DNA from: Loktanella atrilutea
Lineage (GTDB): Bacteria; Pseudomonadota; Alphaproteobacteria; Rhodobacterales; Rhodobacteraceae
DNA length: 64,000 bases
Direction of reading: 5' to 3'
Assembly (NCBI RefSeq): GCF_900128995.1
Contig: NZ_FQUE01000003.1
Location: forward strand, 310,001 to 374,000
Shown: piece by piece, positions 1 through 64,000 of the stretch
Layout: every line of letters starts with the position of its first letter
Numbering within the stretch: the stretch's first letter is position 1
Notes under the pieces: generated by a model
Told to the model about the DNA's origin: nothing
Seen by the model: the letters and a program-made list of their open reading frames with translations, nothing else
Database searches by the model: none
Made by a program: the position numbers and the translations under genes

Positions 1-177
1 GGTGCCTTCCCCCAGCGTCGCGGCAGCGGAATCGTAGCTCGCGCGCGCCTCTGCATTGATCGCCTGCACGCCGGACCACAGCGCCGTCGCCAGCGCCAGA
101 CCTGCCAGCAGTGTGAACAGCTGCAGCGGATTGCGCCGCCAGTGCGACAGCAGGGCACGCAGGACGGTACCCGTCAC
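1..177 (-). CDS. FtsX-like ABC transporter permease, N-terminal fragment
   Basis: The gene runs off the left edge, so only the first 59 codons are visible. The start is a GTG whose bases overlap the TGA of the ATPase gene upstream (GTGA), a typical translational-coupling junction. The visible part has a short basic N-terminus (residues about 5-16, including SHWRRNP) and then one hydrophobic helix ([18 protein letters not shown]). That is the usual start of FtsX/MacB-type permeases paired with LolD-like ATPases. By family knowledge it would form the membrane part of an exporter of lipoproteins or hydrophobic compounds. The substrate cannot be told from this fragment. Confidence 0.7.
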
Positions 178-830
178 GCGATCACGCCCCGCGACAGGTG
201 CAGACGCCGCTGCATCTGCCCCGCCAGCCGGTCGGAGTGCGTGACCATCAGCAGACCCGCGCCAGTGTCCGTTACCAGTTCCAGCATCAGCGCCAGCACC
301 TGCGCCGCCGCCGCCTCGTCGAGGTTGCCCGTCGGTTCGTCCGCCAGCACGAGGCGGGGGCGCGGCGCCAGCGTCCGGGCAATCGCCACCCGCTGCTGCT
401 GGCCACCGGACAACTGCTCGGGATACTTGCGCAACTGGGGCGTCAGACCCATGCGTTCTGCCAGCGTATCACACCACGCCCCATCATGCCGGCCCGCCAG
501 CCGCGCCTGAAAGGCGATATTGTCCACGACGCGAAGGGACGGGATCAGATTGAACTGCTGGAACACGACCCCCACCGTCTCTCGCCGCATGCGCGCACGG
601 CCCGCATCATCGAGCGCGGTCAGGTCGGTGCCGTCCAGCACGATCCGCCCGCCGTCCGGCACATCCAGTCCTCCGATCAGGTGCAGCAGCGTGCTCTTGC
701 CCGACCCGCTCTCGCCGGTCAGGGCAAGGGTCTGCCCCGCATCCAAAGACAGATCGACGCCCCGCAGAACGTCGAAATCGCCATCAGCGGTGGCATAGGT
801 CTTGCGCAGGTCGGTGACGGTCAGCAGCAT
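174..830 (-). CDS. ABC transporter ATP-binding protein, LolD/MacB-like
   Basis: This 218-residue nucleotide-binding subunit has all the canonical motifs. Walker A is GESGSGKST (residues 39-47), the Q-loop is near 91-92, the signature LSGGQ is at 140-144, Walker B is LVLADE (160-165), followed by PTGNLD, and an H-loop histidine sits in VTHSD near the C-terminus. [13 protein letters not shown] and DEPTGNLD are characteristic of the LolD/FtsE/MacB subgroup, which power FtsX-type permeases. The permease gene follows at once with a 4-nt overlap, so the two form one unit. A role in lipoprotein release (LolD) or in a YbbA-type exporter are both possible; the sequence does not decide. Confidence 0.88.
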
Positions 831-975
831 CGGATTTCCTTCGTTCGACTGCTACATAAGCCGCCACCCTGTGCAGCACAGCGGAACCGGGCCCTTTGCC
901 GCAGGTGACCAAAGGTTTCTCTGGCCTCCGCCATCGCTGCTTGCCATCCTGCGCCGGAACAGAGGGGGACATTCC

Positions 976-2154
976 ATGACCGACATCGTCATTCTGGGCG
1001 GCGCGCGCACCGCAATCGGCACCTTCGGGGGCGCCTTGGCCGGGACGCCGCCGATCGCGCTGGGCGCCACGGTCGCCCGCGCAGCCATCGCCCGCGGCGG
1101 GCTGGACGCGGCGCAGATCGGTCACGTCGCCTTTGGCCATGTCATCAACACCGAACCGCGCGACATGTACCTGAGCCGGGTCGCGGCGATGGACGCAGGC
1201 GTGCCCGACACCACGCCCGCGATGAACGTCAACCGCCTCTGCGGGTCCGGCGTGCAGGCCATCGTCTCGGTCGTGCAGGCGCTGCAACTGGGTGACGCCG
1301 ATTTCGGCCTCGCCGGCGGGGCTGAAAGCATGTCGCGCTCGCCCTTCATCGTCAGCGACCAGCGCTGGGGCGCCAAGATGGGCGACATCAAGACCCGCGA
1401 CATGATGTTGGGCGCGCTGAACTGCCCCTTCGGCACCGGCCACATGGGCATCACGGCGGAAAACGTCAGCGCCGAACACGACGTCAGCCGGGCGGCACAG
1501 GACGCCTTCGCGCTGGAAAGCCAGCAGCGCGCGGCTAGGGCCATCGCCGAGGGCCGCTTCGACGACCAGATCGTCCCGGTGGAACTCAAGACCCGAAGAG
1601 AGACCTTCGACTTCAAGACCGACGAACACCCAAAGGCCACAACGGCCGAGGCGCTGGCCGCCCTGCGCCCCGCCTTTCGAAAGGACGGCACCGTGACGGC
1701 CGGCAACGCTTCCGGCCTGAACGACGGCGCCGCCGCGATCACGCTGGCACGGCTGGATGCGGCGGAACGCGCCGGCCTGACGCCGCGGTTCCGCATTCTG
1801 GGCTACGCCCACGCCGGCGTCCGGCCAGAGGTGATGGGCATCGGCCCTGTGCCCGCCGTGCGTCGTCTGCTGGACCGCACCGGCCTGAAGGTCGAAGACT
1901 TCGACGTGATCGAAAGCAACGAGGCCTTCGCCGCGCAGGCCCTCGCGGTCAGCGCGGAACTCAGATTCGACCCGGCAAAGGTCAATCCCAACGGCGGCGC
2001 CATCGCACTGGGCCACCCTGTCGGCGCCACCGGCGCGATCATCACGGTCAAGGCGATGTACGAACTCGACCGGATCTCGGGTCGTCGCGCGCTCATCACC
2101 ATGTGCATAGGCGGCGGTCAGGGGATCGCGCTGGCGATCGAACGGATCGCGTGA
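976..2154 (+). CDS. Thiolase family protein (acetyl-CoA C-acyltransferase)
   Basis: This 392-residue thiolase II family enzyme condenses or cleaves acyl-CoA thioesters, in fatty-acid/beta-keto degradation or in acetoacetyl-CoA formation. The acyl-accepting cysteine is C89 in NRLCGSG. The C-terminal catalytic residues are H347 (GHPVGATG) and C377 (CIGGGQG). NEAFAAQ, the usual active-site loop, is also present. The ATG at 976 is preceded by a purine-rich AGAGGGGG ribosome site. An upstream in-frame extension is open but lacks a good site and would run toward the ABC gene's promoter. It is a single gene, divergent from the ABC operon. Whether it is a PhaA-like biosynthetic or a degradative thiolase cannot be told. 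Confidence 0.9.
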   Translation: MTDIVILGGARTAIGTFGGALAGTPPIALGATVARAAIARGGLDAAQIGHVAFGHVINTEPRDMYLSRVAAMDAGVPDTTPAMNVNRLCGSGVQAIVSVVQALQLGDADFGLAGGAESMSRSPFIVSDQRWGAKMGDIKTRDMMLGALNCPFGTGHMGITAENVSAEHDVSRAAQDAFALESQQRAARAIAEGRFDDQIVPVELKTRRETFDFKTDEHPKATTAEALAALRPAFRKDGTVTAGNASGLNDGAAAITLARLDAAERAGLTPRFRILGYAHAGVRPEVMGIGPVPAVRRLLDRTGLKVEDFDVIESNEAFAAQALAVSAELRFDPAKVNPNGGAIALGHPVGATGAIITVKAMYELDRISGRRALITMCIGGGQGIALAIERIA

Positions 2155-2201
2155 TGGCCTTCAGGGGGCGGAGATTTTTCAGAGAAGAATCGTCCCCGCG
2201 A

Positions 2202-2228
2202 CGAAAACCTCTCGACGAAAGGTTTTCG
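2202..2228. terminator. Hairpin between convergent genes, TCGACGAAA-type
   Basis: A 9-bp stem (2202-2210 CGAAAACCT with 2220-2228 AGGTTTTCG) encloses a loop containing TCGACGAA. It lies between the convergent thiolase and yggT genes, so it could stop transcription from both sides. No long T-tract follows, which makes it an atypical intrinsic terminator. Related hairpins with the same TCGACGAAA core occur at 20626-20675. Confidence 0.45.
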
Positions 2229-2242
2229 CCCCGGATCCGGCG

Positions 2243-2530
2243 TCAGTAGAACAGGGCGATGTTGTTCACGAGCAGGATGCGGATGATCTCGATCGCGACC
2301 AGTGCCACGATGGGTGACAGGTCGATGCCGCCCATGCTGGGCAGGATGTTCCGGATCGGCCGATAGATCGGTTCCAAAATGCGCTGCAGCGTGTACCAGA
2401 TCTGGCCCACCAGCGGCTGGCGCACGTTCAGCACGTCAAAGCTGATCAGCCAGCTCATGATGAAATGCGCGAAGATGAAGAACCGCGCGATACCCAGCAG
2501 CAGCATCAGGATCTGGAACAGGGACATCAT
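2243..2530 (-). CDS. YggT family integral membrane protein
   Basis: A 95-residue protein with two hydrophobic segments: residues about 3-28 (ILMLLLGIARFFIFAHFIMS) and 70-93 (LSPIVALVAIEIIRILLV). Between them lies the conserved YggT stretch with a basic loop and ILEPIYRPIRNILPSMGGIDLSP. YggT proteins are small inner-membrane proteins linked to osmotic tolerance or to cytochrome/cell-division clusters in other bacteria; the biochemical role is not settled. AAGGAG precedes the double ATG start. It stands alone here, converging on the thiolase gene. Confidence 0.88.
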   Translation of the reverse strand: MMSLFQILMLLLGIARFFIFAHFIMSWLISFDVLNVRQPLVGQIWYTLQRILEPIYRPIRNILPSMGGIDLSPIVALVAIEIIRILLVNNIALFY

Positions 2531-2723
2531 CGGCGCTTCTCCTTCAACACTCGCGCCGACCTAAGGGCTGCGGTGGCGTCAGACAAGACCCGACCCGCCC
2601 CGCGCGGATCACGCCCGGATCATACGCCCGATTTGCCACAGCGACATGGCGCCGGTGATCGCGCCCCTTGCCGCCGCCGGCGGTCACAGTGTCTATTCGG
2701 GCCAGACAAGGCGGAGGGTCGGT

Positions 2724-4091
2724 GTGGCGGTTTCCAAGAGGCGGATCTGGGGCTGGATGGCCTTCGACTGGGCGTCGCAACCCTACTACACGCTCGGTCT
2801 GACCTTCGTCTTCGGCCCCTACTTCGCCCTCGTCGCGACCAATGCCTTCGTGGCCGACGGCATGGACAAGCTCGCAGCCGATGCGCAGGCGCAGTCGATC
2901 TGGTCGGCGGGCCAGACGATCGCCGGACTGCTGATCGCGCTGACAGCTCCGTTCCTCGGTGCCTTCGCCGACAATTCCGGACGCAAGATGCCATGGATCG
3001 CCGGCTTTTCGGTAATCTACGTGCTGGCCAGTGCCGCCCTCTGGGGCTTGGCGCCGGACGGCACGGCGCTGTTCTCGATCCTCGTCATCTTTTACGTCGG
3101 CTTCTTCGCTGCTGAATCCGCGTTGAACTTCGTCAATGCGATCCTGCCCAGCCTCGGGACAGAGCGTGAGATCGGGCGCATTTCCGGCTCCGGCGCCGCC
3201 TTCGGCTATTGGGGCGGTGTGGTCTCGCTCTTCATCCTGCTGCTGCTTTTCGTCGAAAGCCCCGACACCGGCCTGACCTTGCTCGGTCATGCGCCAGCGC
3301 TCGGCCTCGATCCGGCGGGGATGGAGGGGACGCGCAGCGTCGGACCATTCATCGCCCTCTGGTACGCGGTCTTCATGATCCCCTTCTTCGTCTACGTCCG
3401 CGATGATCCTCGCCTTGGTGGCCGCTCGACCCGGATCGGCGCAGTCTGGGCAGAGCTGGCGGAAACGCTGCGCGGCGTCATGCACCGCCCCAGCCTGATG
3501 TATTTCCTGCTCTCCTCGATGTTCTACCGCGACGCACTAAACGCGCTCTACGCCTTCGGCGGCATCTACGCCGCCCTCGTGCTGGGGTGGACGACGATCC
3601 AGATCGGCGTCTTCGGCATCGTTGCTGCGATCGCTGCCGCGATCTGCACATGGGCCGGCGGGCTGGCCGATACGCGGTACGGCCCGAAACCCGTCATCCG
3701 CGCCTGCGTCTGGCTTCTGATCGTCGTCGGATGTCTGATCGTCGGCATGTCGCGCGATCACCTCTTTATCTTTCCGCTGGCAGAGACATCGCAGGTGCCC
3801 GACCTGATCTTCTACGCCTGCGGAATCGTCATCGGCGGCGCCGGCGGATCGATCTATGCCGCCAGCCGGTCGATGATGGTCCGCCACACCCACCCCGACC
3901 GCCCGGCAGAGGCCTTCGGCCTCTTCGCCCTGACGGGCAAGGCAACGGCTTTCCTTGCACCGGCCAGCATCTCGCTCTTCACGTTTCTGACAGGGAACGT
4001 TCAACTCGGCTTTCTGCCGGTGATCTTCCTGTTCCTCTTCGGGTTGTTCCTGCTAAGGTGGGTCAACAAGGACGGAGACCGCGCCGAATGA
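2724..4091 (+). CDS. MFS transporter, UMF1/Atg22-like
   Basis: About 455 residues with roughly twelve hydrophobic segments. The N-terminal pattern KRRIWGW...FDWASQPYYTL...FGPYF is typical of the Atg22/UMF1 branch of the major facilitator superfamily, which in yeast exports amino acids from the vacuole. Bacterial substrates are unknown. I chose the GTG at 2724 because GGAGGG (2713-2718) sits 5 nt upstream and the family start VSKRRIWGW begins just after it. An upstream ATG at 2646 is open in frame but adds about 26 residues unlike the family. The stop overlaps the mepA start (ATGA), so the two are probably cotranscribed. Confidence 0.85.
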   Translation: MAVSKRRIWGWMAFDWASQPYYTLGLTFVFGPYFALVATNAFVADGMDKLAADAQAQSIWSAGQTIAGLLIALTAPFLGAFADNSGRKMPWIAGFSVIYVLASAALWGLAPDGTALFSILVIFYVGFFAAESALNFVNAILPSLGTEREIGRISGSGAAFGYWGGVVSLFILLLLFVESPDTGLTLLGHAPALGLDPAGMEGTRSVGPFIALWYAVFMIPFFVYVRDDPRLGGRSTRIGAVWAELAETLRGVMHRPSLMYFLLSSMFYRDALNALYAFGGIYAALVLGWTTIQIGVFGIVAAIAAAICTWAGGLADTRYGPKPVIRACVWLLIVVGCLIVGMSRDHLFIFPLAETSQVPDLIFYACGIVIGGAGGSIYAASRSMMVRHTHPDRPAEAFGLFALTGKATAFLAPASISLFTFLTGNVQLGFLPVIFLFLFGLFLLRWVNKDGDRAE

Positions 4092-5020
4092 TCCGCTACG
4101 CTGCACTGTTTGCCCTGCTGACCGGCCTTGCCGCCTGCCAGCAGGATGCACGGGTTGCCACTGCCGCCCCCACTGTGACCCAACCGGTCTATTCCAGCCA
4201 GAACACCAACGACAAGCGCATCGCCAAGCAGGTCTTCGGTGCGATCCCCGGCCCTTCGGCACAGGCGCCTGCGCCCGTCGGCTTCTATTCCAAGGGCTGT
4301 CAGGCCGGCGCGGCGCAATTGCCCGAAACCGGGCCGACCTGGCAGGCGATGCGCCTGTCCCGGAATCGCAACTGGGGCCAGCCGCAGCTCGTCGCCTTTC
4401 TACAGGATCTGTCCCGTGCCGCCGCCGCCCAGCCCGGCTGGAACGGCCTCTACTTCGGCGACATGAGCCAGCCGCGCGGCGGTCCCATGCTGACCGGTCA
4501 CGCAAGCCACCAGATCGGCCTCGACGCCGACATCTGGCTGAAGCCCGCCACCAACCTGCACCTCACCCGGACAGAGCGAGAGAACATCTCCTCCGACCGG
4601 ATGGACCGGAACGGCGGCGCCTACGTCAACAGCAGCTGGACCCCTCAGCAAGAGGCGATCGTCAAGGCTGCGGCCTCCGACCCGCGCGTCGCGCGCATCT
4701 TCATCTTTCCGGGCGCCAAGGTCGAGATGTGCAAGAACGCGACCGGCGACCGCAGCTGGCTGCGCAAGGTGCGGCCGTGGTACGGGCACAACTACCACTT
4801 TCACGTCCGCCTGAACTGCCCGGCGGGATCGACCACCTGCGCGCCGCAGGATCCGCCGCCGCCGGGTGACGGCTGCGCCGACGCGCAGGACTGGGTGAAC
4901 AACATCCTGAACCCGCGCCCCGCGCCGCCGGCGGACCCCAATGCCCCGAAACCGGCGCCGAAACGCGAACTCACCATGGCCAGCCTGCCGGGCCAATGCG
5001 CAGCGGTCGCCGCCAACTGA
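4088..5020 (+). CDS. mepA: Penicillin-insensitive murein endopeptidase, putative lipoprotein
   Basis: A 310-residue LAS-family zinc peptidase that cleaves D-Ala-meso-DAP cross-links in the periplasm. Metal and active-site motifs are visible: HASHQIGLDADIW near residue 138 (His and Asp zinc ligands) and HNYHFHVRL near residue 234 (H-x-H). The N-terminus is a lipoprotein signal with lipobox LAAC at C17, unlike soluble E. coli MepA. Several cysteines in the C-terminal half could form disulfides. The C-terminus ends in a Pro-rich tail. The start overlaps the stop of the MFS gene by 4 nt, and the next gene overlaps its 3' end. Confidence 0.9.
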   Translation: MIRYAALFALLTGLAACQQDARVATAAPTVTQPVYSSQNTNDKRIAKQVFGAIPGPSAQAPAPVGFYSKGCQAGAAQLPETGPTWQAMRLSRNRNWGQPQLVAFLQDLSRAAAAQPGWNGLYFGDMSQPRGGPMLTGHASHQIGLDADIWLKPATNLHLTRTERENISSDRMDRNGGAYVNSSWTPQQEAIVKAAASDPRVARIFIFPGAKVEMCKNATGDRSWLRKVRPWYGHNYHFHVRLNCPAGSTTCAPQDPPPPGDGCADAQDWVNNILNPRPAPPADPNAPKPAPKRELTMASLPGQCAAVAAN

Positions 5021-5886
5021 TCGTGCGACAGATTCTGTTCCTGCTGACCCTGCTTGCAGGGTGTGGCCAGGTGTTCGGCGAAACCGCGGCACCCGGCGTG
5101 ACCGAGGTCGGCCGTTTCCTCTGGACCGACCCGGACAAGGAATTCGGCGGGCTTTCTGGCATCGACCTGTCGCCGGACGGGCGCACGTTCACCGCCGTCA
5201 GCGATCGCGGTACCCTCTGGCAGGGCACGGTAGAGCGCAAGGGTCAGGTCGTCTCCGGCATGACGGTCGCGCACAAGGCGCGCCTGCATGACGCCAGGAA
5301 CCGCCCGCTCGACGGCGATTCCGAAGGTCTGGCGCTCTCGCCCGATGGCACGATCTACATCTCGTTCGAGGGGCCGGCCCGCGTCCTCGCCTACGACACG
5401 CCGGACGGGGCGGCCACCGCCCTGCCGCACCCCCGCGAATTCAACACGATGGAACGCAATGGCGCGCTCGAGGCTCTTGCCATCGGCCCCGACGGCGCGC
5501 TTTACACCATGCCCGAACGATCGGGGCAGGCGCGGCGCCCCTTTCCGGTTTACCGCTTCCGCGACGGTCGCTGGTCCGTCGCCTTCAGCATCGCACGCAC
5601 CGATACCTTCGTCCCCGTGGGCGCCGACATCGGACCCGACGGCCTTTTCTACCTGCTGGAACGCGATTTCACGGGCATCGGCTTCCGATCCCGCGTGCGG
5701 CGCTTCGATATGACCAGCGGTCAGGCCCAGACCCTGTTTCAGACCGCCACGAATACCTACGACAACCTCGAAGGTCTGGCGGTCTGGCGCGACGCCACGG
5801 GTGCGATCCGCCTCACCACGGTGTCCGACGACAACTTCAAATTCTTCCAGCAGACACAGATCGTGGAATACCGCGTGACCGACTGA
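4996..5886 (+). CDS. Esterase-like activity of phytase family lipoprotein
   Basis: About 296 residues matching the phytase-like family (PF13449 type): a beta-propeller with repeated blade motifs such as GLSGIDLSPDGRTFTAVSDRG, DSEGLALSPDGTIYISFEG and DNLEGLAVW. The N-terminus is a secretion signal ending in LLAGC, a probable lipobox. The ATG at 4996 overlaps mepA by 25 nt. A GTG at 5023, 2 nt after the mepA stop, would give a shorter and more usual signal peptide and is a real alternative. Neither has a clear Shine-Dalgarno. Members are periplasmic and of uncertain substrate; phosphatase/esterase activity is inferred only. Confidence 0.8.
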   Translation: MRSGRRQLIVRQILFLLTLLAGCGQVFGETAAPGVTEVGRFLWTDPDKEFGGLSGIDLSPDGRTFTAVSDRGTLWQGTVERKGQVVSGMTVAHKARLHDARNRPLDGDSEGLALSPDGTIYISFEGPARVLAYDTPDGAATALPHPREFNTMERNGALEALAIGPDGALYTMPERSGQARRPFPVYRFRDGRWSVAFSIARTDTFVPVGADIGPDGLFYLLERDFTGIGFRSRVRRFDMTSGQAQTLFQTATNTYDNLEGLAVWRDATGAIRLTTVSDDNFKFFQQTQIVEYRVTD

Positions 5887-5988
5887 CACCGACACCGATT
5901 GACGCGGGCGGGGCAGGGGGCTAAGCCGCGCCGTCCCCGCACGGTGCGGGGGCCAAGTGCCGCACCCTTGTCAAAACGGAACCACAAC

Positions 5989-6618
5989 ATGACCCGTATC
6001 CTTCCCGGCGTGATCGCCATGGCCGCCATCGTCGTGGCCTCCAACATCCTCGTGCAGTTCCTGATCGCCGACGGCCTGCTGACCTGGGGCGCCTTCACCT
6101 ATCCGCTGGCCTTCCTCGTCACCGATCTGATGAACCGCATCTACGGCGTCTCGGCCGCCCGCCGCGTCGTGCTGGTCGGCTTGATCGTCGGCATCGTCTG
6201 TTCCCTGATCGGCAGCCAGATCCAGCTGGAATTCGGCCCCGCCGTCCCGGTCCGCGTCGCCGTCGCCTCGGCCACTGCCTTCGGCGTCGCTCAACTGCTG
6301 GACATCGCCGTCTTCAACCGCCTGCGCATGGGTGTCTGGTGGGTGGCGCCGCTCGGCTCGACGCTGGTGTCCTCGGTTGTGGACACGGTCATCTTCTTCT
6401 CCATCGCCTTCGCCGCCACCTTCAACGGTATCAGCGCCGTCGCGGCGGATCAGGTCGTCTGGGCGCAAGAGGCGGTCCCCTTCCTCGGCCACGGCCCGGT
6501 CGTGCCGCTCTGGATCTCGCTCGCCGTGGCGGACTGGTCGGTCAAGATCGCCGTGGCCCTCGTCGCCCTTGTGCCATTTCGCCTCATTGTTGGGCGGGTC
6601 ACACAGGCGCGCGTTTAA
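5989..6618 (+). CDS. yhhQ: VUT family queuosine-precursor transporter
   Basis: A 209-residue membrane protein with about six hydrophobic segments. It has the VUT/YhhQ (COG1738) features YPLAFLVTDLMNRIYG (residues about 38-53) and WVAPLGSTLVSSVVDTVIFF. YhhQ imports preQ0/preQ1 for the queuosine tRNA modification. I chose the ATG at 5989 because the encoded MTRILPGVIAMAAIV... begins the first membrane helix; the open stretch upstream is not protein-like. A 7-bp GC hairpin with a 3-nt loop (5935-5951) lies in the leader, but I see no recognised preQ1 aptamer. Confidence 0.85.
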   Translation: MTRILPGVIAMAAIVVASNILVQFLIADGLLTWGAFTYPLAFLVTDLMNRIYGVSAARRVVLVGLIVGIVCSLIGSQIQLEFGPAVPVRVAVASATAFGVAQLLDIAVFNRLRMGVWWVAPLGSTLVSSVVDTVIFFSIAFAATFNGISAVAADQVVWAQEAVPFLGHGPVVPLWISLAVADWSVKIAVALVALVPFRLIVGRVTQARV

Positions 6619-6642
6619 TCGCGAGGGGCGGTATATTTTAAT

Positions 6643-6662
6643 TTGACATACACCATATGTGT
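6643..6662 (+). promoter_or_regulatory. Candidate -35 and operator-like palindrome before the RNA unit
   Basis: A consensus TTGACA lies at 6643-6648 and is followed by an imperfect palindrome (ACAC-CATATG-TGT, about 6650-6662). No good TATAAT is seen at 17 nt. This is a plausible but unproven promoter/operator for the short transcript ending at 6873. Confidence 0.3.
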
Positions 6663-6706
6663 GCCACCCTCCGGATTAGGCGAAACATTTGAAAGGAGGT
6701 GATCCA

Positions 6707-6763
6707 GTGCATCATGAAGTTCTGGAGACGTGTGTCGGGACAGCTTGGGGGGTTCTGATCTAG
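6707..6763 (+). CDS. 18-residue small ORF behind an extended Shine-Dalgarno
   Basis: A GTG at 6707 opens an 18-codon frame (HHEVLETCVGTAWGVLI after the start) that ends at TAG 6761-6763. GGAGG (6695-6699) is 7 nt upstream, an ideal spacing, inside the 17-nt match to the 16S tail. A competing ATG at 6714 gives a 14-residue basic peptide but is too far from the site. The peptide is not recognised. The rare, near-maximal ribosome site argues that initiation matters here, either to make the peptide or to place a ribosome for regulation. Protein status is unproven. Confidence 0.35.
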   Translation: MHHEVLETCVGTAWGVLI

Positions 6764-6838
6764 GGCAGCCCCTGGGTTATGAAACCCTCAGGTGGGTGGC
6801 CCACAGGGCACCTAACCGACCCACCTCCGATATTCAGG

Positions 6839-6873
6839 AAAGGGCTATCCCATCGCCGGGGTAGCCCTTTTTT
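6839..6873 (+). terminator. Intrinsic terminator of the small RNA unit
   Basis: The stem AAAGGGCTA (6839-6847) pairs with TAGCCCTTT (6862-6870), with extra CC/GG pairing inside. A run of Ts follows (6868-6873). This is a strong Rho-independent signal on the + strand. It separates the RNA unit from arfB. Confidence 0.85.
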
Positions 6874-6907
6874 CCTGCGGACGCGCAGCGTTCAAAGGAA
6901 AAAAGGA

Positions 6908-6946
6908 GTGGGGGTAAACGTTTGGCGCAGCCAAATGTGGCCCCAC
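6908..6946 (+). other. Two-tier hairpin in the arfB leader
   Basis: An outer stem (GTGGGG 6908-6913 with CCCCAC 6941-6946) encloses a perfect inner stem (TTTGGC 6921-6926 with GCCAAA 6930-6935, loop GCA). It begins directly after an AAAAAAGGAG tract and lies about 60 nt before arfB. Its role is unknown; a leader structure is one option. Confidence 0.4.
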
Positions 6947-7003
6947 CCGGTGCCGCTTGCAGGCCTGACTGGCAATCCTGCGCAGACCCGTTAGATCAAC
7001 CCC

Positions 7004-7429
7004 ATGGCCGACGACCTTTACATCACCCCCACCATCACCCTTCAGGGGTGGGAGATGACGGAGCAGTTCACCCGCGCCTCCGGTCCCGGCGGGCAGAACG
7101 TGAACAAGGTCTCGACGGCGGTAGAGCTTCGGTTCGAAGCGGAACGCTCGCCGTCGCTGCCCGACCCGGTAAAGACGCGGCTGAAGCGGCTGGCGGGACG
7201 GCGCTGGACTGTGGACGGCGCGCTGGTGCTCTTCGTGCAGGACACACGCTCCCAGGCCCGCAACCGCGAACTCGCCCGCGACCGCCTCGCCGAACTGGTG
7301 CTGAGCGCCACCGAGAAGCCCAAGCGCCGCGTGGCGACGAAGCCGACCTACGGGTCCGTCAAGCGCAGGCTGAAGGCGAAGAAGGTCAGGGGCGAGGTGA
7401 AGGCGTTGCGGGGGGCGGTGGAGGAGTGA
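7004..7429 (+). CDS. arfB: Alternative ribosome-rescue peptidyl-tRNA hydrolase ArfB
   Basis: A 141-residue release-factor-like hydrolase that frees nascent chains from ribosomes stalled without a stop codon. The catalytic GGQ lies at residues 29-31 in SGPGGQNVNKVSTAVELRF. The C-terminal tail (about residues 103-135) is strongly basic (KPKRRVATK, KRRLKAKKVR), the helix that ArfB inserts into the empty mRNA channel. Length and layout match ArfB/YaeJ. Its position just downstream of an RNA unit complementary to the 16S 3' end is curious, but a terminator at 6839-6873 separates the two transcripts. Confidence 0.92.
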   Translation: MADDLYITPTITLQGWEMTEQFTRASGPGGQNVNKVSTAVELRFEAERSPSLPDPVKTRLKRLAGRRWTVDGALVLFVQDTRSQARNRELARDRLAELVLSATEKPKRRVATKPTYGSVKRRLKAKKVRGEVKALRGAVEE

Positions 7430-7461
7430 GAGTCGCCTGTACTGATCAAGCCGTTGATTGC

Positions 7462-7484
7462 GAATCAATTTAAAAAATTGATTC
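7462..7484. repeat. 23-nt perfect palindrome with two GANTC sites
   Basis: Two 10-nt arms (7462-7471 GAATCAATTT and 7475-7484 AAATTGATTC) flank AAA. The outer ends are GAATC and GATTC, which are CcrM methylation sites. A third GATTC is at 7499-7503. It lies between arfB and the Ntn-hydrolase gene, in AT-rich DNA. It could be an operator or a hairpin terminator for arfB. Confidence 0.6.
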
Positions 7485-7526
7485 TACGTACTTTTTCTGA
7501 TTCTATTAGAGGTGGTGGAGGATTTT

Positions 7527-8375
7527 ATGACGGTATGTGTTGCTCTGAAGGTCCACGACTGCATCGTCTTTGCTGCAGATAGTGCCACATCCCTCACCGG
7601 CATAGATGCCGCGGGAAATCATCACGTGGCCAACATTTATGATCACGCAAATAAGGTATTCAACCTGCGCAAAGATCTTCCAATTGCTGGAATGACTGCA
7701 GGGATCGGAAATTTTGGGATGTGTTCGATATCGACTATCTCGAAAGACTTGAGGCGTCTTCTGAGTTTGGATGATACTGAATATTCTGTGAATAAACAAG
7801 ATTATACCATCGAAGAGGTCGCGTATAAAGTTCGTAAGTACCTTTTCGAGGATCGCTTTGGCAAACTTGCCGATAAACCAAGTGGTACTTTTCAATACTG
7901 GGTGGGTGGGTATTCGTCTGGGCAGGACCTAGGTGAAATGTGGAAAATTCAAATTCAAGACGGTGACTGTCCTAATCCAGTCTGTGAGGCTCCTCGAGAT
8001 GTCTCCAGTATGATTAGTTGGGGCGGGCAAACTGAGGCAATTAATCGTATTCTTCTGGGTTATGGCCAAGGGCTGCCGGACGCCCTACTTTCAGCCGGTC
8101 TTCCCCAAGAAAAACTTGGCGAGTGTTTGCGACACGTTGCCGCACACACCCAAGCTGGGTTAGCGAATCCTGCCATGCCTACGCGTGATGCTATTGATTT
8201 AGCTATCTTTTTGGCCGAAGCGCAAAAGCAGTTTGTTCGCTTTTCAATCGGTTCAAATACTGTAGGAGGCGACCTCGATGTCGCCACAGTAACGAAGCAC
8301 GAAGGTTTTAAGTGGATACGGCGTAAGCATTATTATTCACGTGACCTGAACCCCCTGGAGACTGACCATGCCTAA
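7527..8375 (+). CDS. Proteasome-beta-like Ntn hydrolase (Anbu/HslV-type fold)
   Basis: About 282 residues. After Met removal the N-terminus is Thr1 (TVCVALKVHDCIVFAADS), and numbering from Thr1 puts Asp at exactly position 17, as in proteasome beta and HslV. A lysine in NKVFNL (about position 42) aligns with catalytic Lys33 after a 9-residue insertion. The next strand, AGMTAGIGNFG, matches the conserved glycine strand. So a threonine-protease-type Ntn hydrolase is likely; substrate unknown. The C-terminal third has no obvious match. The ATG at 7527 is preceded by GGTGGAGG. The GTG at 7512 would bury the Thr and is disfavoured. Base composition is clearly AT-richer than the neighbours, suggesting transfer. 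The last 8 nt overlap the next small gene. Confidence 0.6.
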   Translation: MTVCVALKVHDCIVFAADSATSLTGIDAAGNHHVANIYDHANKVFNLRKDLPIAGMTAGIGNFGMCSISTISKDLRRLLSLDDTEYSVNKQDYTIEEVAYKVRKYLFEDRFGKLADKPSGTFQYWVGGYSSGQDLGEMWKIQIQDGDCPNPVCEAPRDVSSMISWGGQTEAINRILLGYGQGLPDALLSAGLPQEKLGECLRHVAAHTQAGLANPAMPTRDAIDLAIFLAEAQKQFVRFSIGSNTVGGDLDVATVTKHEGFKWIRRKHYYSRDLNPLETDHA

Positions 8376-8538
8376 TAGAGATCAAGTGACACTTTTTTAT
8401 GATTATATGCCAAAGGCGAACGCAAGCGTACCCCCGATACGCGAGCTTTCAACTTCTTCGGCGCAAGCACAGCGACTTATTGAGTCACCTAAAGTTGAGG
8501 AAAAAAAAGACCTTCTGACAAATTTAAATTTCGGGTGA
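8368..8538 (+). CDS. Small 56-residue partner protein of the Ntn hydrolase
   Basis: The ATG at 8368 overlaps the end of the Ntn-hydrolase gene by 8 nt and is preceded by CCTGGAG with 8-nt spacing. The protein starts MPNRDQVTLFYDYMPK and ends KKDLLTNLNFG. It is polar, has no membrane segment or cysteine, and has a charged stretch (PKVEEKKD) near the C-terminus. Composition is as AT-rich as the upstream gene, and the overlap indicates translational coupling. I do not recognise the family. It could be a substrate, inhibitor or adaptor of the hydrolase; that is inference from position only. Confidence 0.55.
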   Translation: MPNRDQVTLFYDYMPKANASVPPIRELSTSSAQAQRLIESPKVEEKKDLLTNLNFG

Positions 8539-8569
8539 TCCTGCTGGTCGAGTTGCAAAAGCCCTATTT

Positions 8570-9862
8570 CTAAACCACAACCTCCACCCGCTCCTGCGCC
8601 CCCACCCCGAACACCCGCTTGTAGCGGGCGATCTCCGCCGCCGGCCCCATCGCCTTGTTCGGGTTGTCCGACAGCTTCACCGTCGGCCGCCCGTCGGCCG
8701 CCACAGCCTTGCACACAAGCGAGAACGGAGCCAGCGCGTCGCCGTCCACCAGTCCGATGAAGTCGTTGGTCAGCATCGTGCCCCAGCCGAAGCTCACCCG
8801 CACGCGCCCCGCGAAGCGCGCGTGCAGCTCCAGGATCTTGTCCACGTCGAGGCCGTCCGAGAAGATTACAAGCTTGGTCGTCGGGTCCTCGCCGCGGGAC
8901 TGCCACCAGCGGATCGCCGCCTCCGCCCCCTCGGCCGGGTCGCCTGAATCGATCCGGATGCCGGTCCAGCCCGCCAGCCAGTCGGGCGCGCCCGACAGGA
9001 ACCCCGGCGTGCCGTAGGTGTCGGGCAGGATGATGCGCAGGTTGCCGTCATGCTCTGCCTGCCAGTCGGCCAGCACGTCGTAGGGGGCCCGCCGTAGGGC
9101 GGTGTCGTCGTCGGCAAGTGCGGCGTAGACCATCGGCAGCTCGTGGGCGTTGGTGCCGATCGCCTCCATGTCGCGGTTCTTTGCGATCAGGCAGTTCGAG
9201 GTGCCGGTGAAGGCATCCCCCAACCCCTCTTGCAGGGCCTGCACGCACCAGTCCTGCCAGAGGAAGGAATGCCTGCGCCGCGTGCCGAAGTCGGCGATCT
9301 TCAACCCCGGGTGGGTGTTCAGACGCTTCACCTTCTCCCACACCTTGGTCATGGCGCGGGCGTAGAGCACCTGCAGCTCGAACCGCCCCATGTCGCGCAA
9401 CACGGCGCGCGAGCGGAGTTCCATCAGGATCGCCAGCGCCGGGATCTCCCACAGCATGACCTCGGGCCAGGAGCCTTCGAAGGTCAGCTCGTACTGCCCA
9501 TCGCGCTTTTCAAGGTGATAGGGCGGCAGGCGCAGCTTCTCGAACCAGTCCATGAAGTCCGGCGTGAACATCTGCCGCTTGCCATAGAAGGTGTTGCCGC
9601 GCATCCACGTGCTTTCGCCCCGGGTCAGGGACAGGGACCGGACGTAGTCGAGCTGCTCGCGCAACTCGCCCTCGTCCACAAGGTCGGCCAGCCGGATGGA
9701 TTTCGTGCGGTTGATGAGCGAGAACGTGACCTGCACGTCACGCCGGTTGCGGAAGACCGACTGGCACATCAGCAGCTTGTAAAAGTCCGTGTCGATCAGG
9801 GACCGGACGATGGGGTCGATCTTCCACTTGTGGTTCCAGACGCGTGTGGCGATGTCGACCAT
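8570..9862 (-). CDS. pncB: Nicotinate phosphoribosyltransferase
   Basis: A 430-residue enzyme of the Preiss-Handler NAD salvage route that joins nicotinate to PRPP. Visible family features are [14 protein letters not shown] near the N-terminus, FGTRRRHS mid-protein, GTSN, the phosphate-binding [12 protein letters not shown], and [12 protein letters not shown]. The ATG at 9862 has GGAGGA 4 nt upstream; an upstream in-frame ATG adds only 7 residues. It pairs functionally with pncA, 4 kb downstream, which supplies nicotinate. It lies just outside the AT-rich cassette, so that cassette is inserted between arfB and pncB. Confidence 0.93.
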
Positions 9863-9940
9863 GGGGTCCTCCGGGCATTTCACGCGGTTAGACCAAGGCG
9901 CGGGGGCGCTGGCAAGCGGTTACGGTCAGCGTTGCCGGGG

Positions 9941-10393
9941 CTACAGCTGCCCCGCCTCCATCGCCGCGGCGGCATGGATGTGCATCGCGCGCTTGGGGGA
10001 CACACCCAGCGTCCGCTCGATCTGGTGCAGGAATTCGCCCTCTTCCGGCTGCTCGCTGCCGTCGGCCAGCACCACGGACCACAGCGACCTGACCGCGGCC
10101 TCGCGCTCTGCCAGCGGAATGGCGTCGTGCAGGACGCGGGCCAGCGTTTCGGTATCGGGCATCGCCTCTTCCAGCTTTTCGCACTGGGCGCGCATCTTCG
10201 CGGCCTCCAGCTTGTTCAGGCCGTACATATGCGACAGCAGATTGTCGATCTCCTCGACCTCCTCGAACAGATAGGCGCGGTCGACCTTGGCGGCCCGCAC
10301 CAGCAGCGCGCCGAGTGCGTGGCGGGCATCGGCCTCTGGCAGTTCGGTGACCTTGCGTTCGGTCTGGAACAGGGAAAGCAGGCGTTCGAGCAT
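9941..10393 (-). CDS. TerB-like tellurite-resistance family protein
   Basis: A 150-residue, mostly helical acidic protein of the TerB/DjlA-N type. Features include an early ERLLSLFQTE, LLVRAAKVDRAYLFEEVEEID (residues about 32-52) and a second VVLADGSEQPEEGEFLHQI near the C-terminus; these two acidic loops are the metal-binding type seen in TerB. The start at 10393 is chosen because the longer open frame is not protein-like. No other ter genes lie nearby, so tellurite resistance is not implied. Such single-domain members are common in Rhodobacterales and uncharacterised. Confidence 0.75.
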   Translation of the reverse strand: MLERLLSLFQTERKVTELPEADARHALGALLVRAAKVDRAYLFEEVEEIDNLLSHMYGLNKLEAAKMRAQCEKLEEAMPDTETLARVLHDAIPLAEREAAVRSLWSVVLADGSEQPEEGEFLHQIERTLGVSPKRAMHIHAAAAMEAGQL

Positions 10394-10503
10394 GGCGGGA
10401 TCCAGTCTGTCGCGGTTCCCTTTCGTTCTACCTCCTATCGCAGGCAGAGGGAACAGCGATGCCGCAGCGCGGCACCGCACGGTGCAAGGTGGCAACAGAA
10501 CCG

Positions 10504-11550
10504 TCAGGTCCGGCGCAGGGCCAGCCGAAAGACGGTCGGCGCGACCGCGATGATGACGGTGATCCGGATGATATGCGTCACGGAGACATAGGCGATATCC
10601 TGCCCCAGCGTCAGCGTCAGCAGCGACATCTCTGTCAGTCCACCGGGAGAGTAGGCGAGGAAGGCCTGGCTCAATGGCATGCCCATGATGCGGGCGACGG
10701 ATTCTGCAAAGAGGACGGCGATCGCCAGCATGCCGAAGGTCGCCACCGCGGCGATGGCAAGGTCACTTGCGATTTCTTTTACGGTGGCGCCGACGAAGCG
10801 GGCGCCGATGACCGTGCCGATCACGATCTGCGCCGTGACGACGATGACCGACGGCGGCGCCACCTCCACCCAGCCCGCGACATGCACTGCGCCGGACAGG
10901 ATCATCGGGCCAAAAACCGGGGCGGCAGGCAGTTTCAGGCGCCGCGCCAGCGTGACGCCGCCCGCCGCACAGGCACCGAGGATCAGGTAATCGGCCAGCG
11001 ACAGCGCATCCAGCGGCACGTATCCCCGCCCGCCCGCGCCGGACCGCACGCCAAGGACGGTGCCGAAATAAAGGACGACGAGAAAGATCACCAGAAGCAC
11101 GCGGGCAGCGTGGGCCAGCGCGATCTTCTTTTCGTCCCCGCCGGCGGCACCGCCGAGGATCAGCATCTCGTTCAGCCCGCCCGGCATGGCGGCATAAAAG
11201 GCGGTAACCGGATCGTAGCGACCCAGCCGTCGGTACACGACGTAGGAAAAGGCGGCGGCCGCCGCAAGAAAGAGGGGCAGCAGCGTCAGGGTAAGCGCCC
11301 AGCTGCCAAGCTGGCCGAACAGCTCTGCCGTGATACCGGACCCCAGCAGCACGCCGATCACCGGAATGACGATGGGGCGCAGCTTGTCCGGGCCGCGCAC
11401 GGGCCAGCCCAGTATGGCGGCGGTGGTGGTGCCGATCATCGGACCCAGCATCCAGGGCAGCGGCATGCGCAGCCAGTATCCCAGCAGCCCCGACAGCACC
11501 CCGATCGTCAGCGCAAGGCCGGTGTCCTGATGGCGCCGGATCGGCCTCAC
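10504..11550 (-). CDS. AbrB family (ammonia-monooxygenase-like) membrane protein
   Basis: About 348 residues with roughly ten hydrophobic segments arranged as two repeats. Each repeat contains [11 protein letters not shown] / [10 protein letters not shown] and [10 protein letters not shown] / [11 protein letters not shown] motifs, the hallmark of the AbrB duplicated membrane domain. Related proteins have been called 'putative ammonia monooxygenase' without evidence. They are probably regulators or transporters (E. coli AbrB affects aidB expression). The GTG start at 11550 overlaps the trhO stop (GTGA), so it is translationally coupled to trhO. Confidence 0.85.
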
Positions 11551-12464
11551 AAGGATCCGATGTGACGCGTGCCACGGGCGCGGGCCAGCGCGATCTGCTT
11601 CTGTCGTTCGCGGAACCGCGCCTTGTCGACCTCGGTCGTTTCGCCCACGCAGTGATGGCAGGCGACGCCATCCTCGAAGGCGGGGTGGTCCTGATCGGCG
11701 GGCAGCAGCGGGCGGCGGCAGGCATGGCACAGGATGTGGGGTCCCTCGACCAGCCCGTGCCCGACGCTGACGCGTCCGTCGAAGACGAAACATTCGCCTT
11801 CCCACGTGCTGTCGTCCCGCGGCACGTCCTCTAGGTATTTTAGGATGCCGCCCTGCAGGTGATAGACCTCCTCCACCCCCTGGCCGCGCAGGAAATTCGT
11901 GGATTTCTCGCAGCGGATGCCACCGGTGCAGAACATCGCGATGCGCTTGCCGGCGAAACGGTCCTTGTTTGCCTCCCACCACGCCGGAAACTCGCCAAAG
12001 CTGCGGGTCTGTGGATCGATGGCGCCCGCAAATGTGCCGATCGCCACCTCATAGTCGTTGCGGGTGTCGATCACGGCCACGTCGGGAGAGGTGATGAGCG
12101 CGTTCCACGCGGCCGGCGCGACATAGGTGCCGGTGCCCTGCAGCGGGTCGACGTCAGGCTGGCCCATGGTGACGATCTCGCGCTTCAGCCGGACCTTCAT
12201 CCGGTTGAACGGCTGCTCCGCCGCCTGACTTTCCTTGTGAACCAGATCGGCGCAGCCGGGCAGGGCACGCAGATGCGCCAGCACGGCGTCGATCCCCGCC
12301 CGCGACCCCGCGATGGTGCCGTTGATCCCTTCGCCCGCAAGCAGCAGCGTCCCGCTGATGCCCTGCGCGGTACACAGGTCCAGCAGGGGTTGGCGCAGGG
12401 CCGCCGGATCCGGGAACCGGGTGAAGTGATAAAGCGCGGCGACGGTGAACATGGGCACCGCCAT
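11547..12464 (-). CDS. trhO: tRNA uridine(34) hydroxylase TrhO, rhodanese-like
   Basis: About 305 residues. The N-terminal ferredoxin-like part ([15 protein letters not shown]) is followed by a rhodanese domain with the active-site loop [13 protein letters not shown]-terminal cysteine-rich zinc-binding region has CHACRRPL and CHHC. TrhO oxygenates U34 of several tRNAs to form 5-hydroxyuridine. The start at 12464 is one option; the ATG at 12452 ([10 protein letters not shown]) fits homologues equally well, and 12488 would overlap the Hsp70 gene. It sits in a leftward run with the Hsp70 gene upstream and abrB-like downstream. Confidence 0.88.
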
Positions 12465-12484
12465 ACGCCTGCCCGCGCCCGCCT

Positions 12485-13711
12485 TCAAGTCAGGCGGGCG
12501 GCGGCCATCGCAAGACCGTCACTGACGGCGGTAAAGGCCTGCGCCCGCACCTGTCGGGCCTGCGGGAAAAGGTCCGTCATCGCCTGCGTCACCGTCCCCA
12601 TCAGGCTCGACCCTCCGACGAAGACGACGGCGGCGACGTCGCGCGGCGCGGTGTCTCCCAGCGTCTCCCACGCGGCGTCCCTGATGGCGGCGGTCAGGTC
12701 GGACAGCGTGTCGCCCAGCGCCTGCGCACGCAATGGCACGGTCAGCCCCCGGTCCAGCACGCCAAGATCGATCAATCCGCGCGGCGTGTCGTTGGCGGCG
12801 ATCTTGCCGGCTTCGACCGCAAAGGCGATGTCATGGCCCAGTTCCATCTCTATCAACGCGTCCAGACGGCCAAAGGCCTGCTGGTCCACACCCATCTTCG
12901 CCAGATCGGCAACCAGACGGCGCGTCTCGGCTGTATAGAGAAAGGCAATCTTCTCCCATGTCGCAAGGTCGTTGAAGATCGCATTGGGCGCCGTCGTCGT
13001 GCCCTCGCCGAAGGCATTGCGCACCTCGCCCCCGCGGCCCAGCAGTGGCATGACATGGGCCAGCGACAGCAGGCGGTCGAAATCGGTCCCGCCGATCCGC
13101 ACGCCGTGGCTGTTCAGGACGCGGATTGCCGCTGCCTCCTGCCGGTAAAGCGTGAAATCCGATGTGCCGCCGCCAATATCGACGACCAGCCCCAACTGCC
13201 CCACCTCCAGCGGACCTGCAGTCAATGCGGCGGCCTCCGGCTCCGGCAGAAAGCTCACGCGCTCGAACCCAGCCATCCGATAGGCCTCTTCCAGATCGAC
13301 CAGCGCCTGCGCGTGGCGCACGGGGTCGGGGTGGAACCGGACGGGACGGCCCGACAGGGCACTGTCGAACTCCAGCCGGGTCGCATCATAGGCTCGTTCG
13401 CGCACGGTGGACAGGAACCGCGCGACGACCTCCAGGAGGGTCATCTTCTCGAAAGCGATCTGGCGCTGTTCGCGCATCAGCGGCGTGCCCAGAACCGACT
13501 TCAGCGCCCGCATGAACCGCCCCTCTCGCCCGTCGATAAGGGCGGCATTCGCCGCGCTGCCGATCAGGGTCCGCTTGCGGTCCATGTCGAAGAAGACGGA
13601 CGTGGGCAATGTCTCGCGGCCCGGCTCGACCGGGATGCGGAACACGGCGTCGCCTGCCATCACCGCCGCGGCGGTGTTGGATGTCCCGAAATCGATCCCA
13701 AGCGTGGCCAT
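12485..13711 (-). CDS. Hsp70 family protein, YegD-like
   Basis: A 408-residue actin-fold ATPase that has the Hsp70 nucleotide-binding domain but no substrate-binding domain, the usual size of YegD. Phosphate 1 motif is [13 protein letters not shown] (residues about 4-16), phosphate 2 is [13 protein letters not shown], and the adenosine motif is [21 protein letters not shown] is the conserved connector. YegD proteins are Hsp70 paralogues of unknown client range. The gene ends just before the trhO start, so cotranscription with trhO and the abrB-like gene is likely. Confidence 0.88.
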
Positions 13712-13835
13712 GATGCGTTCCTTGCGTGCGAACCGCCGCCTTTAGCCCAGCCGTGCCGGGGCTTCAACCTGTCAGGCGTTGACCCGGTCCGGCTGGGGTT
13801 CTACCCCTTGGCGTAACCGCGTTGAAAGGTCCGTC

Positions 13836-14441
13836 ATGCAGCCCCTGACCCATGCCCTGATCGTCATCGACATGCAGAACGATTTCTGCCCCGGCGGTGC
13901 GCTGGCGGTGACCGGGGGCAACGATATCGTCATGGGCATCAATACCCTGATGGACGATTTTCGCAGCGTGATCCTGACACAGGACTGGCACCCGCGCGGC
14001 CATGCCTCCTTCGCCTCCAGCCATCCCGGCGCCGATCCCATGACGGTCATCGACATGCCCTACGGCCCGCAGGTCCTCTGGCCCGACCACTGTATCCAGG
14101 GCACCTTCGGGTCGGACTTCCATGGACATCTGCGCACTGACGCCGACCTGATCATCCGCAAGGGTTACAACCCCGCAATCGACAGCTATTCCGCCTTTTT
14201 CGAAAACGACCACAGGACGCCGACCGGGCTCGAAGGCTATCTGCGCACCCGTGGGATCGAACGGCTGACGATGGTCGGGCTCGCACTGGATTTCTGCGTC
14301 AACTACTCGGCCGTGGATGCAGCCTTGCTTGGCTTCGACGTGACCGTTCGCACCGACCTTTCGCGGGCAATCGACGCGGACGGATCGCTGGACGCGGCCA
14401 TCGCGGGTATGCGCGACGCCGGTGTGGCGCTGTCCGCATGA
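13836..14441 (+). CDS. pncA: Nicotinamidase
   Basis: A 201-residue cysteine hydrolase that converts nicotinamide to nicotinate. The triad is visible as D12 (VIDMQNDFCPGG), K109 (IIRKGYNP) and C154 (LALDFCVNYSAVDA). The metal ligands D50, H52 and H56 lie in DWHPRGHASF. The ATG at 13836 follows AAAGG; an open frame upstream is not conserved-looking. Its TGA overlaps the start of the FAD oxidoreductase gene (ATGA). With pncB in the same window it completes nicotinamide salvage to NAMN. Confidence 0.95.
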   Translation: MQPLTHALIVIDMQNDFCPGGALAVTGGNDIVMGINTLMDDFRSVILTQDWHPRGHASFASSHPGADPMTVIDMPYGPQVLWPDHCIQGTFGSDFHGHLRTDADLIIRKGYNPAIDSYSAFFENDHRTPTGLEGYLRTRGIERLTMVGLALDFCVNYSAVDAALLGFDVTVRTDLSRAIDADGSLDAAIAGMRDAGVALSA

Positions 14442-15619
14442 AGACGCGCTACGACGTGGTGATCGTCGGCGGCGCCATATATGGCGCCTCGGTCGCCTTC
14501 CATCTGGCGAAGGATCCGGATTTTGACGGCAGCGTGCTGGTGGTCGAACGTGACCCGACATACGCCTTCGCCTCCACCTCTCACACGAATTCCTGCATCC
14601 GGCAGCAATTTTCCGAAGCCCTCAACGTGCAGATCTCGCAATACGGCGCGGCCTACGTGCAGGACTTCCGCGCCCGCAGCGGGATGGAGGATGCACCCCC
14701 CCTGCGCCTGCACAGCTTCGGCTACATGTATCTGGCCGACACGCCCGCCTTTGCCGCGGCACTGAAGGCCAATCAGCAAGTGCAGGCGGCACTGGGGGCG
14801 GGAACCCGGCACATGACGCCGGACCAGATCGCGGCGGCCTATCCGTTCTACAACCTCGACGGCATCCTCGCCGGCAACCACAACACGGTGAACGAAGGAT
14901 ACTTCGACGGGGGCAGCCTGTTCGACTGGTGGAAGCGTGGCGCAAAGCGGGCGGGCGTGACCTTCGTCACGGACGAGGTCACCAGCATGACCCGCAACGG
15001 CGATCGCGTCACCGCCATCCAGCTGAAATCAGGGGCAGAGGTCAGCTGCGACTGGGTCGTCAACGCCTCCGGCCCCCGCGCCGCGCGCACGGCTGCCATG
15101 GCCGGGATCACACTGCCGGTCGAGCCGCGCAAACGCTATACGTTCGTCTTTCAGGCGGCGGAGCCGCTCGACCGCGACCTGCCGCTGACCGTCGACCCCT
15201 CCGGTGTTCACGTTCGCACTGACGGAGCCTACTACATGGCCGGCGGCTATCCGGACCATGATCCGGCGGTCGAGCCTGACGATTTCGCCTTCGACAACGG
15301 TCTGTGGGAAGACAAGATCTGGCCCGCCATCGCCACCCGCATCCCCGCGTTCGAGCGGGTGAAGGTCATCAATCAATGGGTTGGGCACTACGCCTACAAC
15401 ACGCTTGACCAGAACGCCGTCGTCGGCCCGCACCCGCAAGTCGCCAACTTCATCTTCGTCAACGGCTTTTCGGGTCACGGGCTGCAGCAATCGCCCGCCC
15501 TCGGGCGCGGCATGGCCGAATGGATCACCCACGGCGCCTATCGCACGCTGGACCTGTCCCCCCTTGGCTATGCCCGCATCGCCGCGAACCGCCCCATCGT
15601 CGAAAAAGCCATCATCTGA
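14438..15619 (+). CDS. FAD-dependent oxidoreductase, DAO/glycine oxidase family
   Basis: A 393-residue flavoprotein. The dinucleotide-binding fold is at the N-terminus (YDVVIVGGAIYGASVAFHL, residues 5-23), with the FAD-binding acidic strand end near VLVVERD. DAO-family features include VVNASGPRA mid-protein and the C-terminal VNGFSGHGLQQSPALGRGMAEW. Substrates in this family are amino acids, N-methyl amines or hydroxy acids; not decidable here. It overlaps pncA by 4 nt and is followed 12 nt later by a uronate-dehydrogenase-like gene, so the three appear to be one operon. Confidence 0.85.
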   Translation: MKTRYDVVIVGGAIYGASVAFHLAKDPDFDGSVLVVERDPTYAFASTSHTNSCIRQQFSEALNVQISQYGAAYVQDFRARSGMEDAPPLRLHSFGYMYLADTPAFAAALKANQQVQAALGAGTRHMTPDQIAAAYPFYNLDGILAGNHNTVNEGYFDGGSLFDWWKRGAKRAGVTFVTDEVTSMTRNGDRVTAIQLKSGAEVSCDWVVNASGPRAARTAAMAGITLPVEPRKRYTFVFQAAEPLDRDLPLTVDPSGVHVRTDGAYYMAGGYPDHDPAVEPDDFAFDNGLWEDKIWPAIATRIPAFERVKVINQWVGHYAYNTLDQNAVVGPHPQVANFIFVNGFSGHGLQQSPALGRGMAEWITHGAYRTLDLSPLGYARIAANRPIVEKAII

Positions 15620-15631
15620 AGGATCATCCCC

Positions 15632-16468
15632 ATGCTGAACAAGATCGTGCTGACCGGCGCCGCCGGCAAACTGGGGGGCGTCCTGCGCAAGCCACTGGCC
15701 GAGATGTGCCGCGAACTGGTCACGACCGACATCGCCGACAGCGTGGCCGACCTGTCCCCGAACGAGACCTATGCGCAGGCCGACCTCTCCAGCCTCGATC
15801 AGGTCATGCGCGTGATGGACGGCGCCGACATGGTCGTTCACTTCGGCGCCATCGGTGACGAGGCGCCCTGGGACGACATCCTGCAATCCAACATCGTCGG
15901 CGCCTACACGGTGTGGGAGGCGGCCTATCGCCACAAGGTCCGCCGCGTCGTCTACGCCTCCTCGATCCACGCGGTCGGCATGCACCCCAAGACCGACTTC
16001 ATCGACACCACCGCCCGGCACCGCCCGGATACCTACTACGGCCTTGCCAAGTGCTTTGCAGAGGATCTGGCGAGCCTCTACTGGGACAAGCGCGGGGTCG
16101 AAAGCGTCTGCATGCGGATCTACTCCTGCGAGGAAAAGCCGAACAACGCCCGCGCGCTGGGTACCTGGCTAAGCCACGGCGACCTGATCCGCATGGTGAC
16201 GGCTGCGATCGAGACGCCGACAACCGGCTTCACCGTCGTCTGGGGCGTGTCGGACAACGATCGGGTGCCGGTGGACAACAGCCGCGCGTCCTTCCTCGGC
16301 TATCGCCCACAGGACAATGCGGAAACCCACGCGCCCCGCATCCTAGCACAGGCCGCTCCGATGGATCCGCAGAATCCAGAGGATATGTGCCACGGCGGCC
16401 CCTTCGCCGTCGTTCCGCTGGGTGAAAGCGGCGTCGCAATGATCAAGGCGCGCAGCGTGGGCTCCTGA
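15632..16468 (+). CDS. NAD-dependent epimerase/dehydratase, uronate dehydrogenase-like
   Basis: A 278-residue extended-SDR protein. The NAD motif is LTGAAGKLGG (residues 7-16), an acidic residue D34 ends strand 2, and the catalytic dyad is YYGLAK (Tyr-x3-Lys). YASSIHAVGMH precedes it and resembles the SNHAIG motif of uronate dehydrogenases, which oxidise galacturonate or glucuronate to aldarate lactones. Length and the absence of a long C-terminal domain fit that family. Substrate specificity is inferred. GGATCATCCCC precedes the ATG; a site is weak. Confidence 0.72.
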   Translation: MLNKIVLTGAAGKLGGVLRKPLAEMCRELVTTDIADSVADLSPNETYAQADLSSLDQVMRVMDGADMVVHFGAIGDEAPWDDILQSNIVGAYTVWEAAYRHKVRRVVYASSIHAVGMHPKTDFIDTTARHRPDTYYGLAKCFAEDLASLYWDKRGVESVCMRIYSCEEKPNNARALGTWLSHGDLIRMVTAAIETPTTGFTVVWGVSDNDRVPVDNSRASFLGYRPQDNAETHAPRILAQAAPMDPQNPEDMCHGGPFAVVPLGESGVAMIKARSVGS

Positions 16469-16614
16469 CGCGGTCCACCACATCTGTCACCCGAGTGACC
16501 CACTCCGCCGCAAAAGCCGGACTGTTGCGACATTTGCCTCAATCACGCCCGACTCGGATGATATGACCCTCTGCAATAGCCCGATCCACGGGCAATAGCA
16601 GTGAGGCAAATTCC

Positions 16615-17193
16615 ATGTTGACCCGTCGTGCTCTGGCATTCGGTGCCATGGCGACCGCATTTGCGGGCCCTGTCGCAGCAAATCCGCTGTCACGCCTGTT
16701 CGGCAAGCCGAAGGGTGGCATGCCCGAACGCTTCCTCCCGCAAGAGGTCGACGTGAATCCCGACCTCCCGGCGGGAGAGATCCACGTCATCAAGAAGGAT
16801 TTCTACCTCTACTGGACGCTCGGCAACGGCCGCGCCCGCCGCTACGGCATCGCCCTCGGGGCAGAGGACCGGAATTATACCGGTGTCCTGACCGTGCGGC
16901 GCAAGCGCGAATGGCCCAGCTGGATTCCCACGCCGGAAATGGTGCGGCTGGAACCAGAGGTCTACGGCCCCTATGCCAAGGGCCTGCCCGGCGGCGACCC
17001 CCGCAATGCGCTGGGCGCCCGGGCGCTGTACCTCTATTCCGGAAACGTCGACACCTATTACCGCATCCACGGCACACCGCAGCCCGAAACCATCGGCACC
17101 GGATTCTCCTCCGGCTGCGTGCGCCTGACGAACGACCATGTGACAGAGCTTTACGACATGGTCCCGATCGGCACCAAGGTCTACCTGTTCTAG
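16615..17193 (+). CDS. L,D-transpeptidase (YkuD domain), secreted
   Basis: A 192-residue periplasmic enzyme that forms 3-3 peptidoglycan cross-links or attaches proteins to DAP. The N-terminus is a signal with paired arginines (TRRALAFGAMATAFAGPVAA). The YkuD catalytic motif is present as YRIHGTPQ followed by FSSGCVRLTN, with the nucleophile Cys. The PEVYGPYAKGLPGG region is typical of alphaproteobacterial members. It is monocistronic and converges on the KpsS-like gene with a 4-nt overlap of the coding ends. Confidence 0.9.
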   Translation: MLTRRALAFGAMATAFAGPVAANPLSRLFGKPKGGMPERFLPQEVDVNPDLPAGEIHVIKKDFYLYWTLGNGRARRYGIALGAEDRNYTGVLTVRRKREWPSWIPTPEMVRLEPEVYGPYAKGLPGGDPRNALGARALYLYSGNVDTYYRIHGTPQPETIGTGFSSGCVRLTNDHVTELYDMVPIGTKVYLF

Positions 17194-18404
17194 TCTGACA
17201 TATCCTGCGGGCCGCCGTTGCGCGGACCCGCCGTCTCCATCAGGCGCAACTGCCGTTCCAGCACTCGGGGCAGGTCTGGCGGCGGCGCGGCATAGCTGCC
17301 GCGCACCAGATAGCGGTTCCACAGCCATCCCAGCACCTGCCGCCGCAACACCGGGTCCGGGCCGGCCGTCGCCAGATCGACGAGTGCCGCGTCAAGCTCC
17401 GCCCGGTCACGGGCGCGCCGGACGAGTCCCGGAATGTCGTAGCAGGCATCGCCGAGAATGATGGCGGGCCGCTCAAGGAAAACCGCCTCCAGCCCGACGG
17501 TCGAGTTCAATGTCACCACGGCCTGCGCGCCCGCGATCAGGTCGCGCGTCACGTTCGCGTTGGCAAAGATCACCCGCGGGTGCGGCGGCAGGCTGCCCTG
17601 CACGGACAAGGGAAAACTGGGATGTTCCTTGATGACGAAGGTCAGCGCCGGGTTGCGGTCGGCCGCGGCCTGAACCTCTGCGTAGAAGGTTCCCATGTCC
17701 TTGATCCACGGACTATGCCGCGTGACCTGCATGTCCGACGGCACCTGAAACGCGACGAAGATATAGTCTTTCGGCACGGTCGCCGCCGCCGCGTCCCCCG
17801 CTTTCACGACGCGGGTCTTGGTCAATGCAGGCAAACCATCTGCGGCGAAATCATCGTCCGCCTCCATATAGAAGGCCGGATCGCGCGGGACGCTGTTCGC
17901 CGCGTTGACGCCGCGCGGATCGATCTGGATCGAGTCGGGAAAGAACCCGCCCTCTACCGTCAGCCGCGCGCGGTCCAGATCTGCGGCGACCTGCGCCAGC
18001 ACGGATTCGGGAAAGTTCGACCCGTTGTAGATCAGCGCCGCCAGATCGGGATCGTCGCGCATCTGTGCGATCAACCGTAGCTCCAGCAGGCGCGCCTGCA
18101 CCGCCTTCGTCCAACCGTAGATGCCGCGCAACGCGCGCCAGCCGAAAACCGCCGGCACGCGCAACCGCTTGCGCGTGACGTTCCCCACGACAAGGCCATG
18201 CGCCGGGTGCCGCAGCGCCCTTGCGACGGCAGACAGCGCGGCAAACCGCCCCCGCCGCCGCGCCAGATCGCGCAGAACGGCGCCGGTCCCGGTGTCCACC
18301 CGCACACCCGCTTCGCCCAAAGCATCGTCGAAATGCCGCAGGATGCGGGTGTCGAGCTTCAGCCAGCGCCGACCTGCCGCACCCTCGGTCGGCCCTGCGT
18401 TCAC
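17190..18404 (-). CDS. Capsule polysaccharide export/biosynthesis protein, KpsS/KpsC-like
   Basis: About 404 residues. The C-terminal half matches the capsule synthesis family (PF05159 type): FVAFQVPSDMQVTRHSPWI, LTFVIKEHPSFP, VVTLNSTVGLEAVFLERPAIILGDACYD. These proteins resemble beta-Kdo transferases that build the linker of group 2 capsules. No other capsule genes lie nearby, so it is an orphan. The GTG start overlaps the peroxiredoxin stop (GTGA). Function as a glycosyltransferase is inferred from the family. Confidence 0.7.
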   Translation of the reverse strand: MNAGPTEGAAGRRWLKLDTRILRHFDDALGEAGVRVDTGTGAVLRDLARRRGRFAALSAVARALRHPAHGLVVGNVTRKRLRVPAVFGWRALRGIYGWTKAVQARLLELRLIAQMRDDPDLAALIYNGSNFPESVLAQVAADLDRARLTVEGGFFPDSIQIDPRGVNAANSVPRDPAFYMEADDDFAADGLPALTKTRVVKAGDAAAATVPKDYIFVAFQVPSDMQVTRHSPWIKDMGTFYAEVQAAADRNPALTFVIKEHPSFPLSVQGSLPPHPRVIFANANVTRDLIAGAQAVVTLNSTVGLEAVFLERPAIILGDACYDIPGLVRRARDRAELDAALVDLATAGPDPVLRRQVLGWLWNRYLVRGSYAAPPPDLPRVLERQLRLMETAGPRNGGPQDMSD

Positions 18405-19051
18405 TTCAGCTTGGTCATGCGCAGATAGGGCAGGACCGTGCGGAAGTCGCCGAACTTCTCCTTGGCATCCGCGTCCGAGACGGTGGTCGGGATCACCACG
18501 TCGTCGCCCACGTTCCAGTTCGCCGGCGTCGCCACGCCGCGCCCCGCCGCCGTCTGCAGCCCGTCCAGCGCGCGCAGCACCTCGGCAAAGTTGCGGCCGA
18601 CGTTCATCGGATAGACCATCGACAGCTTCAGCTTCTTGTCGGGCCCAATGATGAACACGGCGCGCACCGTCGCGGTGTCGTTGGGCGTGCGACCGTCGGG
18701 CAGATAGGCCTCGGCCGGCAGCATGTCGAAGGCCTTCGAGATCTGCAGGTCATGGTCCGCCGCGATCGGAAAGCCGGGCTTGGCACCGCCCGCGGTCTCG
18801 ATGTCGACCTTCCACTTCTTGTGCTCTTCCACACCGTCGACGGACACGCCCAGCACCTTGGTGCCGCGTTTGTCCCATTCGTCGGCCAGCTGTGCCACGG
18901 CACCGAATTCCGTGGTGCAGACCGGCGTGAAATCCTTGGGGTGCGAAAAGATGATCGCCCACTGGTCGCCGATCCAGTCGTGCAGCTTGATCTCGCCGGT
19001 GTCGGTCTCGATCGTCAGGTTCGGGACTTCGTCATTGATGCGCAGGGCCAT
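18401..19051 (-). CDS. Peroxiredoxin, 1-Cys (Prx6) type
   Basis: A 217-residue thiol peroxidase. The peroxidatic cysteine is C45 in HPKDFTPVCTTE, the Prx6-type sequence, and the C-terminal half has the long extension (VYPMNVGRNFAEVLRALDGLQ) of 1-Cys enzymes. The ATG at 19051 is preceded by AAAGGAG at 8 nt, deciding against a longer frame. It detoxifies H2O2 and lipid peroxides in the cytoplasm. It is coupled to the KpsS-like gene downstream by overlap, with no obvious functional link. Confidence 0.92.
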   Translation of the reverse strand: MALRINDEVPNLTIETDTGEIKLHDWIGDQWAIIFSHPKDFTPVCTTEFGAVAQLADEWDKRGTKVLGVSVDGVEEHKKWKVDIETAGGAKPGFPIAADHDLQISKAFDMLPAEAYLPDGRTPNDTATVRAVFIIGPDKKLKLSMVYPMNVGRNFAEVLRALDGLQTAAGRGVATPANWNVGDDVVIPTTVSDADAKEKFGDFRTVLPYLRMTKLK

Positions 19052-19174
19052 GCCGGTCGCTCCTTTGTCGGTTGCAGTTGTCAATTACATAGGCAATCCC
19101 GCCCGCCGCGCCAATGCTTGTGAAACCGCGGCTGCACTGTCACTCTGCGCCGAACATTCCCCGAGGAGACCCCC

Positions 19175-20614
19175 ATGATCGAGAAACGCGACTTCTACAT
19201 CGACGGCGCCTGGGTCGCCCCCGCCGCCGCCCGCGACTGCGACGTGATCGACCCGGCGACAGAGGAACCCTGCGCCGTCATCTCTCTGGGCGATCAGGCC
19301 GACACCGACCGTGCCGTTGCCGCCGCCAAGGCCGCATTCCCCGCCTGGGCCGCCCTGACCCCGCAGAAGCGGGCGGACTACTGCGCCGGGATCCTCGACC
19401 AGTATCGCAAGCGCGAGGACGAGATGGCAGAGGCGATCCGCGCCGAGATGGGCGCCCCGATCAAGCTCGCCCGCGAAAGCCAGGCGACCTGCCTGCCGTG
19501 GCATCTGCAGAACTTCCTCGACGCGGTCGAGCAGATCGAGTGGATCAAGCCCCTTGGCGACCACGCCCCGAACGATCGCATCGCGCTCGAACCGATCGGC
19601 GTGGTGGGCCTGATCACGCCGTGGAACTGGCCGATGAACCAGGTCACGCTCAAGGTGATCCCCGCCCTGCTCGCCGGCTGCACCATCGTGATGAAACCCA
19701 GCGAAGAGGCGCCGCTCTCTTCGCTGCTCTTCGCAGAATTCGTCCACGATGCCGGCGTGCCGGCGGGCGTCTTCAACCTCGTGAACGGCGACGGGCAGGG
19801 CGTGGGCACCCAGCTCTCCGCCCATCCGGACGTGTCCATGATCTCCTTCACCGGCTCCACCCGCGCCGGCATCGCGATCAGCAAGGCGGCTGCGGACACG
19901 CTCAAGCGCGTGACGCTGGAACTGGGCGGCAAGGGGGCCAACGTGATCTTCGCCGACGCCGACGACAAGGCGGTGAAGCGCGGCGTGCTGCACTGCATGC
20001 AGAACTCCGGCCAGTCCTGCAACGCGCCGACCCGGATGCTGGTGGAACGGTCGGTCTACGATCAGGCCGTGGCCCAGGCGGCGGATGTCGCCAGTGCCAT
20101 CACCGTCGGCCCGACGACGGAAGAAGGGCGCCACATCGGTCCCGTCGTGAACAAGTCCCAATGGGACAAGATCCAGGGCATGATCGAGACTGGCATCAAC
20201 GAGGGCGCGCGCCTCGTCGCCGGCGGCCCCGGCCTGCCCGAGGGCGTGAACCGCGGTTACTACGTCCGGCCCACGGTCTTTGCGGACGTCAGCAACGACA
20301 TGGCCATCGCTCAGCAGGAAATCTTCGGCCCCGTGCTGTCGATCATCCCCTTCGAGGACGAGGCCGATGCCGTGCGGATCGCCAACGACACGCCTTACGG
20401 CCTGACCAACTATGTTCAAAGCCAGGACGGCGCCCGGCGCAACCGCATGGCCTTGGCGCTGAAATCCGGCATGGTCGAGATGAACGGCACCAGCCGCGGC
20501 GCCGGCGCCCCCTTCGGCGGCATGAAGATGTCCGGCCGTGCCCGCGAGGGTGGCGTCTGGGGCATCGAAGAGTTCCTCGAAGCCAAGGCGATCAGCGGCT
20601 GGTCCAACGACTGA
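19175..20614 (+). CDS. NAD-dependent aldehyde dehydrogenase
   Basis: A 479-residue member of the ALDH superfamily. The general base lies in LELGGKGANVIF, the catalytic cysteine in NSGQSCNAPTRM, and the Rossmann motif is FTGSTRAGIAI with ITPWNWPMNQ before it. Substrate specificity cannot be read; this subgroup includes betaine- and aliphatic-aldehyde dehydrogenases. An AGGAGACCCCC site precedes the ATG. It is divergent from the peroxiredoxin gene and followed by twin hairpins. Confidence 0.92.
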   Translation: MIEKRDFYIDGAWVAPAAARDCDVIDPATEEPCAVISLGDQADTDRAVAAAKAAFPAWAALTPQKRADYCAGILDQYRKREDEMAEAIRAEMGAPIKLARESQATCLPWHLQNFLDAVEQIEWIKPLGDHAPNDRIALEPIGVVGLITPWNWPMNQVTLKVIPALLAGCTIVMKPSEEAPLSSLLFAEFVHDAGVPAGVFNLVNGDGQGVGTQLSAHPDVSMISFTGSTRAGIAISKAAADTLKRVTLELGGKGANVIFADADDKAVKRGVLHCMQNSGQSCNAPTRMLVERSVYDQAVAQAADVASAITVGPTTEEGRHIGPVVNKSQWDKIQGMIETGINEGARLVAGGPGLPEGVNRGYYVRPTVFADVSNDMAIAQQEIFGPVLSIIPFEDEADAVRIANDTPYGLTNYVQSQDGARRNRMALALKSGMVEMNGTSRGAGAPFGGMKMSGRAREGGVWGIEEFLEAKAISGWSND

Positions 20615-20625
20615 CCAGGCTAGCC

Positions 20626-20675
20626 GAAAACCTTTCGACGAAAGTTTTCTCTCCGATTTGTCGACGAAAAATCGG
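20626..20675. terminator. Tandem hairpins with TCGACGAAA cores between convergent genes
   Basis: Hairpin 1 is 20626-20649 (GAAAA-C-CTTTCG, A loop, CGAAAG-TTTTC). Hairpin 2 is 20653-20675 (CCGATTT with AAATCGG). Both loops or inner arms contain TCGACGAAA (20635-20643 and 20661-20669). They lie between the convergent aldehyde dehydrogenase and pseudouridine synthase genes and probably stop both transcripts. The same core is at 2212-2220. Confidence 0.5.
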
Positions 20676-20698
20676 CACCAGAACGGCCCGAAGGCGCC

Positions 20699-21355
20699 TT
20701 AGAACGGCGCCTTCGCGGTGACCTTCGTGGGCGCACCGCCGTCCGGATGTCTGAACTGCAGCGATTCCGAATGCAGCATCAGCCGGTCGAAATCACGGGC
20801 TGCTCCTTCCGCATAGAACGGGTCACCCAGGATCGGATGCCCCATGGCCAGCATGTGCACGCGCAGCTGGTGCGACCGCCCCGTGCGCGGCATCAGGCGC
20901 ATCCGCGTCTCGGCCGGGGACCGCTTCAGCCGGCGCCAGTCCGTCACCGCGGCCCGCCCGTTGACATGATCGACCATCTGCCGCGGCCGGTTCGGCCAAT
21001 CCACGATCAGCGGCAGATCGATGGTTCCCGTCGCCTCCGCCACCTCGCCCCAGACCCGGGCGACGTAGGTCTTCTTCGTCTGTCGTTTTTCGAACTGAAG
21101 CCCCAGGTGCCGCTGGGCATGCGGCGTCAGGGCAAAGACCATCACGCCAGAGGTGTCCCGATCCAGCCGATGCACCAGCAGCGCGGTCGGAAACACCGCC
21201 TGCACCCGGCTCAGCAGGCAGTCCGCCAGATGCTCCCCCTTGCCCGGCACCGAGAGGAGCCCCGCCGGCTTGTCGACCAGCACGACCTGATGGTCGTCGT
21301 GCAGTACGACCAGCGGGTCCTGCGGTGGGGCATAGGCGTCGGTCGGTTCCGTCAT
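20699..21355 (-). CDS. RluA-family pseudouridine synthase
   Basis: A 218-residue enzyme that isomerises uridine in rRNA or tRNA. The catalytic Asp is D65 in HRLDRDTSG (residues 62-70). Other family motifs are VDKPAGLLSVPG, the basic KTYVARVWG, and RTGRSHQLRVHM near the C-terminus. It lacks an S4 domain and is short, like RluA or TruC-type enzymes; the target position is unknown. The ATG overlaps the yggS stop (ATGA). Confidence 0.9.
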   Translation of the reverse strand: MTEPTDAYAPPQDPLVVLHDDHQVVLVDKPAGLLSVPGKGEHLADCLLSRVQAVFPTALLVHRLDRDTSGVMVFALTPHAQRHLGLQFEKRQTKKTYVARVWGEVAEATGTIDLPLIVDWPNRPRQMVDHVNGRAAVTDWRRLKRSPAETRMRLMPRTGRSHQLRVHMLAMGHPILGDPFYAEGAARDFDRLMLHSESLQFRHPDGGAPTKVTAKAPF

Positions 21356-22008
21356 GGGGCGGCAACCCGTTCGCCGAAGATGGCGGAGCCCACGCGGACG
21401 TGCGTGGCACCGGCGGCAATCGCCGCCTCGAAATCGCTGCTCATGCCCATCGACAGGCCCGAAAGCCCATTGCGCGCGGCAATGTCGCGCAGCATGGCGA
21501 AATGGGGGGCAGGGTCCGCATCCGCCGGCGGGATGCACATCAGGCCGACGACAGGCAGATCGGCCTTGCGCGCCATTGCAATCAGGGCATCCGCCTCTGC
21601 CGGCAGAACGCCAGCCTTCTGCGGTTCCTCTCCCGTATTGACCTGCACGAAAAGATCGGGACACCGCCCCATCTCCTGCGCCAGTCGCGCAAGGGTCGTT
21701 ACCAGCTTCGACCGATCCAGCGTGTGGATCGCATCGGCGATCTCCATCGCGGGGCGGGCCTTGTTGGACTGCAGCGGTCCGATCAGGTGCAGCGCGATGC
21801 CCGGGTAATCCCGGCGAAAGTCGGGCCACTTGCCCTGCGCTTCCTGCACCTTGTTCTCACCGAAGACACGCTGCCCCTCGTCCAGCACGGCGCGCACGCG
21901 CTCCAGCGGCTGCACCTTGGACACGGCGATCAGCGTCACGCTGCCGGGCGCGCGCCCGGCCTGCGCTTCAGCGGCGGCGATGCGGGTCTGGATGTCGCTC
22001 AGGGGCAT
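21352..22008 (-). CDS. PLP-binding protein YggS/PLPBP
   Basis: A 218-residue single-domain PLP protein of the alanine-racemase fold. K31 in IAVSKVQPL is the PLP lysine; HLIGPLQSNK and FVQVNTGEEPQKAG are family signatures, and GMSSDFEAAI plus RVGSAIFG near the C-terminus bind the phosphate. It keeps vitamin B6 pools balanced rather than catalysing a known reaction. GGAGAGG precedes the chosen ATG at 22008. It is cotranscribed with the pseudouridine synthase gene. Confidence 0.93.
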   Translation of the reverse strand: MPLSDIQTRIAAAEAQAGRAPGSVTLIAVSKVQPLERVRAVLDEGQRVFGENKVQEAQGKWPDFRRDYPGIALHLIGPLQSNKARPAMEIADAIHTLDRSKLVTTLARLAQEMGRCPDLFVQVNTGEEPQKAGVLPAEADALIAMARKADLPVVGLMCIPPADADPAPHFAMLRDIAARNGLSGLSMGMSSDFEAAIAAGATHVRVGSAIFGERVAAP

Positions 22009-22051
22009 GACGGGCCTCTCCTCGGTTCCTGCGTGGTGTAGGTCCGGCCCC

Positions 22052-22087
22052 GCCAAAAGAAAAGAGCGGACCCGAAGGCCCGCTCTT
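22052..22087 (-). terminator. Intrinsic terminator of the porin gene
   Basis: Read leftward, AAGAGCGG (22087-22080) pairs with CCGCTCTT (22069-22062) and is followed by TTTCTTTTGG. It lies about 20 nt after the porin stop. Confidence 0.85.
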
Positions 22088-22109
22088 CCCGTAACAGCTG
22101 ATCCGGGGA

Positions 22110-23123
22110 TCAGAAGTTGAACTTCACACCGAAGTCGGCCAGCGTGTTGCTGTCGTAGTCTTCGCGGACCGACACGGCCAGCAGAGCGCCGCCCAGGTCG
22201 TAGTCAGCGCCGATACCGTAAGCGGTGTCATCGCCGGCGCCGCCCTGACGCTGAGCCACGTAGGCCTTCGCGGTGATCTGGCCGAAGACGTAGGAACCGT
22301 ACAGCGTGTAGTGCTCGCCTTCGTCGCCGGGGGCGTTGAAGGACGTGTCACCATCGTCGAAGTACTGCAGACCGACGGTGCCGGCGTCGTTGATGGCATA
22401 CTCGGCAGCGATGTAGTAGTTGTCGTTGTCGGTGATGCCGGCGCCGTTGGCGACGTAGGCAGCGGACACGGTGAACGCGCCGAAGCCGTAGTCACCGGAG
22501 ATGCCGTACTCGATGTCTTGACCGCCCGGCAGGCCGTCCAGCTGCTGGTTCGGGTTCACGATCGACGCGCGGACGTTTGCGGCGCCGAAGGAGTAAGCCA
22601 CGGCCACGCCCATGCGGTTGACCTGGTTGGCATTGTAGGGGCCGCTGGCGAAAGCGTAGAACGAACCAAGCGGGTCGCCGCTGCTGTTGCCGATGTAACC
22701 GACTTCAGAGTTGTACATCAGGGCTGCGTTGTCGAACGCAGTGCCGACGTTGCCCACGTCGACGCGCAGGCCGCCGAACTTGGCATAGAGGTCAGCCGGG
22801 GACAGTTGAGCGCCGCTGCCGGTCGTGGTCGTGGTGTTCACAACACCGCCGGTCGCGGTCGGCGTGGACGTCAGAACCGAGGTCGCGCTGTTGTCGTCGT
22901 ACTGCAGACGAACACGGCCACCGAACTCGACACCAACGTCAGAGGTCATCGACGCGTCGATGTTCAGGCGGAAGCGCGTGTCGATCTGGGTCTGTGCAAT
23001 GCCGGCGGGGACGCCGTCGTTGTAGGTCAGACCGAAGCGGCCGTAGCCGGACAGGTTGACGTCGGCAGATGCGGCACCAGCGGTCACGATCGCTGCTGCG
23101 GACATCATCAGAATGTTTTTCAT
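22110..23123 (-). CDS. Outer-membrane porin
   Basis: A 337-residue secreted protein. The signal peptide is MKNILMMSAAAIVTAGAASA, and the mature protein starts ADVNLSGYGRFGLTYND, as in Rhodobacter-type porins. It has alternating hydrophobic beta-strands and ends with a terminal phenylalanine (FGVKFNF), the BAM recognition signal. A Thr-rich segment (about residues 105-125, containing NTTTTTG) is probably an extracellular loop. GAGGG precedes the ATG at 23123. It allows diffusion of small solutes; its own promoter and terminator indicate high monocistronic expression. Confidence 0.92.
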   Translation of the reverse strand: MKNILMMSAAAIVTAGAASADVNLSGYGRFGLTYNDGVPAGIAQTQIDTRFRLNIDASMTSDVGVEFGGRVRLQYDDNSATSVLTSTPTATGGVVNTTTTTGSGAQLSPADLYAKFGGLRVDVGNVGTAFDNAALMYNSEVGYIGNSSGDPLGSFYAFASGPYNANQVNRMGVAVAYSFGAANVRASIVNPNQQLDGLPGGQDIEYGISGDYGFGAFTVSAAYVANGAGITDNDNYYIAAEYAINDAGTVGLQYFDDGDTSFNAPGDEGEHYTLYGSYVFGQITAKAYVAQRQGGAGDDTAYGIGADYDLGGALLAVSVREDYDSNTLADFGVKFNF

Positions 23124-23512
23124 GTTTTCCCTCGTTGATACTGTGTCAGGGCCCAACTCGTGGAAAGCGAATTCGGCATGTCGTGTGTTTCCACCCAACC
23201 CCTCTCGATTGCAACGACAAGAACCGGGCTGACGGCAAAGAGCCATGTGATGATGCAGGTTTGTCACAGTTGCGTCATCGCACCTGGTCGCAATTATTTC
23301 ATTTAGATTTCAGTATGTTGAGGTTCTTGTTATTGCTCCCGCCGCGGCCGCACCCTCGTCGCGGGATTCCGATCCGGCATTCCGAAGCCGATCTTATCCG
23401 CGCCCTTGCCACCTCTCGCGAGTCGATTCCAGACGTCGCCGGCCCGTCCAGAAATGGCTTGGCATGCCCCGGGCTAAAAGCTAGGTGTTGCCAAATGAAA
23501 ACGGGGGAAAAG
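23124..23512. other. Divergent intergenic region, porin and DUF3576 leaders
   Basis: This 389-nt gap separates divergent genes. The part near 23230-23330 is AT-richer and contains CAACTGTGACAAACC on the minus strand, a possible regulator site, but I could not assign a promoter or operator with confidence. No small gene or terminator is evident. Confidence 0.3.
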
Positions 23513-24001
23513 ATGAAGTTGAGATACCTCGCACAGGCCGCCATCGTCGGTGCGGCGGCGGTGTTGGTCGGATGCGCCCCCGGTGCGACACCGGCGACGC
23601 CCAACGCCGCGCAGCAGTCCGTCCCCGTCAGTAAGGGCGGGTCAGGCACCCGCGTCCCTGCCGGCACGATCTGGGACCTGTTCGGCATCGGCAAGGATGC
23701 GAACGCGGGACTGGAGGTGAACCGCTATCTCTGGAACGCCAGCCTCGATGTGCTGAACTTCCTGCCGATCGAAAGCGTCGATCCCTTCACTGGCGTCATC
23801 GTCTATGGCTACGGCCTGCCGCCCGGCGGCGGCACCGCCTACCGCGGCACCGTCTACATCAGCAGCCCCGCCCTGGATGCGCGGTCGCTGAATGTCGCAC
23901 TGCAGACCCGGTCCGGTCCGGTCAGCGCCGATACCCGGCGCGCGGTCGAGGATGCGATCCTGTCGCGTGCCCGTCAGTTGCGTATTGCCGGCGGTCGGTA
24001 A
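23513..24001 (+). CDS. DUF3576 lipoprotein
   Basis: A 162-residue envelope protein. The lipoprotein signal ends at C21 ([10 protein letters not shown]). The mature part has [23 protein letters not shown] and [25 protein letters not shown], the DUF3576 core. GGGGGA lies upstream of the ATG at 23513; an ATG at 23495 would add six residues. DUF3576 genes sit directly before leuS in many alphaproteobacteria, as here (74-nt gap), alongside lptE and holA. Function is unknown; outer-membrane biogenesis is a guess from the company it keeps. Confidence 0.85.
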
Positions 24002-24074
24002 CACCGCTTGTCCTTGCCAGTCGCGATCGCCGGGCCCCCCGCCCGGCGTCGTGCGTGATGAAAGACCCCGAACG

Positions 24075-26636
24075 ATGACGACCTATACCCCCGCGATGAT
24101 CGAGGCGCGCTGGCAGGCCGCCTGGGCCGAGGCTGACGCCTTCAAGGCCGTGCGCAGCGGCGACAAGCCGAAGTACTACGTCCTCGAGATGTTTCCCTAT
24201 CCCTCGGGCCGCATCCACATCGGTCACGTGCGCAACTACACGATGGGCGACGTGATCGCGCGCTACAAGATCTCGACCGGGCACAACGTCCTGCACCCGA
24301 TGGGCTGGGACGCCTTCGGAATGCCGGCGGAAAACGCCGCCATGGCCAGCGGCGGCCACCCGCGCGACTGGACTTACCAGAACATCGCCGACATGCGCGA
24401 CCAGATGAAACCGCTCGGCCTCTCGATCGACTGGTCCCGCGAACTCGCGACCTGCGATCCCGAATACTACGGCCAGCAGCAGGCGCTCTTTCTTGATTTC
24501 CTTGAAAAGGGCCTGATCTACCGCAAGAAGGCCGTGGTGAACTGGGACCCGGTCGACATGACCGTTCTGGCCAACGAACAGGTCGAAGACGGCAAGGGCT
24601 GGCGGTCGGGGGCGGAGGTCGAGCGGCGCGAGCTGACGCAGTGGTTCTTCAAGATCTCCGACTATTCCGAGGAGCTGCTGGAAGGTCTCGACGGCCTCGA
24701 CGACTGGCCGGCCAAGGTCAAGCTGATGCAGTCCAACTGGATCGGCAAGTCGCGCGGGCTGCAATTCGCCTTCGGTCTCATCGACGCCCCCGAAGGCCAC
24801 GACCGGATCGAGGTCTATACCACCCGCCCCGACACCCTGATGGGCGCCTCCTTCGTCGGCATCTCGCCGGACCACCCGCTCGCCAAAGCGCTGGAGCGTG
24901 ACGATCCCGAGGTCGCCGCGTTCTGCGCCGACGTCCGCAAGGGCGGCACGACCGAGGAAGCTCTGGAAAAAGCCGAGAAGCGCGGCTTCGACACGGGCCT
25001 GCGGGTGCGCCACCCCTTCGACACAAGCTGGGAACTGCCGGTCTACATCGCGAACTTCATCCTGATGGACTACGGCACCGGCGCCATCTTCGGCTGCCCG
25101 GCCCACGACCAGCGCGATTTCGAATTCGCCACGAAATACGACCTGCCGATCTCTCCGGTCTTCCTGCCTGCGGCGGATGCCGACGGGACACTGACCGAAG
25201 CCTACGTGCCGCAAAAGACCGAATCCGTCGCTTACGTCCGCGGCTTTGCCGGCGAGGACGTGCAGACGGGCGCCGATGCCGTCGATGCCGCCATCGCTTT
25301 CTGCGAGAAGAACGGCGTCGGCCACGGCGTGACGAAATTCCGCCTGCGCGACTGGGGCCTCAGCCGCCAGCGCTACTGGGGCTGCCCGATCCCGATCATC
25401 CACTGCGACACCTGCGGCGTGGTGCCAGAGGACAAGGCCAACCTGCCGGTCGAACTGCCCTATGATGTCAGCTTCGACGTGCCGGGCAACCCGCTCGACC
25501 GGCACCCGACCTGGCGCGACTGCACCTGCCCGAAATGCGGCGGCAAGGGGCGGCGAGAGACCGACACGATGGACACCTTCGTCGATTCGTCGTGGTACTA
25601 CGCCCGCTTCACCGCACCCCGCGCCGACACGCCGACGGTCCACGACGACGCCGCCTACTGGATGAACGTCGACCAGTATATCGGCGGGATCGAACACGCG
25701 ATCCTGCACCTGCTCTATTCGCGCTTCTTCGCCCGCGCGATGCACATGACCGGACACCTGCCCAGCACCGCGTCGGAACCCTTTGACGCGCTCTTCACCC
25801 AGGGCATGGTGACCCACGCGATCTACACGACCAAGCGACCGCTCGATGGCCGCCCGGTCTATCACTACCCCGAAGAGGTCACGCTGCGCGACGGCGGCGC
25901 CTACCTCGCGGACGGCACCCGGGTCGAGGTCATCCCCTCAGCCAAGATGTCGAAGTCCAAGAACAACGTCGTCGACCCGGTTAACATCGTGAAACAATAC
26001 GGCGCCGACACCGCCCGCTGGTTCGTCCTGTCCGATTCCCCGCCAGAGCGCGACGTCGAGTGGACCGCCGCCGGCGCAGAGGCGACCCACAAGCACCTCG
26101 GCCGAGTCTGGCGCATCGCGAACGACATCGCGCAGGCCACCGAAGAGGGCGCGTCAGCAACCGATGAGGCGCTGCTCAAGGACATGCACCGCGCGATCCG
26201 CGACGTGACGATGGGAATCGAGTCCTTCGGCTTCAACGCCGCCATCGCACGCCTCTATGCCTTCACGAATACCCTGTCGCGCAGCGCCGCCAGCGTCACC
26301 GCCCGTCGTCGGGCGGCGCTGACGCTGGCGCAGCTCATGGCCCCCATGACCCCCCACCTGAGCGAGGAGATCTGGTCGATGCTGGGCGGCGAGGGCCTGA
26401 TCCTGCAGGCCCCCTGGCCGCAGGCGGACGAGGCGATGCTGGTCGATGCGGAGATCACACTGCCGATCCAGATCAACGGCAAGCGCAAGTCCGAGATTAC
26501 CATCGCCGCCGATGCCGATGCCGCCACGGTCGAGGCGGCGGTGCTCGCGCAGGATGCCGTACAGCGTAACCTCGACGGCGCAACGCCGAAAAAGATCATC
26601 GTCGTCCCCGGCCGGATCGTGAACATTGTCGTCTAG
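24075..26636 (+). CDS. leuS: Leucyl-tRNA synthetase
   Basis: An 853-residue class I synthetase. HIGH is at 48-51 in [13 protein letters not shown], and KMSKS lies near residue 625 ([11 protein letters not shown]). The CP1 editing insertion, with its conserved T-rich [13 protein letters not shown] stretch, is present, as are the zinc-like cysteines HCDTCGVV and CPKCGGKG. Length is normal. It attaches leucine to tRNA-Leu. The start at 24075 fits the family ([10 protein letters not shown]). Its stop lies inside the start region of lptE, giving an operon leuS-lptE-holA. Confidence 0.97.
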
Positions 26637-27111
26637 GGCGATCACCCGTCGCGGCGCCGTTCTGGCGCTGCTGGCCACCGGCGCCTGTGGCTTCACCCCG
26701 GCATTGGCACCGGGGGCCGCGACCTTCGCCCTGCGCGACAGCGTATCGATCGCGGCACCCGACACGATCCCCGGTTTCGCCATCCGCACCCGGCTGCAAG
26801 AGCGTCTGGGCCGCGCCACTGCCCCGGCCTTCGTCCTGACGATCAACCTCGATCAGGCGCTCGACGTCGCCGCATTCTCTCAGGCGGGCGATGCCCTGCG
26901 CTACAACGTCGTCGGCGCCGCCGGCTGGCGGCTAGAGACCGCCGACGGCACGACCGTGGGGCAGGGGCAGGTCGAAGGCTTCACCAGCTATTCGGCCACC
27001 GGGTCGACGGTCGCCACCCAGGCGGCGGCCACCGACGCGATCGGGCGGCTCATGGTTATCCTCGGCGACATGGTCGTGGCCGACCTGATGCTGCTGGACA
27101 TCCCCCAGTGA
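26626..27111 (+). CDS. lptE: LPS-assembly lipoprotein LptE
   Basis: A 161-residue outer-membrane lipoprotein that plugs LptD and helps insert LPS. The start is a TTG at 26626 that overlaps leuS by 11 nt. The signal peptide is [16 protein letters not shown] with the lipobox cysteine at about residue 21. The mature core has the LptE-like [16 protein letters not shown] and a C-terminal helix ([19 protein letters not shown]). The assignment rests on position between leuS and holA, a conserved order, as much as on sequence. Confidence 0.82.
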
Positions 27112-27121
27112 CGGCAGGCCG

Positions 27122-28144
27122 ATGAAACTCGCCGGTCGGGACGCCGCAAAGTTCCTGCGCGCCCCTGATCCGGGCCGTGCCGGCATCCTGATCTATGGTG
27201 CCGATCCCATGCGCGTCGCGACCGCGCGTGCGCAGGTCACCTCCGCCCTCGTCGGACCGGAGGGCGAGGCGGAGATGCGTCTCAACCGCCTTCCGGCATC
27301 GGACCTGCGCAAGGATCCCGCGCAGGTGAACGACGGCATCAAGGCGCAGGGATTCTTTCCCGGGCCCCGTGTCGTGCTGGTCGAGGATGCGACCGACGGC
27401 CTGTCCAAGCTGATGACCGATGTGCTGAACGACTGGCGCGACGGCGACGCGCAACTGGTCGTCACCGCCGGCCAGCTGACCGCGAAATCCGCGCTGCGCA
27501 AGGTCTTCGAAGGCCATCGTGCCAGCGTAGCCATCGGTCTCTACGACGATCCGCCTTCGGCCGAGGACATCCAGACCCTGCTGGACTCCGCCCAGCTGCT
27601 CGTGCCGAACCGAGAGGTCATGGACACGATCAATGCGCTGGCCCACAGCCTCACGCCCGGCGACTTCCGTCAGACGATCGAGAAGCTGGGTCTCTACAAG
27701 CGTGGCGATCCGCAGGACCTGACCGTCGCAGAGGTCGACCTGATCGCGCCGCATGCGGCGGATGTCGACGTCGACGATATCCTCGAGGTCGTCGCCGGCG
27801 GGCAGGAACAGCGGATTGGCCCGGTGCTGCGCGATCTCTATGCGCAGGGCGTGCTACCCGTGACGCTCTGTATCCACGCGATGCGGCACTTCCGGCAGCT
27901 GCACGTCGTGGCCTCCGATCCGGGCGGTCCCGGACAGGGGATCGGTCGGCTTCGGCCGCCCGTCTTCGGACCGCGCCGCGACCGCCTCATGCGGCAAGCA
28001 TCCCAGTGGGGCCGCGACCGGCTGGAACGTGCGATCGCCACGCTGACCGACACGGACCTGACCATGCGGTCCGCCAGCCACGCCCCGCAGCAGGCACTGA
28101 TGGAACGCACGCTCATCCGCCTCGCGATCCTGTCCCGCAGCTAG
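27122..28144 (+). CDS. holA: DNA polymerase III subunit delta
   Basis: A 340-residue clamp-loader subunit that opens the beta clamp. The N-terminal fold has ILIYGADPMRVA and RLPASDL; VVLVEDATD marks the beta-interaction strand region, and the middle domain has NALAHSLTPGDFRQTIEKLGLY. The C-terminal helical domain contains QQALMERTLIRLAIL. Diverged like most alphaproteobacterial HolA, but position after leuS-lptE supports the call. It starts 10 nt after lptE. Confidence 0.9.
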   Translation: MKLAGRDAAKFLRAPDPGRAGILIYGADPMRVATARAQVTSALVGPEGEAEMRLNRLPASDLRKDPAQVNDGIKAQGFFPGPRVVLVEDATDGLSKLMTDVLNDWRDGDAQLVVTAGQLTAKSALRKVFEGHRASVAIGLYDDPPSAEDIQTLLDSAQLLVPNREVMDTINALAHSLTPGDFRQTIEKLGLYKRGDPQDLTVAEVDLIAPHAADVDVDDILEVVAGGQEQRIGPVLRDLYAQGVLPVTLCIHAMRHFRQLHVVASDPGGPGQGIGRLRPPVFGPRRDRLMRQASQWGRDRLERAIATLTDTDLTMRSASHAPQQALMERTLIRLAILSRS

Positions 28145-28202
28145 GCCGCAGGTCGCGCGATACGACGGGGTCCGCCATCGCGCGCCCTGTCACCACGCAA
28201 GC

Positions 28203-28231
28203 AAAAAGGGCTGACGCAAGGCCAGCCCTTT
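28203..28231 (-). terminator. Intrinsic terminator after the small secreted-protein gene
   Basis: Read leftward, AAAGGGCTG (28231-28223) pairs with CAGCCCTTT (28213-28205), followed by a TTTTT tract. It serves the leftward small gene at 28258. Confidence 0.85.
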
Positions 28232-28257
28232 CAAATCTTGTCCAATCCGATGAAGGA

Positions 28258-28461
28258 TTAGTAGGAGCCGGAAGCGGCGACCAGAGCGGCCAGCAGGCCC
28301 AGAACGATGAAGCCGGAGTTCACGGAACCGGTGGGGGCCATCGGGGTGTCGACGACGACGACCGGTGCTTCCATGACTTCGGGGGCCAGGCCGCCAGCGG
28401 AAGCTGCGGCACCGGTCACTGCGATTGCGGCAGCGGCTGCGAGAGTGGTGGTGATGCGCAT
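28258..28461 (-). CDS. Small secreted/membrane protein, conserved in Rhodobacterales
   Basis: A 67-residue protein with an N-terminal signal (MRITTTLAAAAAIAVTGAAASA), a short acidic/proline middle (PEVMEAPVVVVDTP) and a C-terminal membrane segment (GFIVLGLLAALVAAS). Similar short proteins in this group are sometimes mislabelled ferrochelatase; nothing here supports enzyme activity. TTGGAG precedes the ATG at 28461. A dedicated terminator suggests an abundant monocistronic mRNA. Function unknown. Confidence 0.7.
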   Translation of the reverse strand: MRITTTLAAAAAIAVTGAAASAGGLAPEVMEAPVVVVDTPMAPTGSVNSGFIVLGLLAALVAASGSY

Positions 28462-28831
28462 TGTGGGGTACTCCAATTAGATGCACGTTGTGGACGATCA
28501 CAGGTTGTCTACTGGCGTTTATCCCGCAAAACAAGCGGCTTGTTCAAAACGGACAGCACTGTTGCCACATCGGAACAGCGACTTGCACGTCACTTTTCCA
28601 CCGTGGCTGCCCCGAAAGCCTACCCACTTGCGCGGTTGGTTGTGATGGCAAGCGCAAGTCATTGAATGTATAATACTTTTTCGCCCCTGTCGCAGTCGTT
28701 TTCCACGTCAGCCCACACGATCCGCCATTTTCGACGTCAAATCGCGCGGCGCCAACGATGCGAAGTTGCAACAGTTCCGCCCATTCAGCGGCTTCCGGAA
28801 CCTGCCGCAAGTTCCCGCCGAAACACGCTGT
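28462..28831. other. 370-nt intergenic region without a recognised gene
   Basis: It separates the divergent small gene from the tail of the flavoprotein gene. A TATAAT-like box on the + strand (28669-28674) has no fitting -35 and nothing to transcribe rightward. Otherwise I see nothing firm. Confidence 0.4.
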
Positions 28832-30010
28832 TCAGGGGTGCCACGACAGCGCCTCCAGCGCCGCTGCCCGCCCCGTCGCCAGACTGGCCGTGATCAGGTA
28901 TCCGCCGGTCGGCGCGTCCCAGTCCAGCATCTCGCCGCAGGCAAAGACCCCCGCCCTCTCACGCAGCATCAGTCCCGAAAGTGCCTTGAATTGCAGGCCT
29001 CCCGCGGTCGAGATGGCAGCGTCCAGCGGCGCCGGACCGTCATGGATGACGGGCAACGCCTTCAGCGTTTCGGCCAGCGGGGCCGTCTTGGCGATGCCTG
29101 CCCGCCGTGTCATTTCGTGAAAAAGCGCGATCTTCACGGGCGGTAGGCGCAGCCCGGATTTCAGAATCTGCGAAAGACTCGCTTTTCCCCCTTTCGCGGC
29201 TGCCCGCTGACCGATTCGCTCCGCCGCCAGGTCAGGCAACAGATCGATCCAAAGCGTCGCCCCGTCGCGCATGGCCCGCGAGACGGCATAGATTCCCCCG
29301 CCCTCGATCCCCTCCCGGGTCACGACCCACTCCCCCCGAGAGGTCGACGTGCCCGCCGTCAGCGCCGTCGCCTTGACGGGCTGGCCAAAGAAGGGTGCCA
29401 TGTGATCCGACCACGCAACGCGGAACCCGCAGTTCGCGGGCCGAAACGGGGTCGTGCCCTGCAATCGCGCGGCCCAGGCCCCGTCGGACCCCAGCCTGCG
29501 CCAGCTTGCGCCTCCCATGGCCAGGATCGTGACGTCTGCCGTGACCGCCTGCGCGCCGTCCGGCGTGTCGAAGGTCGCGGCAGCCCCGTCCCACCCGGTC
29601 CAGGTCCAGCGGGTCGCGATCCGGACATCACGCGATGCCAGCCGCGCCAGCCACGCCCGCAACAGCGGAGACGCCTTCATCGCGACCGGAAACACCCGGC
29701 CGGTCGATCCGGTGAACAGCGGCTGCCCCAGCCCCTCCGCCCATGCCATGACCTGTGCCGGTCCGAAGTCCGCCAGCGCGTCCCGCAAGGCCGGTGCGGC
29801 GTCGCCGTAGGCCGCAAGGCAGGCGGCAGGATCCTCGTCCTTGGTCAGGTTCAGACCCGACTTGCCCGCCATCAGGAACTTTCGCCCGACCGACGGCATC
29901 CGGTCCGCGACCGTGACACGCACGCCGGCGGCGGACAGCACCTCGGCTGCCATCAACCCTGCGGGGCCGGCGCCGATCACCAGTGCGGTCTGCGGGGTCT
30001 TTGCGGTCAT
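28832..30010 (-). CDS. TIGR03862-type flavoprotein, BaiN/HI0933-like
   Basis: A 392-residue NAD(P)/FAD-dependent protein. The FAD Rossmann motif is LVIGAGPAGLMAAEVL (residues about 9-24), followed by GRKFLMAGKSGLNLT, the HI0933 family signature, and TILAMGGASW. The C-terminus has GGLQFKALSGLML and ACGEMLDWDAPTGGYLI, binding the flavin. BaiN relatives reduce steroid enones in gut bacteria; in proteobacteria the role is unknown. The ATG at 30010 has GGAG 6 nt upstream. Confidence 0.85.
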   Translation of the reverse strand: MTAKTPQTALVIGAGPAGLMAAEVLSAAGVRVTVADRMPSVGRKFLMAGKSGLNLTKDEDPAACLAAYGDAAPALRDALADFGPAQVMAWAEGLGQPLFTGSTGRVFPVAMKASPLLRAWLARLASRDVRIATRWTWTGWDGAAATFDTPDGAQAVTADVTILAMGGASWRRLGSDGAWAARLQGTTPFRPANCGFRVAWSDHMAPFFGQPVKATALTAGTSTSRGEWVVTREGIEGGGIYAVSRAMRDGATLWIDLLPDLAAERIGQRAAAKGGKASLSQILKSGLRLPPVKIALFHEMTRRAGIAKTAPLAETLKALPVIHDGPAPLDAAISTAGGLQFKALSGLMLRERAGVFACGEMLDWDAPTGGYLITASLATGRAAALEALSWHP

Positions 30011-30071
30011 GGTGTCTCCGGCGGGGATGCGCCCTATGTCATGGGCAACCCAAGCCTGTGGTGCAAGCCCG

Positions 30072-30377
30072 ATGACGACCGATCCCGACCCGATCTGCCC
30101 GCTGTGCCTGCGTCCGATTCCGCCCGGCGTGCCGCAAAGCCTCCACCACCTGATCCCCAGATTGAAGGGCGGCAAGGGCGGCCCGACGGTCCTGATGCAC
30201 CACATCTGCCACAAGGAAATCCACGCCACCCTGTCAGAGGCGGAACTCGCCCGCGTGTACAACACGCCGCAGGCCCTGCGCGACCACCCCCGGCTGGCAG
30301 GCTTCGCAACCTGGATCGCGAAACGCCCGCCCGACTTCATGTCCAAGGTGCCGAAGCGACGGCGCGGTCGATCCTGA
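30072..30377 (+). CDS. Small HNH-endonuclease-like protein
   Basis: A 101-residue protein with an N-terminal Cys-x2-Cys (CPLCLRPIP), then SLHHLIPRLKGGKGG and HHICHKEIHATL. This is the layout of the HNH/His-Me finger fold: a Zn knuckle, the HH of strand 1, and the final C-x2-x-H helix. The C-terminus is basic (SKVPKRRRGRS), suiting nucleic-acid binding. It sits divergently beside the flavoprotein gene and alone; no toxin or restriction partner is seen. Nuclease activity is inferred. Confidence 0.65.
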   Translation: MTTDPDPICPLCLRPIPPGVPQSLHHLIPRLKGGKGGPTVLMHHICHKEIHATLSEAELARVYNTPQALRDHPRLAGFATWIAKRPPDFMSKVPKRRRGRS

Positions 30378-30455
30378 CGGGACGGGTGCAGGGGGCTTAA
30401 CACCGCGCGCGCCGCGCCCTAGATTGATCGCAATTCCCCAATTCGGCCCGCGCCC

Positions 30456-30770
30456 ATGTCCAGCTTCATCCGCTCCCTCGTCGACCAGAAGATGACCGAC
30501 CTTGCCCGCGACGGCGGCCTCGACCGTCTGCCGGGCTTCGGCAAGCCGCTCGATCTGTCGCGCGACCCCTTCGAGGCGATGATGGACCGCATGCACAAGG
30601 CGGCAAAGGTCAAGCCGAAGGCGGTCACGCTCAACGACCAGATCGCCGAATCTGCCGCCCGGCTGCGCGACCTGACCGACGATTCCGCCCGCCGGGCGGA
30701 AATGCGCGTGCTGGCCGACCTGCGGACCCGCCTCGCCATAGAGATGGAGCAGCTGGGCCGCTACCGCTGA
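30456..30770 (+). CDS. DUF1992 protein (DnaJ homologue subfamily C member 28 domain)
   Basis: A 104-residue cytoplasmic protein. The DUF1992 signature is DLARDGGLDRLPGFGKPLDLSRDPFE, split here as GGLDRLPGFGKPLDL (residues about 20-34), followed by a charged helical tail. The family is also found fused to J-domains in eukaryotic DNAJC28; its role in bacteria is unknown. Its stop overlaps the end of the convergent enoyl-CoA hydratase gene. Confidence 0.85.
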   Translation: MSSFIRSLVDQKMTDLARDGGLDRLPGFGKPLDLSRDPFEAMMDRMHKAAKVKPKAVTLNDQIAESAARLRDLTDDSARRAEMRVLADLRTRLAIEMEQLGRYR

Positions 30771-31366
30771 CCGATCAGCGCCTTGATCGCTGCCACGTGA
30801 CCAAGGTCCGCCGCCAGCGCATCGGCACAGAGAACGCGCGCCTCCGCCACCGGATCGTCCGCAATGCGGTCGATCAGCCCGCAGGCCAGTGCGTCCTGCG
30901 CCGTCATCCTGGCCCCGCCCAAAAGGATCAGCCGCGCCGCGCCGGGCCCCGCCAGCGCCACCAGCCGCGCCGGGTCCGACGGCTGCGGCAGCACACCAAG
31001 CTTCATCACCGGATAGAACACGCGTGCCCCCGGCGCGGCGACCCGCAGGTCGCAGGCCAGCGCCATGCCGCAGGCGCCGCCCGCCAGCGTGCCGTTCAGG
31101 GCCGCGACCGTCAGGCCGGGCAGGGCGGCGATGGCCCCCGACAGGTCTTCCCACAGGGACGAGGTCTTCAGCCGCGCCACATCCTCCAGATCCGCCCCGG
31201 CGCTGAACACGCGTCCCACGCCGGTCAGGATCAGCGCATGGGCATCCCGCGCATCCGTCACGGCGGCAACCAGATCAGCCAGCATCGCAGAGGTAAGCGC
31301 ATTCGCCTTGTCCGGGCGGTCGAGCGTCACCAGCGCCAGCCCGCCCTCGCGCGCGGTGCGGATCAC
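30761..31366 (-). CDS. Enoyl-CoA hydratase/isomerase family protein
   Basis: A 201-residue crotonase-fold protein, shorter than the usual 255-260. It has LVTLDRPDKANALTSAML, SAGADLEDVARL (oxyanion strand) and LAGGACGMALACDLRVA. The catalytic Glu positions of classical hydratases are not obvious, so it may act as an isomerase or on another CoA ester. The GTG start at 31366 overlaps the SDR stop (GTGA), so the two are coupled. The C-terminus is truncated relative to the family, lacking the trimer helices. Confidence 0.8.
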   Translation of the reverse strand: MIRTAREGGLALVTLDRPDKANALTSAMLADLVAAVTDARDAHALILTGVGRVFSAGADLEDVARLKTSSLWEDLSGAIAALPGLTVAALNGTLAGGACGMALACDLRVAAPGARVFYPVMKLGVLPQPSDPARLVALAGPGAARLILLGGARMTAQDALACGLIDRIADDPVAEARVLCADALAADLGHVAAIKALIGQR

Positions 31367-32121
31367 GCGACGCCGACCTGCCTGCGGATATCGTCCTCGC
31401 GCAGGGACACGTCCTTGCCCAGCCACGGATCGGCCTCTGGCGTGCACATCCAGACCAGCGCCTGCGCTGCCCATTCGGGCGGGATATGTGCCGACCAGTC
31501 CAGCTGCGACACGGGACCGACGCCCGATTGCTTGATCTCGCGCTGCATGTCGGTGGCGACGGTGCCGGGCGACAGGCCCATCACCCGAAGCCCCTTGCCC
31601 CGGTTTTCCCGGTCGGCGACCTGCGTCAGCATGAAGGCGCCTGCCTTGCTGGCACAATAGGCGGACCACCCCTCCAGCGGATTGTGGGCCGCCCCGGACG
31701 ACACCGTCAGGATCGTGCCGGACCCCTGCGCGATCATCGGCCCCATGGCCGCGCGCATGCCGTGCATCACGCCCTTGAGATTGATGTCGATCGTCTTGCC
31801 CCAGGCCTCCGGGTCGGTCTGCGACAGGACGCCGATCGGATCGACCACGCCCGCGTTGTTCACGATCACGTCGATGCGACCGAAGGTCTCGACCGTGGCC
31901 GTGACCGCCTGCTCGACCTCCCAATAGCGCGACACGTCGCAGGGGATCGCCAGCGCCTTTTTGCCAATCTCACCAGCAAGTTCCGCGATCCGCTCCCGCG
32001 ACCGCGCGACCAGCGCGACGTTCGCCCCCGCTGCGGCAAAGGCCCGCGCCGCAGCGGCCCCGATGCCGCGGCTGGCCCCGGTGATCAGGACTGTCTGCCC
32101 GTTCAGGTCAAAGTTTTTCAT
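31363..32121 (-). CDS. Short-chain dehydrogenase/reductase
   Basis: A 252-residue classical SDR. The cofactor motif is TGASRGIG (residues about 14-21), with NNAGVVDP and the catalytic serine strand LTVSSGAAH, then YCASK (Tyr-x3-Lys). A basic residue after strand 2 (ARSRERI) suggests NADP. GGGAG precedes the ATG at 32121. It may act with the downstream crotonase-like gene on a hydroxyacyl or keto ester; substrate unknown. Confidence 0.9.
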   Translation of the reverse strand: MKNFDLNGQTVLITGASRGIGAAAARAFAAAGANVALVARSRERIAELAGEIGKKALAIPCDVSRYWEVEQAVTATVETFGRIDVIVNNAGVVDPIGVLSQTDPEAWGKTIDINLKGVMHGMRAAMGPMIAQGSGTILTVSSGAAHNPLEGWSAYCASKAGAFMLTQVADRENRGKGLRVMGLSPGTVATDMQREIKQSGVGPVSQLDWSAHIPPEWAAQALVWMCTPEADPWLGKDVSLREDDIRRQVGVA

Positions 32122-32239
32122 CGCACTCCCTTTCCGTCCCGCACGGGACGCTTTAGCGTTGGCGCCAGAATTCCCCACTTGGGCCGGAACGGCAAGGCTG
32201 CCAGATCCGCTGACCCGACGCTGAACAAGGATCCCTTCG

Positions 32240-33730
32240 ATGAAAGCCACCTTCGCCCTGCGCACCGGTGCCTGCCTTGCTGCCCTGTCGATCGCCCCCG
32301 CCGCCTGGGCCGATGTGACCGCACAGCAGGTCTGGGACGCCTGGCAATCCAGCATTGCCACGACCGCCTCTGGCGCTGACGTGACCACCGGCGACGTCAC
32401 GACCGAAGGCGCGACCGTCACCGTCACGGACTTCGCCCTGCGCAGCACGTCCGACACGGCGACCGTGACCGCCACGATTCCGCAGATCGTCTTTGCCGGG
32501 GCCGCCGACGGCACCGTGGCGATCACGCCCACGCCGCAGGTCCCGATCCGGATCACCTATCCCGATGGTCGTGAAATCGCCCTGACCGTGTCGACGACCG
32601 GATCGGGCATCACCGCCAGCGGGACGCCGGACGACCTGACCTACGATGTCACCGCGGATCAATACGTCGTCAGCGTCGACAAGCTGACGTCGCCCAAGGG
32701 TGACATCGCCGGCGACATGCGCCTGACCCTGAACGGCCTGTCCGGCACCAGCCGTCAGGCAACCGGCGAGACGCGAGAGATCAGCTACGACGTCAAGGCG
32801 ACGTCACTCGACCTCCTCGTCGACGTGACCCCGCCGGAAGCCGGCAAGCTCATGCTCTCCGGCAAGATCGACGGTCTCGCCTTCGCCGGCGACAGCAGCG
32901 CGCCCGCCGACCTCGACCTGGGCGATCCGGTCGCGATGCTGGGCGGTGACTTCACCGGCAAATCGACCCTGACCACCGGTTCCTCCGCCTACATCTTCTC
33001 GGTCGCGGGCGACATGACCCTCGACGGCACCGCCACCAACGGCCCCGTGAACGTCATGACCTCCGTCGGAGAAGAGGGCGTGGCCTACGATGTCGCGGTC
33101 ACCGACCTCGCCGCCGATGTCACCGGCAGCGAGATGCCGTTCCCCTTCAAGATGACCGCAGCCTCCTACGGTTTCGGCCTTTCCGCCCCCGTGGCGCCCA
33201 CCGACGCCCCGGCGCCCTTCAGCCTGAAGCTCGATCTGACCGATGTCGCCGTCAACGACGAGATCTGGGCGATGGTCGATCCCACCGCCGCCCTGCCGCG
33301 CGACCCCGCGACGGTGCGGCTGGACCTTTCGGGCGCGGCGCAGCTTGACGTGGCGCTGACCGACCCCGCACAGATGGCGACCATGGGGCCGGGCTTTCCC
33401 GGCAAGCTGCAGGACCTGACTTTGAACGAGCTGACGATCAAGGCCGTCGGCGCCTCGGTCGACGGCACGGGCCAGTTCACCTTCGACAACACGGACACCA
33501 CGACCTTTCCCGGCATGCCCCGTCCCGATGGCCGCATCGACCTGACCGTCATGGGTGCCAACGGGCTGATCGACAAGCTGGTCGCCATGGGGTTGGTGCC
33601 CGCCGATCAGGTGATGATGGGGCGCATGATGCTGGGCATGTTTGCCAAGGATGTCGGCAACGATACGCTGGAATCCACCATCGAGGTGAAGGACGGTCAG
33701 GTGCTGGCCAACGGCCAGCGCATCCGCTAG
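32240..33730 (+). CDS. DUF2125 secreted protein
   Basis: A 496-residue exported protein with signal peptide MKATFALRTGACLAALSIAPAAWA. The mature part is rich in beta-strand-like Thr/Asp/Val repeats (for example VTTGDVTTEGATVTVTD and KLMLSGKIDGLAF), as in the DUF2125 family of alphaproteobacteria. It is acidic, with no cysteine in the mature chain visible. A periplasmic or outer-membrane-associated role is probable; no activity is known. ATG 32240 follows AAGGATCCCTTCG. It is monocistronic. Confidence 0.78.
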   Translation: MKATFALRTGACLAALSIAPAAWADVTAQQVWDAWQSSIATTASGADVTTGDVTTEGATVTVTDFALRSTSDTATVTATIPQIVFAGAADGTVAITPTPQVPIRITYPDGREIALTVSTTGSGITASGTPDDLTYDVTADQYVVSVDKLTSPKGDIAGDMRLTLNGLSGTSRQATGETREISYDVKATSLDLLVDVTPPEAGKLMLSGKIDGLAFAGDSSAPADLDLGDPVAMLGGDFTGKSTLTTGSSAYIFSVAGDMTLDGTATNGPVNVMTSVGEEGVAYDVAVTDLAADVTGSEMPFPFKMTAASYGFGLSAPVAPTDAPAPFSLKLDLTDVAVNDEIWAMVDPTAALPRDPATVRLDLSGAAQLDVALTDPAQMATMGPGFPGKLQDLTLNELTIKAVGASVDGTGQFTFDNTDTTTFPGMPRPDGRIDLTVMGANGLIDKLVAMGLVPADQVMMGRMMLGMFAKDVGNDTLESTIEVKDGQVLANGQRIR

Positions 33731-33805
33731 GCCCGCGGGGCCGTGGCCTTGCGGCGCGGCCCCGACCGGACTACCTGCGGAGTGACATCCCAGAAAGCCG
33801 TTCCC

Positions 33806-35149
33806 ATGACCGACCTCGCCGCGCTGACTCATCAGATCCTCGATGCCGCCCGCCGCGCCGGGGCGACCGACGCCGATGCGATCGCGGTCGAGGGGACCTC
33901 GATTTCCATCGACGTGCGGCAGGGCCATCTTGAAAAGGCAGAGCGTGCGGAAGGCGTCGACGTCGGCCTGCGCGTGCTGCTGGGTCGAAGACAGGCCTGT
34001 GTCTCCTCCTCCGACAGCCGCCCCGCCGCCCTCGCGTCGATGGCCGAACGCGCCGTCGCCATGGCGAAAGAGGCGCCGGAGGATCCCACCGTCGGGCTCG
34101 CCGACCCCGACCAGCTCGCACGCTCCACCGACAGCGCGCATCTGGAACTCTGCGACGGCTCTCCCGAACCCGACCCCGCCGCCCTGCAGGATGCAGCCCT
34201 GCGGGCAGAGGCTGCGGCACAGGAAAACCCCGGCATCTCTCAGGTCTCCGAAACCAGCGCCGGCTATTCCCGCCGCCAGATCCACACCGCCGCCACCAAC
34301 GGCTTCTCCGGCGGCTACGCCCGGTCCGACATCGGCCTCTCCTGCGTCGCGATCAGCGGCAGCGGCACCGGGATGGAACGGGACTACGACTACGACACCC
34401 GCATCTTTCAGTCCGACCTGCGTGACCCCGCCGACATCGGCCGCACTGCTGCCGCCCGCGCTGTGGAACGCGCCGGATCGCGCCGACCCAAGACCGGTGC
34501 CTACCCGGTTCTCTTCGACGAACGCGTGGCGTCTTCCCTGATCGGCCACCTCGTCAGCGCGATCAACGGCAGCGCCATTGCAAGGGGCGCATCCTTCCTG
34601 CGCGACGCATTGGGCGACCGGATCTTGCCCGAGGGCATGAGCCTGATCGAGGACCCCCACCGCCCCCGTGCCTTCGGCTCTCGCATCTTCGACGCCGAGG
34701 GGCTGCCGACGCAACGCCGCGCGCTGATCGACGACGGCATCCTGACCGGCTGGACGCTGGACCTCGCCACGGGCCGCAAGCTCGACCTGCCCTCCACCGC
34801 CAACGCGGCGCGGGGCACGTCCTCGCCGCCGCAGCCCAGCGTGACGAACCTCGCCCTGACGCAGGGCACCGCCAGCCGCGCGGACCTGATCGCGCAGATG
34901 GGCACCGGGCTTCTCGTCACCTCGATGATCGGCTCGACTATCAACCCCAATACCGGCGACTACAGCCGCGGCGCCGCCGGCTTCTGGGTGCAGAACGGCG
35001 AGATCAGCCATCCCGTCAACGAATGCACCATTGCCGGCAACCTGCGCGACATCTGGCGCGGCATGGTCGCAGCCAACGACGCCCGCACGCACCTGTCCCG
35101 CGTCGTCCCCTCCCTGCTGGTCGAAGGTCTGACCCTTGCCGGCGACTGA
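33806..35149 (+). CDS. pmbA: TldD/PmbA-family metallopeptidase-related protein
   Basis: A 447-residue member of the TldE (PmbA) family. Visible landmarks are ISIDVRQGHLEKAERAEG near the N-terminus, ARSDIGLSCVAI, and FWVQNGEISHPVNECTIAGNL near the C-terminus. It lacks the HExxxH of TldD, consistent with TldE, the non-catalytic half of the TldD/TldE protease that matures peptides such as microcin B17 or degrades CcdA. The ATG at 33806 is preferred to an open upstream extension. It overlaps the next gene and begins a conserved pmbA-to-lpxK series. Confidence 0.88.
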   Translation: MTDLAALTHQILDAARRAGATDADAIAVEGTSISIDVRQGHLEKAERAEGVDVGLRVLLGRRQACVSSSDSRPAALASMAERAVAMAKEAPEDPTVGLADPDQLARSTDSAHLELCDGSPEPDPAALQDAALRAEAAAQENPGISQVSETSAGYSRRQIHTAATNGFSGGYARSDIGLSCVAISGSGTGMERDYDYDTRIFQSDLRDPADIGRTAAARAVERAGSRRPKTGAYPVLFDERVASSLIGHLVSAINGSAIARGASFLRDALGDRILPEGMSLIEDPHRPRAFGSRIFDAEGLPTQRRALIDDGILTGWTLDLATGRKLDLPSTANAARGTSSPPQPSVTNLALTQGTASRADLIAQMGTGLLVTSMIGSTINPNTGDYSRGAAGFWVQNGEISHPVNECTIAGNLRDIWRGMVAANDARTHLSRVVPSLLVEGLTLAGD

Positions 35150-35909
35150 CCTTCCCCTGCTGCTCGACGCCGCCGCCGCAGCGGGAGAGATTGCGCTGAA
35201 ATTCTTCAAGGCCGACCCGCAGGTCTGGGACAAGGACGACGATCAAGGCCCGGTGACAGAGGCGGATCTTGCCGTCAACGCCATGCTGACCGATCGCCTG
35301 CGCGGCGCGCGCCCGGACTATGGCTGGCTGTCAGAGGAATCGCCGGACGACGCTGGCCGCCTCGCGACCTCGCGCCAGTTCATCGTCGATCCGATCGACG
35401 GCACCCGCGCCTTCATCAACCATTCGCAGGACTGGGCCCATGCCATCGCCGTGGTCGAGAATGGCCGTGTCGTCGCCGGTGTCGTCTCGCTGCCCGCCCG
35501 TGGCCTGACCTATGCCGCCGTGCTGGGAAACGGGGCCACCCTGAACGGCAGGCCCCTGCGGGTGACGGATAATGCCGATGCGGCGCAGGCCCATGTCTTG
35601 ACGACGAAACCCAACCTCGCGCCGCAGCACTGGCAGGGCGGCGTCGCCCCCGCCTTCACCAAGGGCTTCCGCTCCTCTCTGGCCTACCGGCTCTGCCTTG
35701 TCGCCGAAGGCCGGTTCGACGCGATGCTGACCCTGCGCCCCTCTTGGGAATGGGACATCGCCGCCGGCAGCCTCATCGTGACAGAGGCATCGGGTACCGC
35801 CAGCGACCGCACCGGCGGGCCGCTGGTGTTCAACAATCCGCATCCGCAGGTGAACGGCGTCCTTGCCGCCGGGGCGGTCCACGCGCCGCTGCTGGCCGCG
35901 CTGACCTGA
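35136..35909 (+). CDS. Inositol monophosphatase family protein, CysQ-like
   Basis: A 257-residue Mg2+/Li+-sensitive phosphatase. Metal-binding motifs are GPVTEADLAVN, SEESPDD (Glu-Glu) and DPIDGTRAFI, then the C-terminal SWEWDIAAGSLIVTEASG. This matches SuhB/CysQ enzymes acting on inositol phosphate or 3'-phosphoadenosine 5'-phosphate. The start is a TTG at 35136 that overlaps pmbA by 14 nt. Substrate choice between CysQ and other members is open. Confidence 0.85.
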   Translation: MPATDLPLLLDAAAAAGEIALKFFKADPQVWDKDDDQGPVTEADLAVNAMLTDRLRGARPDYGWLSEESPDDAGRLATSRQFIVDPIDGTRAFINHSQDWAHAIAVVENGRVVAGVVSLPARGLTYAAVLGNGATLNGRPLRVTDNADAAQAHVLTTKPNLAPQHWQGGVAPAFTKGFRSSLAYRLCLVAEGRFDAMLTLRPSWEWDIAAGSLIVTEASGTASDRTGGPLVFNNPHPQVNGVLAAGAVHAPLLAALT

Positions 35910-36010
35910 CGGGAACCATGCTGCACCTGCGGCACGGCGCCGGTTGTCACGCCCGGGCCACCTGCGTAAGTTGCCGGCCATCGTCACCCTGTCCCAAGGA
36001 GTCTCCTTTC

Positions 36011-36256
36011 ATGACCCAGCGCCTGCACCTCGTCTTCGGCGGCGAACTGATCGACCCGACGAAGAACGCATTCAAGGACGTCAAGGACATCCATATCGTC
36101 GGCATGTTCCCCGACTACGCCAACGCCTACAACGCGTGGAAGTCGAATGCCCAGCGCACCGTCGACGACGCGCACACCCGTTACTTCATCGCGCATATCC
36201 ACCGTCTCCGGGACGAGGAGACAGCCGCCTCCCCGACCGAAGAACTCGGCATCTAG
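36011..36256 (+). CDS. DUF4170 protein
   Basis: An 81-residue soluble protein with LVFGGELIDPTKNAFKD and DIHIVGMFPDYANAYNAWK, the DUF4170 core, ending in a helix HTRYFIAHIHRLRD. It lies between the phosphatase gene and the kdtA-like gene, the usual place for DUF4170 in alphaproteobacteria. Function is unknown; the location suggests a link to lipid A/Kdo synthesis. AAGGAG lies upstream of the ATG. Confidence 0.85.
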   Translation: MTQRLHLVFGGELIDPTKNAFKDVKDIHIVGMFPDYANAYNAWKSNAQRTVDDAHTRYFIAHIHRLRDEETAASPTEELGI

Positions 36257-36268
36257 CCCGGTCCCCCG

Positions 36269-37345
36269 GTGGTCGAGGCCGTCGTCTGGGCGCGTTGCGC
36301 GACGCCCGCGCATCTGGCGGTGGTCGCGGCCCTCGACGCCCGCCTGCAGGCCAGCGGCGAGGACGTGCATTTCGTCGCCACCACCGACCCGCAGCCCGAA
36401 GGTCGCCGCGGTGTGCGCGCCCATCTCGCCCAGATCGACCCGATGCTGCTCCTCTGGGTCGGCGGCACGCTGGATTCCCAAACCCTCGGCGCCGCCGAGG
36501 AGGCGCGCGTGCCCGTCGTCGTCATCGACGCCGAGGCTGCCGATGTGGCAGAGTTCGGGTCGCGCTGGTTCCGGTCGCGTCGCAAGGCCGCCCTCGGTCA
36601 TCTGCGCACCGCCTTCACCCGCGATCAGGCCGGTCGTACCGCCTTCGTCAATGCCGGTGCGCCGCCGGACCGCACCTTTGCCGTCGGTGTCCTCGAAGAC
36701 CCGCCCGCCGTGCTGCCCCATGACGAGGACGACCGCCGCGACTTGGCGGAATCACTGCGCAACCGTCCCGTCTGGCTTGCGACGCAGACCGAACCCGCCG
36801 ACGTGCCATCCCTCGCCGCTGCCCAGCGTCACGCTGCCCGACGGTCCCACCGCCTGCTGCTGGTCGCCGTCGCCGCCGACGCGGGCGAGGGGCCAGAGCT
36901 TGTCGACCGCTTTCAGGCCCTCGGCCTGCCCGCGAGCCTGAGGTCGAGCGGCACGCCGCCGGACGAGGGGCTGCAGGTCCATGTCGTCGACGTCGCGGGC
37001 GAACTCGGGCTCTGGCTGCGCCTTGCCACCGTCGCCTTCGCCGGCGGCACGCTGACCCAGTCCGCCGCACAGGACCCGTTCGAGGTCGCGGCACTGGGCG
37101 CCGTGCTGATTCACGGCCCGCGCACCACACCCTTCACCGCCCGCTACGACCGCCTCGTGCGTGCCGGTGCGACACTGCAGATCGACGGTGCCGCCGCCCT
37201 CGGCCGTGCGGTCGAGGCGCTGTTGTCCGCCGACCGGGTCGCCGCCATGGCCACGGCCGGTTGGGATGTCACCTCGCGCGGGGCAGAGGCGACGGATCGC
37301 ATCGTCGGCCTGATCCGTGCCCGTCTGGACGAGGCCGGGCTGTAG
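36269..37345 (+). CDS. KdtA/WaaA-like protein lacking the catalytic glutamates
   Basis: About 358 residues with a GTG start. It aligns by eye with Kdo transferase: VVWARCATPAHLAVVAALDARL corresponds to the first strand and helix of WaaA, but the HAVSVGE catalytic motif reads ARCATPA, so the base Glu is gone. The second conserved glutamate segment (ETELWPN) reads GGTLDSQ. The C-terminal donor region keeps DPFEVAALG. The usual N-terminal membrane helix is missing, making it about 60 residues short. It may be a pseudoenzyme or a transferase of altered mechanism. It precedes lpxK directly, with no gap. Confidence 0.7.
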   Translation: MVEAVVWARCATPAHLAVVAALDARLQASGEDVHFVATTDPQPEGRRGVRAHLAQIDPMLLLWVGGTLDSQTLGAAEEARVPVVVIDAEAADVAEFGSRWFRSRRKAALGHLRTAFTRDQAGRTAFVNAGAPPDRTFAVGVLEDPPAVLPHDEDDRRDLAESLRNRPVWLATQTEPADVPSLAAAQRHAARRSHRLLLVAVAADAGEGPELVDRFQALGLPASLRSSGTPPDEGLQVHVVDVAGELGLWLRLATVAFAGGTLTQSAAQDPFEVAALGAVLIHGPRTTPFTARYDRLVRAGATLQIDGAAALGRAVEALLSADRVAAMATAGWDVTSRGAEATDRIVGLIRARLDEAGL

Positions 37346-38323
37346 ATGGGCGCCCCCGGTTTCTGGTTCACAGCCCCAGACGCTCCCGACTGGCGCGCCC
37401 GGCTGCTGGCGCCGCTGGGCGCGGTCTATGCCACCGCCACCGCGCGACGACTGCGGCAGGACGGTCATCGCGCCGGCGTTCCCGTCATCTGCATCGGCAA
37501 CATCAACGTCGGCGGCACCGGCAAGACTCCGACCGCCATGGCGCTGGCGCAACTGCTGACGGATCGCGGGCAGGCCCCGCATATCGTCAGCCGCGGCTAC
37601 GGCGGCAGCCTGACCGGTCCCGTCCGCGTCGACGAGCGCCGCCACACCGCCGCACAGACCGGGGACGAACCGCTGCTGCTGTCGTCCTTCGCCCCCACAT
37701 GGGTCGCCCGCGACCGCGCCGCCGGTGTCCGGGCGGCAGAGGCGGCGGGCGCCAGCGTCGTCCTGCTGGACGACGGCTTCCAGAACCCCGCCGTGCTCAA
37801 GGACCTCTCGATCGTCGTCGTGGATGCGGGGCGCGGTTTCGGCAACGGCCGCGTCCTGCCAGCGGGTCCACTGCGTGAACCCGTCGCCGCCGGACTCGCG
37901 CGCGCCGACCTCCTGCTCGCCATCGGCGACGCCGCGGCGCAGGCGGACTTCGCCGCCCGCTGGCCCGCCCCTGACCTGACCGGGGAACTGATCCCCCTCG
38001 TCACCGGCATGCCCTGGCAGAGCCTTCGCCTGCTGGCCTTCGCCGGGATCGGCCACCCCGAGAAATTCTTTGCCACCCTGCGCGCCATGGGCGCCGATGT
38101 CATCCGGGCAGAGGCGCTGGAGGATCACCAACCCCTGACAGAGACCCTGATGGCGCGGCTGGAGGCGGAGGCGAAGCTGCGCGTCGCCCAGCTCGTCACC
38201 ACGGAAAAGGATGCCGTGCGCCTGCCGGACGCGTTCCGGGCAAAGGTGCTGACCCTGCCGGTGCGGCTGCAATTCGGGGATCGGACACCGCTCGACACCG
38301 CATTGTCCCGTCTCGGCCTGTGA
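37346..38323 (+). CDS. lpxK: Tetraacyldisaccharide 4'-kinase
   Basis: A 325-residue lipid A kinase that adds the 4'-phosphate at the inner membrane. The P-loop [13 protein letters not shown] is at about residues 51-63, followed by SRGYGG and LLDDGFQNP (the LpxK Walker B-like DDGFQ). The C-terminus has TTEKDAVRL. The N-terminal [17 protein letters not shown] is the amphipathic membrane anchor. It follows the kdtA-like gene immediately, and the operon ends here against the convergent winged-helix gene. Confidence 0.95.
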
Positions 38324-38331
38324 CGGTCCGG

Positions 38332-39030
38332 TCAGACCATCCGGATCACGTCCTTGTCGATCGCCAGCATGTAACCCTTGCGCGCGATGTTCTTGACCAG
38401 CAACTCGCTGACCATCTGGTTGCCCAGCGTGTCGCGCAGCCGCTTGATGCGCGTGGCGCCCGCCGCCTCGTCGCAGTCGGACGCATCGCGGCCTGATATC
38501 ACGCCTTCGATCTCGGCCCCCGACAGCACCTCGTCGTCCATCCGCGCCTCGGCCAGCACGCTCAGCGTCTCGATTGCCGCCGCCGTCAGCTTGAATTCGA
38601 AGTTGTTCAGATAGACCGACCCCTGATCGCGGCTGATCAGCAGAGAGTTCACCTCGATCCCCTTCCGCTCGATCTGGCCCATCCGCCGCGTCAGCGCGAT
38701 CAACATGACCAGAAAGGCGACGGCCGCGACCAGCAGCGCGGTCGCAAAGACCAGCAGCACGAAGATCACGAATCGGTAGGACGACAGCGTGTCGGAAAAC
38801 GCCGTGCCGGACCCGGCGAGGATTTCCAGCAGCTTGATCTCGGCCCCCGTCGTCAGGTTGTCGTTCGCGACGAACAACTGTTCCACCCGCGCGTTGAACG
38901 CGTTGGCGTCGGGCAGGTTGACGAACAGCAGCACAGCCGCCGCCGCCAGAATGACGACGATGCCGATGATGCCGCCCACGACGATGCGATTGCCGATTTC
39001 GCGCGCTTCAGTAGCGGAGGAAATACTCAC
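38332..39030 (-). CDS. Membrane protein with cytoplasmic OmpR-type winged-helix domain
   Basis: A 232-residue protein in this order: a short cytoplasmic start, TM helix 1 (IVVGGIIGIVVILAAAAVLL), a roughly 55-residue external segment, TM helix 2 (FVIFVLLVFATALLVAAVAF), a coiled linker (RRMGQIERKGIEV), then a C-terminal domain with FKLTAAAIETLSVLAEA and RIKRLRDTLGN...VKNIARKGYMLAI. The last part matches the DNA-binding/transactivation domain of OmpR-type regulators. Topology is the reverse of ToxR/CadC. The GTG at 39030 follows AAAGGGCAG and overlaps the small secreted-protein gene by 23 nt; the ATG at 39066 is alternative. Role as a one-component sensor is inferred. Confidence 0.65.
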   Translation of the reverse strand: MSISSATEAREIGNRIVVGGIIGIVVILAAAAVLLFVNLPDANAFNARVEQLFVANDNLTTGAEIKLLEILAGSGTAFSDTLSSYRFVIFVLLVFATALLVAAVAFLVMLIALTRRMGQIERKGIEVNSLLISRDQGSVYLNNFEFKLTAAAIETLSVLAEARMDDEVLSGAEIEGVISGRDASDCDEAAGATRIKRLRDTLGNQMVSELLVKNIARKGYMLAIDKDVIRMV

Positions 39031-39289
39031 CTGCGCTGCCCTTTCTGCTGTCCAGACCGTTTGCATCGAACACGCCCACGACCGTCAGCAGAGCCCACCC
39101 GTCCGACTGCAGCCGCGGCGCAAGCTCCGCGGTGGCGTTGGACTTGGAGCATTCCCCATTCACCTGTGCCACGCCGTAATGCAGGCGCAGCGGCTCGTCG
39201 CGCTTGGCCTTGTAGTCGGCATAGCAATCCGCCTGCGCGGCGGTTCCGGCCAGAAGGCCGATCAGGATCAGGGAAAAGAGCTTTTTCAT
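39008..39289 (-). CDS. Small secreted protein upstream of the winged-helix gene
   Basis: A 93-residue exported protein. The signal peptide is MKKLFSLILIGLLAGTAAQA, and the mature chain begins DCYADYKAKRDEPLRLHYG and carries a second cysteine in NGECSKSN, so a disulfide is possible. It ends in GEYFLRY. A paired ATG one codon earlier is equivalent. Its 3' end overlaps the winged-helix gene, indicating coupled translation. It could be a periplasmic signal or partner for that protein. I do not recognise the family. Confidence 0.7.
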   Translation of the reverse strand: MKKLFSLILIGLLAGTAAQADCYADYKAKRDEPLRLHYGVAQVNGECSKSNATAELAPRLQSDGWALLTVVGVFDANGLDSRKGSAGEYFLRY

Positions 39290-39456
39290 CATGATGAAGG
39301 CTGACCGCAATCCTGCGTGTTATGCAATATCGCCAGATGCTATCGGTTCAGGGCGGCAGGCGCCAGTGGCTGTTATTGCCTGACGGTGCCTGAACGACAA
39401 TGCTGGGCCGCACAAGGCCACCCGCGGAACCGGGTCGTCAGCCGGAGTGATACACC

Positions 39457-39900
39457 ATGTCGCACAGATTATCCGCCATCCTGCTGGCGCTTTCCATTCT
39501 GCTGCTGCCGACGGCAACGCCCGCTGACCAGCGTTATCCCTACGCCTCCGGCCAAAGTGAGGCCGATCTCGATTGGCGCGGCCTGCTGCAGGGCCGCGGC
39601 CATGGGCGGTTCGAAGGCGGCCTCGGGCCGTTGACGGCACCGCCGGTCATCATCGCGCCACAGGCGCCTGTGCCATGGCCCGGTGACAGTTTGCAGGCCC
39701 TGCCGGACCGCTGCCTCGGCCGCGTCGACACGCGCTACGGGCCGCAGGACATTTATGGCGCCGCCTGCCTGTCCGACTACCCCCGGATCGCTGCCCGCCT
39801 GCCGCAGGCCTGTCGCGTGCGGGTCCAGAGCTGGGGTCGCACCAGCGACGCCTACGACGCGACCTGCCTGCGCCGCGCCGGGTTCCGGTCCTACCGCTGA
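39457..39900 (+). CDS. Secreted protein of unknown function
   Basis: A 147-residue protein with a signal peptide (MSHRLSAILLALSILLLPTATPA) and a mature chain with a Gly-rich segment (LQGRGHGRFEGGLGP), a Pro-rich stretch and four cysteines (CLGRVDTRYGPQDIYGAACL, split by a YG-rich loop, and CRV...CLRRAGF). Paired cysteines suggest periplasmic disulfides. Divergent from the small secreted-protein gene. No family recognised. Confidence 0.6.
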   Translation: MSHRLSAILLALSILLLPTATPADQRYPYASGQSEADLDWRGLLQGRGHGRFEGGLGPLTAPPVIIAPQAPVPWPGDSLQALPDRCLGRVDTRYGPQDIYGAACLSDYPRIAARLPQACRVRVQSWGRTSDAYDATCLRRAGFRSYR

Positions 39901-40008
39901 CGGTTCGGGCATGGGCAGACCGCCCCCGTCACCATGCCCGTCATGGGGGCGGCCGGGATCGACCCGGCCGCCCTTTTCCAGCGCCGCGCGATACGGCAAG
40001 GTGCGCAC

Positions 40009-40647
40009 ATGGCGAATCCACCTCCAGACCTTGCTTTCGAACGCATCGCCCGCAGCGCAGGCTTCGCCCGAATCGCCGGCGTGGACGAGGTCGGGCGCGG
40101 GCCGCTCGCCGGGCCGGTCATGGCCTGCGCCGTCATCCTCGACCCCCGGTGCATCCCGCCCGGCATCGCCGACAGCAAGGTGCTGTCCGCATCGCGCCGC
40201 CGGGCGCTCTATACCCTGATCCCGGATGTGGCCCATGTGGGCTTCGGCCTCGCCACGGTGGCAGAGATCGAAGCCATGAACATCCTTGCCGCCAGCCACC
40301 TCGCAATGCGCCGTGCCATCGCCGATCTGCCGCAAGCGCCTGATTTCGCTTTGATCGACGGCAATCGCCTGCCGCCCGATCTGCCATGCCCCGCCCGCAC
40401 CATCGTGAAGGGCGACACCCGGTCCCTGTCCATCGCGGCTGCCTCAATTATGGCAAAAGTGTGGCGCGACGACTGGATGGTGGGATTGGCGCAACAGCAT
40501 CCCGGCTACGGCTGGGAGAGAAACGCAGGTTATCCCACACCCGAACATCATGAGGGGCTGAAATGTCACGGTGTGTCACTACATCACCGCAGAACTTTCG
40601 CGCCGATCCACAAGATGTTGTGGCAAGATAAAAACCAGTCACGATAA
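40009..40647 (+). CDS. rnhB: Ribonuclease HII
   Basis: A 212-residue nuclease that cuts RNA in RNA-DNA hybrids and misincorporated ribonucleotides. The catalytic D26-E27 lie in AGVDEVGRGPLAGPV; further acidic residues are in FALIDGNRL and the conserved KGDTRSLSIAAASIMAKVWRD is split as KGDTRSLSIAAASIMAKV. C-terminal GYPTPEHHEGL is typical. The ATG at 40009 starts near the family N-terminus. It is followed by ccrM after 89 nt. Confidence 0.95.
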   Translation: MANPPPDLAFERIARSAGFARIAGVDEVGRGPLAGPVMACAVILDPRCIPPGIADSKVLSASRRRALYTLIPDVAHVGFGLATVAEIEAMNILAASHLAMRRAIADLPQAPDFALIDGNRLPPDLPCPARTIVKGDTRSLSIAAASIMAKVWRDDWMVGLAQQHPGYGWERNAGYPTPEHHEGLKCHGVSLHHRRTFAPIHKMLWQDKNQSR

Positions 40648-40727
40648 TTCATTTTAATTATTGCCTCTCAAAGGCGCAAACGGTCATCCTGTCACCAATC
40701 AACGAGTGGAAAAATCCACCGGGATAG

Positions 40728-41849
<1,122 letters not shown>

Positions 41850-41880
41850 ATTTCAACAGTTACCGCCGGTGCCCTCGACG

Positions 41881-41903
41881 CGTCAGCCCCACATGGGCTG
41901 ACG
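41881..41903 (+). other. Perfect hairpin after ccrM
   Basis: CGTCAGCCC (41881-41889) pairs with GGGCTGACG (41895-41903) around a CACAT loop. No T-tract follows directly. It may stabilise the ccrM mRNA 3' end. Confidence 0.5.
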
Positions 41904-41920
41904 TGCAGGCACTAACTTTG

Positions 41921-41954
41921 CCCCGCTGTCCTATGGACATGCGGGGTTTTTTTT
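41921..41954 (+). terminator. Intrinsic terminator of ccrM
   Basis: CCCCGCTGTCC (41921-41931) pairs with GGACATGCGGGG (41935-41946) with one bulge, followed by eight Ts (41947-41954). Strong + strand terminator. Confidence 0.9.
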
Positions 41955-42033
41955 CGACCCGCCCCCCGTGGGGTCATCCTGTCCGTCACGCCATTGCGCG
42001 CTAGAATCCTGACATATCGCAAGGAGAAGTGCC

Positions 42034-43065
42034 ATGACCGACGCCACCCGCATCGTGCTCGCCAGCCGCCCCGACGGCAAACCGACCACCGACAACTTTC
42101 GCACCGAAACCGTGACCCTTCCCGCGATCGAGGACGGCGAATTCCTCGTTCGCGTGATCTGGCTGTCGCTCGACCCCTACATGCGCGGCCGCATGGACGA
42201 CGCGAAGTCCTATGCCAAACCGGTTGCGCTGGGCGACGTCATGGAAGGCGGCACCGTGGCCGAGGTGATCGAAAGCAGGAACAGCGACTTCCCCGTGGGC
42301 AAGATCGTCGCCGGGTCCTTCGGCTGGACCACCCATGCGATCAGCAATGGCGACGGCGTGCGGATCGTTGATCCCGACATGGCCCCGATCTCGACCGCGC
42401 AGGGTGTGCTGGGCATGCCCGGCATCACCGCCTGGGTCGGCCTGAATGACATCGGCCGCGCCAAGGACGGCGAGACCATCGTCGTCTCCGCCGCGACCGG
42501 TGCGGTCGGCGGCATGGTCGGGCAACTCGCCAAGGCCAAGAACATGCGCGTCATCGGCGTCGCCGGCGGACCCGAGAAATGCGACTACGCGATTAAGGAG
42601 CTGGGCTACGACCTTTGCCTCGACCACCATGCCCATGACGCGAAATCGCTGGGCAAGGCGATCGCCAAGGCCGCGCCTGACGGCGTCGACGTCTACTTCG
42701 AAAGCGTCGGCGGCAAAACGCTGGAGGCGGTTCTCGGCAACATGAACATCCACGGTCGCATCGCCGTCTGCGGCATGATCGCCTGGTATTCCGGTCAGGG
42801 CGTCAAGGACGCGCAGCCCTTGCCCGCCGTCTGGCGCAACATCCTGACAAAGCGTCTGCTGGTCGAAGGCTTCATCATCTTCGAACACTTCCACAAGTTC
42901 CCCGACTTCATGGCGCAGGTCGGCCCGATGGTCGGTGATGGCAGGATCACGTATCGTGAAGACATCGCCGAAGGGCTGGAGAACGCGCCGCAGGCCTTCA
43001 TCGACATGCTGGGCGGTGGCAACTTCGGCAAGCAGATGGTGCGCGTCGGCGCAGACCCGAAATAG
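42034..43065 (+). CDS. NADP-dependent oxidoreductase, leukotriene-B4/curcumin-reductase-like MDR
   Basis: A 343-residue zinc-free medium-chain dehydrogenase/reductase. It has SLDPYMRGRM near the N-terminus, GMPGITAWVGL, and the nucleotide motif VSAATGAVGGMVGQLAK, all typical of the PTGR/CurA branch that reduces enone double bonds with NADPH. AAGGAGAAG precedes the ATG. It follows the ccrM terminator, so it has its own promoter, and ends just before the convergent alkB gene. Confidence 0.9.
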   Translation: MTDATRIVLASRPDGKPTTDNFRTETVTLPAIEDGEFLVRVIWLSLDPYMRGRMDDAKSYAKPVALGDVMEGGTVAEVIESRNSDFPVGKIVAGSFGWTTHAISNGDGVRIVDPDMAPISTAQGVLGMPGITAWVGLNDIGRAKDGETIVVSAATGAVGGMVGQLAKAKNMRVIGVAGGPEKCDYAIKELGYDLCLDHHAHDAKSLGKAIAKAAPDGVDVYFESVGGKTLEAVLGNMNIHGRIAVCGMIAWYSGQGVKDAQPLPAVWRNILTKRLLVEGFIIFEHFHKFPDFMAQVGPMVGDGRITYREDIAEGLENAPQAFIDMLGGGNFGKQMVRVGADPK

Positions 43066-43066
43066 G

Positions 43067-44209
43067 TCAGCGGGGCCACGGATTGGTCGCGTTCCTGTAG
43101 GGCGACCAATCCGTGATCTGCGGATAATAGGTTCGCCGCCACTGGCGCACCCGCGGGTTCATCATCCGCCGCCAGACCGGCGGCACCATTGCCACGATCC
43201 CCATGATCGAATAGCCGTAGGGCAGCTGCGGCGCATCCTCGGCACTGTAGTTCTGCAGCAGCGGAAACCGCCGGTCGGGCTTGTAATGGTGGTCCGAATG
43301 GCGCTGCAGGTTGATCAGTAACCAGTTCGACGCTTTCTGGGCGGAATTCCAGGAATGGTGCGGCTTGACGTATTCGTACTTGCCGCCGCCCAGATGTTCC
43401 CGCGTCAGCCCGTAATGTTCGATGTAATTGACCAACTCCAGATGCCAGACCGCGATGAAGGCCTGCCACAGGAACAGCGCGACCCCCAGCCAGCCGCCGA
43501 CCGCCAGCGCCAGCGCCAGAAATACCAGTTGCAACGCCCAATAGCGCCAGAACGGATTGCCCCGCTCGTGCCAGGGCCGGTCCCTGCGCGCCAGCATCGC
43601 CGCCTCTGCCCGGAAGGCAGAGCCGTAGCACTGCGTCAGCACCCGCGGGAAATAGCGATGGAATCCTTCGTTGTAGCGGGCCGTCACCGGATCGCGCGGC
43701 GTGCCGACATAGCGGTGATGCACCAGCAGATGCTCTGACCGGAAATGCGAATACAGCGCCATCGCCAGCAGGATATCTGCCATCCAGCGTTCGACCTTCG
43801 GGCGCTGGTGCATCAGTTCGTGGCTGTAATTGATGCCGATGGTCCCGGTGATGACCCCCATGCCAAAGAACAGCCCCGCCAGTTCCCAGCCACCCAGGTG
43901 ATCCGCCCGCGTAGCGTACCAGATCATCCCGAACAGCGACGCCGCCTGCACCGGCGCCCAGACGATGGTGATGATGCGATACCACCACAACTGGTCGTCG
44001 GGCGTGTCCGGGTCCGCGTTCGCCTCGTTCAGCCCGGCGAAGATGTCGATGACGCCGAACAGATACCACGTGCAGACCGGCAGCAGCAGCACCGCCCAGC
44101 CGCCCCAGACCGCGCTGATCCAGGCGATGGGAATCAGCAGCAGCGACAGCCAGAACGGCAGCGCGGCTGACAGGCGGGCAATGGCGGGTGTGGTGGCGGT
44201 GGCGGTCAT
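43067..44209 (-). CDS. alkB: Alkane 1-monooxygenase
   Basis: A 380-residue integral-membrane di-iron hydroxylase that oxidises n-alkanes to 1-alkanols. The histidine boxes are HELMHQRP, EHLLVHHRYVGTPRDP and LQRHSDHHYKP, plus NYIEHYGLTRE, the HYG motif of AlkB. About six hydrophobic helices precede and separate them. No rubredoxin or rubredoxin reductase gene is adjacent, so electron supply must come from elsewhere. It is a single leftward gene next to mutY; a gap of about 45 nt leaves cotranscription open. Confidence 0.95.
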   Translation of the reverse strand: MTATATTPAIARLSAALPFWLSLLLIPIAWISAVWGGWAVLLLPVCTWYLFGVIDIFAGLNEANADPDTPDDQLWWYRIITIVWAPVQAASLFGMIWYATRADHLGGWELAGLFFGMGVITGTIGINYSHELMHQRPKVERWMADILLAMALYSHFRSEHLLVHHRYVGTPRDPVTARYNEGFHRYFPRVLTQCYGSAFRAEAAMLARRDRPWHERGNPFWRYWALQLVFLALALAVGGWLGVALFLWQAFIAVWHLELVNYIEHYGLTREHLGGGKYEYVKPHHSWNSAQKASNWLLINLQRHSDHHYKPDRRFPLLQNYSAEDAPQLPYGYSIMGIVAMVPPVWRRMMNPRVRQWRRTYYPQITDWSPYRNATNPWPR

Positions 44210-44254
44210 GGCATCCTCTCTGCCAGCGTCATGCCCGCAGATTAAGGCGTTTTA

Positions 44255-45307
44255 TCAGCGAATTGGTAAAGAATCCGCGACCAGATCATGCACCTTGCGC
44301 ATGACGGTGGGTAACGATGCCGGCGAATAGGTGTCATGGCCCACGAAATGCCCCCGCTCCGGCACCGCATCCTCGGCCACCACGGCCCAGAGAATCGTCA
44401 GCTCCAGATGGAAATGGGTAAAGGTATGGCGCGCCGTGGCGTCCAGCACCTGCCAGTCGGCCAGCATCGGCGGCGCAGGCTGCGGATCGTCGGACCAGTC
44501 CGACCCCGGAAACCCCAGCATCCCGCCCAGCAGCCCCTTGTCCGCACGCGTTTCCAGCAGCCAGGCCCCGTCGGCGCGCCGCGCGACATAGGCGATGCCG
44601 CGCCGGACAGGCACCGCCTTCTTCGGCGTCTTCCTCGGCAGGCCCGTCGCCGTCCCGGCGATCCGGCCCGCGCAACCGTCGCGCCACGGACAGATGCCGC
44701 AGGCCGGCGATTTCGGCGTGCAGATCGTGGCGCCGAGGTCCATCACCGCCTGCGCATAGTCGCCCGGCCGCTCCCGCGGGGTCAGCGCCTCCGCCAGCGC
44801 CATCAGCTCCGGCTTCGCTGCCGGCAACGGCGTATGAACGTCATAAAGCCGCGCCATCACCCGCTCCACATTGCCGTCCAGCACCGTCTCCGGCGCATCG
44901 AAGGCGATCGCCGCCACGGCAGAGGCGGTATAGGGCCCGATCCCGGGGAGGGTCAGCAGGGTCGCGCGATCGGACGGGAAGACGCCACCGTGATCCGCCA
45001 CCACCGCCCGCGCACATTTCAGCAGGTTGCGCGCCCGGGCATAGTAGCCAAGGCCCGCCCAGGCGGCCATGACATCCGCATCCTCCGCCGCCGCAAGGTC
45101 GGCGACCGTGGGCCATATCCCCATGAACTTGCGCCAGTAATCCCGCACGGCGGCGACGGTCGTCTGCTGCAGCATGACCTCCGACAGCCAGACGCCGTAG
45201 GGGTCGGGCAGGGCCCCCGCCTTGCGCTCTGCCGGTGGCACGCGCCATGGCATCGACCGCGCATGGACATCGTACCAGTCCAGCAGTTGCAATGATCGGT
45301 CACGCAT
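44255..45307 (-). CDS. mutY: A/G-specific adenine DNA glycosylase
   Basis: A 350-residue base-excision enzyme that removes adenine opposite 8-oxoguanine. Landmarks are SEVMLQQTTVAAV, the helix-hairpin-helix LPGIGPYTASAVAAIA with the following Asp (VLDGNVERV), and the 4Fe-4S ligands CTPKSPACGICPWRDGC. The C-terminal Nudix-like domain has HTFTHFHLEL. All key residues are present. It is divergent from dciA with only about 60 nt between starts, so a shared promoter region is expected. Confidence 0.95.
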   Translation of the reverse strand: MRDRSLQLLDWYDVHARSMPWRVPPAERKAGALPDPYGVWLSEVMLQQTTVAAVRDYWRKFMGIWPTVADLAAAEDADVMAAWAGLGYYARARNLLKCARAVVADHGGVFPSDRATLLTLPGIGPYTASAVAAIAFDAPETVLDGNVERVMARLYDVHTPLPAAKPELMALAEALTPRERPGDYAQAVMDLGATICTPKSPACGICPWRDGCAGRIAGTATGLPRKTPKKAVPVRRGIAYVARRADGAWLLETRADKGLLGGMLGFPGSDWSDDPQPAPPMLADWQVLDATARHTFTHFHLELTILWAVVAEDAVPERGHFVGHDTYSPASLPTVMRKVHDLVADSLPIR

Positions 45308-45365
45308 AGTTCATGCCCCCTCGCGCTGACTTGGCGTGCGGCACGACATAGACTAGACCGTGACC

Positions 45366-45890
45366 ATGAAACAGCCACACCGCACTTCTACGACCCGCGG
45401 CTTTTCCCGCGCCGTCACGCTGATGCAGTCGCGCATCCGCGCAGGCAGCGAAGGGCGCGGCTTTGCCGAGACGCGGCTGCTGACACACTGGGCGGAATTC
45501 GTGGGCGAACAGGTGTCCAGCGTGGCGACGCCGGTCAACGTCAGCTACGGCCGCGGCGCCCTCGGCGCGACGCTGACCCTGCTGACGACCGGCGCCAACG
45601 CCCCCATGCTGGAAATGCAAAAGCTGCAGATCCTTGAAAAGGTGAACGCCTGCTATGGCTACCGCGCGATCGCGCGGATCCGCATCACCCAGACCGCGCC
45701 CACCGGCTTTGCCGAAGGGCGCGTGGCCTTCGCGCCCGCCCCGAAAGCACCCCCGCAACCCGACCCCGCCACGCAGGACCGCGCCCGCGCGGTTGCAAGC
45801 GGCGTCGCCAATGACGATCTGAGGACGGCACTCGAGGCGCTGGCCGCCAACGTCCTGACGAAACACAAGAACCGAACCAAAGGTACGTGA
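45366..45890 (+). CDS. DUF721/DciA-like protein
   Basis: A 174-residue protein. The DUF721 domain lies in the first 100 residues (LLTHWAEFVGEQVSSVATPVNV and LEMQKLQILEKVNACYGYRAIARIRI). DciA proteins help load the replicative helicase in bacteria without DnaC. The C-terminal part is Ala/Pro-rich. The ATG at 45366 is used; a GTG two codons earlier is possible. It is followed after 1 nt by the DsbA-family gene; mutY/DUF721/dsbA is a frequent alphaproteobacterial neighbourhood. Confidence 0.8.
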   Translation: MKQPHRTSTTRGFSRAVTLMQSRIRAGSEGRGFAETRLLTHWAEFVGEQVSSVATPVNVSYGRGALGATLTLLTTGANAPMLEMQKLQILEKVNACYGYRAIARIRITQTAPTGFAEGRVAFAPAPKAPPQPDPATQDRARAVASGVANDDLRTALEALAANVLTKHKNRTKGT

Positions 45891-45891
45891 C

Positions 45892-46557
45892 ATGAAACGC
45901 AGAACCCTTCTCGCCGCCGGCGGCGCCACGCTGGTCCTTGGCGGCGCCTTCGCGCTGAACCTGAACAGCCCGCAGAACGGCCTGCTGGTCGGCATGGCCA
46001 ACGCGCAAAGCGACACGCCCGCCGACCCCTCCGCCATCGCCGACATGGTGATGGGATCGGCCGACGCGCCGGTCAAGATCACCGAATACGCCAGCTTCAC
46101 CTGCCCGCACTGCGCGGAATTCCACGACACCGTCTGGCCGCAGCTCAAGGCCGACTACATCGACACCGGCAAGGTGCAGTTCACCTACCGCGAGGTCTAT
46201 TTCGACCGCTTCGGCCTCTGGGCCTCGATGATCGCCCGTTGCGGCGGACAGATGCGGTTCTTCGGCATCGCCGACATGCTCTATGACAAGCAGCGCGACT
46301 GGACCGCCGGTGGCGATCCCGCGGCCATCGCGCAGAACCTGCGCAAGCTGGGCAAGACTGCCGGCCTGACGGACGAGATGCTGGACACCTGCCTGAACGA
46401 CGCGACCACGGCGCAGAACCTCGTCGCCTGGTACGAGGCGAACGCCAAGGCGGACGACATCAACTCCACCCCGTCGTTCCTGATCGACGGGACGAAGTAT
46501 TCGAACATGTCCTACGCCGACATGAAGAAGATCATCGACGACGCGATGCCAGCCTGA
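45892..46557 (+). CDS. DsbA-family thiol-disulfide oxidoreductase
   Basis: A 221-residue periplasmic thioredoxin-fold protein. The N-terminus carries paired basic residues and a hydrophobic helix (MKRRTLLAAGGATLVLGGAFAL). The active site is CPHC at 71-74 (ASFTCPHCAEFH), with the cis-proline in STPSFLIDG. The helical insertion has two more cysteines (RCGG, DTCLND). It probably introduces or isomerises disulfides. It shares a TGATG junction with the CoA transferase gene. Confidence 0.9.
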   Translation: MKRRTLLAAGGATLVLGGAFALNLNSPQNGLLVGMANAQSDTPADPSAIADMVMGSADAPVKITEYASFTCPHCAEFHDTVWPQLKADYIDTGKVQFTYREVYFDRFGLWASMIARCGGQMRFFGIADMLYDKQRDWTAGGDPAAIAQNLRKLGKTAGLTDEMLDTCLNDATTAQNLVAWYEANAKADDINSTPSFLIDGTKYSNMSYADMKKIIDDAMPA

Positions 46558-47666
46558 TGCGTCCCCTGCAAGGTCTGCGCGTCGTCGAACTGGCGCGCAT
46601 TCTGGCCGGCCCCTGGGCCGGACAGACGCTGGCCGACCTCGGGGCAGAGGTCATCAAGGTCGAAAGCCCCGAAGGCGACGATACCCGCCGCTGGGGCCCG
46701 CCCTGGGTCGATCACGACGGCGAACGCACGGCCGCCTATTTCCACGGCACGAACCGCGGCAAGACCTCCGTCATTGCCGATTTCCGCACGGAAGAGGGGC
46801 AGCAACGCGTCCGCGACCTCGTCGCCGACGCCGATATCGTGATCGAGAACTTCAAGGTCGGCGGCCTTGCGAAATACGGCCTCGACTACGCCAGCCTGTC
46901 ACAGGTGAATCCGCGGCTGATCTACTGCTCGATCACCGGCTTCGGGCAGGACGGCCCCTATGCCCATCGGGCGGGCTACGACTATATCATCCAGGGCATG
47001 TCGGGCCTGATGTCGATCACCGGAGAGGTGGGCGGCCAGCCGCAGCGCGCCGGCGTCGCCGTGGCGGACCTGTTCACCGGCATGTATGCCAGCACCGCGA
47101 TCCTTGCCGCCGTGCACCAGCGGCAGACGACGAGCCGGGGGCAACACATCGACATGGCGCTGTTCGACTGCGCGGTCGCGGTCATGGCCAATCAGGCGAT
47201 GAACTACCTGACGACCGGCACGCCGCCGACGCGGACCGGCAACACGCACCCGAACCTGACACCCTATCAGGTCTTCGACTGCGCCGACGGCCACATCATC
47301 ATCGCCACCGGCAACGATTCCCAGTATCGCAGACTTTGCACAGTGCTGGGGGTGCCGGACCTGGCGGATCATCCCGATTTCGTCAGCAACCCCGATCGCG
47401 TCGCAAACCGCGACCGGCTCACGGAACTGCTGACCGCCGCCACCATCCTGCGGACCCGCGACGATCTGCTGGCGGCCTGCGAGGCGCATGGCATTCCCGC
47501 CGGTCCGATCAACGACATGGCGCAGGTCTTTGCCGATCCGCAGATCGTCCATCGCGGCATGCAGGTGGATCTGGACGGTGTGCCCGGGATGCGGACGCCG
47601 ATCCGCTTGTCCGACGGCGATACATCACCCCGCGGTCCCGCCCCGCGACAGGGCAAAGATGGTTAA
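46557..47666 (+). CDS. CaiB/BaiF family (class III) CoA transferase
   Basis: A 369-residue enzyme moving CoA between carboxylic acids. N-terminal GLRVVELARILAGPWAGQTLADLGAEVIKVE is diagnostic, split as VVELARILAGPWAGQTLADLG. The catalytic Asp lies in HIDMALFD(C), and the TGNTHPNLTPYQVF and GNDSQYRRLC segments match the family. The substrate (formyl, carnitine, succinyl and others) is not readable. It overlaps the DsbA-family gene by 1 nt but is functionally unrelated. C-terminus ends with basic residues. Confidence 0.9.
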   Translation: MRPLQGLRVVELARILAGPWAGQTLADLGAEVIKVESPEGDDTRRWGPPWVDHDGERTAAYFHGTNRGKTSVIADFRTEEGQQRVRDLVADADIVIENFKVGGLAKYGLDYASLSQVNPRLIYCSITGFGQDGPYAHRAGYDYIIQGMSGLMSITGEVGGQPQRAGVAVADLFTGMYASTAILAAVHQRQTTSRGQHIDMALFDCAVAVMANQAMNYLTTGTPPTRTGNTHPNLTPYQVFDCADGHIIIATGNDSQYRRLCTVLGVPDLADHPDFVSNPDRVANRDRLTELLTAATILRTRDDLLAACEAHGIPAGPINDMAQVFADPQIVHRGMQVDLDGVPGMRTPIRLSDGDTSPRGPAPRQGKDG

Positions 47667-47706
47667 TAAAATACCCTCGTTTTACATAATATGTATCGCA
47701 TGCGAA

Positions 47707-47731
47707 ACATTTGGTTTTTGAAATGTATTTT
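47707..47731 (+). terminator. Weak AT-rich hairpin between convergent genes
   Basis: ACATTT (47707-47712) pairs with AAATGT (47721-47726), followed by ATTTTT. It lies in a 76-nt AT-rich gap between the CoA transferase and the histidine kinase. The stem is short. Confidence 0.35.
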
Positions 47732-47742
47732 TCGGGCGCCGT

Positions 47743-48744
47743 CTAGCGAGACATCGTCCGTTCGGACACGGACAGCTGATAGGTAAAGGCTTCCGGCTGA
47801 AAGTCCCGCCGCGCCTTGGCCTTCAACTGTGCCGGCACCACGCTGTCAAGGATGAACGACCCGAAACCCTTGCGGTCCGGTTGGCGCTCGATCCGGATGC
47901 CGTGCTCCCGCCACTCGAAGGCGTAGCCGCCGGCGGTGTCGGCGGTCCAGACGACGTCCAGCCGCCCGGTGGGCGAATTGAGCGCACCGTATTTCACCGA
48001 GTTCGTCGTCAGTTCGTGCACCGCGAGGGTGAAGATCTGCGCCTCGGTCGCATTCATGACGAGAGGCCCGCCCGTGACACTGATCTGGTCGCTGCTGACA
48101 TCATGATATTCCGCAAGTTCGCGCGCGACGATCTGGTCGATGGTGATGCCGTCCCAGTGCTTTCCGGTCAGATAGGAATGGGTCCGCGACAGGGCCATCA
48201 GCCTGCCTTCGAACTTGGCCTCGAAATCGGCGAGATCTTCGGAATGCGCTGCCGTCCGCTTCACCGTGGCTCCGATCAGGGAAAAGATGTTGCGCACCCG
48301 ATGCTGCAATTCGTTGGCGACGGTATCCTTCAACTGCTCCGTCATCACCTGCTGGGTGACGTCCTGTGCATTCTGCACCATGAACCGGATCTCTCCGTCG
48401 GCAGAGACGATCGGGTTATGATGGCAGGTCCAGAATATCTCTCGCGTCTCGCCCGTCGGTTCGCCGTCGGGCGACATGACGGGAATGGAATAAGGCACCG
48501 CAACAAGTGTGTTCGCCTCGCCGTCGAGGGCGCGCTGCACGGAATCCTTGAACATGGTAAGGCGCGCGTCATCCTCGGGAAAGGCATCGAAGGCGTATTT
48601 CCCCTTGATGTCCTCCAGCCGCATGTTCACCGTCGCCAGATACTGAGAGGTCGCGGTCACGATGTTCATCTGCCTGTCCAGCACCAGACAGGGCGCTGGC
48701 AACTGGCTGAACAGCGCGTCCCATTCCATCAAGGTATCAGGCAT
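47743..48744 (-). CDS. PAS-domain HWE/HisKA_2-type histidine kinase
   Basis: A 333-residue soluble sensor kinase. A PAS domain spans about residues 5-125 (LPAPCLVLDRQMNIVTATSQYL). The phosphoacceptor is in ELQHRVRNIFSLIGA (residue about 157), followed by AVHELTTNSVKYGAL (N-box) and WREHG, the W-x-E that defines HWE kinases. No LOV cysteine motif is present, so blue-light sensing by flavin is unlikely. No response regulator is adjacent. The ATG at 48744 follows AGGAGAGACG. It lies downstream of idi on the same strand, about 145 nt away. Confidence 0.85.
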   Translation of the reverse strand: MPDTLMEWDALFSQLPAPCLVLDRQMNIVTATSQYLATVNMRLEDIKGKYAFDAFPEDDARLTMFKDSVQRALDGEANTLVAVPYSIPVMSPDGEPTGETREIFWTCHHNPIVSADGEIRFMVQNAQDVTQQVMTEQLKDTVANELQHRVRNIFSLIGATVKRTAAHSEDLADFEAKFEGRLMALSRTHSYLTGKHWDGITIDQIVARELAEYHDVSSDQISVTGGPLVMNATEAQIFTLAVHELTTNSVKYGALNSPTGRLDVVWTADTAGGYAFEWREHGIRIERQPDRKGFGSFILDSVVPAQLKAKARRDFQPEAFTYQLSVSERTMSR

Positions 48745-48889
48745 CGCGGTCTCGTCTCTCCTGCTGCCCGACCAGGCGGTCGGAGTGGCGCCGGCAGTCT
48801 GCCCCGGCAGCGCGCCGAAGTGCCTGAACATGCTTCACTGTGTCCCATCGAAACGCCAAGACCGCAAGGCCGCTCGCGGGGGCGTGGCG

Positions 48890-49420
48890 TCAAGTCGCGA
48901 GGGACGCTCCGAAAATCGCGGCGGCATGTTCGGCAAGGTATATGCGCAGCCACGGTGTAAAGACCGACGGTGTCGCATCGACCTCCCGCCGCAGGTCGGA
49001 CAGGGACACCCACCGGGTCGCCATGACTTCGTCGGGGTTCAGGTCGATGGACAGGCGGGCGGGGGCCTCGGCCAGATAGACCTCGACCACCTCATGTTCG
49101 ATCAGGCCGTCGCCCACGTCGGCGCGGTATTCGATCCGGTCGCGGTGGCGCAGGGTCAGGCCGGTGATGCCCAGCTCCTCGTCCAGTCGCCGTGCGGCGC
49201 AGGCGGCGGGGTCCTCGGCCCACGCGGGGTGGGTGCAACAGGTGTTCGCCCACAGCCCCGGCGTATGGTATTTCGACAGGGCGCGCTGCTGGATCAGCAC
49301 GCGGTCGCCCCGCACGACGAAGACGCTGATCGCCTTGTGCCGCAGGCCCTTGACGTGCGCCTCCAGCTTCTCGACCGGCGTCAGGGTGCCGTCGATCCAT
49401 GCGGGAATCATCACCGTCAT
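48890..49420 (-). CDS. idi: Isopentenyl-diphosphate delta-isomerase, type I
   Basis: A 176-residue Nudix-fold enzyme that interconverts IPP and DMAPP. Family residues are LIQQRALSKYHTPGLWANTCCTHP with the active cysteine (split: RALSKYHTPGLW, NTCCTHP), and the Nudix-like ARRLDEELGI. HEVVEVYLAE and DEVMATRWVS carry the metal-binding glutamates. Its start overlaps the bchP stop (ATGA). In photosynthetic Rhodobacterales idi closes the bchG-bch2-bchP block and feeds geranylgeranyl-PP for bacteriochlorophyll and carotenoids. Confidence 0.95.
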   Translation of the reverse strand: MTVMIPAWIDGTLTPVEKLEAHVKGLRHKAISVFVVRGDRVLIQQRALSKYHTPGLWANTCCTHPAWAEDPAACAARRLDEELGITGLTLRHRDRIEYRADVGDGLIEHEVVEVYLAEAPARLSIDLNPDEVMATRWVSLSDLRREVDATPSVFTPWLRIYLAEHAAAIFGASLAT

Positions 49421-50598
49421 GTGCGGGTGACGGCCACCAGCCCGGACAGGTGGGCCAGGTTCTTGATGCCGATCTTCAGGTGCGCCATGGGTCGTGCCTT
49501 TACCAGAGATTTGTTCATATAGGCCTCGAACGTCAGCTTTTGAACATCCACGTCGTGACAGAGCGACACGAACCGTTCGCGCCGCTCGTCCGACCGGTAA
49601 TAGGCATTCTGCATCGCGCCCAGCACGCGAAAGACCTGCTTGTGTTCCTTCATGAAAAGGCGGCGGGCCAGTTGCAGGTCCTTGATCCGCCCGGTGCGCA
49701 GTTTCGCAGCGGCCGCCGTCGCGGCGACCCGGCCGCCGACCATGGCGTAATAGATCCCCTCGCCCGAGGATGGTGCCACGACACCCGCCGCATCGCCTGC
49801 CAGCACGACGTCGCGGCCATTGTCCCAGCGGTCCAGCGGTTTGAGCGGGATCGGCGCGCCTTCGCGGCGGATCGTCTTGCAGTCGGTCAGCCCGTGGGCC
49901 GCGCGCAGGTCGGCGGTGGCCTGCTTCACGTCGACGGATTTCACCAGCGATCCCATGCCGATGCTGGCCTGACCGCCATGGGGGAAGATCCAGCCGTAGA
50001 AATCGGGGGAAATCCTGCCGTCGTAGATCACGTCGCAGCGGGTCGGGTCGTAGGTGGCCGTGGCCTGCGGCGCCTCCACGATCTCGTGGTAGGCGATGAC
50101 GTAGGGGATCCTGTCGCCGCCGGGGACGCATTGGGCCGCGACCTTGGACCGGGCGCCGTCGGCGCCGATGACCAGCCTGGCGGACAGGGTCCGTTCGGTG
50201 CCGTCCGCCTTGTCGCGATAGACGACATGGGTGCCGTCCGCATCGCGGTCGATTCGCACGAAGGTGCCGGCGATCAGGTCGGCCCCGGCGGCCACCGCGC
50301 GGTCGCGCAGGAAGGCGTCGAAGTGTTCCCGGTCCACCATGCCGACGAAGCCGTCCTCGATCGGGATGTCGACGTGACGGCCAGAGGGAGAGACCATGCG
50401 GGCGGTCGTGATCTTGGCCACCAACTGGGCGTCGGGGATGAAGAAATCTGCGATCAGCCGGGGCGGGATCGCGCCGCCGCAGGGCTTGATCCGGCCCAGC
50501 CGGTCCAGCAGCGCGACCCGGTGGCCGGAGCGGACCAGATCGTCCGCGGCGGTCGCACCGGAGGGGCCACCGCCCACGACGACGACATCATACTGCAT
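49417..50598 (-). CDS. bchP: Geranylgeranyl diphosphate/bacteriochlorophyll reductase
   Basis: A 393-residue FAD-dependent enzyme that reduces geranylgeranyl to phytyl on bacteriochlorophyll a. The FAD motif is VVVVGGGPSGATAADDL (residues 5-21), then GRIKPCGGAIPPRL, the ChlP/BchP signature. VLAGDAAGVVAPSSGEGIYYA is the second FAD site (split as LAGDAAGVVAPSSGEG). All expected elements are intact. It starts 2 nt after the bch2 stop and overlaps idi by 4 nt. Confidence 0.96.
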   Translation of the reverse strand: MQYDVVVVGGGPSGATAADDLVRSGHRVALLDRLGRIKPCGGAIPPRLIADFFIPDAQLVAKITTARMVSPSGRHVDIPIEDGFVGMVDREHFDAFLRDRAVAAGADLIAGTFVRIDRDADGTHVVYRDKADGTERTLSARLVIGADGARSKVAAQCVPGGDRIPYVIAYHEIVEAPQATATYDPTRCDVIYDGRISPDFYGWIFPHGGQASIGMGSLVKSVDVKQATADLRAAHGLTDCKTIRREGAPIPLKPLDRWDNGRDVVLAGDAAGVVAPSSGEGIYYAMVGGRVAATAAAAKLRTGRIKDLQLARRLFMKEHKQVFRVLGAMQNAYYRSDERRERFVSLCHDVDVQKLTFEAYMNKSLVKARPMAHLKIGIKNLAHLSGLVAVTRT

Positions 50599-50600
50599 GG

Positions 50601-51884
50601 CTATTCTCCCGGAACGAGGTTGGCTGGAACGACCGGCTTGCGGTCCATGATGCGGGCCGCCATGGCGGCGGCGGCAAGGAAGAGGGCGGCCTCGAACAGG
50701 AAGACGCTGCCGAAGGCGGCGGTGTCCTGCGTCGTCAGGCGCAGGACGTCGACCAGCGCCGCCCCGGTCAGCCCGCCGAAGCCCGCGGCCACCGCCTGCG
50801 CGGCACCCCACAGACCCATCCGCGTGCCTTCGCGACGCTCGCGGCCCTGCCCCGCGAGGGCCATCATCGACCCGATGGCGGCGACGGCGAAGACGCCGTT
50901 GAAGAAGCCAAGGGCCACGGTGACAGGCACCAGCGGCGCCCCTGGTCCCATCGGGCCGATCAGCGCGAGGGCGGCGAGCGACAGTGCCGACCCGATGCAG
51001 CCCGCAATGACCCAGCCGCGCAGCCCGCCAACCTTGAACCCGGTGGCGAGGATGCCGACGCAGAGCATGCCGAGGAAGGTGCCGCCGTTCTGCGCGCCTG
51101 AAAGCTGCGTGCTCTGCCCTGGTGTGAAGTCGAAGACGAGGCCGGCGTAAGGCTCCAGAATCAGTTCCTGCATGAAGTAAGCAGTCATCGACAGGAAGAC
51201 GAAGAGGGTGAAGTTGCGGGCGCGACGCTCTGACCAGACCTCTCGCAGGCCCTCACGGAACGGTGTCGCGTCAGGCTCGGCACGGGCGGTCAGGCGCCCC
51301 TCGATCCCCCAGACGGCAAGGATCGTCAGCAGGACCGCGGCGCAGGTGACGGTAAAGACGACCTTCAGCAGCAGCGCGGGGGTGTAGGGGTTCAGCAATG
51401 TGCCGACGGTGCCGGCGGTGACGGCGATGCCGAAGATCATCATCAGCCACGTGACGGTCGCCGCCCCGGCGCGCCGCTGCGGTGCGGTGGTGGTGGCGAT
51501 CAGCGCCAGCAGCGAGGTGCCGGAGGCGCCGACGCCGAGGCCGATCAGGGCATATGCGCCGAGCGATGCCGCAAGGCCGAGCGAGAAGCTGTGCGGAAAG
51601 ATCAGGATTGCACCGGTCGCGATCAGCGCGCCCAAGGCCAGCGCGACCATGCCGCCGACGATCCACCGCGTCCGCTGCCCGCCAGCGTCGGATGCAAAGC
51701 CCCACGTCGGACGCGACAGCTGGATGCCGTAGTGCAGAGCGACCAGCATCCCCGGCACGACGGCGGCCAGGGAAAGCTCTACGACCATCAGGCGGTTCAG
51801 GGTCGATGTCGTCAGTACCACGATCGACCCCAGACACATCTGCACAAGGCCGAGGCGAACGATCTGGAACCATGAGAGAGTCAT
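50601..51884 (-). CDS. bch2: PucC-family MFS protein of the photosynthesis cluster (Bch2/ORF428)
   Basis: A 427-residue membrane protein with about twelve hydrophobic helices. It begins IVRLGLVQMCLGSIVVLTT and has STLNRLMVVELSLAAVVPG, typical of the PucC/LhaA/ORF428 family, which act as light-harvesting assembly factors and perhaps bacteriochlorophyll delivery proteins. RPTWGFASDAGGQRTRWI matches the conserved cytoplasmic loop. It lies between bchG and bchP, the standard place of ORF428, and is separated by 1-2 nt from each. Confidence 0.92.
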   Translation of the reverse strand: MTLSWFQIVRLGLVQMCLGSIVVLTTSTLNRLMVVELSLAAVVPGMLVALHYGIQLSRPTWGFASDAGGQRTRWIVGGMVALALGALIATGAILIFPHSFSLGLAASLGAYALIGLGVGASGTSLLALIATTTAPQRRAGAATVTWLMMIFGIAVTAGTVGTLLNPYTPALLLKVVFTVTCAAVLLTILAVWGIEGRLTARAEPDATPFREGLREVWSERRARNFTLFVFLSMTAYFMQELILEPYAGLVFDFTPGQSTQLSGAQNGGTFLGMLCVGILATGFKVGGLRGWVIAGCIGSALSLAALALIGPMGPGAPLVPVTVALGFFNGVFAVAAIGSMMALAGQGRERREGTRMGLWGAAQAVAAGFGGLTGAALVDVLRLTTQDTAAFGSVFLFEAALFLAAAAMAARIMDRKPVVPANLVPGE

Positions 51885-51885
51885 G

Positions 51886-52788
51886 TCAGCCTCCGATGCT
51901 GCGCAGGGCGAGGGCGGCGATCATCATGCCGCCGATGTAGAAGAGGATGCCCATCCCCTGATACCACTGCGCCCGCCCTTCGGGGTCGCGCAGCAGGGTG
52001 CGCATGGTGGCGATCTGGATCCCGGTCAGGACGGCGATGGCCAGCGCATGCACGGGCTTGTCCCAAAGGGTCAGCAGCACCGTCACGATGACCTGCGGCG
52101 CAACCATGGCGGTGCAGGCGATGCGCGCGGCGCGGGCGGGGCCGACCGTGACGGGCAGGGACCGCAGGCCGGTCTCGCGGTCGCCGCGGATCGCCTTGAA
52201 GTCGTTCAGCACCATGATGCCATAGGCGCCAAGGCCGTAAAGCACGGCGACGGCGATGACCTGCGGAGCTGGCGTGCCCGCGGCGAGGACGGCGGCGCCG
52301 GTGACCCAGGGCAGCGTCTCGTACGCGAGGCCGCAGAGGAGCGGACCCCAGAGGCCGGAGCGTTTCGCGCGCACGGGTTCCACCGAATAGGCCCAGGCGG
52401 CGAGGCAGGCGAGCACCGTGGCGCCGAAGACGAAGGGGCCGAGCTGCCAGCCGACGGCGAGGGACAGGACGGTCATGCCCTGTGCGATCCACAGCCCCCA
52501 GCGTCCGGGCACGCGGCCCGAAGGGATCGGGCGGCGCGGTTCGTTGATGGCGTCGACATGGCGGTCGCACCAGTCGTTGGCGGCCTGGCTCATCCCGCAG
52601 GTGATCGGACCGGCGAGCAGCACGCCCAGACCGACGAGCGACCAGTCGGCGTGGGCCGCGACCGAGACCGCGCCGCAAAGATAGGCCCACATCGGCGGAA
52701 ACCACGTCCAGGGCTTCAGCAGGCGCAGCACCGCCCCGGGCGCCGGAAAGCGGCGCGACGCAGCGGGTGTGATGACCGTGATGCTCAT
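51886..52788 (-). CDS. bchG: Bacteriochlorophyll synthase (geranylgeranyl transferase)
   Basis: A 300-residue UbiA-type membrane prenyltransferase that esterifies bacteriochlorophyllide a. The first Asp-rich motif is NDWCDRHVDAINEPRRPIPSG, given here as NDWCDRHVD followed by NEPRRPIPSGR. The second is in NDFKAIRGDRETG. Eight or nine hydrophobic helices are visible. The ATG at 52788 is preferred to a longer frame starting 9 codons upstream. It heads the operon bchG-bch2-bchP-idi. bchJ and bchE, usual upstream neighbours, are not here. Confidence 0.95.
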   Translation of the reverse strand: MSITVITPAASRRFPAPGAVLRLLKPWTWFPPMWAYLCGAVSVAAHADWSLVGLGVLLAGPITCGMSQAANDWCDRHVDAINEPRRPIPSGRVPGRWGLWIAQGMTVLSLAVGWQLGPFVFGATVLACLAAWAYSVEPVRAKRSGLWGPLLCGLAYETLPWVTGAAVLAAGTPAPQVIAVAVLYGLGAYGIMVLNDFKAIRGDRETGLRSLPVTVGPARAARIACTAMVAPQVIVTVLLTLWDKPVHALAIAVLTGIQIATMRTLLRDPEGRAQWYQGMGILFYIGGMMIAALALRSIGG

Positions 52789-52801
52789 GACTGTCAGTCT
52801 A

Positions 52802-52844
52802 ATTAGACATTCCAATTTTCATCAAGTGTAAACTTTGTCTGACA
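52802..52844 (-). promoter_or_regulatory. bchG promoter with a PpsR/CrtJ-type site
   Basis: TGT-N12-ACA at 52827-52844 (palindromic, so readable on both strands) fits the PpsR/CrtJ consensus that represses photosynthesis genes under oxygen. On the bchG strand its end provides TTTACA (52832-52827), a possible -35, followed 19 nt later by TCTAAT (52807-52802), a possible -10. Overlap of site and -35 fits repression. Only one clear copy is present. Confidence 0.6.
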
Positions 52845-52931
52845 CATCCTGACACAGATCAGGACGGCATTGCATGCCCCTCGGGTGCGTTGCAGTGTGC
52901 CCGCGTAACGATTTGAAAAAAGGCGTCTGAC

Positions 52932-53717
52932 ATGACGATACGCGCGGTTGTCTGGAACGAGAATGTCCACGAAACCCACAACGCGGTCGTCGGGAAGCTG
53001 TATCCCGACGGCATTCACGGGGCGATCGCTGCGGCGCTGAACGCGGGCGGGGGAATCACGGCGACCACCGCGACCCTGCAGGAGCCGGACCATGGCCTGA
53101 CCGCCGCGCGGCTGGCAGAGACGGACGTGCTGCTGTGGTGGGGTCACGCGGCGCACGGCGACGTGGACGATGCAGTGGTCGAGCGGGTGGCCGAGGCGGT
53201 CTGGTCCGGCATGGGCCTGATCCTGCTGCACTCGGCGCATTTTTCGAAGATCTTCAAGCGGCTGATGGGAACGCCCTGCAACCTGACATGGCGCGAGGCG
53301 GGCGAGCGCGAGCGGGTCTGGGTCACGGCGCGCAATCATCCGATCGCCGCGGGGCTGGGCGATTTCTTCGAGTTGGAGAACGAGGAGATGTACGGCGAGC
53401 CCTTCGGCGTGCCCGAGCCGCTGGAAACCGTCTTCATCAGCTGGTTTCAGGGCGGAGAGGTTTTCCGGTCCGGTCTGACCTACCGGCGGGGGGCGGGGAA
53501 CGTGTTCTACTTCCGTCCAGGGCACGAGACCTATCCCACCTATTTCGATGCGAACGTGACGCGGGTGCTGCGCAACGCGGTAAAATGGGCACACAACCCG
53601 GCGGCGCGGGTGCAGGACGTGACGGCGGCACCGAACGTGCCGATCGAGTCGGCGCTGGAGCCGCTGGAGCAGCGGGGCCAGAAGCTGCACGCGGCGGGTG
53701 AAGAGGGCTTTCGTTGA
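52932..53717 (+). CDS. ThuA domain protein
   Basis: A 261-residue protein of the ThuA (trehalose utilisation) family, a class-I-glutamine-amidotransferase-like fold. It has [21 protein letters not shown] at the start (split: [16 protein letters not shown]), [18 protein letters not shown], and [17 protein letters not shown]. These match sugar-oxidoreductase-associated ThuA proteins. Its stop overlaps the TTG start of the Gfo/Idh/MocA gene, so the two act together, as in disaccharide oxidation loci. It is divergent from bchG. Confidence 0.88.
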
Positions 53718-54787
53718 CGCCGCCCCCCCCTGAAACGGTCCGGGTCCTGATCGTCGGCACCGGCGGCATGGCAAACGCCCATGCCGAGGCCTATGCCGCG
53801 ATGGAGGGGGTGGAGCTGGTCGGCGGCGTGGACCGCAACCCCGAGAACCTGCACAGCTTCAATGCGCGGCACGGGATCACCCATGCCTTCGATTCGGTGA
53901 TCGACGCGCTGCAGTGGGGCGCGTTCGACGCGGTGTCGAACGTCACGCCCGACGCGGTGCATTTCCCGACCACGATGCCGCTGCTGTCGGCGGGCAAGCA
54001 TGTCCTGTGCGAAAAGCCGTTGGCGGTGAACTATGCCGAGGCCGCGCAGATGGCGGATGCGGCGCGGCGGGCGGGCGTCGTCAACATGATCAACCTGACC
54101 TATCGCAACGTGCCCGCCGTGATGGAGGCCGCGCGGCTGGTCGAAAGCGGCGCCATCGGCGCGGTGCGCCATTTCGAGGCGTCCTACCTGCAAAGCTGGC
54201 TGACCCAGCCCGCATGGGGCCGGTGGAACGAAGAGGCGCAATGGCTGTGGCGGCTGAGCCGCAAGCACGGCAGCCTTGGCGTGCTGGGGGACGTGGGGGT
54301 GCATATCCTCGACTTCGCGACATTCGTGGCCGGGGCGGATACGGCACAGATGTCCTGCCGGTTGCGGACCTTCGACAAGGCGCCGGGCGGGCGGATCGGG
54401 GAATATGATCTCGATGCCAACGACTCTGCCACGTTGCAAGTCCAGCTGGCGGGTGGGGCCGTCGGCGTGATCCATGCGTCCCGCATGGCGAGCGGGCACC
54501 TGAACGACCTGCGGTTGCGGATCTTCGGCACCAAGGGCGGCCTTGACGTGAGGTGGGAGAACAATCAGTCGATCCTGCGCGCCTGCCTTGGGGCGGACCT
54601 GACGTCGGCAGCGTGGCAGGACATGCCGGTGCCGCCGGTCGAGACGAACTACGTCCGGTTCATCAAGGCGGTGCGGGCGGGGCAGGACGTGCGGCCGGAT
54701 TTCGCGCGTGGCGCGGTGTTGCAGCAGGCGCTTGACGCGGCGGTGGAGTCGGACATGGACGCCTGCCGGGACGTGGCCGTCGGGTGA
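53714..54787 (+). CDS. Gfo/Idh/MocA family oxidoreductase
   Basis: A 357-residue NAD(P)-dependent sugar dehydrogenase. The Rossmann motif is [17 protein letters not shown] (residues about 11-27), and [12 protein letters not shown] is the family EKP motif. [14 protein letters not shown] carries the conserved D-x3-H. TTG start, 4-nt overlap with ThuA; the next glycosyltransferase overlaps by 4 nt too. Probably oxidises a sugar or cyclitol in the same pathway as ThuA. Confidence 0.9.
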
Positions 54788-56460
54788 CAGCGCCGGTGGA
54801 CGACGCGCCCGCGATCTTCTTTCACGCTGATGCGATCGAGGGCGAGGGCAGGGATCTGGTGGGGCGCCGGTCCGCCGGTCAGTCGTTCCTGCGCGGGTTC
54901 CTGACCCATGTTCCGGGGGCGACGGTGAATGCCGTGGTCGAGACCAAGGCAGCCGGCGACGCCTTTGCCGAGACCGTCGCGGCGCTGGGCGAGAGCCGGC
55001 CCGTGCAGACCTGGCCGCTGCGGGGCGAGGCGGATTTCACGCGGGCCGGCACGGTGTTCTTTCCCGGCCCCGGCTATCTGACGGCGGCGTGGCAGCGGCA
55101 GCGGTTCGGGGCGGATCGCTGCAGTCTGGTGGGGATCACCCATACGGTGTCGACCCGGCGGGTGATCGAGGGGCTGCACAACCTGATGCTGACCCCGGTC
55201 GAGGACTGGGACGCGATCATCTGCACCTCTCGCGCTGTGCAGGGCGTCGTGGCGCGCCAGCTGGAGGCGGAGGCGGATTTCATCCGCGACCGGTTCGGTG
55301 CGACGCGCGTGCCGCTACCGCAGCTGCCGGTGATCCCGCTGGGGGTGCATGCGGCGGATTTCGCGCCGGTGCCCGGCGCGCGGGACAGGATGCGTGCGCG
55401 GTTCAATGCACCCGAGGACGCGCTGGTCGTGATGACGATGGGGCGCCTGACGAGTGTCGAGAAGGCGAACCCGGCACCGCTGTTCATCGCGTTGAGCCAA
55501 GTGGCGGCGCAGGTCGGGCGGCCGGTGCATCTGTGGATGGTGGGCTATGCCACGCGGCCCGAGGAGGAGGCGCTGCACCGGGACGGGGCGGCGGCGCTGT
55601 GCCCCTCTGTCGCGGTCCAGGTCATCGACGGACGCGAGGCGGACGTGCGGCGGCACATCTGGGCTGGGGCCGATATCTTTACGCTGCCGGTGGACAACAT
55701 ACAGGAGACCTTCGGCCTGGTGCCCGTCGAGGCGATGGCGGCGGGGCTGCCGGTGGTGATGCCGGATTGGGACGGCTTTCGCGATACGGTACGTCACGGT
55801 CAGACCGGTTTTCTGATCCCGACGCGGATGACCGGGGGCGGGCACCGGATCGGGCGCGATATTGCGGCGCGCTTCGCGGATGGCACGGATGGATACCTGC
55901 AGCATCTTACGCTGATGCAGCAGCAGACGCAGATCGACATCCCGGCCTATGTCGCGGCGATCAAGGCCCTCGTGGACCCCGCGCTGCGGGCACGGATGGG
56001 GCGGGCGGGGCAGGCCCATGTCGCGGCGACACTGGACTGGTCGGCGGTCATCCCGCGATATCTGGAGCTGGGGGCCGAACTGGCAGCGCGGCGCCGGGGC
56101 GTCACGCTGCGGCCGCCGCTGTCGCCGATGCAGATCGACCCGTTCGACCTTTACGGCCGCTATCCCACGGACCGGCCGGACGGCGACTGGATCCTTGCCA
56201 GCCGCCGACCGCTGGACGAGGCGGGGCTGGCCACGCTGGATGCACTGAACGGGCGCGCGCTTTACCGGCGGTCGCTTCTGCCGGCGGCGCGGATCGTGGC
56301 GCTGGCGCAAGCGATCGCGGACCACGGCCCGCTGTCGGTGACAGAGGCGGCCGGGCACATCGGCCTGCGGGTCGATCTGGCGATCGGTGCGGCGCTGTTC
56401 CTGGCAAAGTACGATTACCTTTCAATTGCGCCGCCCGGAACAAATTCGAGCCCCAATTAA
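54784..56460 (+). CDS. Glycosyltransferase, GT4-like, with C-terminal extension
   Basis: A 558-residue GT-B enzyme. The donor-binding region is visible: VMTMGRLTSVEKANP, then ETFGLVPVEAMAAGLPVVMPD, containing the E-x7-E of retaining GT4 enzymes (split as ETFGLVPVEAMAAG). The N-terminal half has ITHTVSTRRVIEGL and IICTSRAVQGVV, like starch/sucrose-type transferases. About 120 extra C-terminal residues have no clear match. GTG start overlaps the upstream gene. The acceptor is unknown. Confidence 0.82.
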   Translation: MTAPVDDAPAIFFHADAIEGEGRDLVGRRSAGQSFLRGFLTHVPGATVNAVVETKAAGDAFAETVAALGESRPVQTWPLRGEADFTRAGTVFFPGPGYLTAAWQRQRFGADRCSLVGITHTVSTRRVIEGLHNLMLTPVEDWDAIICTSRAVQGVVARQLEAEADFIRDRFGATRVPLPQLPVIPLGVHAADFAPVPGARDRMRARFNAPEDALVVMTMGRLTSVEKANPAPLFIALSQVAAQVGRPVHLWMVGYATRPEEEALHRDGAAALCPSVAVQVIDGREADVRRHIWAGADIFTLPVDNIQETFGLVPVEAMAAGLPVVMPDWDGFRDTVRHGQTGFLIPTRMTGGGHRIGRDIAARFADGTDGYLQHLTLMQQQTQIDIPAYVAAIKALVDPALRARMGRAGQAHVAATLDWSAVIPRYLELGAELAARRRGVTLRPPLSPMQIDPFDLYGRYPTDRPDGDWILASRRPLDEAGLATLDALNGRALYRRSLLPAARIVALAQAIADHGPLSVTEAAGHIGLRVDLAIGAALFLAKYDYLSIAPPGTNSSPN

Positions 56461-56538
56461 CCGCATATTGACCACGGACGGTTCAATCCGGACAGTGCGC
56501 CGACACGGTTTCAACGTGGGCGGCAAGGGGCATCGGCA

Positions 56539-57324
56539 ATGCGGCTATCGGTCAATTTCGAAAATACCCAAGGGACGGACCCGGGGCGCGGGCCGGTACA
56601 GGTCGGCTGGTTCCTGAACCAGCGCAAGGCCGGGATCGTGTATTTTCCCCCCGAGCGGGTGCGGTCCGCCGACATGAACAGGACCCATGCGAAAAGCGCC
56701 AGCCGCTGCCCGGCTGTCATCAACATGGAAAGTCGCTACTTCATGGTGCGCTGTCCGTTCGATCTGAACCTTGGTTTCACGCGTGACAAGGACGGCAAGC
56801 CGGCGGTGCGCAACCTGAACGGCGACATGTCGGGGATTCGCGGCAACAAGCTGCGCGAGAAGCTGCACATCACTGCGGAACACGAATGGCGCTATCCGGG
56901 GGTGCCGACGATCCAGCTGGAACTGCCCTATGTCTTCATTGCGGACGAGCCGGTCTACATGAGTCAGGTCGCACCGTTCCTGCACTACAGCAAGACGCCG
57001 CTGCCGGGCACGATATTCGGCGGGCGGTTCCCGATCAACGTCTGGCCGCGACCGCTGATGTGGGCCTTCGAATGGGCCGACATCGAGAAGCCGCTGAAGG
57101 TGAACCGGGGCGATCCGCTGTTCTATTGCACCTTCGAGGTGGTGCCGCAGGACCGGTCCGTCGTCGTGTCCGAGGTCGAGGTGACGGAGGAGCTGACGGA
57201 CTACATGGACCTGATTTCCGGCGCGGTGAACTACGTCAACCAGACGTTCTCGCTGTTCGAGGCGGCAGAGGCGCGACGCCCGGCCAAGCTGGTGCAGCCG
57301 ATCAAGCGCAACAGGACCGACTGA
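56539..57324 (+). CDS. Conserved protein of unknown function
   Basis: A 261-residue soluble protein with no signal or membrane segment. Recognisable blocks are RCPAVINMESRYFMVRCPFDLNL, which I give as FMVRCPFDLNL, then YPGVPTIQLELPYVFIAD, FGGRFPINVWPRPLMWAFEW and KVNRGDPLFYCTFE. It resembles proteins found beside FkbM and prolyl-hydroxylase genes in glycan loci and marine phages, but I cannot name a function. It starts 78 nt after the GT4 gene and ends 5 nt before the TPR gene, so it belongs to the same transcript. Confidence 0.65.
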   Translation: MRLSVNFENTQGTDPGRGPVQVGWFLNQRKAGIVYFPPERVRSADMNRTHAKSASRCPAVINMESRYFMVRCPFDLNLGFTRDKDGKPAVRNLNGDMSGIRGNKLREKLHITAEHEWRYPGVPTIQLELPYVFIADEPVYMSQVAPFLHYSKTPLPGTIFGGRFPINVWPRPLMWAFEWADIEKPLKVNRGDPLFYCTFEVVPQDRSVVVSEVEVTEELTDYMDLISGAVNYVNQTFSLFEAAEARRPAKLVQPIKRNRTD

Positions 57325-57329
57325 GGCCG

Positions 57330-58685
57330 ATGGCGGAGGATCTTGCCACATTGCGAAAGGCCGCATCCGACGCGCACCGGGAGGGCCGGATCGCCGAGGC
57401 GGTGACCGCCTATGCCCGCTATCTGGCGGTGGCTCCGGGGGATGCGGGGATGTGGTCGAACCTTGGCGTGTTGCACCGCCGGGCGGGGCGCCACCTGACG
57501 GCGCTGCGGGCGCATACCCGCGCGCTGGCGCTGGACCCGGAGGGGACGGGGACGATGAACAACGCGTCGAACGTGATGTCGGACATCGGCATGTATGACG
57601 AGAGCATCGCGCTGCGGCGCCGGCTTCTGGCGCGCGATCCCGACGACCGGGTGCATCTGGCGATGGTCACCCGCTGCCTGCGCGGCAAGGGCGCCTATGC
57701 CGAGGCCATCGCCTGGGCCAAGGATGCGCTGAAACGCCTGCCGGGCGATCCGGAGTTACGGATGCAACTGGCCTTTGCCCAGCTGGGGGCCGGCGACTAT
57801 GCGGCGGGACTGCAGAGCTATACCGCGCGCTGGGAGGCGGGCGAGCTGCAGCCGCGCAGCCTGCCGTTTCCCGAATGGCGCGGCGAGCCGCTGGAGGGGC
57901 GGACCGTGGTCGTGCTGCCGGAGCAGGGGTTCGGCGACGCGGTGCTGTTCGCGCGGTTCCTGCCGGTGCTGGCCGGGCGGGGCTGCCGGGTGGTGATGGC
58001 GGTGAAGCCGCCGCTGCTGCGCCTGCTGCAGGACGTCGCCGGGGTCCACCTGATCGTCGGGGCGCTGCCGCCCGACATGCCGGTCGATTACTGGGTCAAC
58101 ATGATGGACCTTGCGGCGCTGCATTTCGCCGAAGACAGCCGGATACCGCCGCCGGCGACCCTGCACGTGCCGGATGACAGCGTGGAACGGGCGCAGGCGC
58201 TGGTCGCACCGCACGCCGGCCGGCTGAAGGTCGGCGTGGTCTGGACCGGGTCGGTGACCTATCGGGGCAATGCCTTTCGGTCCTTCAGCCACCGTGACGT
58301 GATGCCGTTGACTGACATTCCGGGGGTGCAGCTCTTCTCTCTTTACAAGGGGCCCGAGCTGGCGGCCTATCAAGCGGACGGCAGCGATGCCTTCATCATC
58401 GACACCGGCAGCACGGAACGCGACTTTGCCGATACGGCGGCGATGATGCGGGCCTGCGATCTGGTGATCACGTCGGACACGGCCACCGCCCATATCGCGG
58501 GATCGCTGGGCGTGCCGGTCTGGTGCGTCCTGCACTGGGACGCGTTCTGGATCTACACCCACACAGGAGACAGCACACCATGGTATCCACAGATGCGACT
58601 GTTCCGGCAGCACTGGCCGCTGGACTGGGGCGGGGTCATGGCCGACGTGGGTCAGGCGTTGCAGGAACGCGGGGCCGCGGCGTGA
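57330..58685 (+). CDS. TPR protein with GT-B/GT9-like glycosyltransferase domain
   Basis: About 451 residues. The first 170 hold four or five TPR units (ATLRKAASDAHREGRIAEAV..., GMWSNLGVLHRRAGRHLTAL, AYAEAIAWAKDALKRLPGDP). The C-terminal part reads VVLPEQGFGDAVLFARFLP, GVVWTGSVTYRGNAFRSF and ACDLVITSDTATAHIAGSLGVPVW, the pattern of heptosyltransferase-like or O-GlcNAc-transferase-like domains that glycosylate proteins. The ATG at 57330 follows GGCCG; start chosen because upstream sequence belongs to another gene. Substrate may be flagellin, given the neighbours. Confidence 0.8.
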   Translation: MAEDLATLRKAASDAHREGRIAEAVTAYARYLAVAPGDAGMWSNLGVLHRRAGRHLTALRAHTRALALDPEGTGTMNNASNVMSDIGMYDESIALRRRLLARDPDDRVHLAMVTRCLRGKGAYAEAIAWAKDALKRLPGDPELRMQLAFAQLGAGDYAAGLQSYTARWEAGELQPRSLPFPEWRGEPLEGRTVVVLPEQGFGDAVLFARFLPVLAGRGCRVVMAVKPPLLRLLQDVAGVHLIVGALPPDMPVDYWVNMMDLAALHFAEDSRIPPPATLHVPDDSVERAQALVAPHAGRLKVGVVWTGSVTYRGNAFRSFSHRDVMPLTDIPGVQLFSLYKGPELAAYQADGSDAFIIDTGSTERDFADTAAMMRACDLVITSDTATAHIAGSLGVPVWCVLHWDAFWIYTHTGDSTPWYPQMRLFRQHWPLDWGGVMADVGQALQERGAAA

Positions 58686-59083
58686 CCGGCATCATGGTCC
58701 CCACCTCGCCGGGCGAGCTGATCGACAAGCTGACGATCCTTGCCCTGAAGGCCGAAAAGATGACCGATGCGGGCAAGCTGACGCATGTGCGACACGAACA
58801 GCGCGTCCTGACCGAGATCGCCGACGATGTCCTGCCGCGCAGCGCCGCACTGGGCGAGCTGTGGGATGCGCTGCTGGAGATCAATGGCGATCTTTGGGCG
58901 ATCGAGGACGACATCCGCGCCTGCGAGGCGCGGCAGGATTTCGGACCCGCCTTCGTTGCGCTGGCGCGGGCGGTCTACATCACCAACGATGAGCGTGCGG
59001 CGATCAAGAAGCGGATCAACCTGCTGCTGGAGTCGGAGATCGTCGAGGAGAAGTCCTATTCCACGCCGGGGACGGAGGGGTGA
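58682..59083 (+). CDS. DUF6165 protein
   Basis: A 133-residue helical, acidic protein starting with GTG. The family opening is IMVPTSPGELIDKLTILALKAEK, which I give as VPTSPGELIDKLTILALK, followed by NGDLWAIEDDIRACE and YITNDERAAIKKRINLLL. DUF6165 genes commonly accompany TPR/GT genes, as here. It overlaps the TPR-GT gene and the FkbM gene by 4 nt each, so it is tightly coupled. Function unknown. Confidence 0.8.
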   Translation: MTGIMVPTSPGELIDKLTILALKAEKMTDAGKLTHVRHEQRVLTEIADDVLPRSAALGELWDALLEINGDLWAIEDDIRACEARQDFGPAFVALARAVYITNDERAAIKKRINLLLESEIVEEKSYSTPGTEG

Positions 59084-59853
59084 CGTCAGCGCTGCCGGAC
59101 CGTATCGCCGCGGCGCGGCGCGACCTGCAGGCGGTGCGCGCCGAACTTGACGCGGCCCTGCAGACCGAGCGGACGCGGCGCCGCGGTCCCCTGATGCGGA
59201 TGCTGCACGAGGTCGAGGGGATGCTGACCCCGGGCTATGCCTATGCGTCACAGGCGGGGCAGGACCGGGTGGTCGAGCGTCTTCTGGGTGGCAAGCGGGG
59301 CGGCACATTCCTCGATATCGGGGCCTACGACGGAATTACTGGTTCAAATTCGCTGTATTTCGAGCGCGTTCTGGGTTGGACCGGCGTGCTGGTCGAGCCG
59401 GTGAAACAGCACCGCGAAACGGCAGAAATGTGGCGCAGCAGCCCTTGCCTGCCCTATGCGGTGGCCGATGCGGACGGCACCGCCAGCTTCATCGCCGTGA
59501 CCCGCGGCTATACCCAGATGAGCGGTCTTGCCGCGCAATACGACGACACGATGCTGTCGCGCGTGCGCGCCGATCCGCGACACGAGGAGGACCGCATCAC
59601 CGTGCCCACGCGGACGCTGAACGCGATCTTCCGCGAATGCGGGCTGTCTTCCGTGGATTTCGTCTCGCTCGATATCGAGGGTGGCGAGATGGCCGCACTG
59701 GCCGCCTTCGATCATGTCGCGCACCGGGTCGACGTCTGGGCGATCGAGAACAACACCGGCAGTTCCGACCTGTCCGCGCTGATGCGCAACAAAGGCTACA
59801 ATCTGGCGGAATTCTGCGGCGTGGACGACATCTATGTCCGCAAGGATCTGTAA
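59080..59853 (+). CDS. FkbM family methyltransferase
   Basis: A 257-residue SAM-dependent methyltransferase. The cofactor motif is FLDIGAYDGITGSNSLYFER, given as LDIGAYDGITGSNS, followed by GVLVEPVKQHRE, TLNAIF and VDFVSLDIEGGEMAAL, the FkbM pattern. It likely O-methylates a sugar. The N-terminal 60 residues are a charged coiled helix. It ends the glycan run. GTG start overlaps the DUF6165 stop. Confidence 0.88.
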   Translation: MTSALPDRIAAARRDLQAVRAELDAALQTERTRRRGPLMRMLHEVEGMLTPGYAYASQAGQDRVVERLLGGKRGGTFLDIGAYDGITGSNSLYFERVLGWTGVLVEPVKQHRETAEMWRSSPCLPYAVADADGTASFIAVTRGYTQMSGLAAQYDDTMLSRVRADPRHEEDRITVPTRTLNAIFRECGLSSVDFVSLDIEGGEMAALAAFDHVAHRVDVWAIENNTGSSDLSALMRNKGYNLAEFCGVDDIYVRKDL

Positions 59854-59885
59854 ACCGGGTTGCATCGGATTGCGCGATTAACACC

Positions 59886-59905
59886 GCGTTCAGGCGCCTG
59901 AACGC
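59886..59905. repeat. 20-nt perfect palindrome after fkbM
   Basis: GCGTTCAGGC followed directly by its reverse complement GCCTGAACGC. It lies 33 nt after the FkbM stop and 35 nt before the motB stub. It could form a cruciform, a weak terminator or a dimeric-protein site. Confidence 0.6.
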
Positions 59906-59940
59906 ATCCCTCGTGCCGCGTCAACACGAGGATCAGACCC

Positions 59941-60039
59941 ATGGCAGCCCACGGCAATCAACCGATCATCATCAAGCGCAAGAAGGTCGTGAAAGGCGGT
60001 GGTCACCACGGCGGGGCCTGGAAGGTGGCCATGTTTTAA
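59941..60039 (+). pseudogene. motB: N-terminal stub of flagellar motor gene motB
   Basis: The ATG at 59941 opens 32 codons that read QPIIIKRKKVVKGGGHHGGAWKVA in order, given as IIIKRKKVVKGG and HHGGAWKVA. This is the conserved cytoplasmic start of MotB, directly before its membrane helix (AYADFVTAMMAFFLLMW in homologues). Here it goes on MF and stops (TAA 60037-60039). GAGGATCAGACCC supplies a ribosome site. The TM helix, plug and OmpA-like domain are not found up to 60240. The simplest reading is a deletion that removed most of motB; a short functional peptide is less likely. No other reading frame downstream restores MotB. Confidence 0.7.
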
Positions 60040-60240
60040 ATCCTTTCGCGACAGCATTTTGCTGATCGCCATGTGGGGAAATCACCCCAGTTGTCGGGGC
60101 AGGGACACGTCATTCTGACGCTGGTTTCCGCATCTTCGGCGGCGAGATCATCCGTTTTGGATGTGATCTTGTTGCCCGTTCCACTCTCAACAGCGCGTTA
60201 ATGGCGCTACGAAAGTTCGGCACAATTTGAACGAAACCGT

Positions 60241-60588
60241 TCAGGCCTTGCGTTCGAGCGTGTCCGGACGTTGCGCGACCGTTTGACGGTCGCCGCCAGC
60301 GGTATAAACGCTTAGCCCGTTCCGCACCGCCCGCAGGGCGCCAAGCCTTTGTTGGGCTGCCGTGATGCCGTCCATTGCGGCTGCCAGTAGGCCCGCGTTG
60401 CGATTGAGGTCGCGGGTGATTCGGTCGATCAGCTGAGGGTTCCGCGGGTGGACCCGAATATCCTCGACCAAGACAAGTTTTTGCGCAGCAAATGTAGGCA
60501 GCGCGGTCAGATCACCTGTGCGCAGGGCTGCTCGTTCCTCTTGCAGCAGGGCCAACAGCGCGTCTTCGGTCGGCTTACGCATGGGCAT
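60241..60588 (-). CDS. FlgN-like flagellar export chaperone
   Basis: A 115-residue, mostly helical protein. It opens with LLALLQEERAALRTGDLTAL and has KLVLVEDI, then RNAGLLAAAMDGITAAQQRL and a terminal GLSVYTAGGDR, the layout of FlgN/FlgN-like chaperones that deliver FlgK and FlgL. Sequence similarity in this family is low, so position beside flgJ and fliK carries weight. Two ATGs (60588, 60582) are possible; both overlap flgJ. Confidence 0.7.
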   Translation of the reverse strand: MPMRKPTEDALLALLQEERAALRTGDLTALPTFAAQKLVLVEDIRVHPRNPQLIDRITRDLNRNAGLLAAAMDGITAAQQRLGALRAVRNGLSVYTAGGDRQTVAQRPDTLERKA

Positions 60589-60868
60589 GCGCCTTCATCG
60601 CGTTGAACAGCGATTCGGCCAATCCGATGCCGCCGGCCGCGACCATGTTCTCGGCCTGCGCGTCACGCAAGAATGACGCGAACCCTTCTTCGCCCTCACC
60701 ACCGCCGAATGCCCCGCGAGTGGCATCTAAACCGGCAGATTTCAACATTTCAGACAAAAAGGTCGCTTCCAGCTTTTTGGCCGCGGCGAGGAGACGGGCA
60801 TCATCGGTCAGGGGCGACGCGGCCGTCTTGGGCGGCACGGCGGCGGGCATAACGGGGATCGGTGTCAT
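60575..60868 (-). CDS. flgJ: Rod-binding protein FlgJ (N-terminal domain type)
   Basis: A 97-residue protein. It has KKLEATFLSEMLKSAGLDATRG and GGIGLAESLFNAM, the rod-capping motif of FlgJ, given as EATFLSEMLKSAG. It lacks the muramidase domain of enteric FlgJ, which is normal for alphaproteobacteria. The gene is divergent from fliK across about 105 nt and overlaps the flgN-like gene. Confidence 0.85.
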   Translation of the reverse strand: MTPIPVMPAAVPPKTAASPLTDDARLLAAAKKLEATFLSEMLKSAGLDATRGAFGGGEGEEGFASFLRDAQAENMVAAGGIGLAESLFNAMKAHAHA

Positions 60869-60973
60869 CGGAACCTCTGATATCGCATTTTTTCCGTTGT
60901 GCCCGAGAGCAGTAAAAATTTTCGTAACCTTATTGAGCCAAAAGGGATGCGTTCACGACAGGAAAGTCACGCG

Positions 60974-62467
60974 ATGCAGATTCCCTTGGTCTTATCGACC
61001 GCCCCTGGCCCGGTTCGGGGACAGGTGACGGACGCGACATTGCCGACAGGGGATCTCGGGAATGATTTCGGAGGGGTCATGGCGATGCTTCAGGCAAGGA
61101 CCTGCGAATTCGATCCCGGCAATGCCGAACGTGCGGCGGAGGAGTCCGACACCAAAGACGAGTCTGATGAGGCGGAAGGACGCTGCACTGACGAACCGGC
61201 TCCTTTTGAACGGCCTGTTGATGGAGCGAGTTGTTTGGGTCTCGATGGCAGGACGACCGACGGTGCCATCTCTACTTTGATCGCCTTGCCGATGGCGCGT
61301 CGATCCGGCGTAGCTTTTTTGCCTAAGAGTACGGTCATAAACGGACCTGAACTGAAAGCTGACTTGAAAATTCTGCCGAATGATTCGCAAAGCGTTGCGG
61401 GATGGTCGAGAGGTAATGGAGTTGACCTCTCGCAAACGTCGCTCAAGGCAAGCGCCTCGATACGTTTTGTATCTGGCGACGAGCCGGTCCCAGGGGGGGC
61501 GGCGGTGCAAACGGCCGATCCGAAGGCCGCTGCAGCTGTCGTTCCGAGCGTCCAGGCAGCGCGCGCCGGCGGCCCGCTGTCTGCTGCGGGTCCGGTGGGT
61601 CCAGACGTTGAACCGACACAGCTTGCAAGCGAAGCGATACATACTGGACTTACGGGTGACGATGTCTGGCTGTCACGCGTACCGGCTGAAGCAGAATCGA
61701 AGCCTCTCGGAAATCAGTCAGCAGTATTGGACCAAAAGGCATTCGTGGATCAGCTGCGACTGAGGGGCGGTGCGCGTAAAGGACAACACCAATCAGCGGA
61801 GTCGATCGGGGATGGTGGACGCGATGGAGCCCGCCCATTGGAATGGCGCGATGGTTCGATGGCTGGCAAAGACATCGCGCATTCGGGGCCCGTCGTACGG
61901 GCGGCACCGGTCCTGCGGGGGGCAGCAGTCGTGCTGACGGACTTGTCAGCCAACTTGTCGGACGTGGAGGCGATGGAATTGCTACCGACCTCTGGAGGTG
62001 CTGAGAGGTCACTTAACGTGGCACCGGCCGATACCGGACCAAATCGACCGCAGACTCCGTTGCTGGCACAGCATGTCGCACGGCAGATGTCGGTGTCCTT
62101 GCATCGGCAAGGGGAGGGAACGACAGAGGTTGCGCTTGATCCGGTGGAGCTGGGTCGCGTCCGGATGAGAGTGACGGTCCTTGACCAAACCGTCACGATG
62201 GTGGTGGTGGCGGACCGTCCAGAGACGGCCGATCTGATGCGGAGACACGTCGATGTGCTGCAGCAGGAGTTCAAGGGCCTTGGCTATACTTCTGTCACAC
62301 TCGCATTCGGGAGCGGGCAGGACAGGTCGGCCGCGGGGTCTGGCGGGCGTGCTGTGCCGGAGGGCGGGCTGCTCGAAGGGACAAGCAGCGACGAGGCTGT
62401 TTCCGCGGTTCCTGTGAGGCCGCCTCCCCGGCTGACCGTCGATGGCAGTCTTGATTTACGACTTTAG
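60974..62467 (+). CDS. fliK: Flagellar hook-length control protein FliK
   Basis: About 497 residues. The first 370 are low-complexity and poorly conserved. The C-terminal Flg_hook domain reads LAQHVARQMSVSLHRQGEG, EVALDPVELGRVRMRVTV and ADLMRRHVDVLQQEFKGLGY, with the PxELG motif. FliK measures hook length and switches export specificity. ATG 60974 has AGGAAAG upstream; an ATG at 60947 is an alternative. Base composition is lower in GC than most of the window. flgD follows after 12 nt. Confidence 0.88.
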   Translation: MQIPLVLSTAPGPVRGQVTDATLPTGDLGNDFGGVMAMLQARTCEFDPGNAERAAEESDTKDESDEAEGRCTDEPAPFERPVDGASCLGLDGRTTDGAISTLIALPMARRSGVAFLPKSTVINGPELKADLKILPNDSQSVAGWSRGNGVDLSQTSLKASASIRFVSGDEPVPGGAAVQTADPKAAAAVVPSVQAARAGGPLSAAGPVGPDVEPTQLASEAIHTGLTGDDVWLSRVPAEAESKPLGNQSAVLDQKAFVDQLRLRGGARKGQHQSAESIGDGGRDGARPLEWRDGSMAGKDIAHSGPVVRAAPVLRGAAVVLTDLSANLSDVEAMELLPTSGGAERSLNVAPADTGPNRPQTPLLAQHVARQMSVSLHRQGEGTTEVALDPVELGRVRMRVTVLDQTVTMVVVADRPETADLMRRHVDVLQQEFKGLGYTSVTLAFGSGQDRSAAGSGGRAVPEGGLLEGTSSDEAVSAVPVRPPPRLTVDGSLDLRL

Positions 62468-62479
62468 GAAGGATTTCGC

Positions 62480-63154
62480 ATGACGACAGTCACACAGGTA
62501 CAGACGCCGCCCGCGATGGTCACGGCGGCGAATGCGACAGCCATGGCTGGGGCCGGTAGCAATATCAGTGCCGACTTCGAGACGTTTCTGAAAATGCTGA
62601 CCGTTCAGATGCAGAATCAGGATCCGCTCAACCCGGTTGATTCGTCCGATTATGCGACGCAGCTTGCGACATTCTCGGGCGTCGAACAGCAGGTGCAGAC
62701 CAACGATCTTCTGCGCGCGCTGACCGGTCAGATGAATACAGGCGGCCTTGCGCAACTGGCGGGGTGGGTCGGTATGGATGCGCGGGCAGCGGTGCCTGCA
62801 TTCTTCGACGGCGCACCGGTGACGGTAGTACCGAACGTGCAACGTGGGGCCGATGCAGCGCAGCTCGTCGTGCGGGACGGCGATGGCAACGAAATACAGC
62901 GACTGCCGATTCCGACGGACAACACGCCTGTCACCTGGGCAGGAGTGACGACGGACGGTGGACCGCTGCCGCGTGGATCCTACAGCTTTGCCACCGTCAG
63001 CATCGCTGCAGGCAAGGTCGTGGCCGAGGAGCCGTCGGAAATCTATGCCCGCGTGACCGAGGTTCAGGTCGCGGGCGGGGTCAATACATTGGTACTGGCC
63101 GGGGGGCGAAGCGTCCCGGCGTCGCAGGTTACCGCCGTGCGGGAGCCTTCCTAG
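62480..63154 (+). CDS. flgD: Flagellar hook-capping protein FlgD
   Basis: A 224-residue hook-assembly scaffold. The conserved N-terminal signature is FETFLKMLTVQMQNQDPLNPVDSSDYATQLATFSGVEQQ, here cited as FLKMLTVQMQNQDPLNP and ATFSGVEQQVQTN. The C-terminal half has the FlgD Ig-like region (PITDNTPVTWAGVTTDGGPLP type). AAGGA precedes the ATG. Its TAG stop shares CTAG with the stop of the convergent ubiB gene. Confidence 0.93.
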   Translation: MTTVTQVQTPPAMVTAANATAMAGAGSNISADFETFLKMLTVQMQNQDPLNPVDSSDYATQLATFSGVEQQVQTNDLLRALTGQMNTGGLAQLAGWVGMDARAAVPAFFDGAPVTVVPNVQRGADAAQLVVRDGDGNEIQRLPIPTDNTPVTWAGVTTDGGPLPRGSYSFATVSIAAGKVVAEEPSEIYARVTEVQVAGGVNTLVLAGGRSVPASQVTAVREPS

Positions 63155-64000
63155 ACCAAGGCCTGCACGAACCAGGCGGTGCCGATGATCGCGCCGCCCA
63201 AAGCCATCCATGCCAGTCTGGCGCGACGACGCTGCGGTTTCGGGGGCGGAGGCGGATTGTTCAGGCGAATCAGCGCTTCCTCTGCGAGGCGCGGCAATTG
63301 CGGGCCGAACCGCGACAAGACCAATGCGGCCTTGCGCAAGTCGTTCAACAGCGCGCGGGGGCCGATCGATTTGCTGACGTAATCCGTCACGATCGGTTGT
63401 GCGGCCTGCCAGATGTTCATGTGCGGATCCATCGAGCGAGCCACGCCCTCTACCACGACCATCGTCCGTTGAAGGAGGATCAGTTCGGTCCGTGTTTCCA
63501 TGCCGAACCGTTCCGTCACCTCGAAGAGATAGGACAGCAGACGCGCCATGGAAATGCGGCTGGCATCCATGCCGAAGATCGGCTCTCCGACAGCGCGAAG
63601 CGCACGGGCAAATTCGTCGACGTCTTTGTGGGATGGGACGTAACCGGCCTCGAAGTGGACCTCAGCAACGCGCTGATAGTCCTTGCGGATAAAGCCGAAA
63701 AGGATCTCGGCATAGACACGGCGGGTATATTCGTCGATCCGCCCCATGATGCCGAAGTCATAGGCGATGATGTCACCGTTCGCCCCGATCTTCAGGTTGC
63801 CCTGGTGCATGTCGCCGTGAAAATAGCCGTCGCGCAGGGCATGGGACAGGAACAGTTGCAGCACCCGCGCTGCCAGTACCCGACGGTCGAGCCCCGCGGC
63901 ATCAATGGCCGCGTTGTCGCCGGCGCTTATTCCCTCGACCCAATCCAGTGTCATCACGCGGCGGCCCGAGAGGTGCCAGCGGATCGAGGGGACGTGAAAT
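63151..64000 (-). CDS. ubiB: UbiB/ABC1 family protein, C-terminal part (runs off the edge)
   Basis: The visible 282 codons are the C-terminal half of UbiB, the atypical kinase-like ATPase needed for ubiquinone hydroxylation. Motifs are FHGDMHQGNLKI (catalytic-loop type) and IIAYDFGIMGRI (DFG). A basic, Pro-rich linker (NPPPPPKPQRRRAR) precedes a terminal transmembrane helix (LAWMALGGAIIGTAWFVQAL), as in UbiB. The frame continues beyond 64000 as FHVPSIRWHLSGRRVMTLDW. It is convergent with flgD, sharing the stop-codon bases. Confidence 0.93.
   Translation of the reverse strand, partial: FHVPSIRWHLSGRRVMTLDWVEGISAGDNAAIDAAGLDRRVLAARVLQLFLSHALRDGYFHGDMHQGNLKIGANGDIIAYDFGIMGRIDEYTRRVYAEILFGFIRKDYQRVAEVHFEAGYVPSHKDVDEFARALRAVGEPIFGMDASRISMARLLSYLFEVTERFGMETRTELILLQRTMVVVEGVARSMDPHMNIWQAAQPIVTDYVSKSIGPRALLNDLRKAALVLSRFGPQLPRLAEEALIRLNNPPPPPKPQRRRARLAWMALGGAIIGTAWFVQALV

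Follow-up and report, generated by a model that had tools for sequence, protein, structure and literature searches.

A conserved short RNA unit of Rhodobacteraceae with an extended Shine-Dalgarno sequence and an 18-codon reading frame

Organization of the locus

The window, a 64,000-nt stretch of the Loktanella atrilutea contig NZ_FQUE01000003.1, contains a unit of about 190 nt that lies on the forward strand between two genes of the same orientation. The upstream neighbor (5989..6618) is a yhhQ-like gene for a queuosine precursor transporter (Vut_1/TIGR00697), and the downstream neighbor (7004..7429) is arfB, which encodes a ribosome-rescue hydrolase; the initial annotation had already named this gene, and the NCBIfam ArfB equivalog model recognizes it at 179.9 bits (cut-off, 100). 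The unit itself consists of an extended (super-) Shine-Dalgarno sequence (SD), an 18-codon ORF, a predicted three-way fold and a terminator. The super-SD, GAAAGGAGGTGATCCAG, is complementary to the 3' end of 16S rRNA and occupies positions 6691..6707, as re-reading of the coordinates confirmed; through its final G, it overlaps the GTG start codon of the ORF (6707..6763; VHHEVLETCVGTAWGVLI), which closes with TAG at 6761-6763. This frame, noted earlier as leading out of the complementary stretch, was read directly from the sequence. The intrinsic terminator, a hairpin followed by a T-tract (6839..6873), is evident from sequence and fold, and the minimum-energy fold has a z-score of -4.69, with none of 200 shuffles as stable, in agreement with the original description of a compact structured unit with its own terminator. 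The hairpin at 6839-6873 is not among the calls of a consensus terminator scan.

A -35-like element, TTGACA, is present at 6643..6648 (forward strand), and the transcript probably starts near position 6680; a consensus promoter scan returned no full promoter. In the survey of 128 loci described below, TTGAC is found 28-58 nt 5' of the super-SD in 92 loci.

Two further features of the promoter region were observed. In some relatives, an imperfect inverted repeat, such as ACACAAAATCTGTGT or GCCGCGATATCTGCGGC, follows TTGACA by eye (6643-6665 in the window; loci L008, L012 and L014), and its arms seem to co-vary, so that an operator is a possibility. Three relatives (L014, L018 and L022) carry TGTGGATAA, which we take to be identical to the DnaA-box consensus, just 5' of the super-SD.

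Complementarity to the 16S rRNA tail

The initial annotation described the 17-mer as the reverse complement of the 16S rRNA 3' tail, and the match is exact against CCTGCGGCTGGATCACCTCCTTTCT, the 16S end of a relative from the same family (G010). The small-subunit rRNA model gave no matches in the L. atrilutea assembly itself, in a search whose success among control genomes was limited to 9 of 14. Within the 4.2-Mb assembly, AAAGGAGGTGATCC occurs exactly at a single place, with one further place at one mismatch; by an arithmetic estimate, about 0.0005 exact 17-mers are expected by chance in a genome of such size. Positions 3-11 of the super-SD (AAGGAGGTG) are invariant in all 128 loci; position 12 varies, with A in 89 loci, G in 33 and C in 6.

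The duplex between the super-SD and a free 16S tail is predicted to yield -29.7 kcal/mol, and opening of the whole 17-mer is predicted to cost 10.8 kcal/mol on average (6.7 at the window locus). Because the duplex energy greatly exceeds the opening cost, the ribosome should, according to these calculations, easily take the SD strand. Such an easy win speaks against a sharp sensor unless the closed state is stabilized in some additional way, and the 30S subunit may even win under all conditions, leaving nothing to be sensed. With 15-17 paired bases, almost no spacer separates the duplex from the start codon, and a fully paired RNA should fail to initiate.

Conservation among Rhodobacteraceae

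The suggestion of related sequences in other Rhodobacterales holds true within the family of the source genome. Among 61 genomes (its own and 60 relatives), a BLAST search detected the unit in 26, all from the same family. The covariance-model search proposed at the outset was performed with a model, R1, built on 21 of these 26 sequences; of the 296 family genomes that are at least 90% complete, R1 matches 257, with one match per genome except for two in G199, and these matched genomes represent 256 of the 295 sampled genera. A search of plasmids for the unit gave no match.

For the survey, L001, L002 and duplicate genomes were set aside beforehand, and of the 130 loci that entered, two (L061 and L131) were excluded because the script mislocated them, although R1 matches both. 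The remaining 128 loci comprise BLAST-found and class-sampled ones and the best-scoring of the listed R1 matches, a selection in which weak forms are under-represented; nine belong to the genus of the window.

The family also includes divergent forms. Among the 20 listed family genomes that lack an R1 match, four (G024, G084, G111 and G127) are matched by the Rfam model RF01867 (see below); in the divergent units of G127, G024 and G111, the frame has 24, 31 and 25 codons, respectively.

The 18-codon reading frame

The ORF is 18 codons long in 125 of the 128 loci (17, 22 and 24 codons in the remaining three), starts with GTG in 126 and with ATG in 2, and has TGA, TAG or TAA as codon 19 in 125; these counts, like those for the fold, are inflated by kinship among the loci. 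TGG was never observed at codon 19, compared with 19.9 of 125 expected if the second and third bases were independent. In all 26 aligned rows, the stretch from the super-SD to the stop codon is gapless, and gaps appear 3' of the stop in every row. Judging by these sequence patterns, the frame looks clearly to be kept by selection.

Whether the encoded peptide is itself the product is less clear from the same patterns. The peptides share the motif V-S-R-x-x-L-E-x-x-V-G-T, and there is synonymous variation at codon 2 (TCT, TCG or TCA in 109 of 128 loci) and codon 11 (GGG or GGA in 122 of 128). The fixed residues L6-E7 and V10-G11, however, overlap helices P1a and P1b of the predicted fold; codons 13-18 are far more variable.

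The predicted fold

Three helices make up the predicted three-way fold. In P1, GGAGGTG of the super-SD (6695..6701) pairs with CACCTCC (6822..6828), which has the same sequence as the 16S anti-SD. P1a joins TCCAG (6703..6707) to CTGGA in codons 6-7 of the ORF (6722..6726) and encloses the start codon, and P1b joins GTCGG in codons 10-11 (6734..6738) to CCGAC (6816..6820); all strands are on the forward strand. Among 21 sequences, 98.6% of the cells of these helices are paired, compared with 38-56% in slid controls, and two pairs have changed on both sides. In 101 model-aligned rows, the fraction is 98.9% against 25-67% in slid controls, and 6 of 17 pairs show two-sided (compensatory) changes, a number equalled by none of 500 shuffles; because the 101 rows, which include one weak reverse-strand match within L027, were fitted to the covariance model, these pair counts are biased towards structure.

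The pairing of the SD was compared with that obtained after shuffling of the downstream sequence in 60 loci, drawn from the 118 in which the terminator was also located. The mean pairing probability of the SD stretch is 0.88 in the native sequences versus 0.69 in the shuffled ones, with the native value higher in 57 of the 60 loci, and that of GGAGG is 0.94 versus 0.75. For positions 12-15, the values are 0.75 and 0.67, so the gain from the start-codon hairpin is small; the pair between positions 14 and 35 that is expected from P1a is predicted for 51 of the 60 loci.

The fold also bears on how much of the 17-mer serves 16S pairing. Since UCCAG is also needed for P1a, not all 17 nt must act as an SD. 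Position 12 is unpaired in the fold and faces a U of 16S rRNA, so its restriction to A or G in 122 of the 128 loci is a weak sign that pairing with 16S rRNA might extend beyond the SD core.

Relation to the CC2171 RNA

No Rfam family matches in the window at curated thresholds. At relaxed thresholds, RF01867 (CC2171) matches the unit at full length (6683..6868, forward strand; model positions 1-159 of 159) but scores 46.1 bits, below the cut-off of 75; in a search of the whole genome the unit is the only match (E-value 2.9e-8). Across the class, 66 of 289 genomes have an RF01867 match, including 5 Rhodobacteraceae, and 10 exceed the cut-off; in the family, 77 of 100 genomes are matched at an E-value of 0.001 and none of the 100 exceeds the cut-off. 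To our knowledge, CC2171 is a small RNA of Caulobacter to which no function has been assigned.

We examined 29 class loci, namely, the best-scoring RF01867 matches from other families, with the window left out. In all 29, the super-SD stands one base before the start codon, an arrangement to which the model itself contributes in part, and the frame that opens there runs for 18-26 codons to a stop codon that the model does not impose. CC2171 thus resembles the unit in the super-SD block GAAAGGAGGUGAUCC one base before the start codon (the block is part of the model itself), the short frame, the 3' intrinsic terminator, the size and the full-length match. In contrast, the Rfam structure of CC2171 features a long-range helix between CAUUGUC at the start of the frame and GACAAUG before the terminator; a GACAAUG-like strand is present in none of the 128 family loci and in 13 of the 29 class loci, so that it is not universal among the class matches either. 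The family loci instead carry a CACCUCC-like strand before the terminator in 119 of 128 cases, compared with none of the 29 class loci. The peptides of the class relatives also differ from the Rhodobacteraceae peptide, and three of them (22-25 aa) matched no Pfam or NCBIfam family. The unit therefore appears to be a divergent CC2171-related branch with a different fold, outside RF01867 under its current definition.

In the 29 loci outside Rhodobacteraceae, the pairing probability of the SD is 0.62, compared with 0.70 in shuffles, with the native value higher in 7 of the 29. The SD in these loci is predicted to be no more hidden than in shuffled sequences, so the closed state would not be class-wide, and the lock looks like a trait of the Rhodobacteraceae branch. 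Inspection by eye had suggested that a mimic of the 16S tail conceals the SD throughout the class, an idea that these predicted folds do not support.

By eye, the CC2171-type frames of L067, L068, L074 and L075, all from other families, contain a stretch that resembles the 16S 3' end (CTGG.. followed by GCCTC); in the predicted folds, this stretch does not conceal the SD.

Genomic neighborhood

The synteny that the initial annotation named as potential support is conserved in large part. The yhhQ gene, counted on the basis of four queries, is found upstream in 121 of the 128 loci, and arfB begins within 400 nt downstream in 105. The arfB linkage does not extend to the other 23 loci, three of which have arfB at 632-731 nt and one of which is at a contig end; yhhQ is kept in 22 loci without arfB within 400 nt. 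A search of 19 genomes that have the RNA without an adjacent arfB located the gene elsewhere in 18; in 6 of these, it is on the same strand at 1.6-2.7 kb downstream. Of the 20 listed family genomes without an R1 match, 12 have arfB. One of these 20, G127 (L337), carries its divergent super-SD unit, with the 24-codon frame, directly 5' of arfB, which indicates that the arfB neighborhood is not restricted to the locked fold.

At the class level, none of the 29 loci has an adjacent arfB. The nearest downstream ORF is on the same strand in 15, on the opposite strand in 12 and absent in 2, according to a crude longest-ORF method that miscalled arfB itself in L214.

Proposed mechanism and alternatives

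We put at about even the chance that the unit is a small mRNA or regulatory RNA of about 190 nt with its own terminator and probably its own promoter, that it represents a CC2171-related branch and that its ligand is the 30S subunit. Conservation, the fixed ORF with its stop codon, the covarying fold and the energies provide the computed support, and we infer transcription, 30S binding, translation and an output of the unit. The free RNA would be closed, with GGAGGUG paired to CACCUCC, UCCAG to CUGGA around the GUG, and GUCGG to CCGAC. A free 16S tail would pair with the super-SD, open the three helices and load a ribosome, which would translate the 18 codons and halt just 5' of the next hairpin, so that the RNA would alternate between a closed and a ribosome-held state. 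The candidate outputs are action in trans of the freed CACCUCC anti-SD strand on mRNAs, titration of 30S subunits, or readthrough into arfB.

A wider reading, to which we hold only tentatively and which as a whole is possible rather than probable, places the unit within a class-wide alphaproteobacterial device in which an RNA that is fully antisense to the 16S 3' tail has the 30S subunit as ligand. Under this reading, Rhodobacteraceae would have added a lock made of split copies of the 16S tail (CUGGA and CACCUCC), and the RNA would gauge free 30S subunits and, when opened, expose the anti-SD strand to other mRNAs or permit arfB readthrough.

The position of the unit before arfB suggests a different role, namely, that of a ribosome-controlled attenuator in which translation of the 18-codon leader would set readthrough of the terminator, so that rescue capacity would track ribosome availability. 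A short ORF does precede the terminator and arfB, with arfB at most 400 nt downstream in the 105 loci, and the adjacency recurs with the divergent RNA form of G127. The distance from the stem end to the estimated arfB start was measurable in 97 loci and is 35 nt or less in 44 of them, which leaves scant room for a promoter, so arfB at these loci probably requires readthrough. However, no antiterminator signal was detected in 118 loci (the 128 minus 10 in which the script found no motif or no terminator). GCAGCCC, the single candidate element, located after the stop codon, pairs better with the terminator arm of its own locus than with those of other loci in 51% of cases, compared with 47% and 45% for control stretches, with arm boundaries roughly set by script; antitermination of arfB via this element, convincing by eye in a few loci, was rejected on the strength of this own-versus-other comparison. 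The mean probability of the terminator stem is 0.894 in the free RNA, 0.895 with a ribosome at the stop and 0.911 with a ribosome at the start, from equilibrium folding that gives values near 0 in some loci, probably owing to wrong arm boundaries. Across arfB distances, the T-tract (mean T, 5.3, 5.3 and 4.8) and the hairpin energy (-26.8, -27.9 and -29.0 kcal/mol) differ little, in a comparison made without a statistical test. Furthermore, the linkage is not constant, the RNA being kept in the 19 genomes without an adjacent arfB. We thus regard the attenuator as unlikely; readthrough to arfB may matter locally but is unlikely to be the conserved purpose. The early proposal of a super-SD leader peptide gene accordingly survives in part: the conserved separate unit, the super-SD and the selected ORF are best described as a small mRNA, whereas the role of an arfB leader is weak, given that the RNA is kept in the 23 loci that lack arfB within 400 nt and that no antiterminator signal was found. 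The anti-16S decoy put forward in the same annotation is a possible role.

Pairing of the RNA with the entire 16S tail might instead keep 30S subunits out of initiation, making the unit a non-productive trap. The predicted duplex energy of -29.7 kcal/mol, the complementarity that directly abuts the start codon, and the A or G at the unpaired position 12 in 122 of 128 loci, both able to pair with the U of 16S rRNA, are all compatible with such a role, but a pure trap would need neither the conserved stop codon nor the conserved length of 18 codons, and we consider it distinctly unlikely. The shared V-S-R-x-x-L-E-x-x-V-G-T motif and the synonymous variation at codons 2 and 11 could point to the 18-residue peptide itself as the product. 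Here, the coincidence of L6-E7 and V10-G11 with P1a and P1b, the much greater variability of codons 13-18, and the different peptides of the class relatives, with no Pfam or NCBIfam family matched by the three that were scanned, weigh on the other side and make this explanation improbable. Finally, strong SDs do occur, and the complementarity might be a chance match or an ordinary, albeit unusually strong, SD; with conservation in 257 of 296 genomes and only one exact place in its own genome, this hardly merits credence. We favor the reading of the unit as a small mRNA or regulatory RNA that engages the 30S subunit.

Comparison with known systems

A precedent for an extreme SD on one particular mRNA is the extended SD of rpsU in Flavobacterium johnsoniae and other Bacteroidota, through which ribosomes lacking bS21 are described to mediate autoregulation (PMC9976891). 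As in the unit, one special mRNA pairs over a long stretch with the 16S 3' tail; unlike that system, which is from another phylum, the unit contains an 18-codon frame without a known product in place of rpsU. Pos19 of the related bacterium Rhodobacter sphaeroides is likewise a small RNA with a small ORF, which is translated there, but its length is 219 nt, its ORF spans 150 nt and it is part of the RpoE regulon, and the abstract of that report mentions no super-SD (PMC5036791). The rnTrpL/peTrpL system of Sinorhizobium (PMC10117765) also has a short leader ORF, carried by a terminator-derived small RNA; it differs in that its ORF is leaderless and part of a tryptophan attenuator before trpE, whereas the unit shows no antiterminator signal. 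Two previously predicted non-coding RNAs of Caulobacter are reported to be translated (PMC4117421), and PMC11701678 and PMC5596092 appear to concern the CC2171 RNA. None of the conserved intergenic sRNAs of Paracoccus in the available text of PMC5107571 could be linked to this locus, and the available parts of PMC5082802, PMC2873474, PMC11005374 and PMC4809877 contain no link to it. Literature searches with sequence strings of the unit found no paper that contains them, and searches for a function of RF01867 found no such report. Within the reach of these searches, there is no earlier description of a super-SD combined with a selected ORF, of the Rhodobacteraceae branch or of its lock.

RF01867 is filed as a small RNA, and its matches, like the Rhodobacteraceae relative, are complementary to the 16S tail over an exceptional length and carry a selected short ORF; probably, all of these are ribosome-engaged RNAs. 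A family without a known function would thereby acquire a testable hypothesis, the sensing or buffering of free ribosomes by bacteria, with a model that is represented in 256 of the 295 sampled genera of one family and usually adjoins the ribosome-rescue gene arfB.

Additional observations

Right at the stop codon of the ORF, GGGCAGCCC is present in the window (6763-6771), and a similar form is seen in many relatives. In two divergent forms (L337 and L339), the resembling sequence GGGCAGCC is in frame and supplies the codons for G-Q-P. Downstream of arfB, the region 7430-8540, which is possibly acquired DNA, appears by eye to be richer in AT and contains a 287-codon frame that resembles an N-terminal-nucleophile hydrolase by eye.
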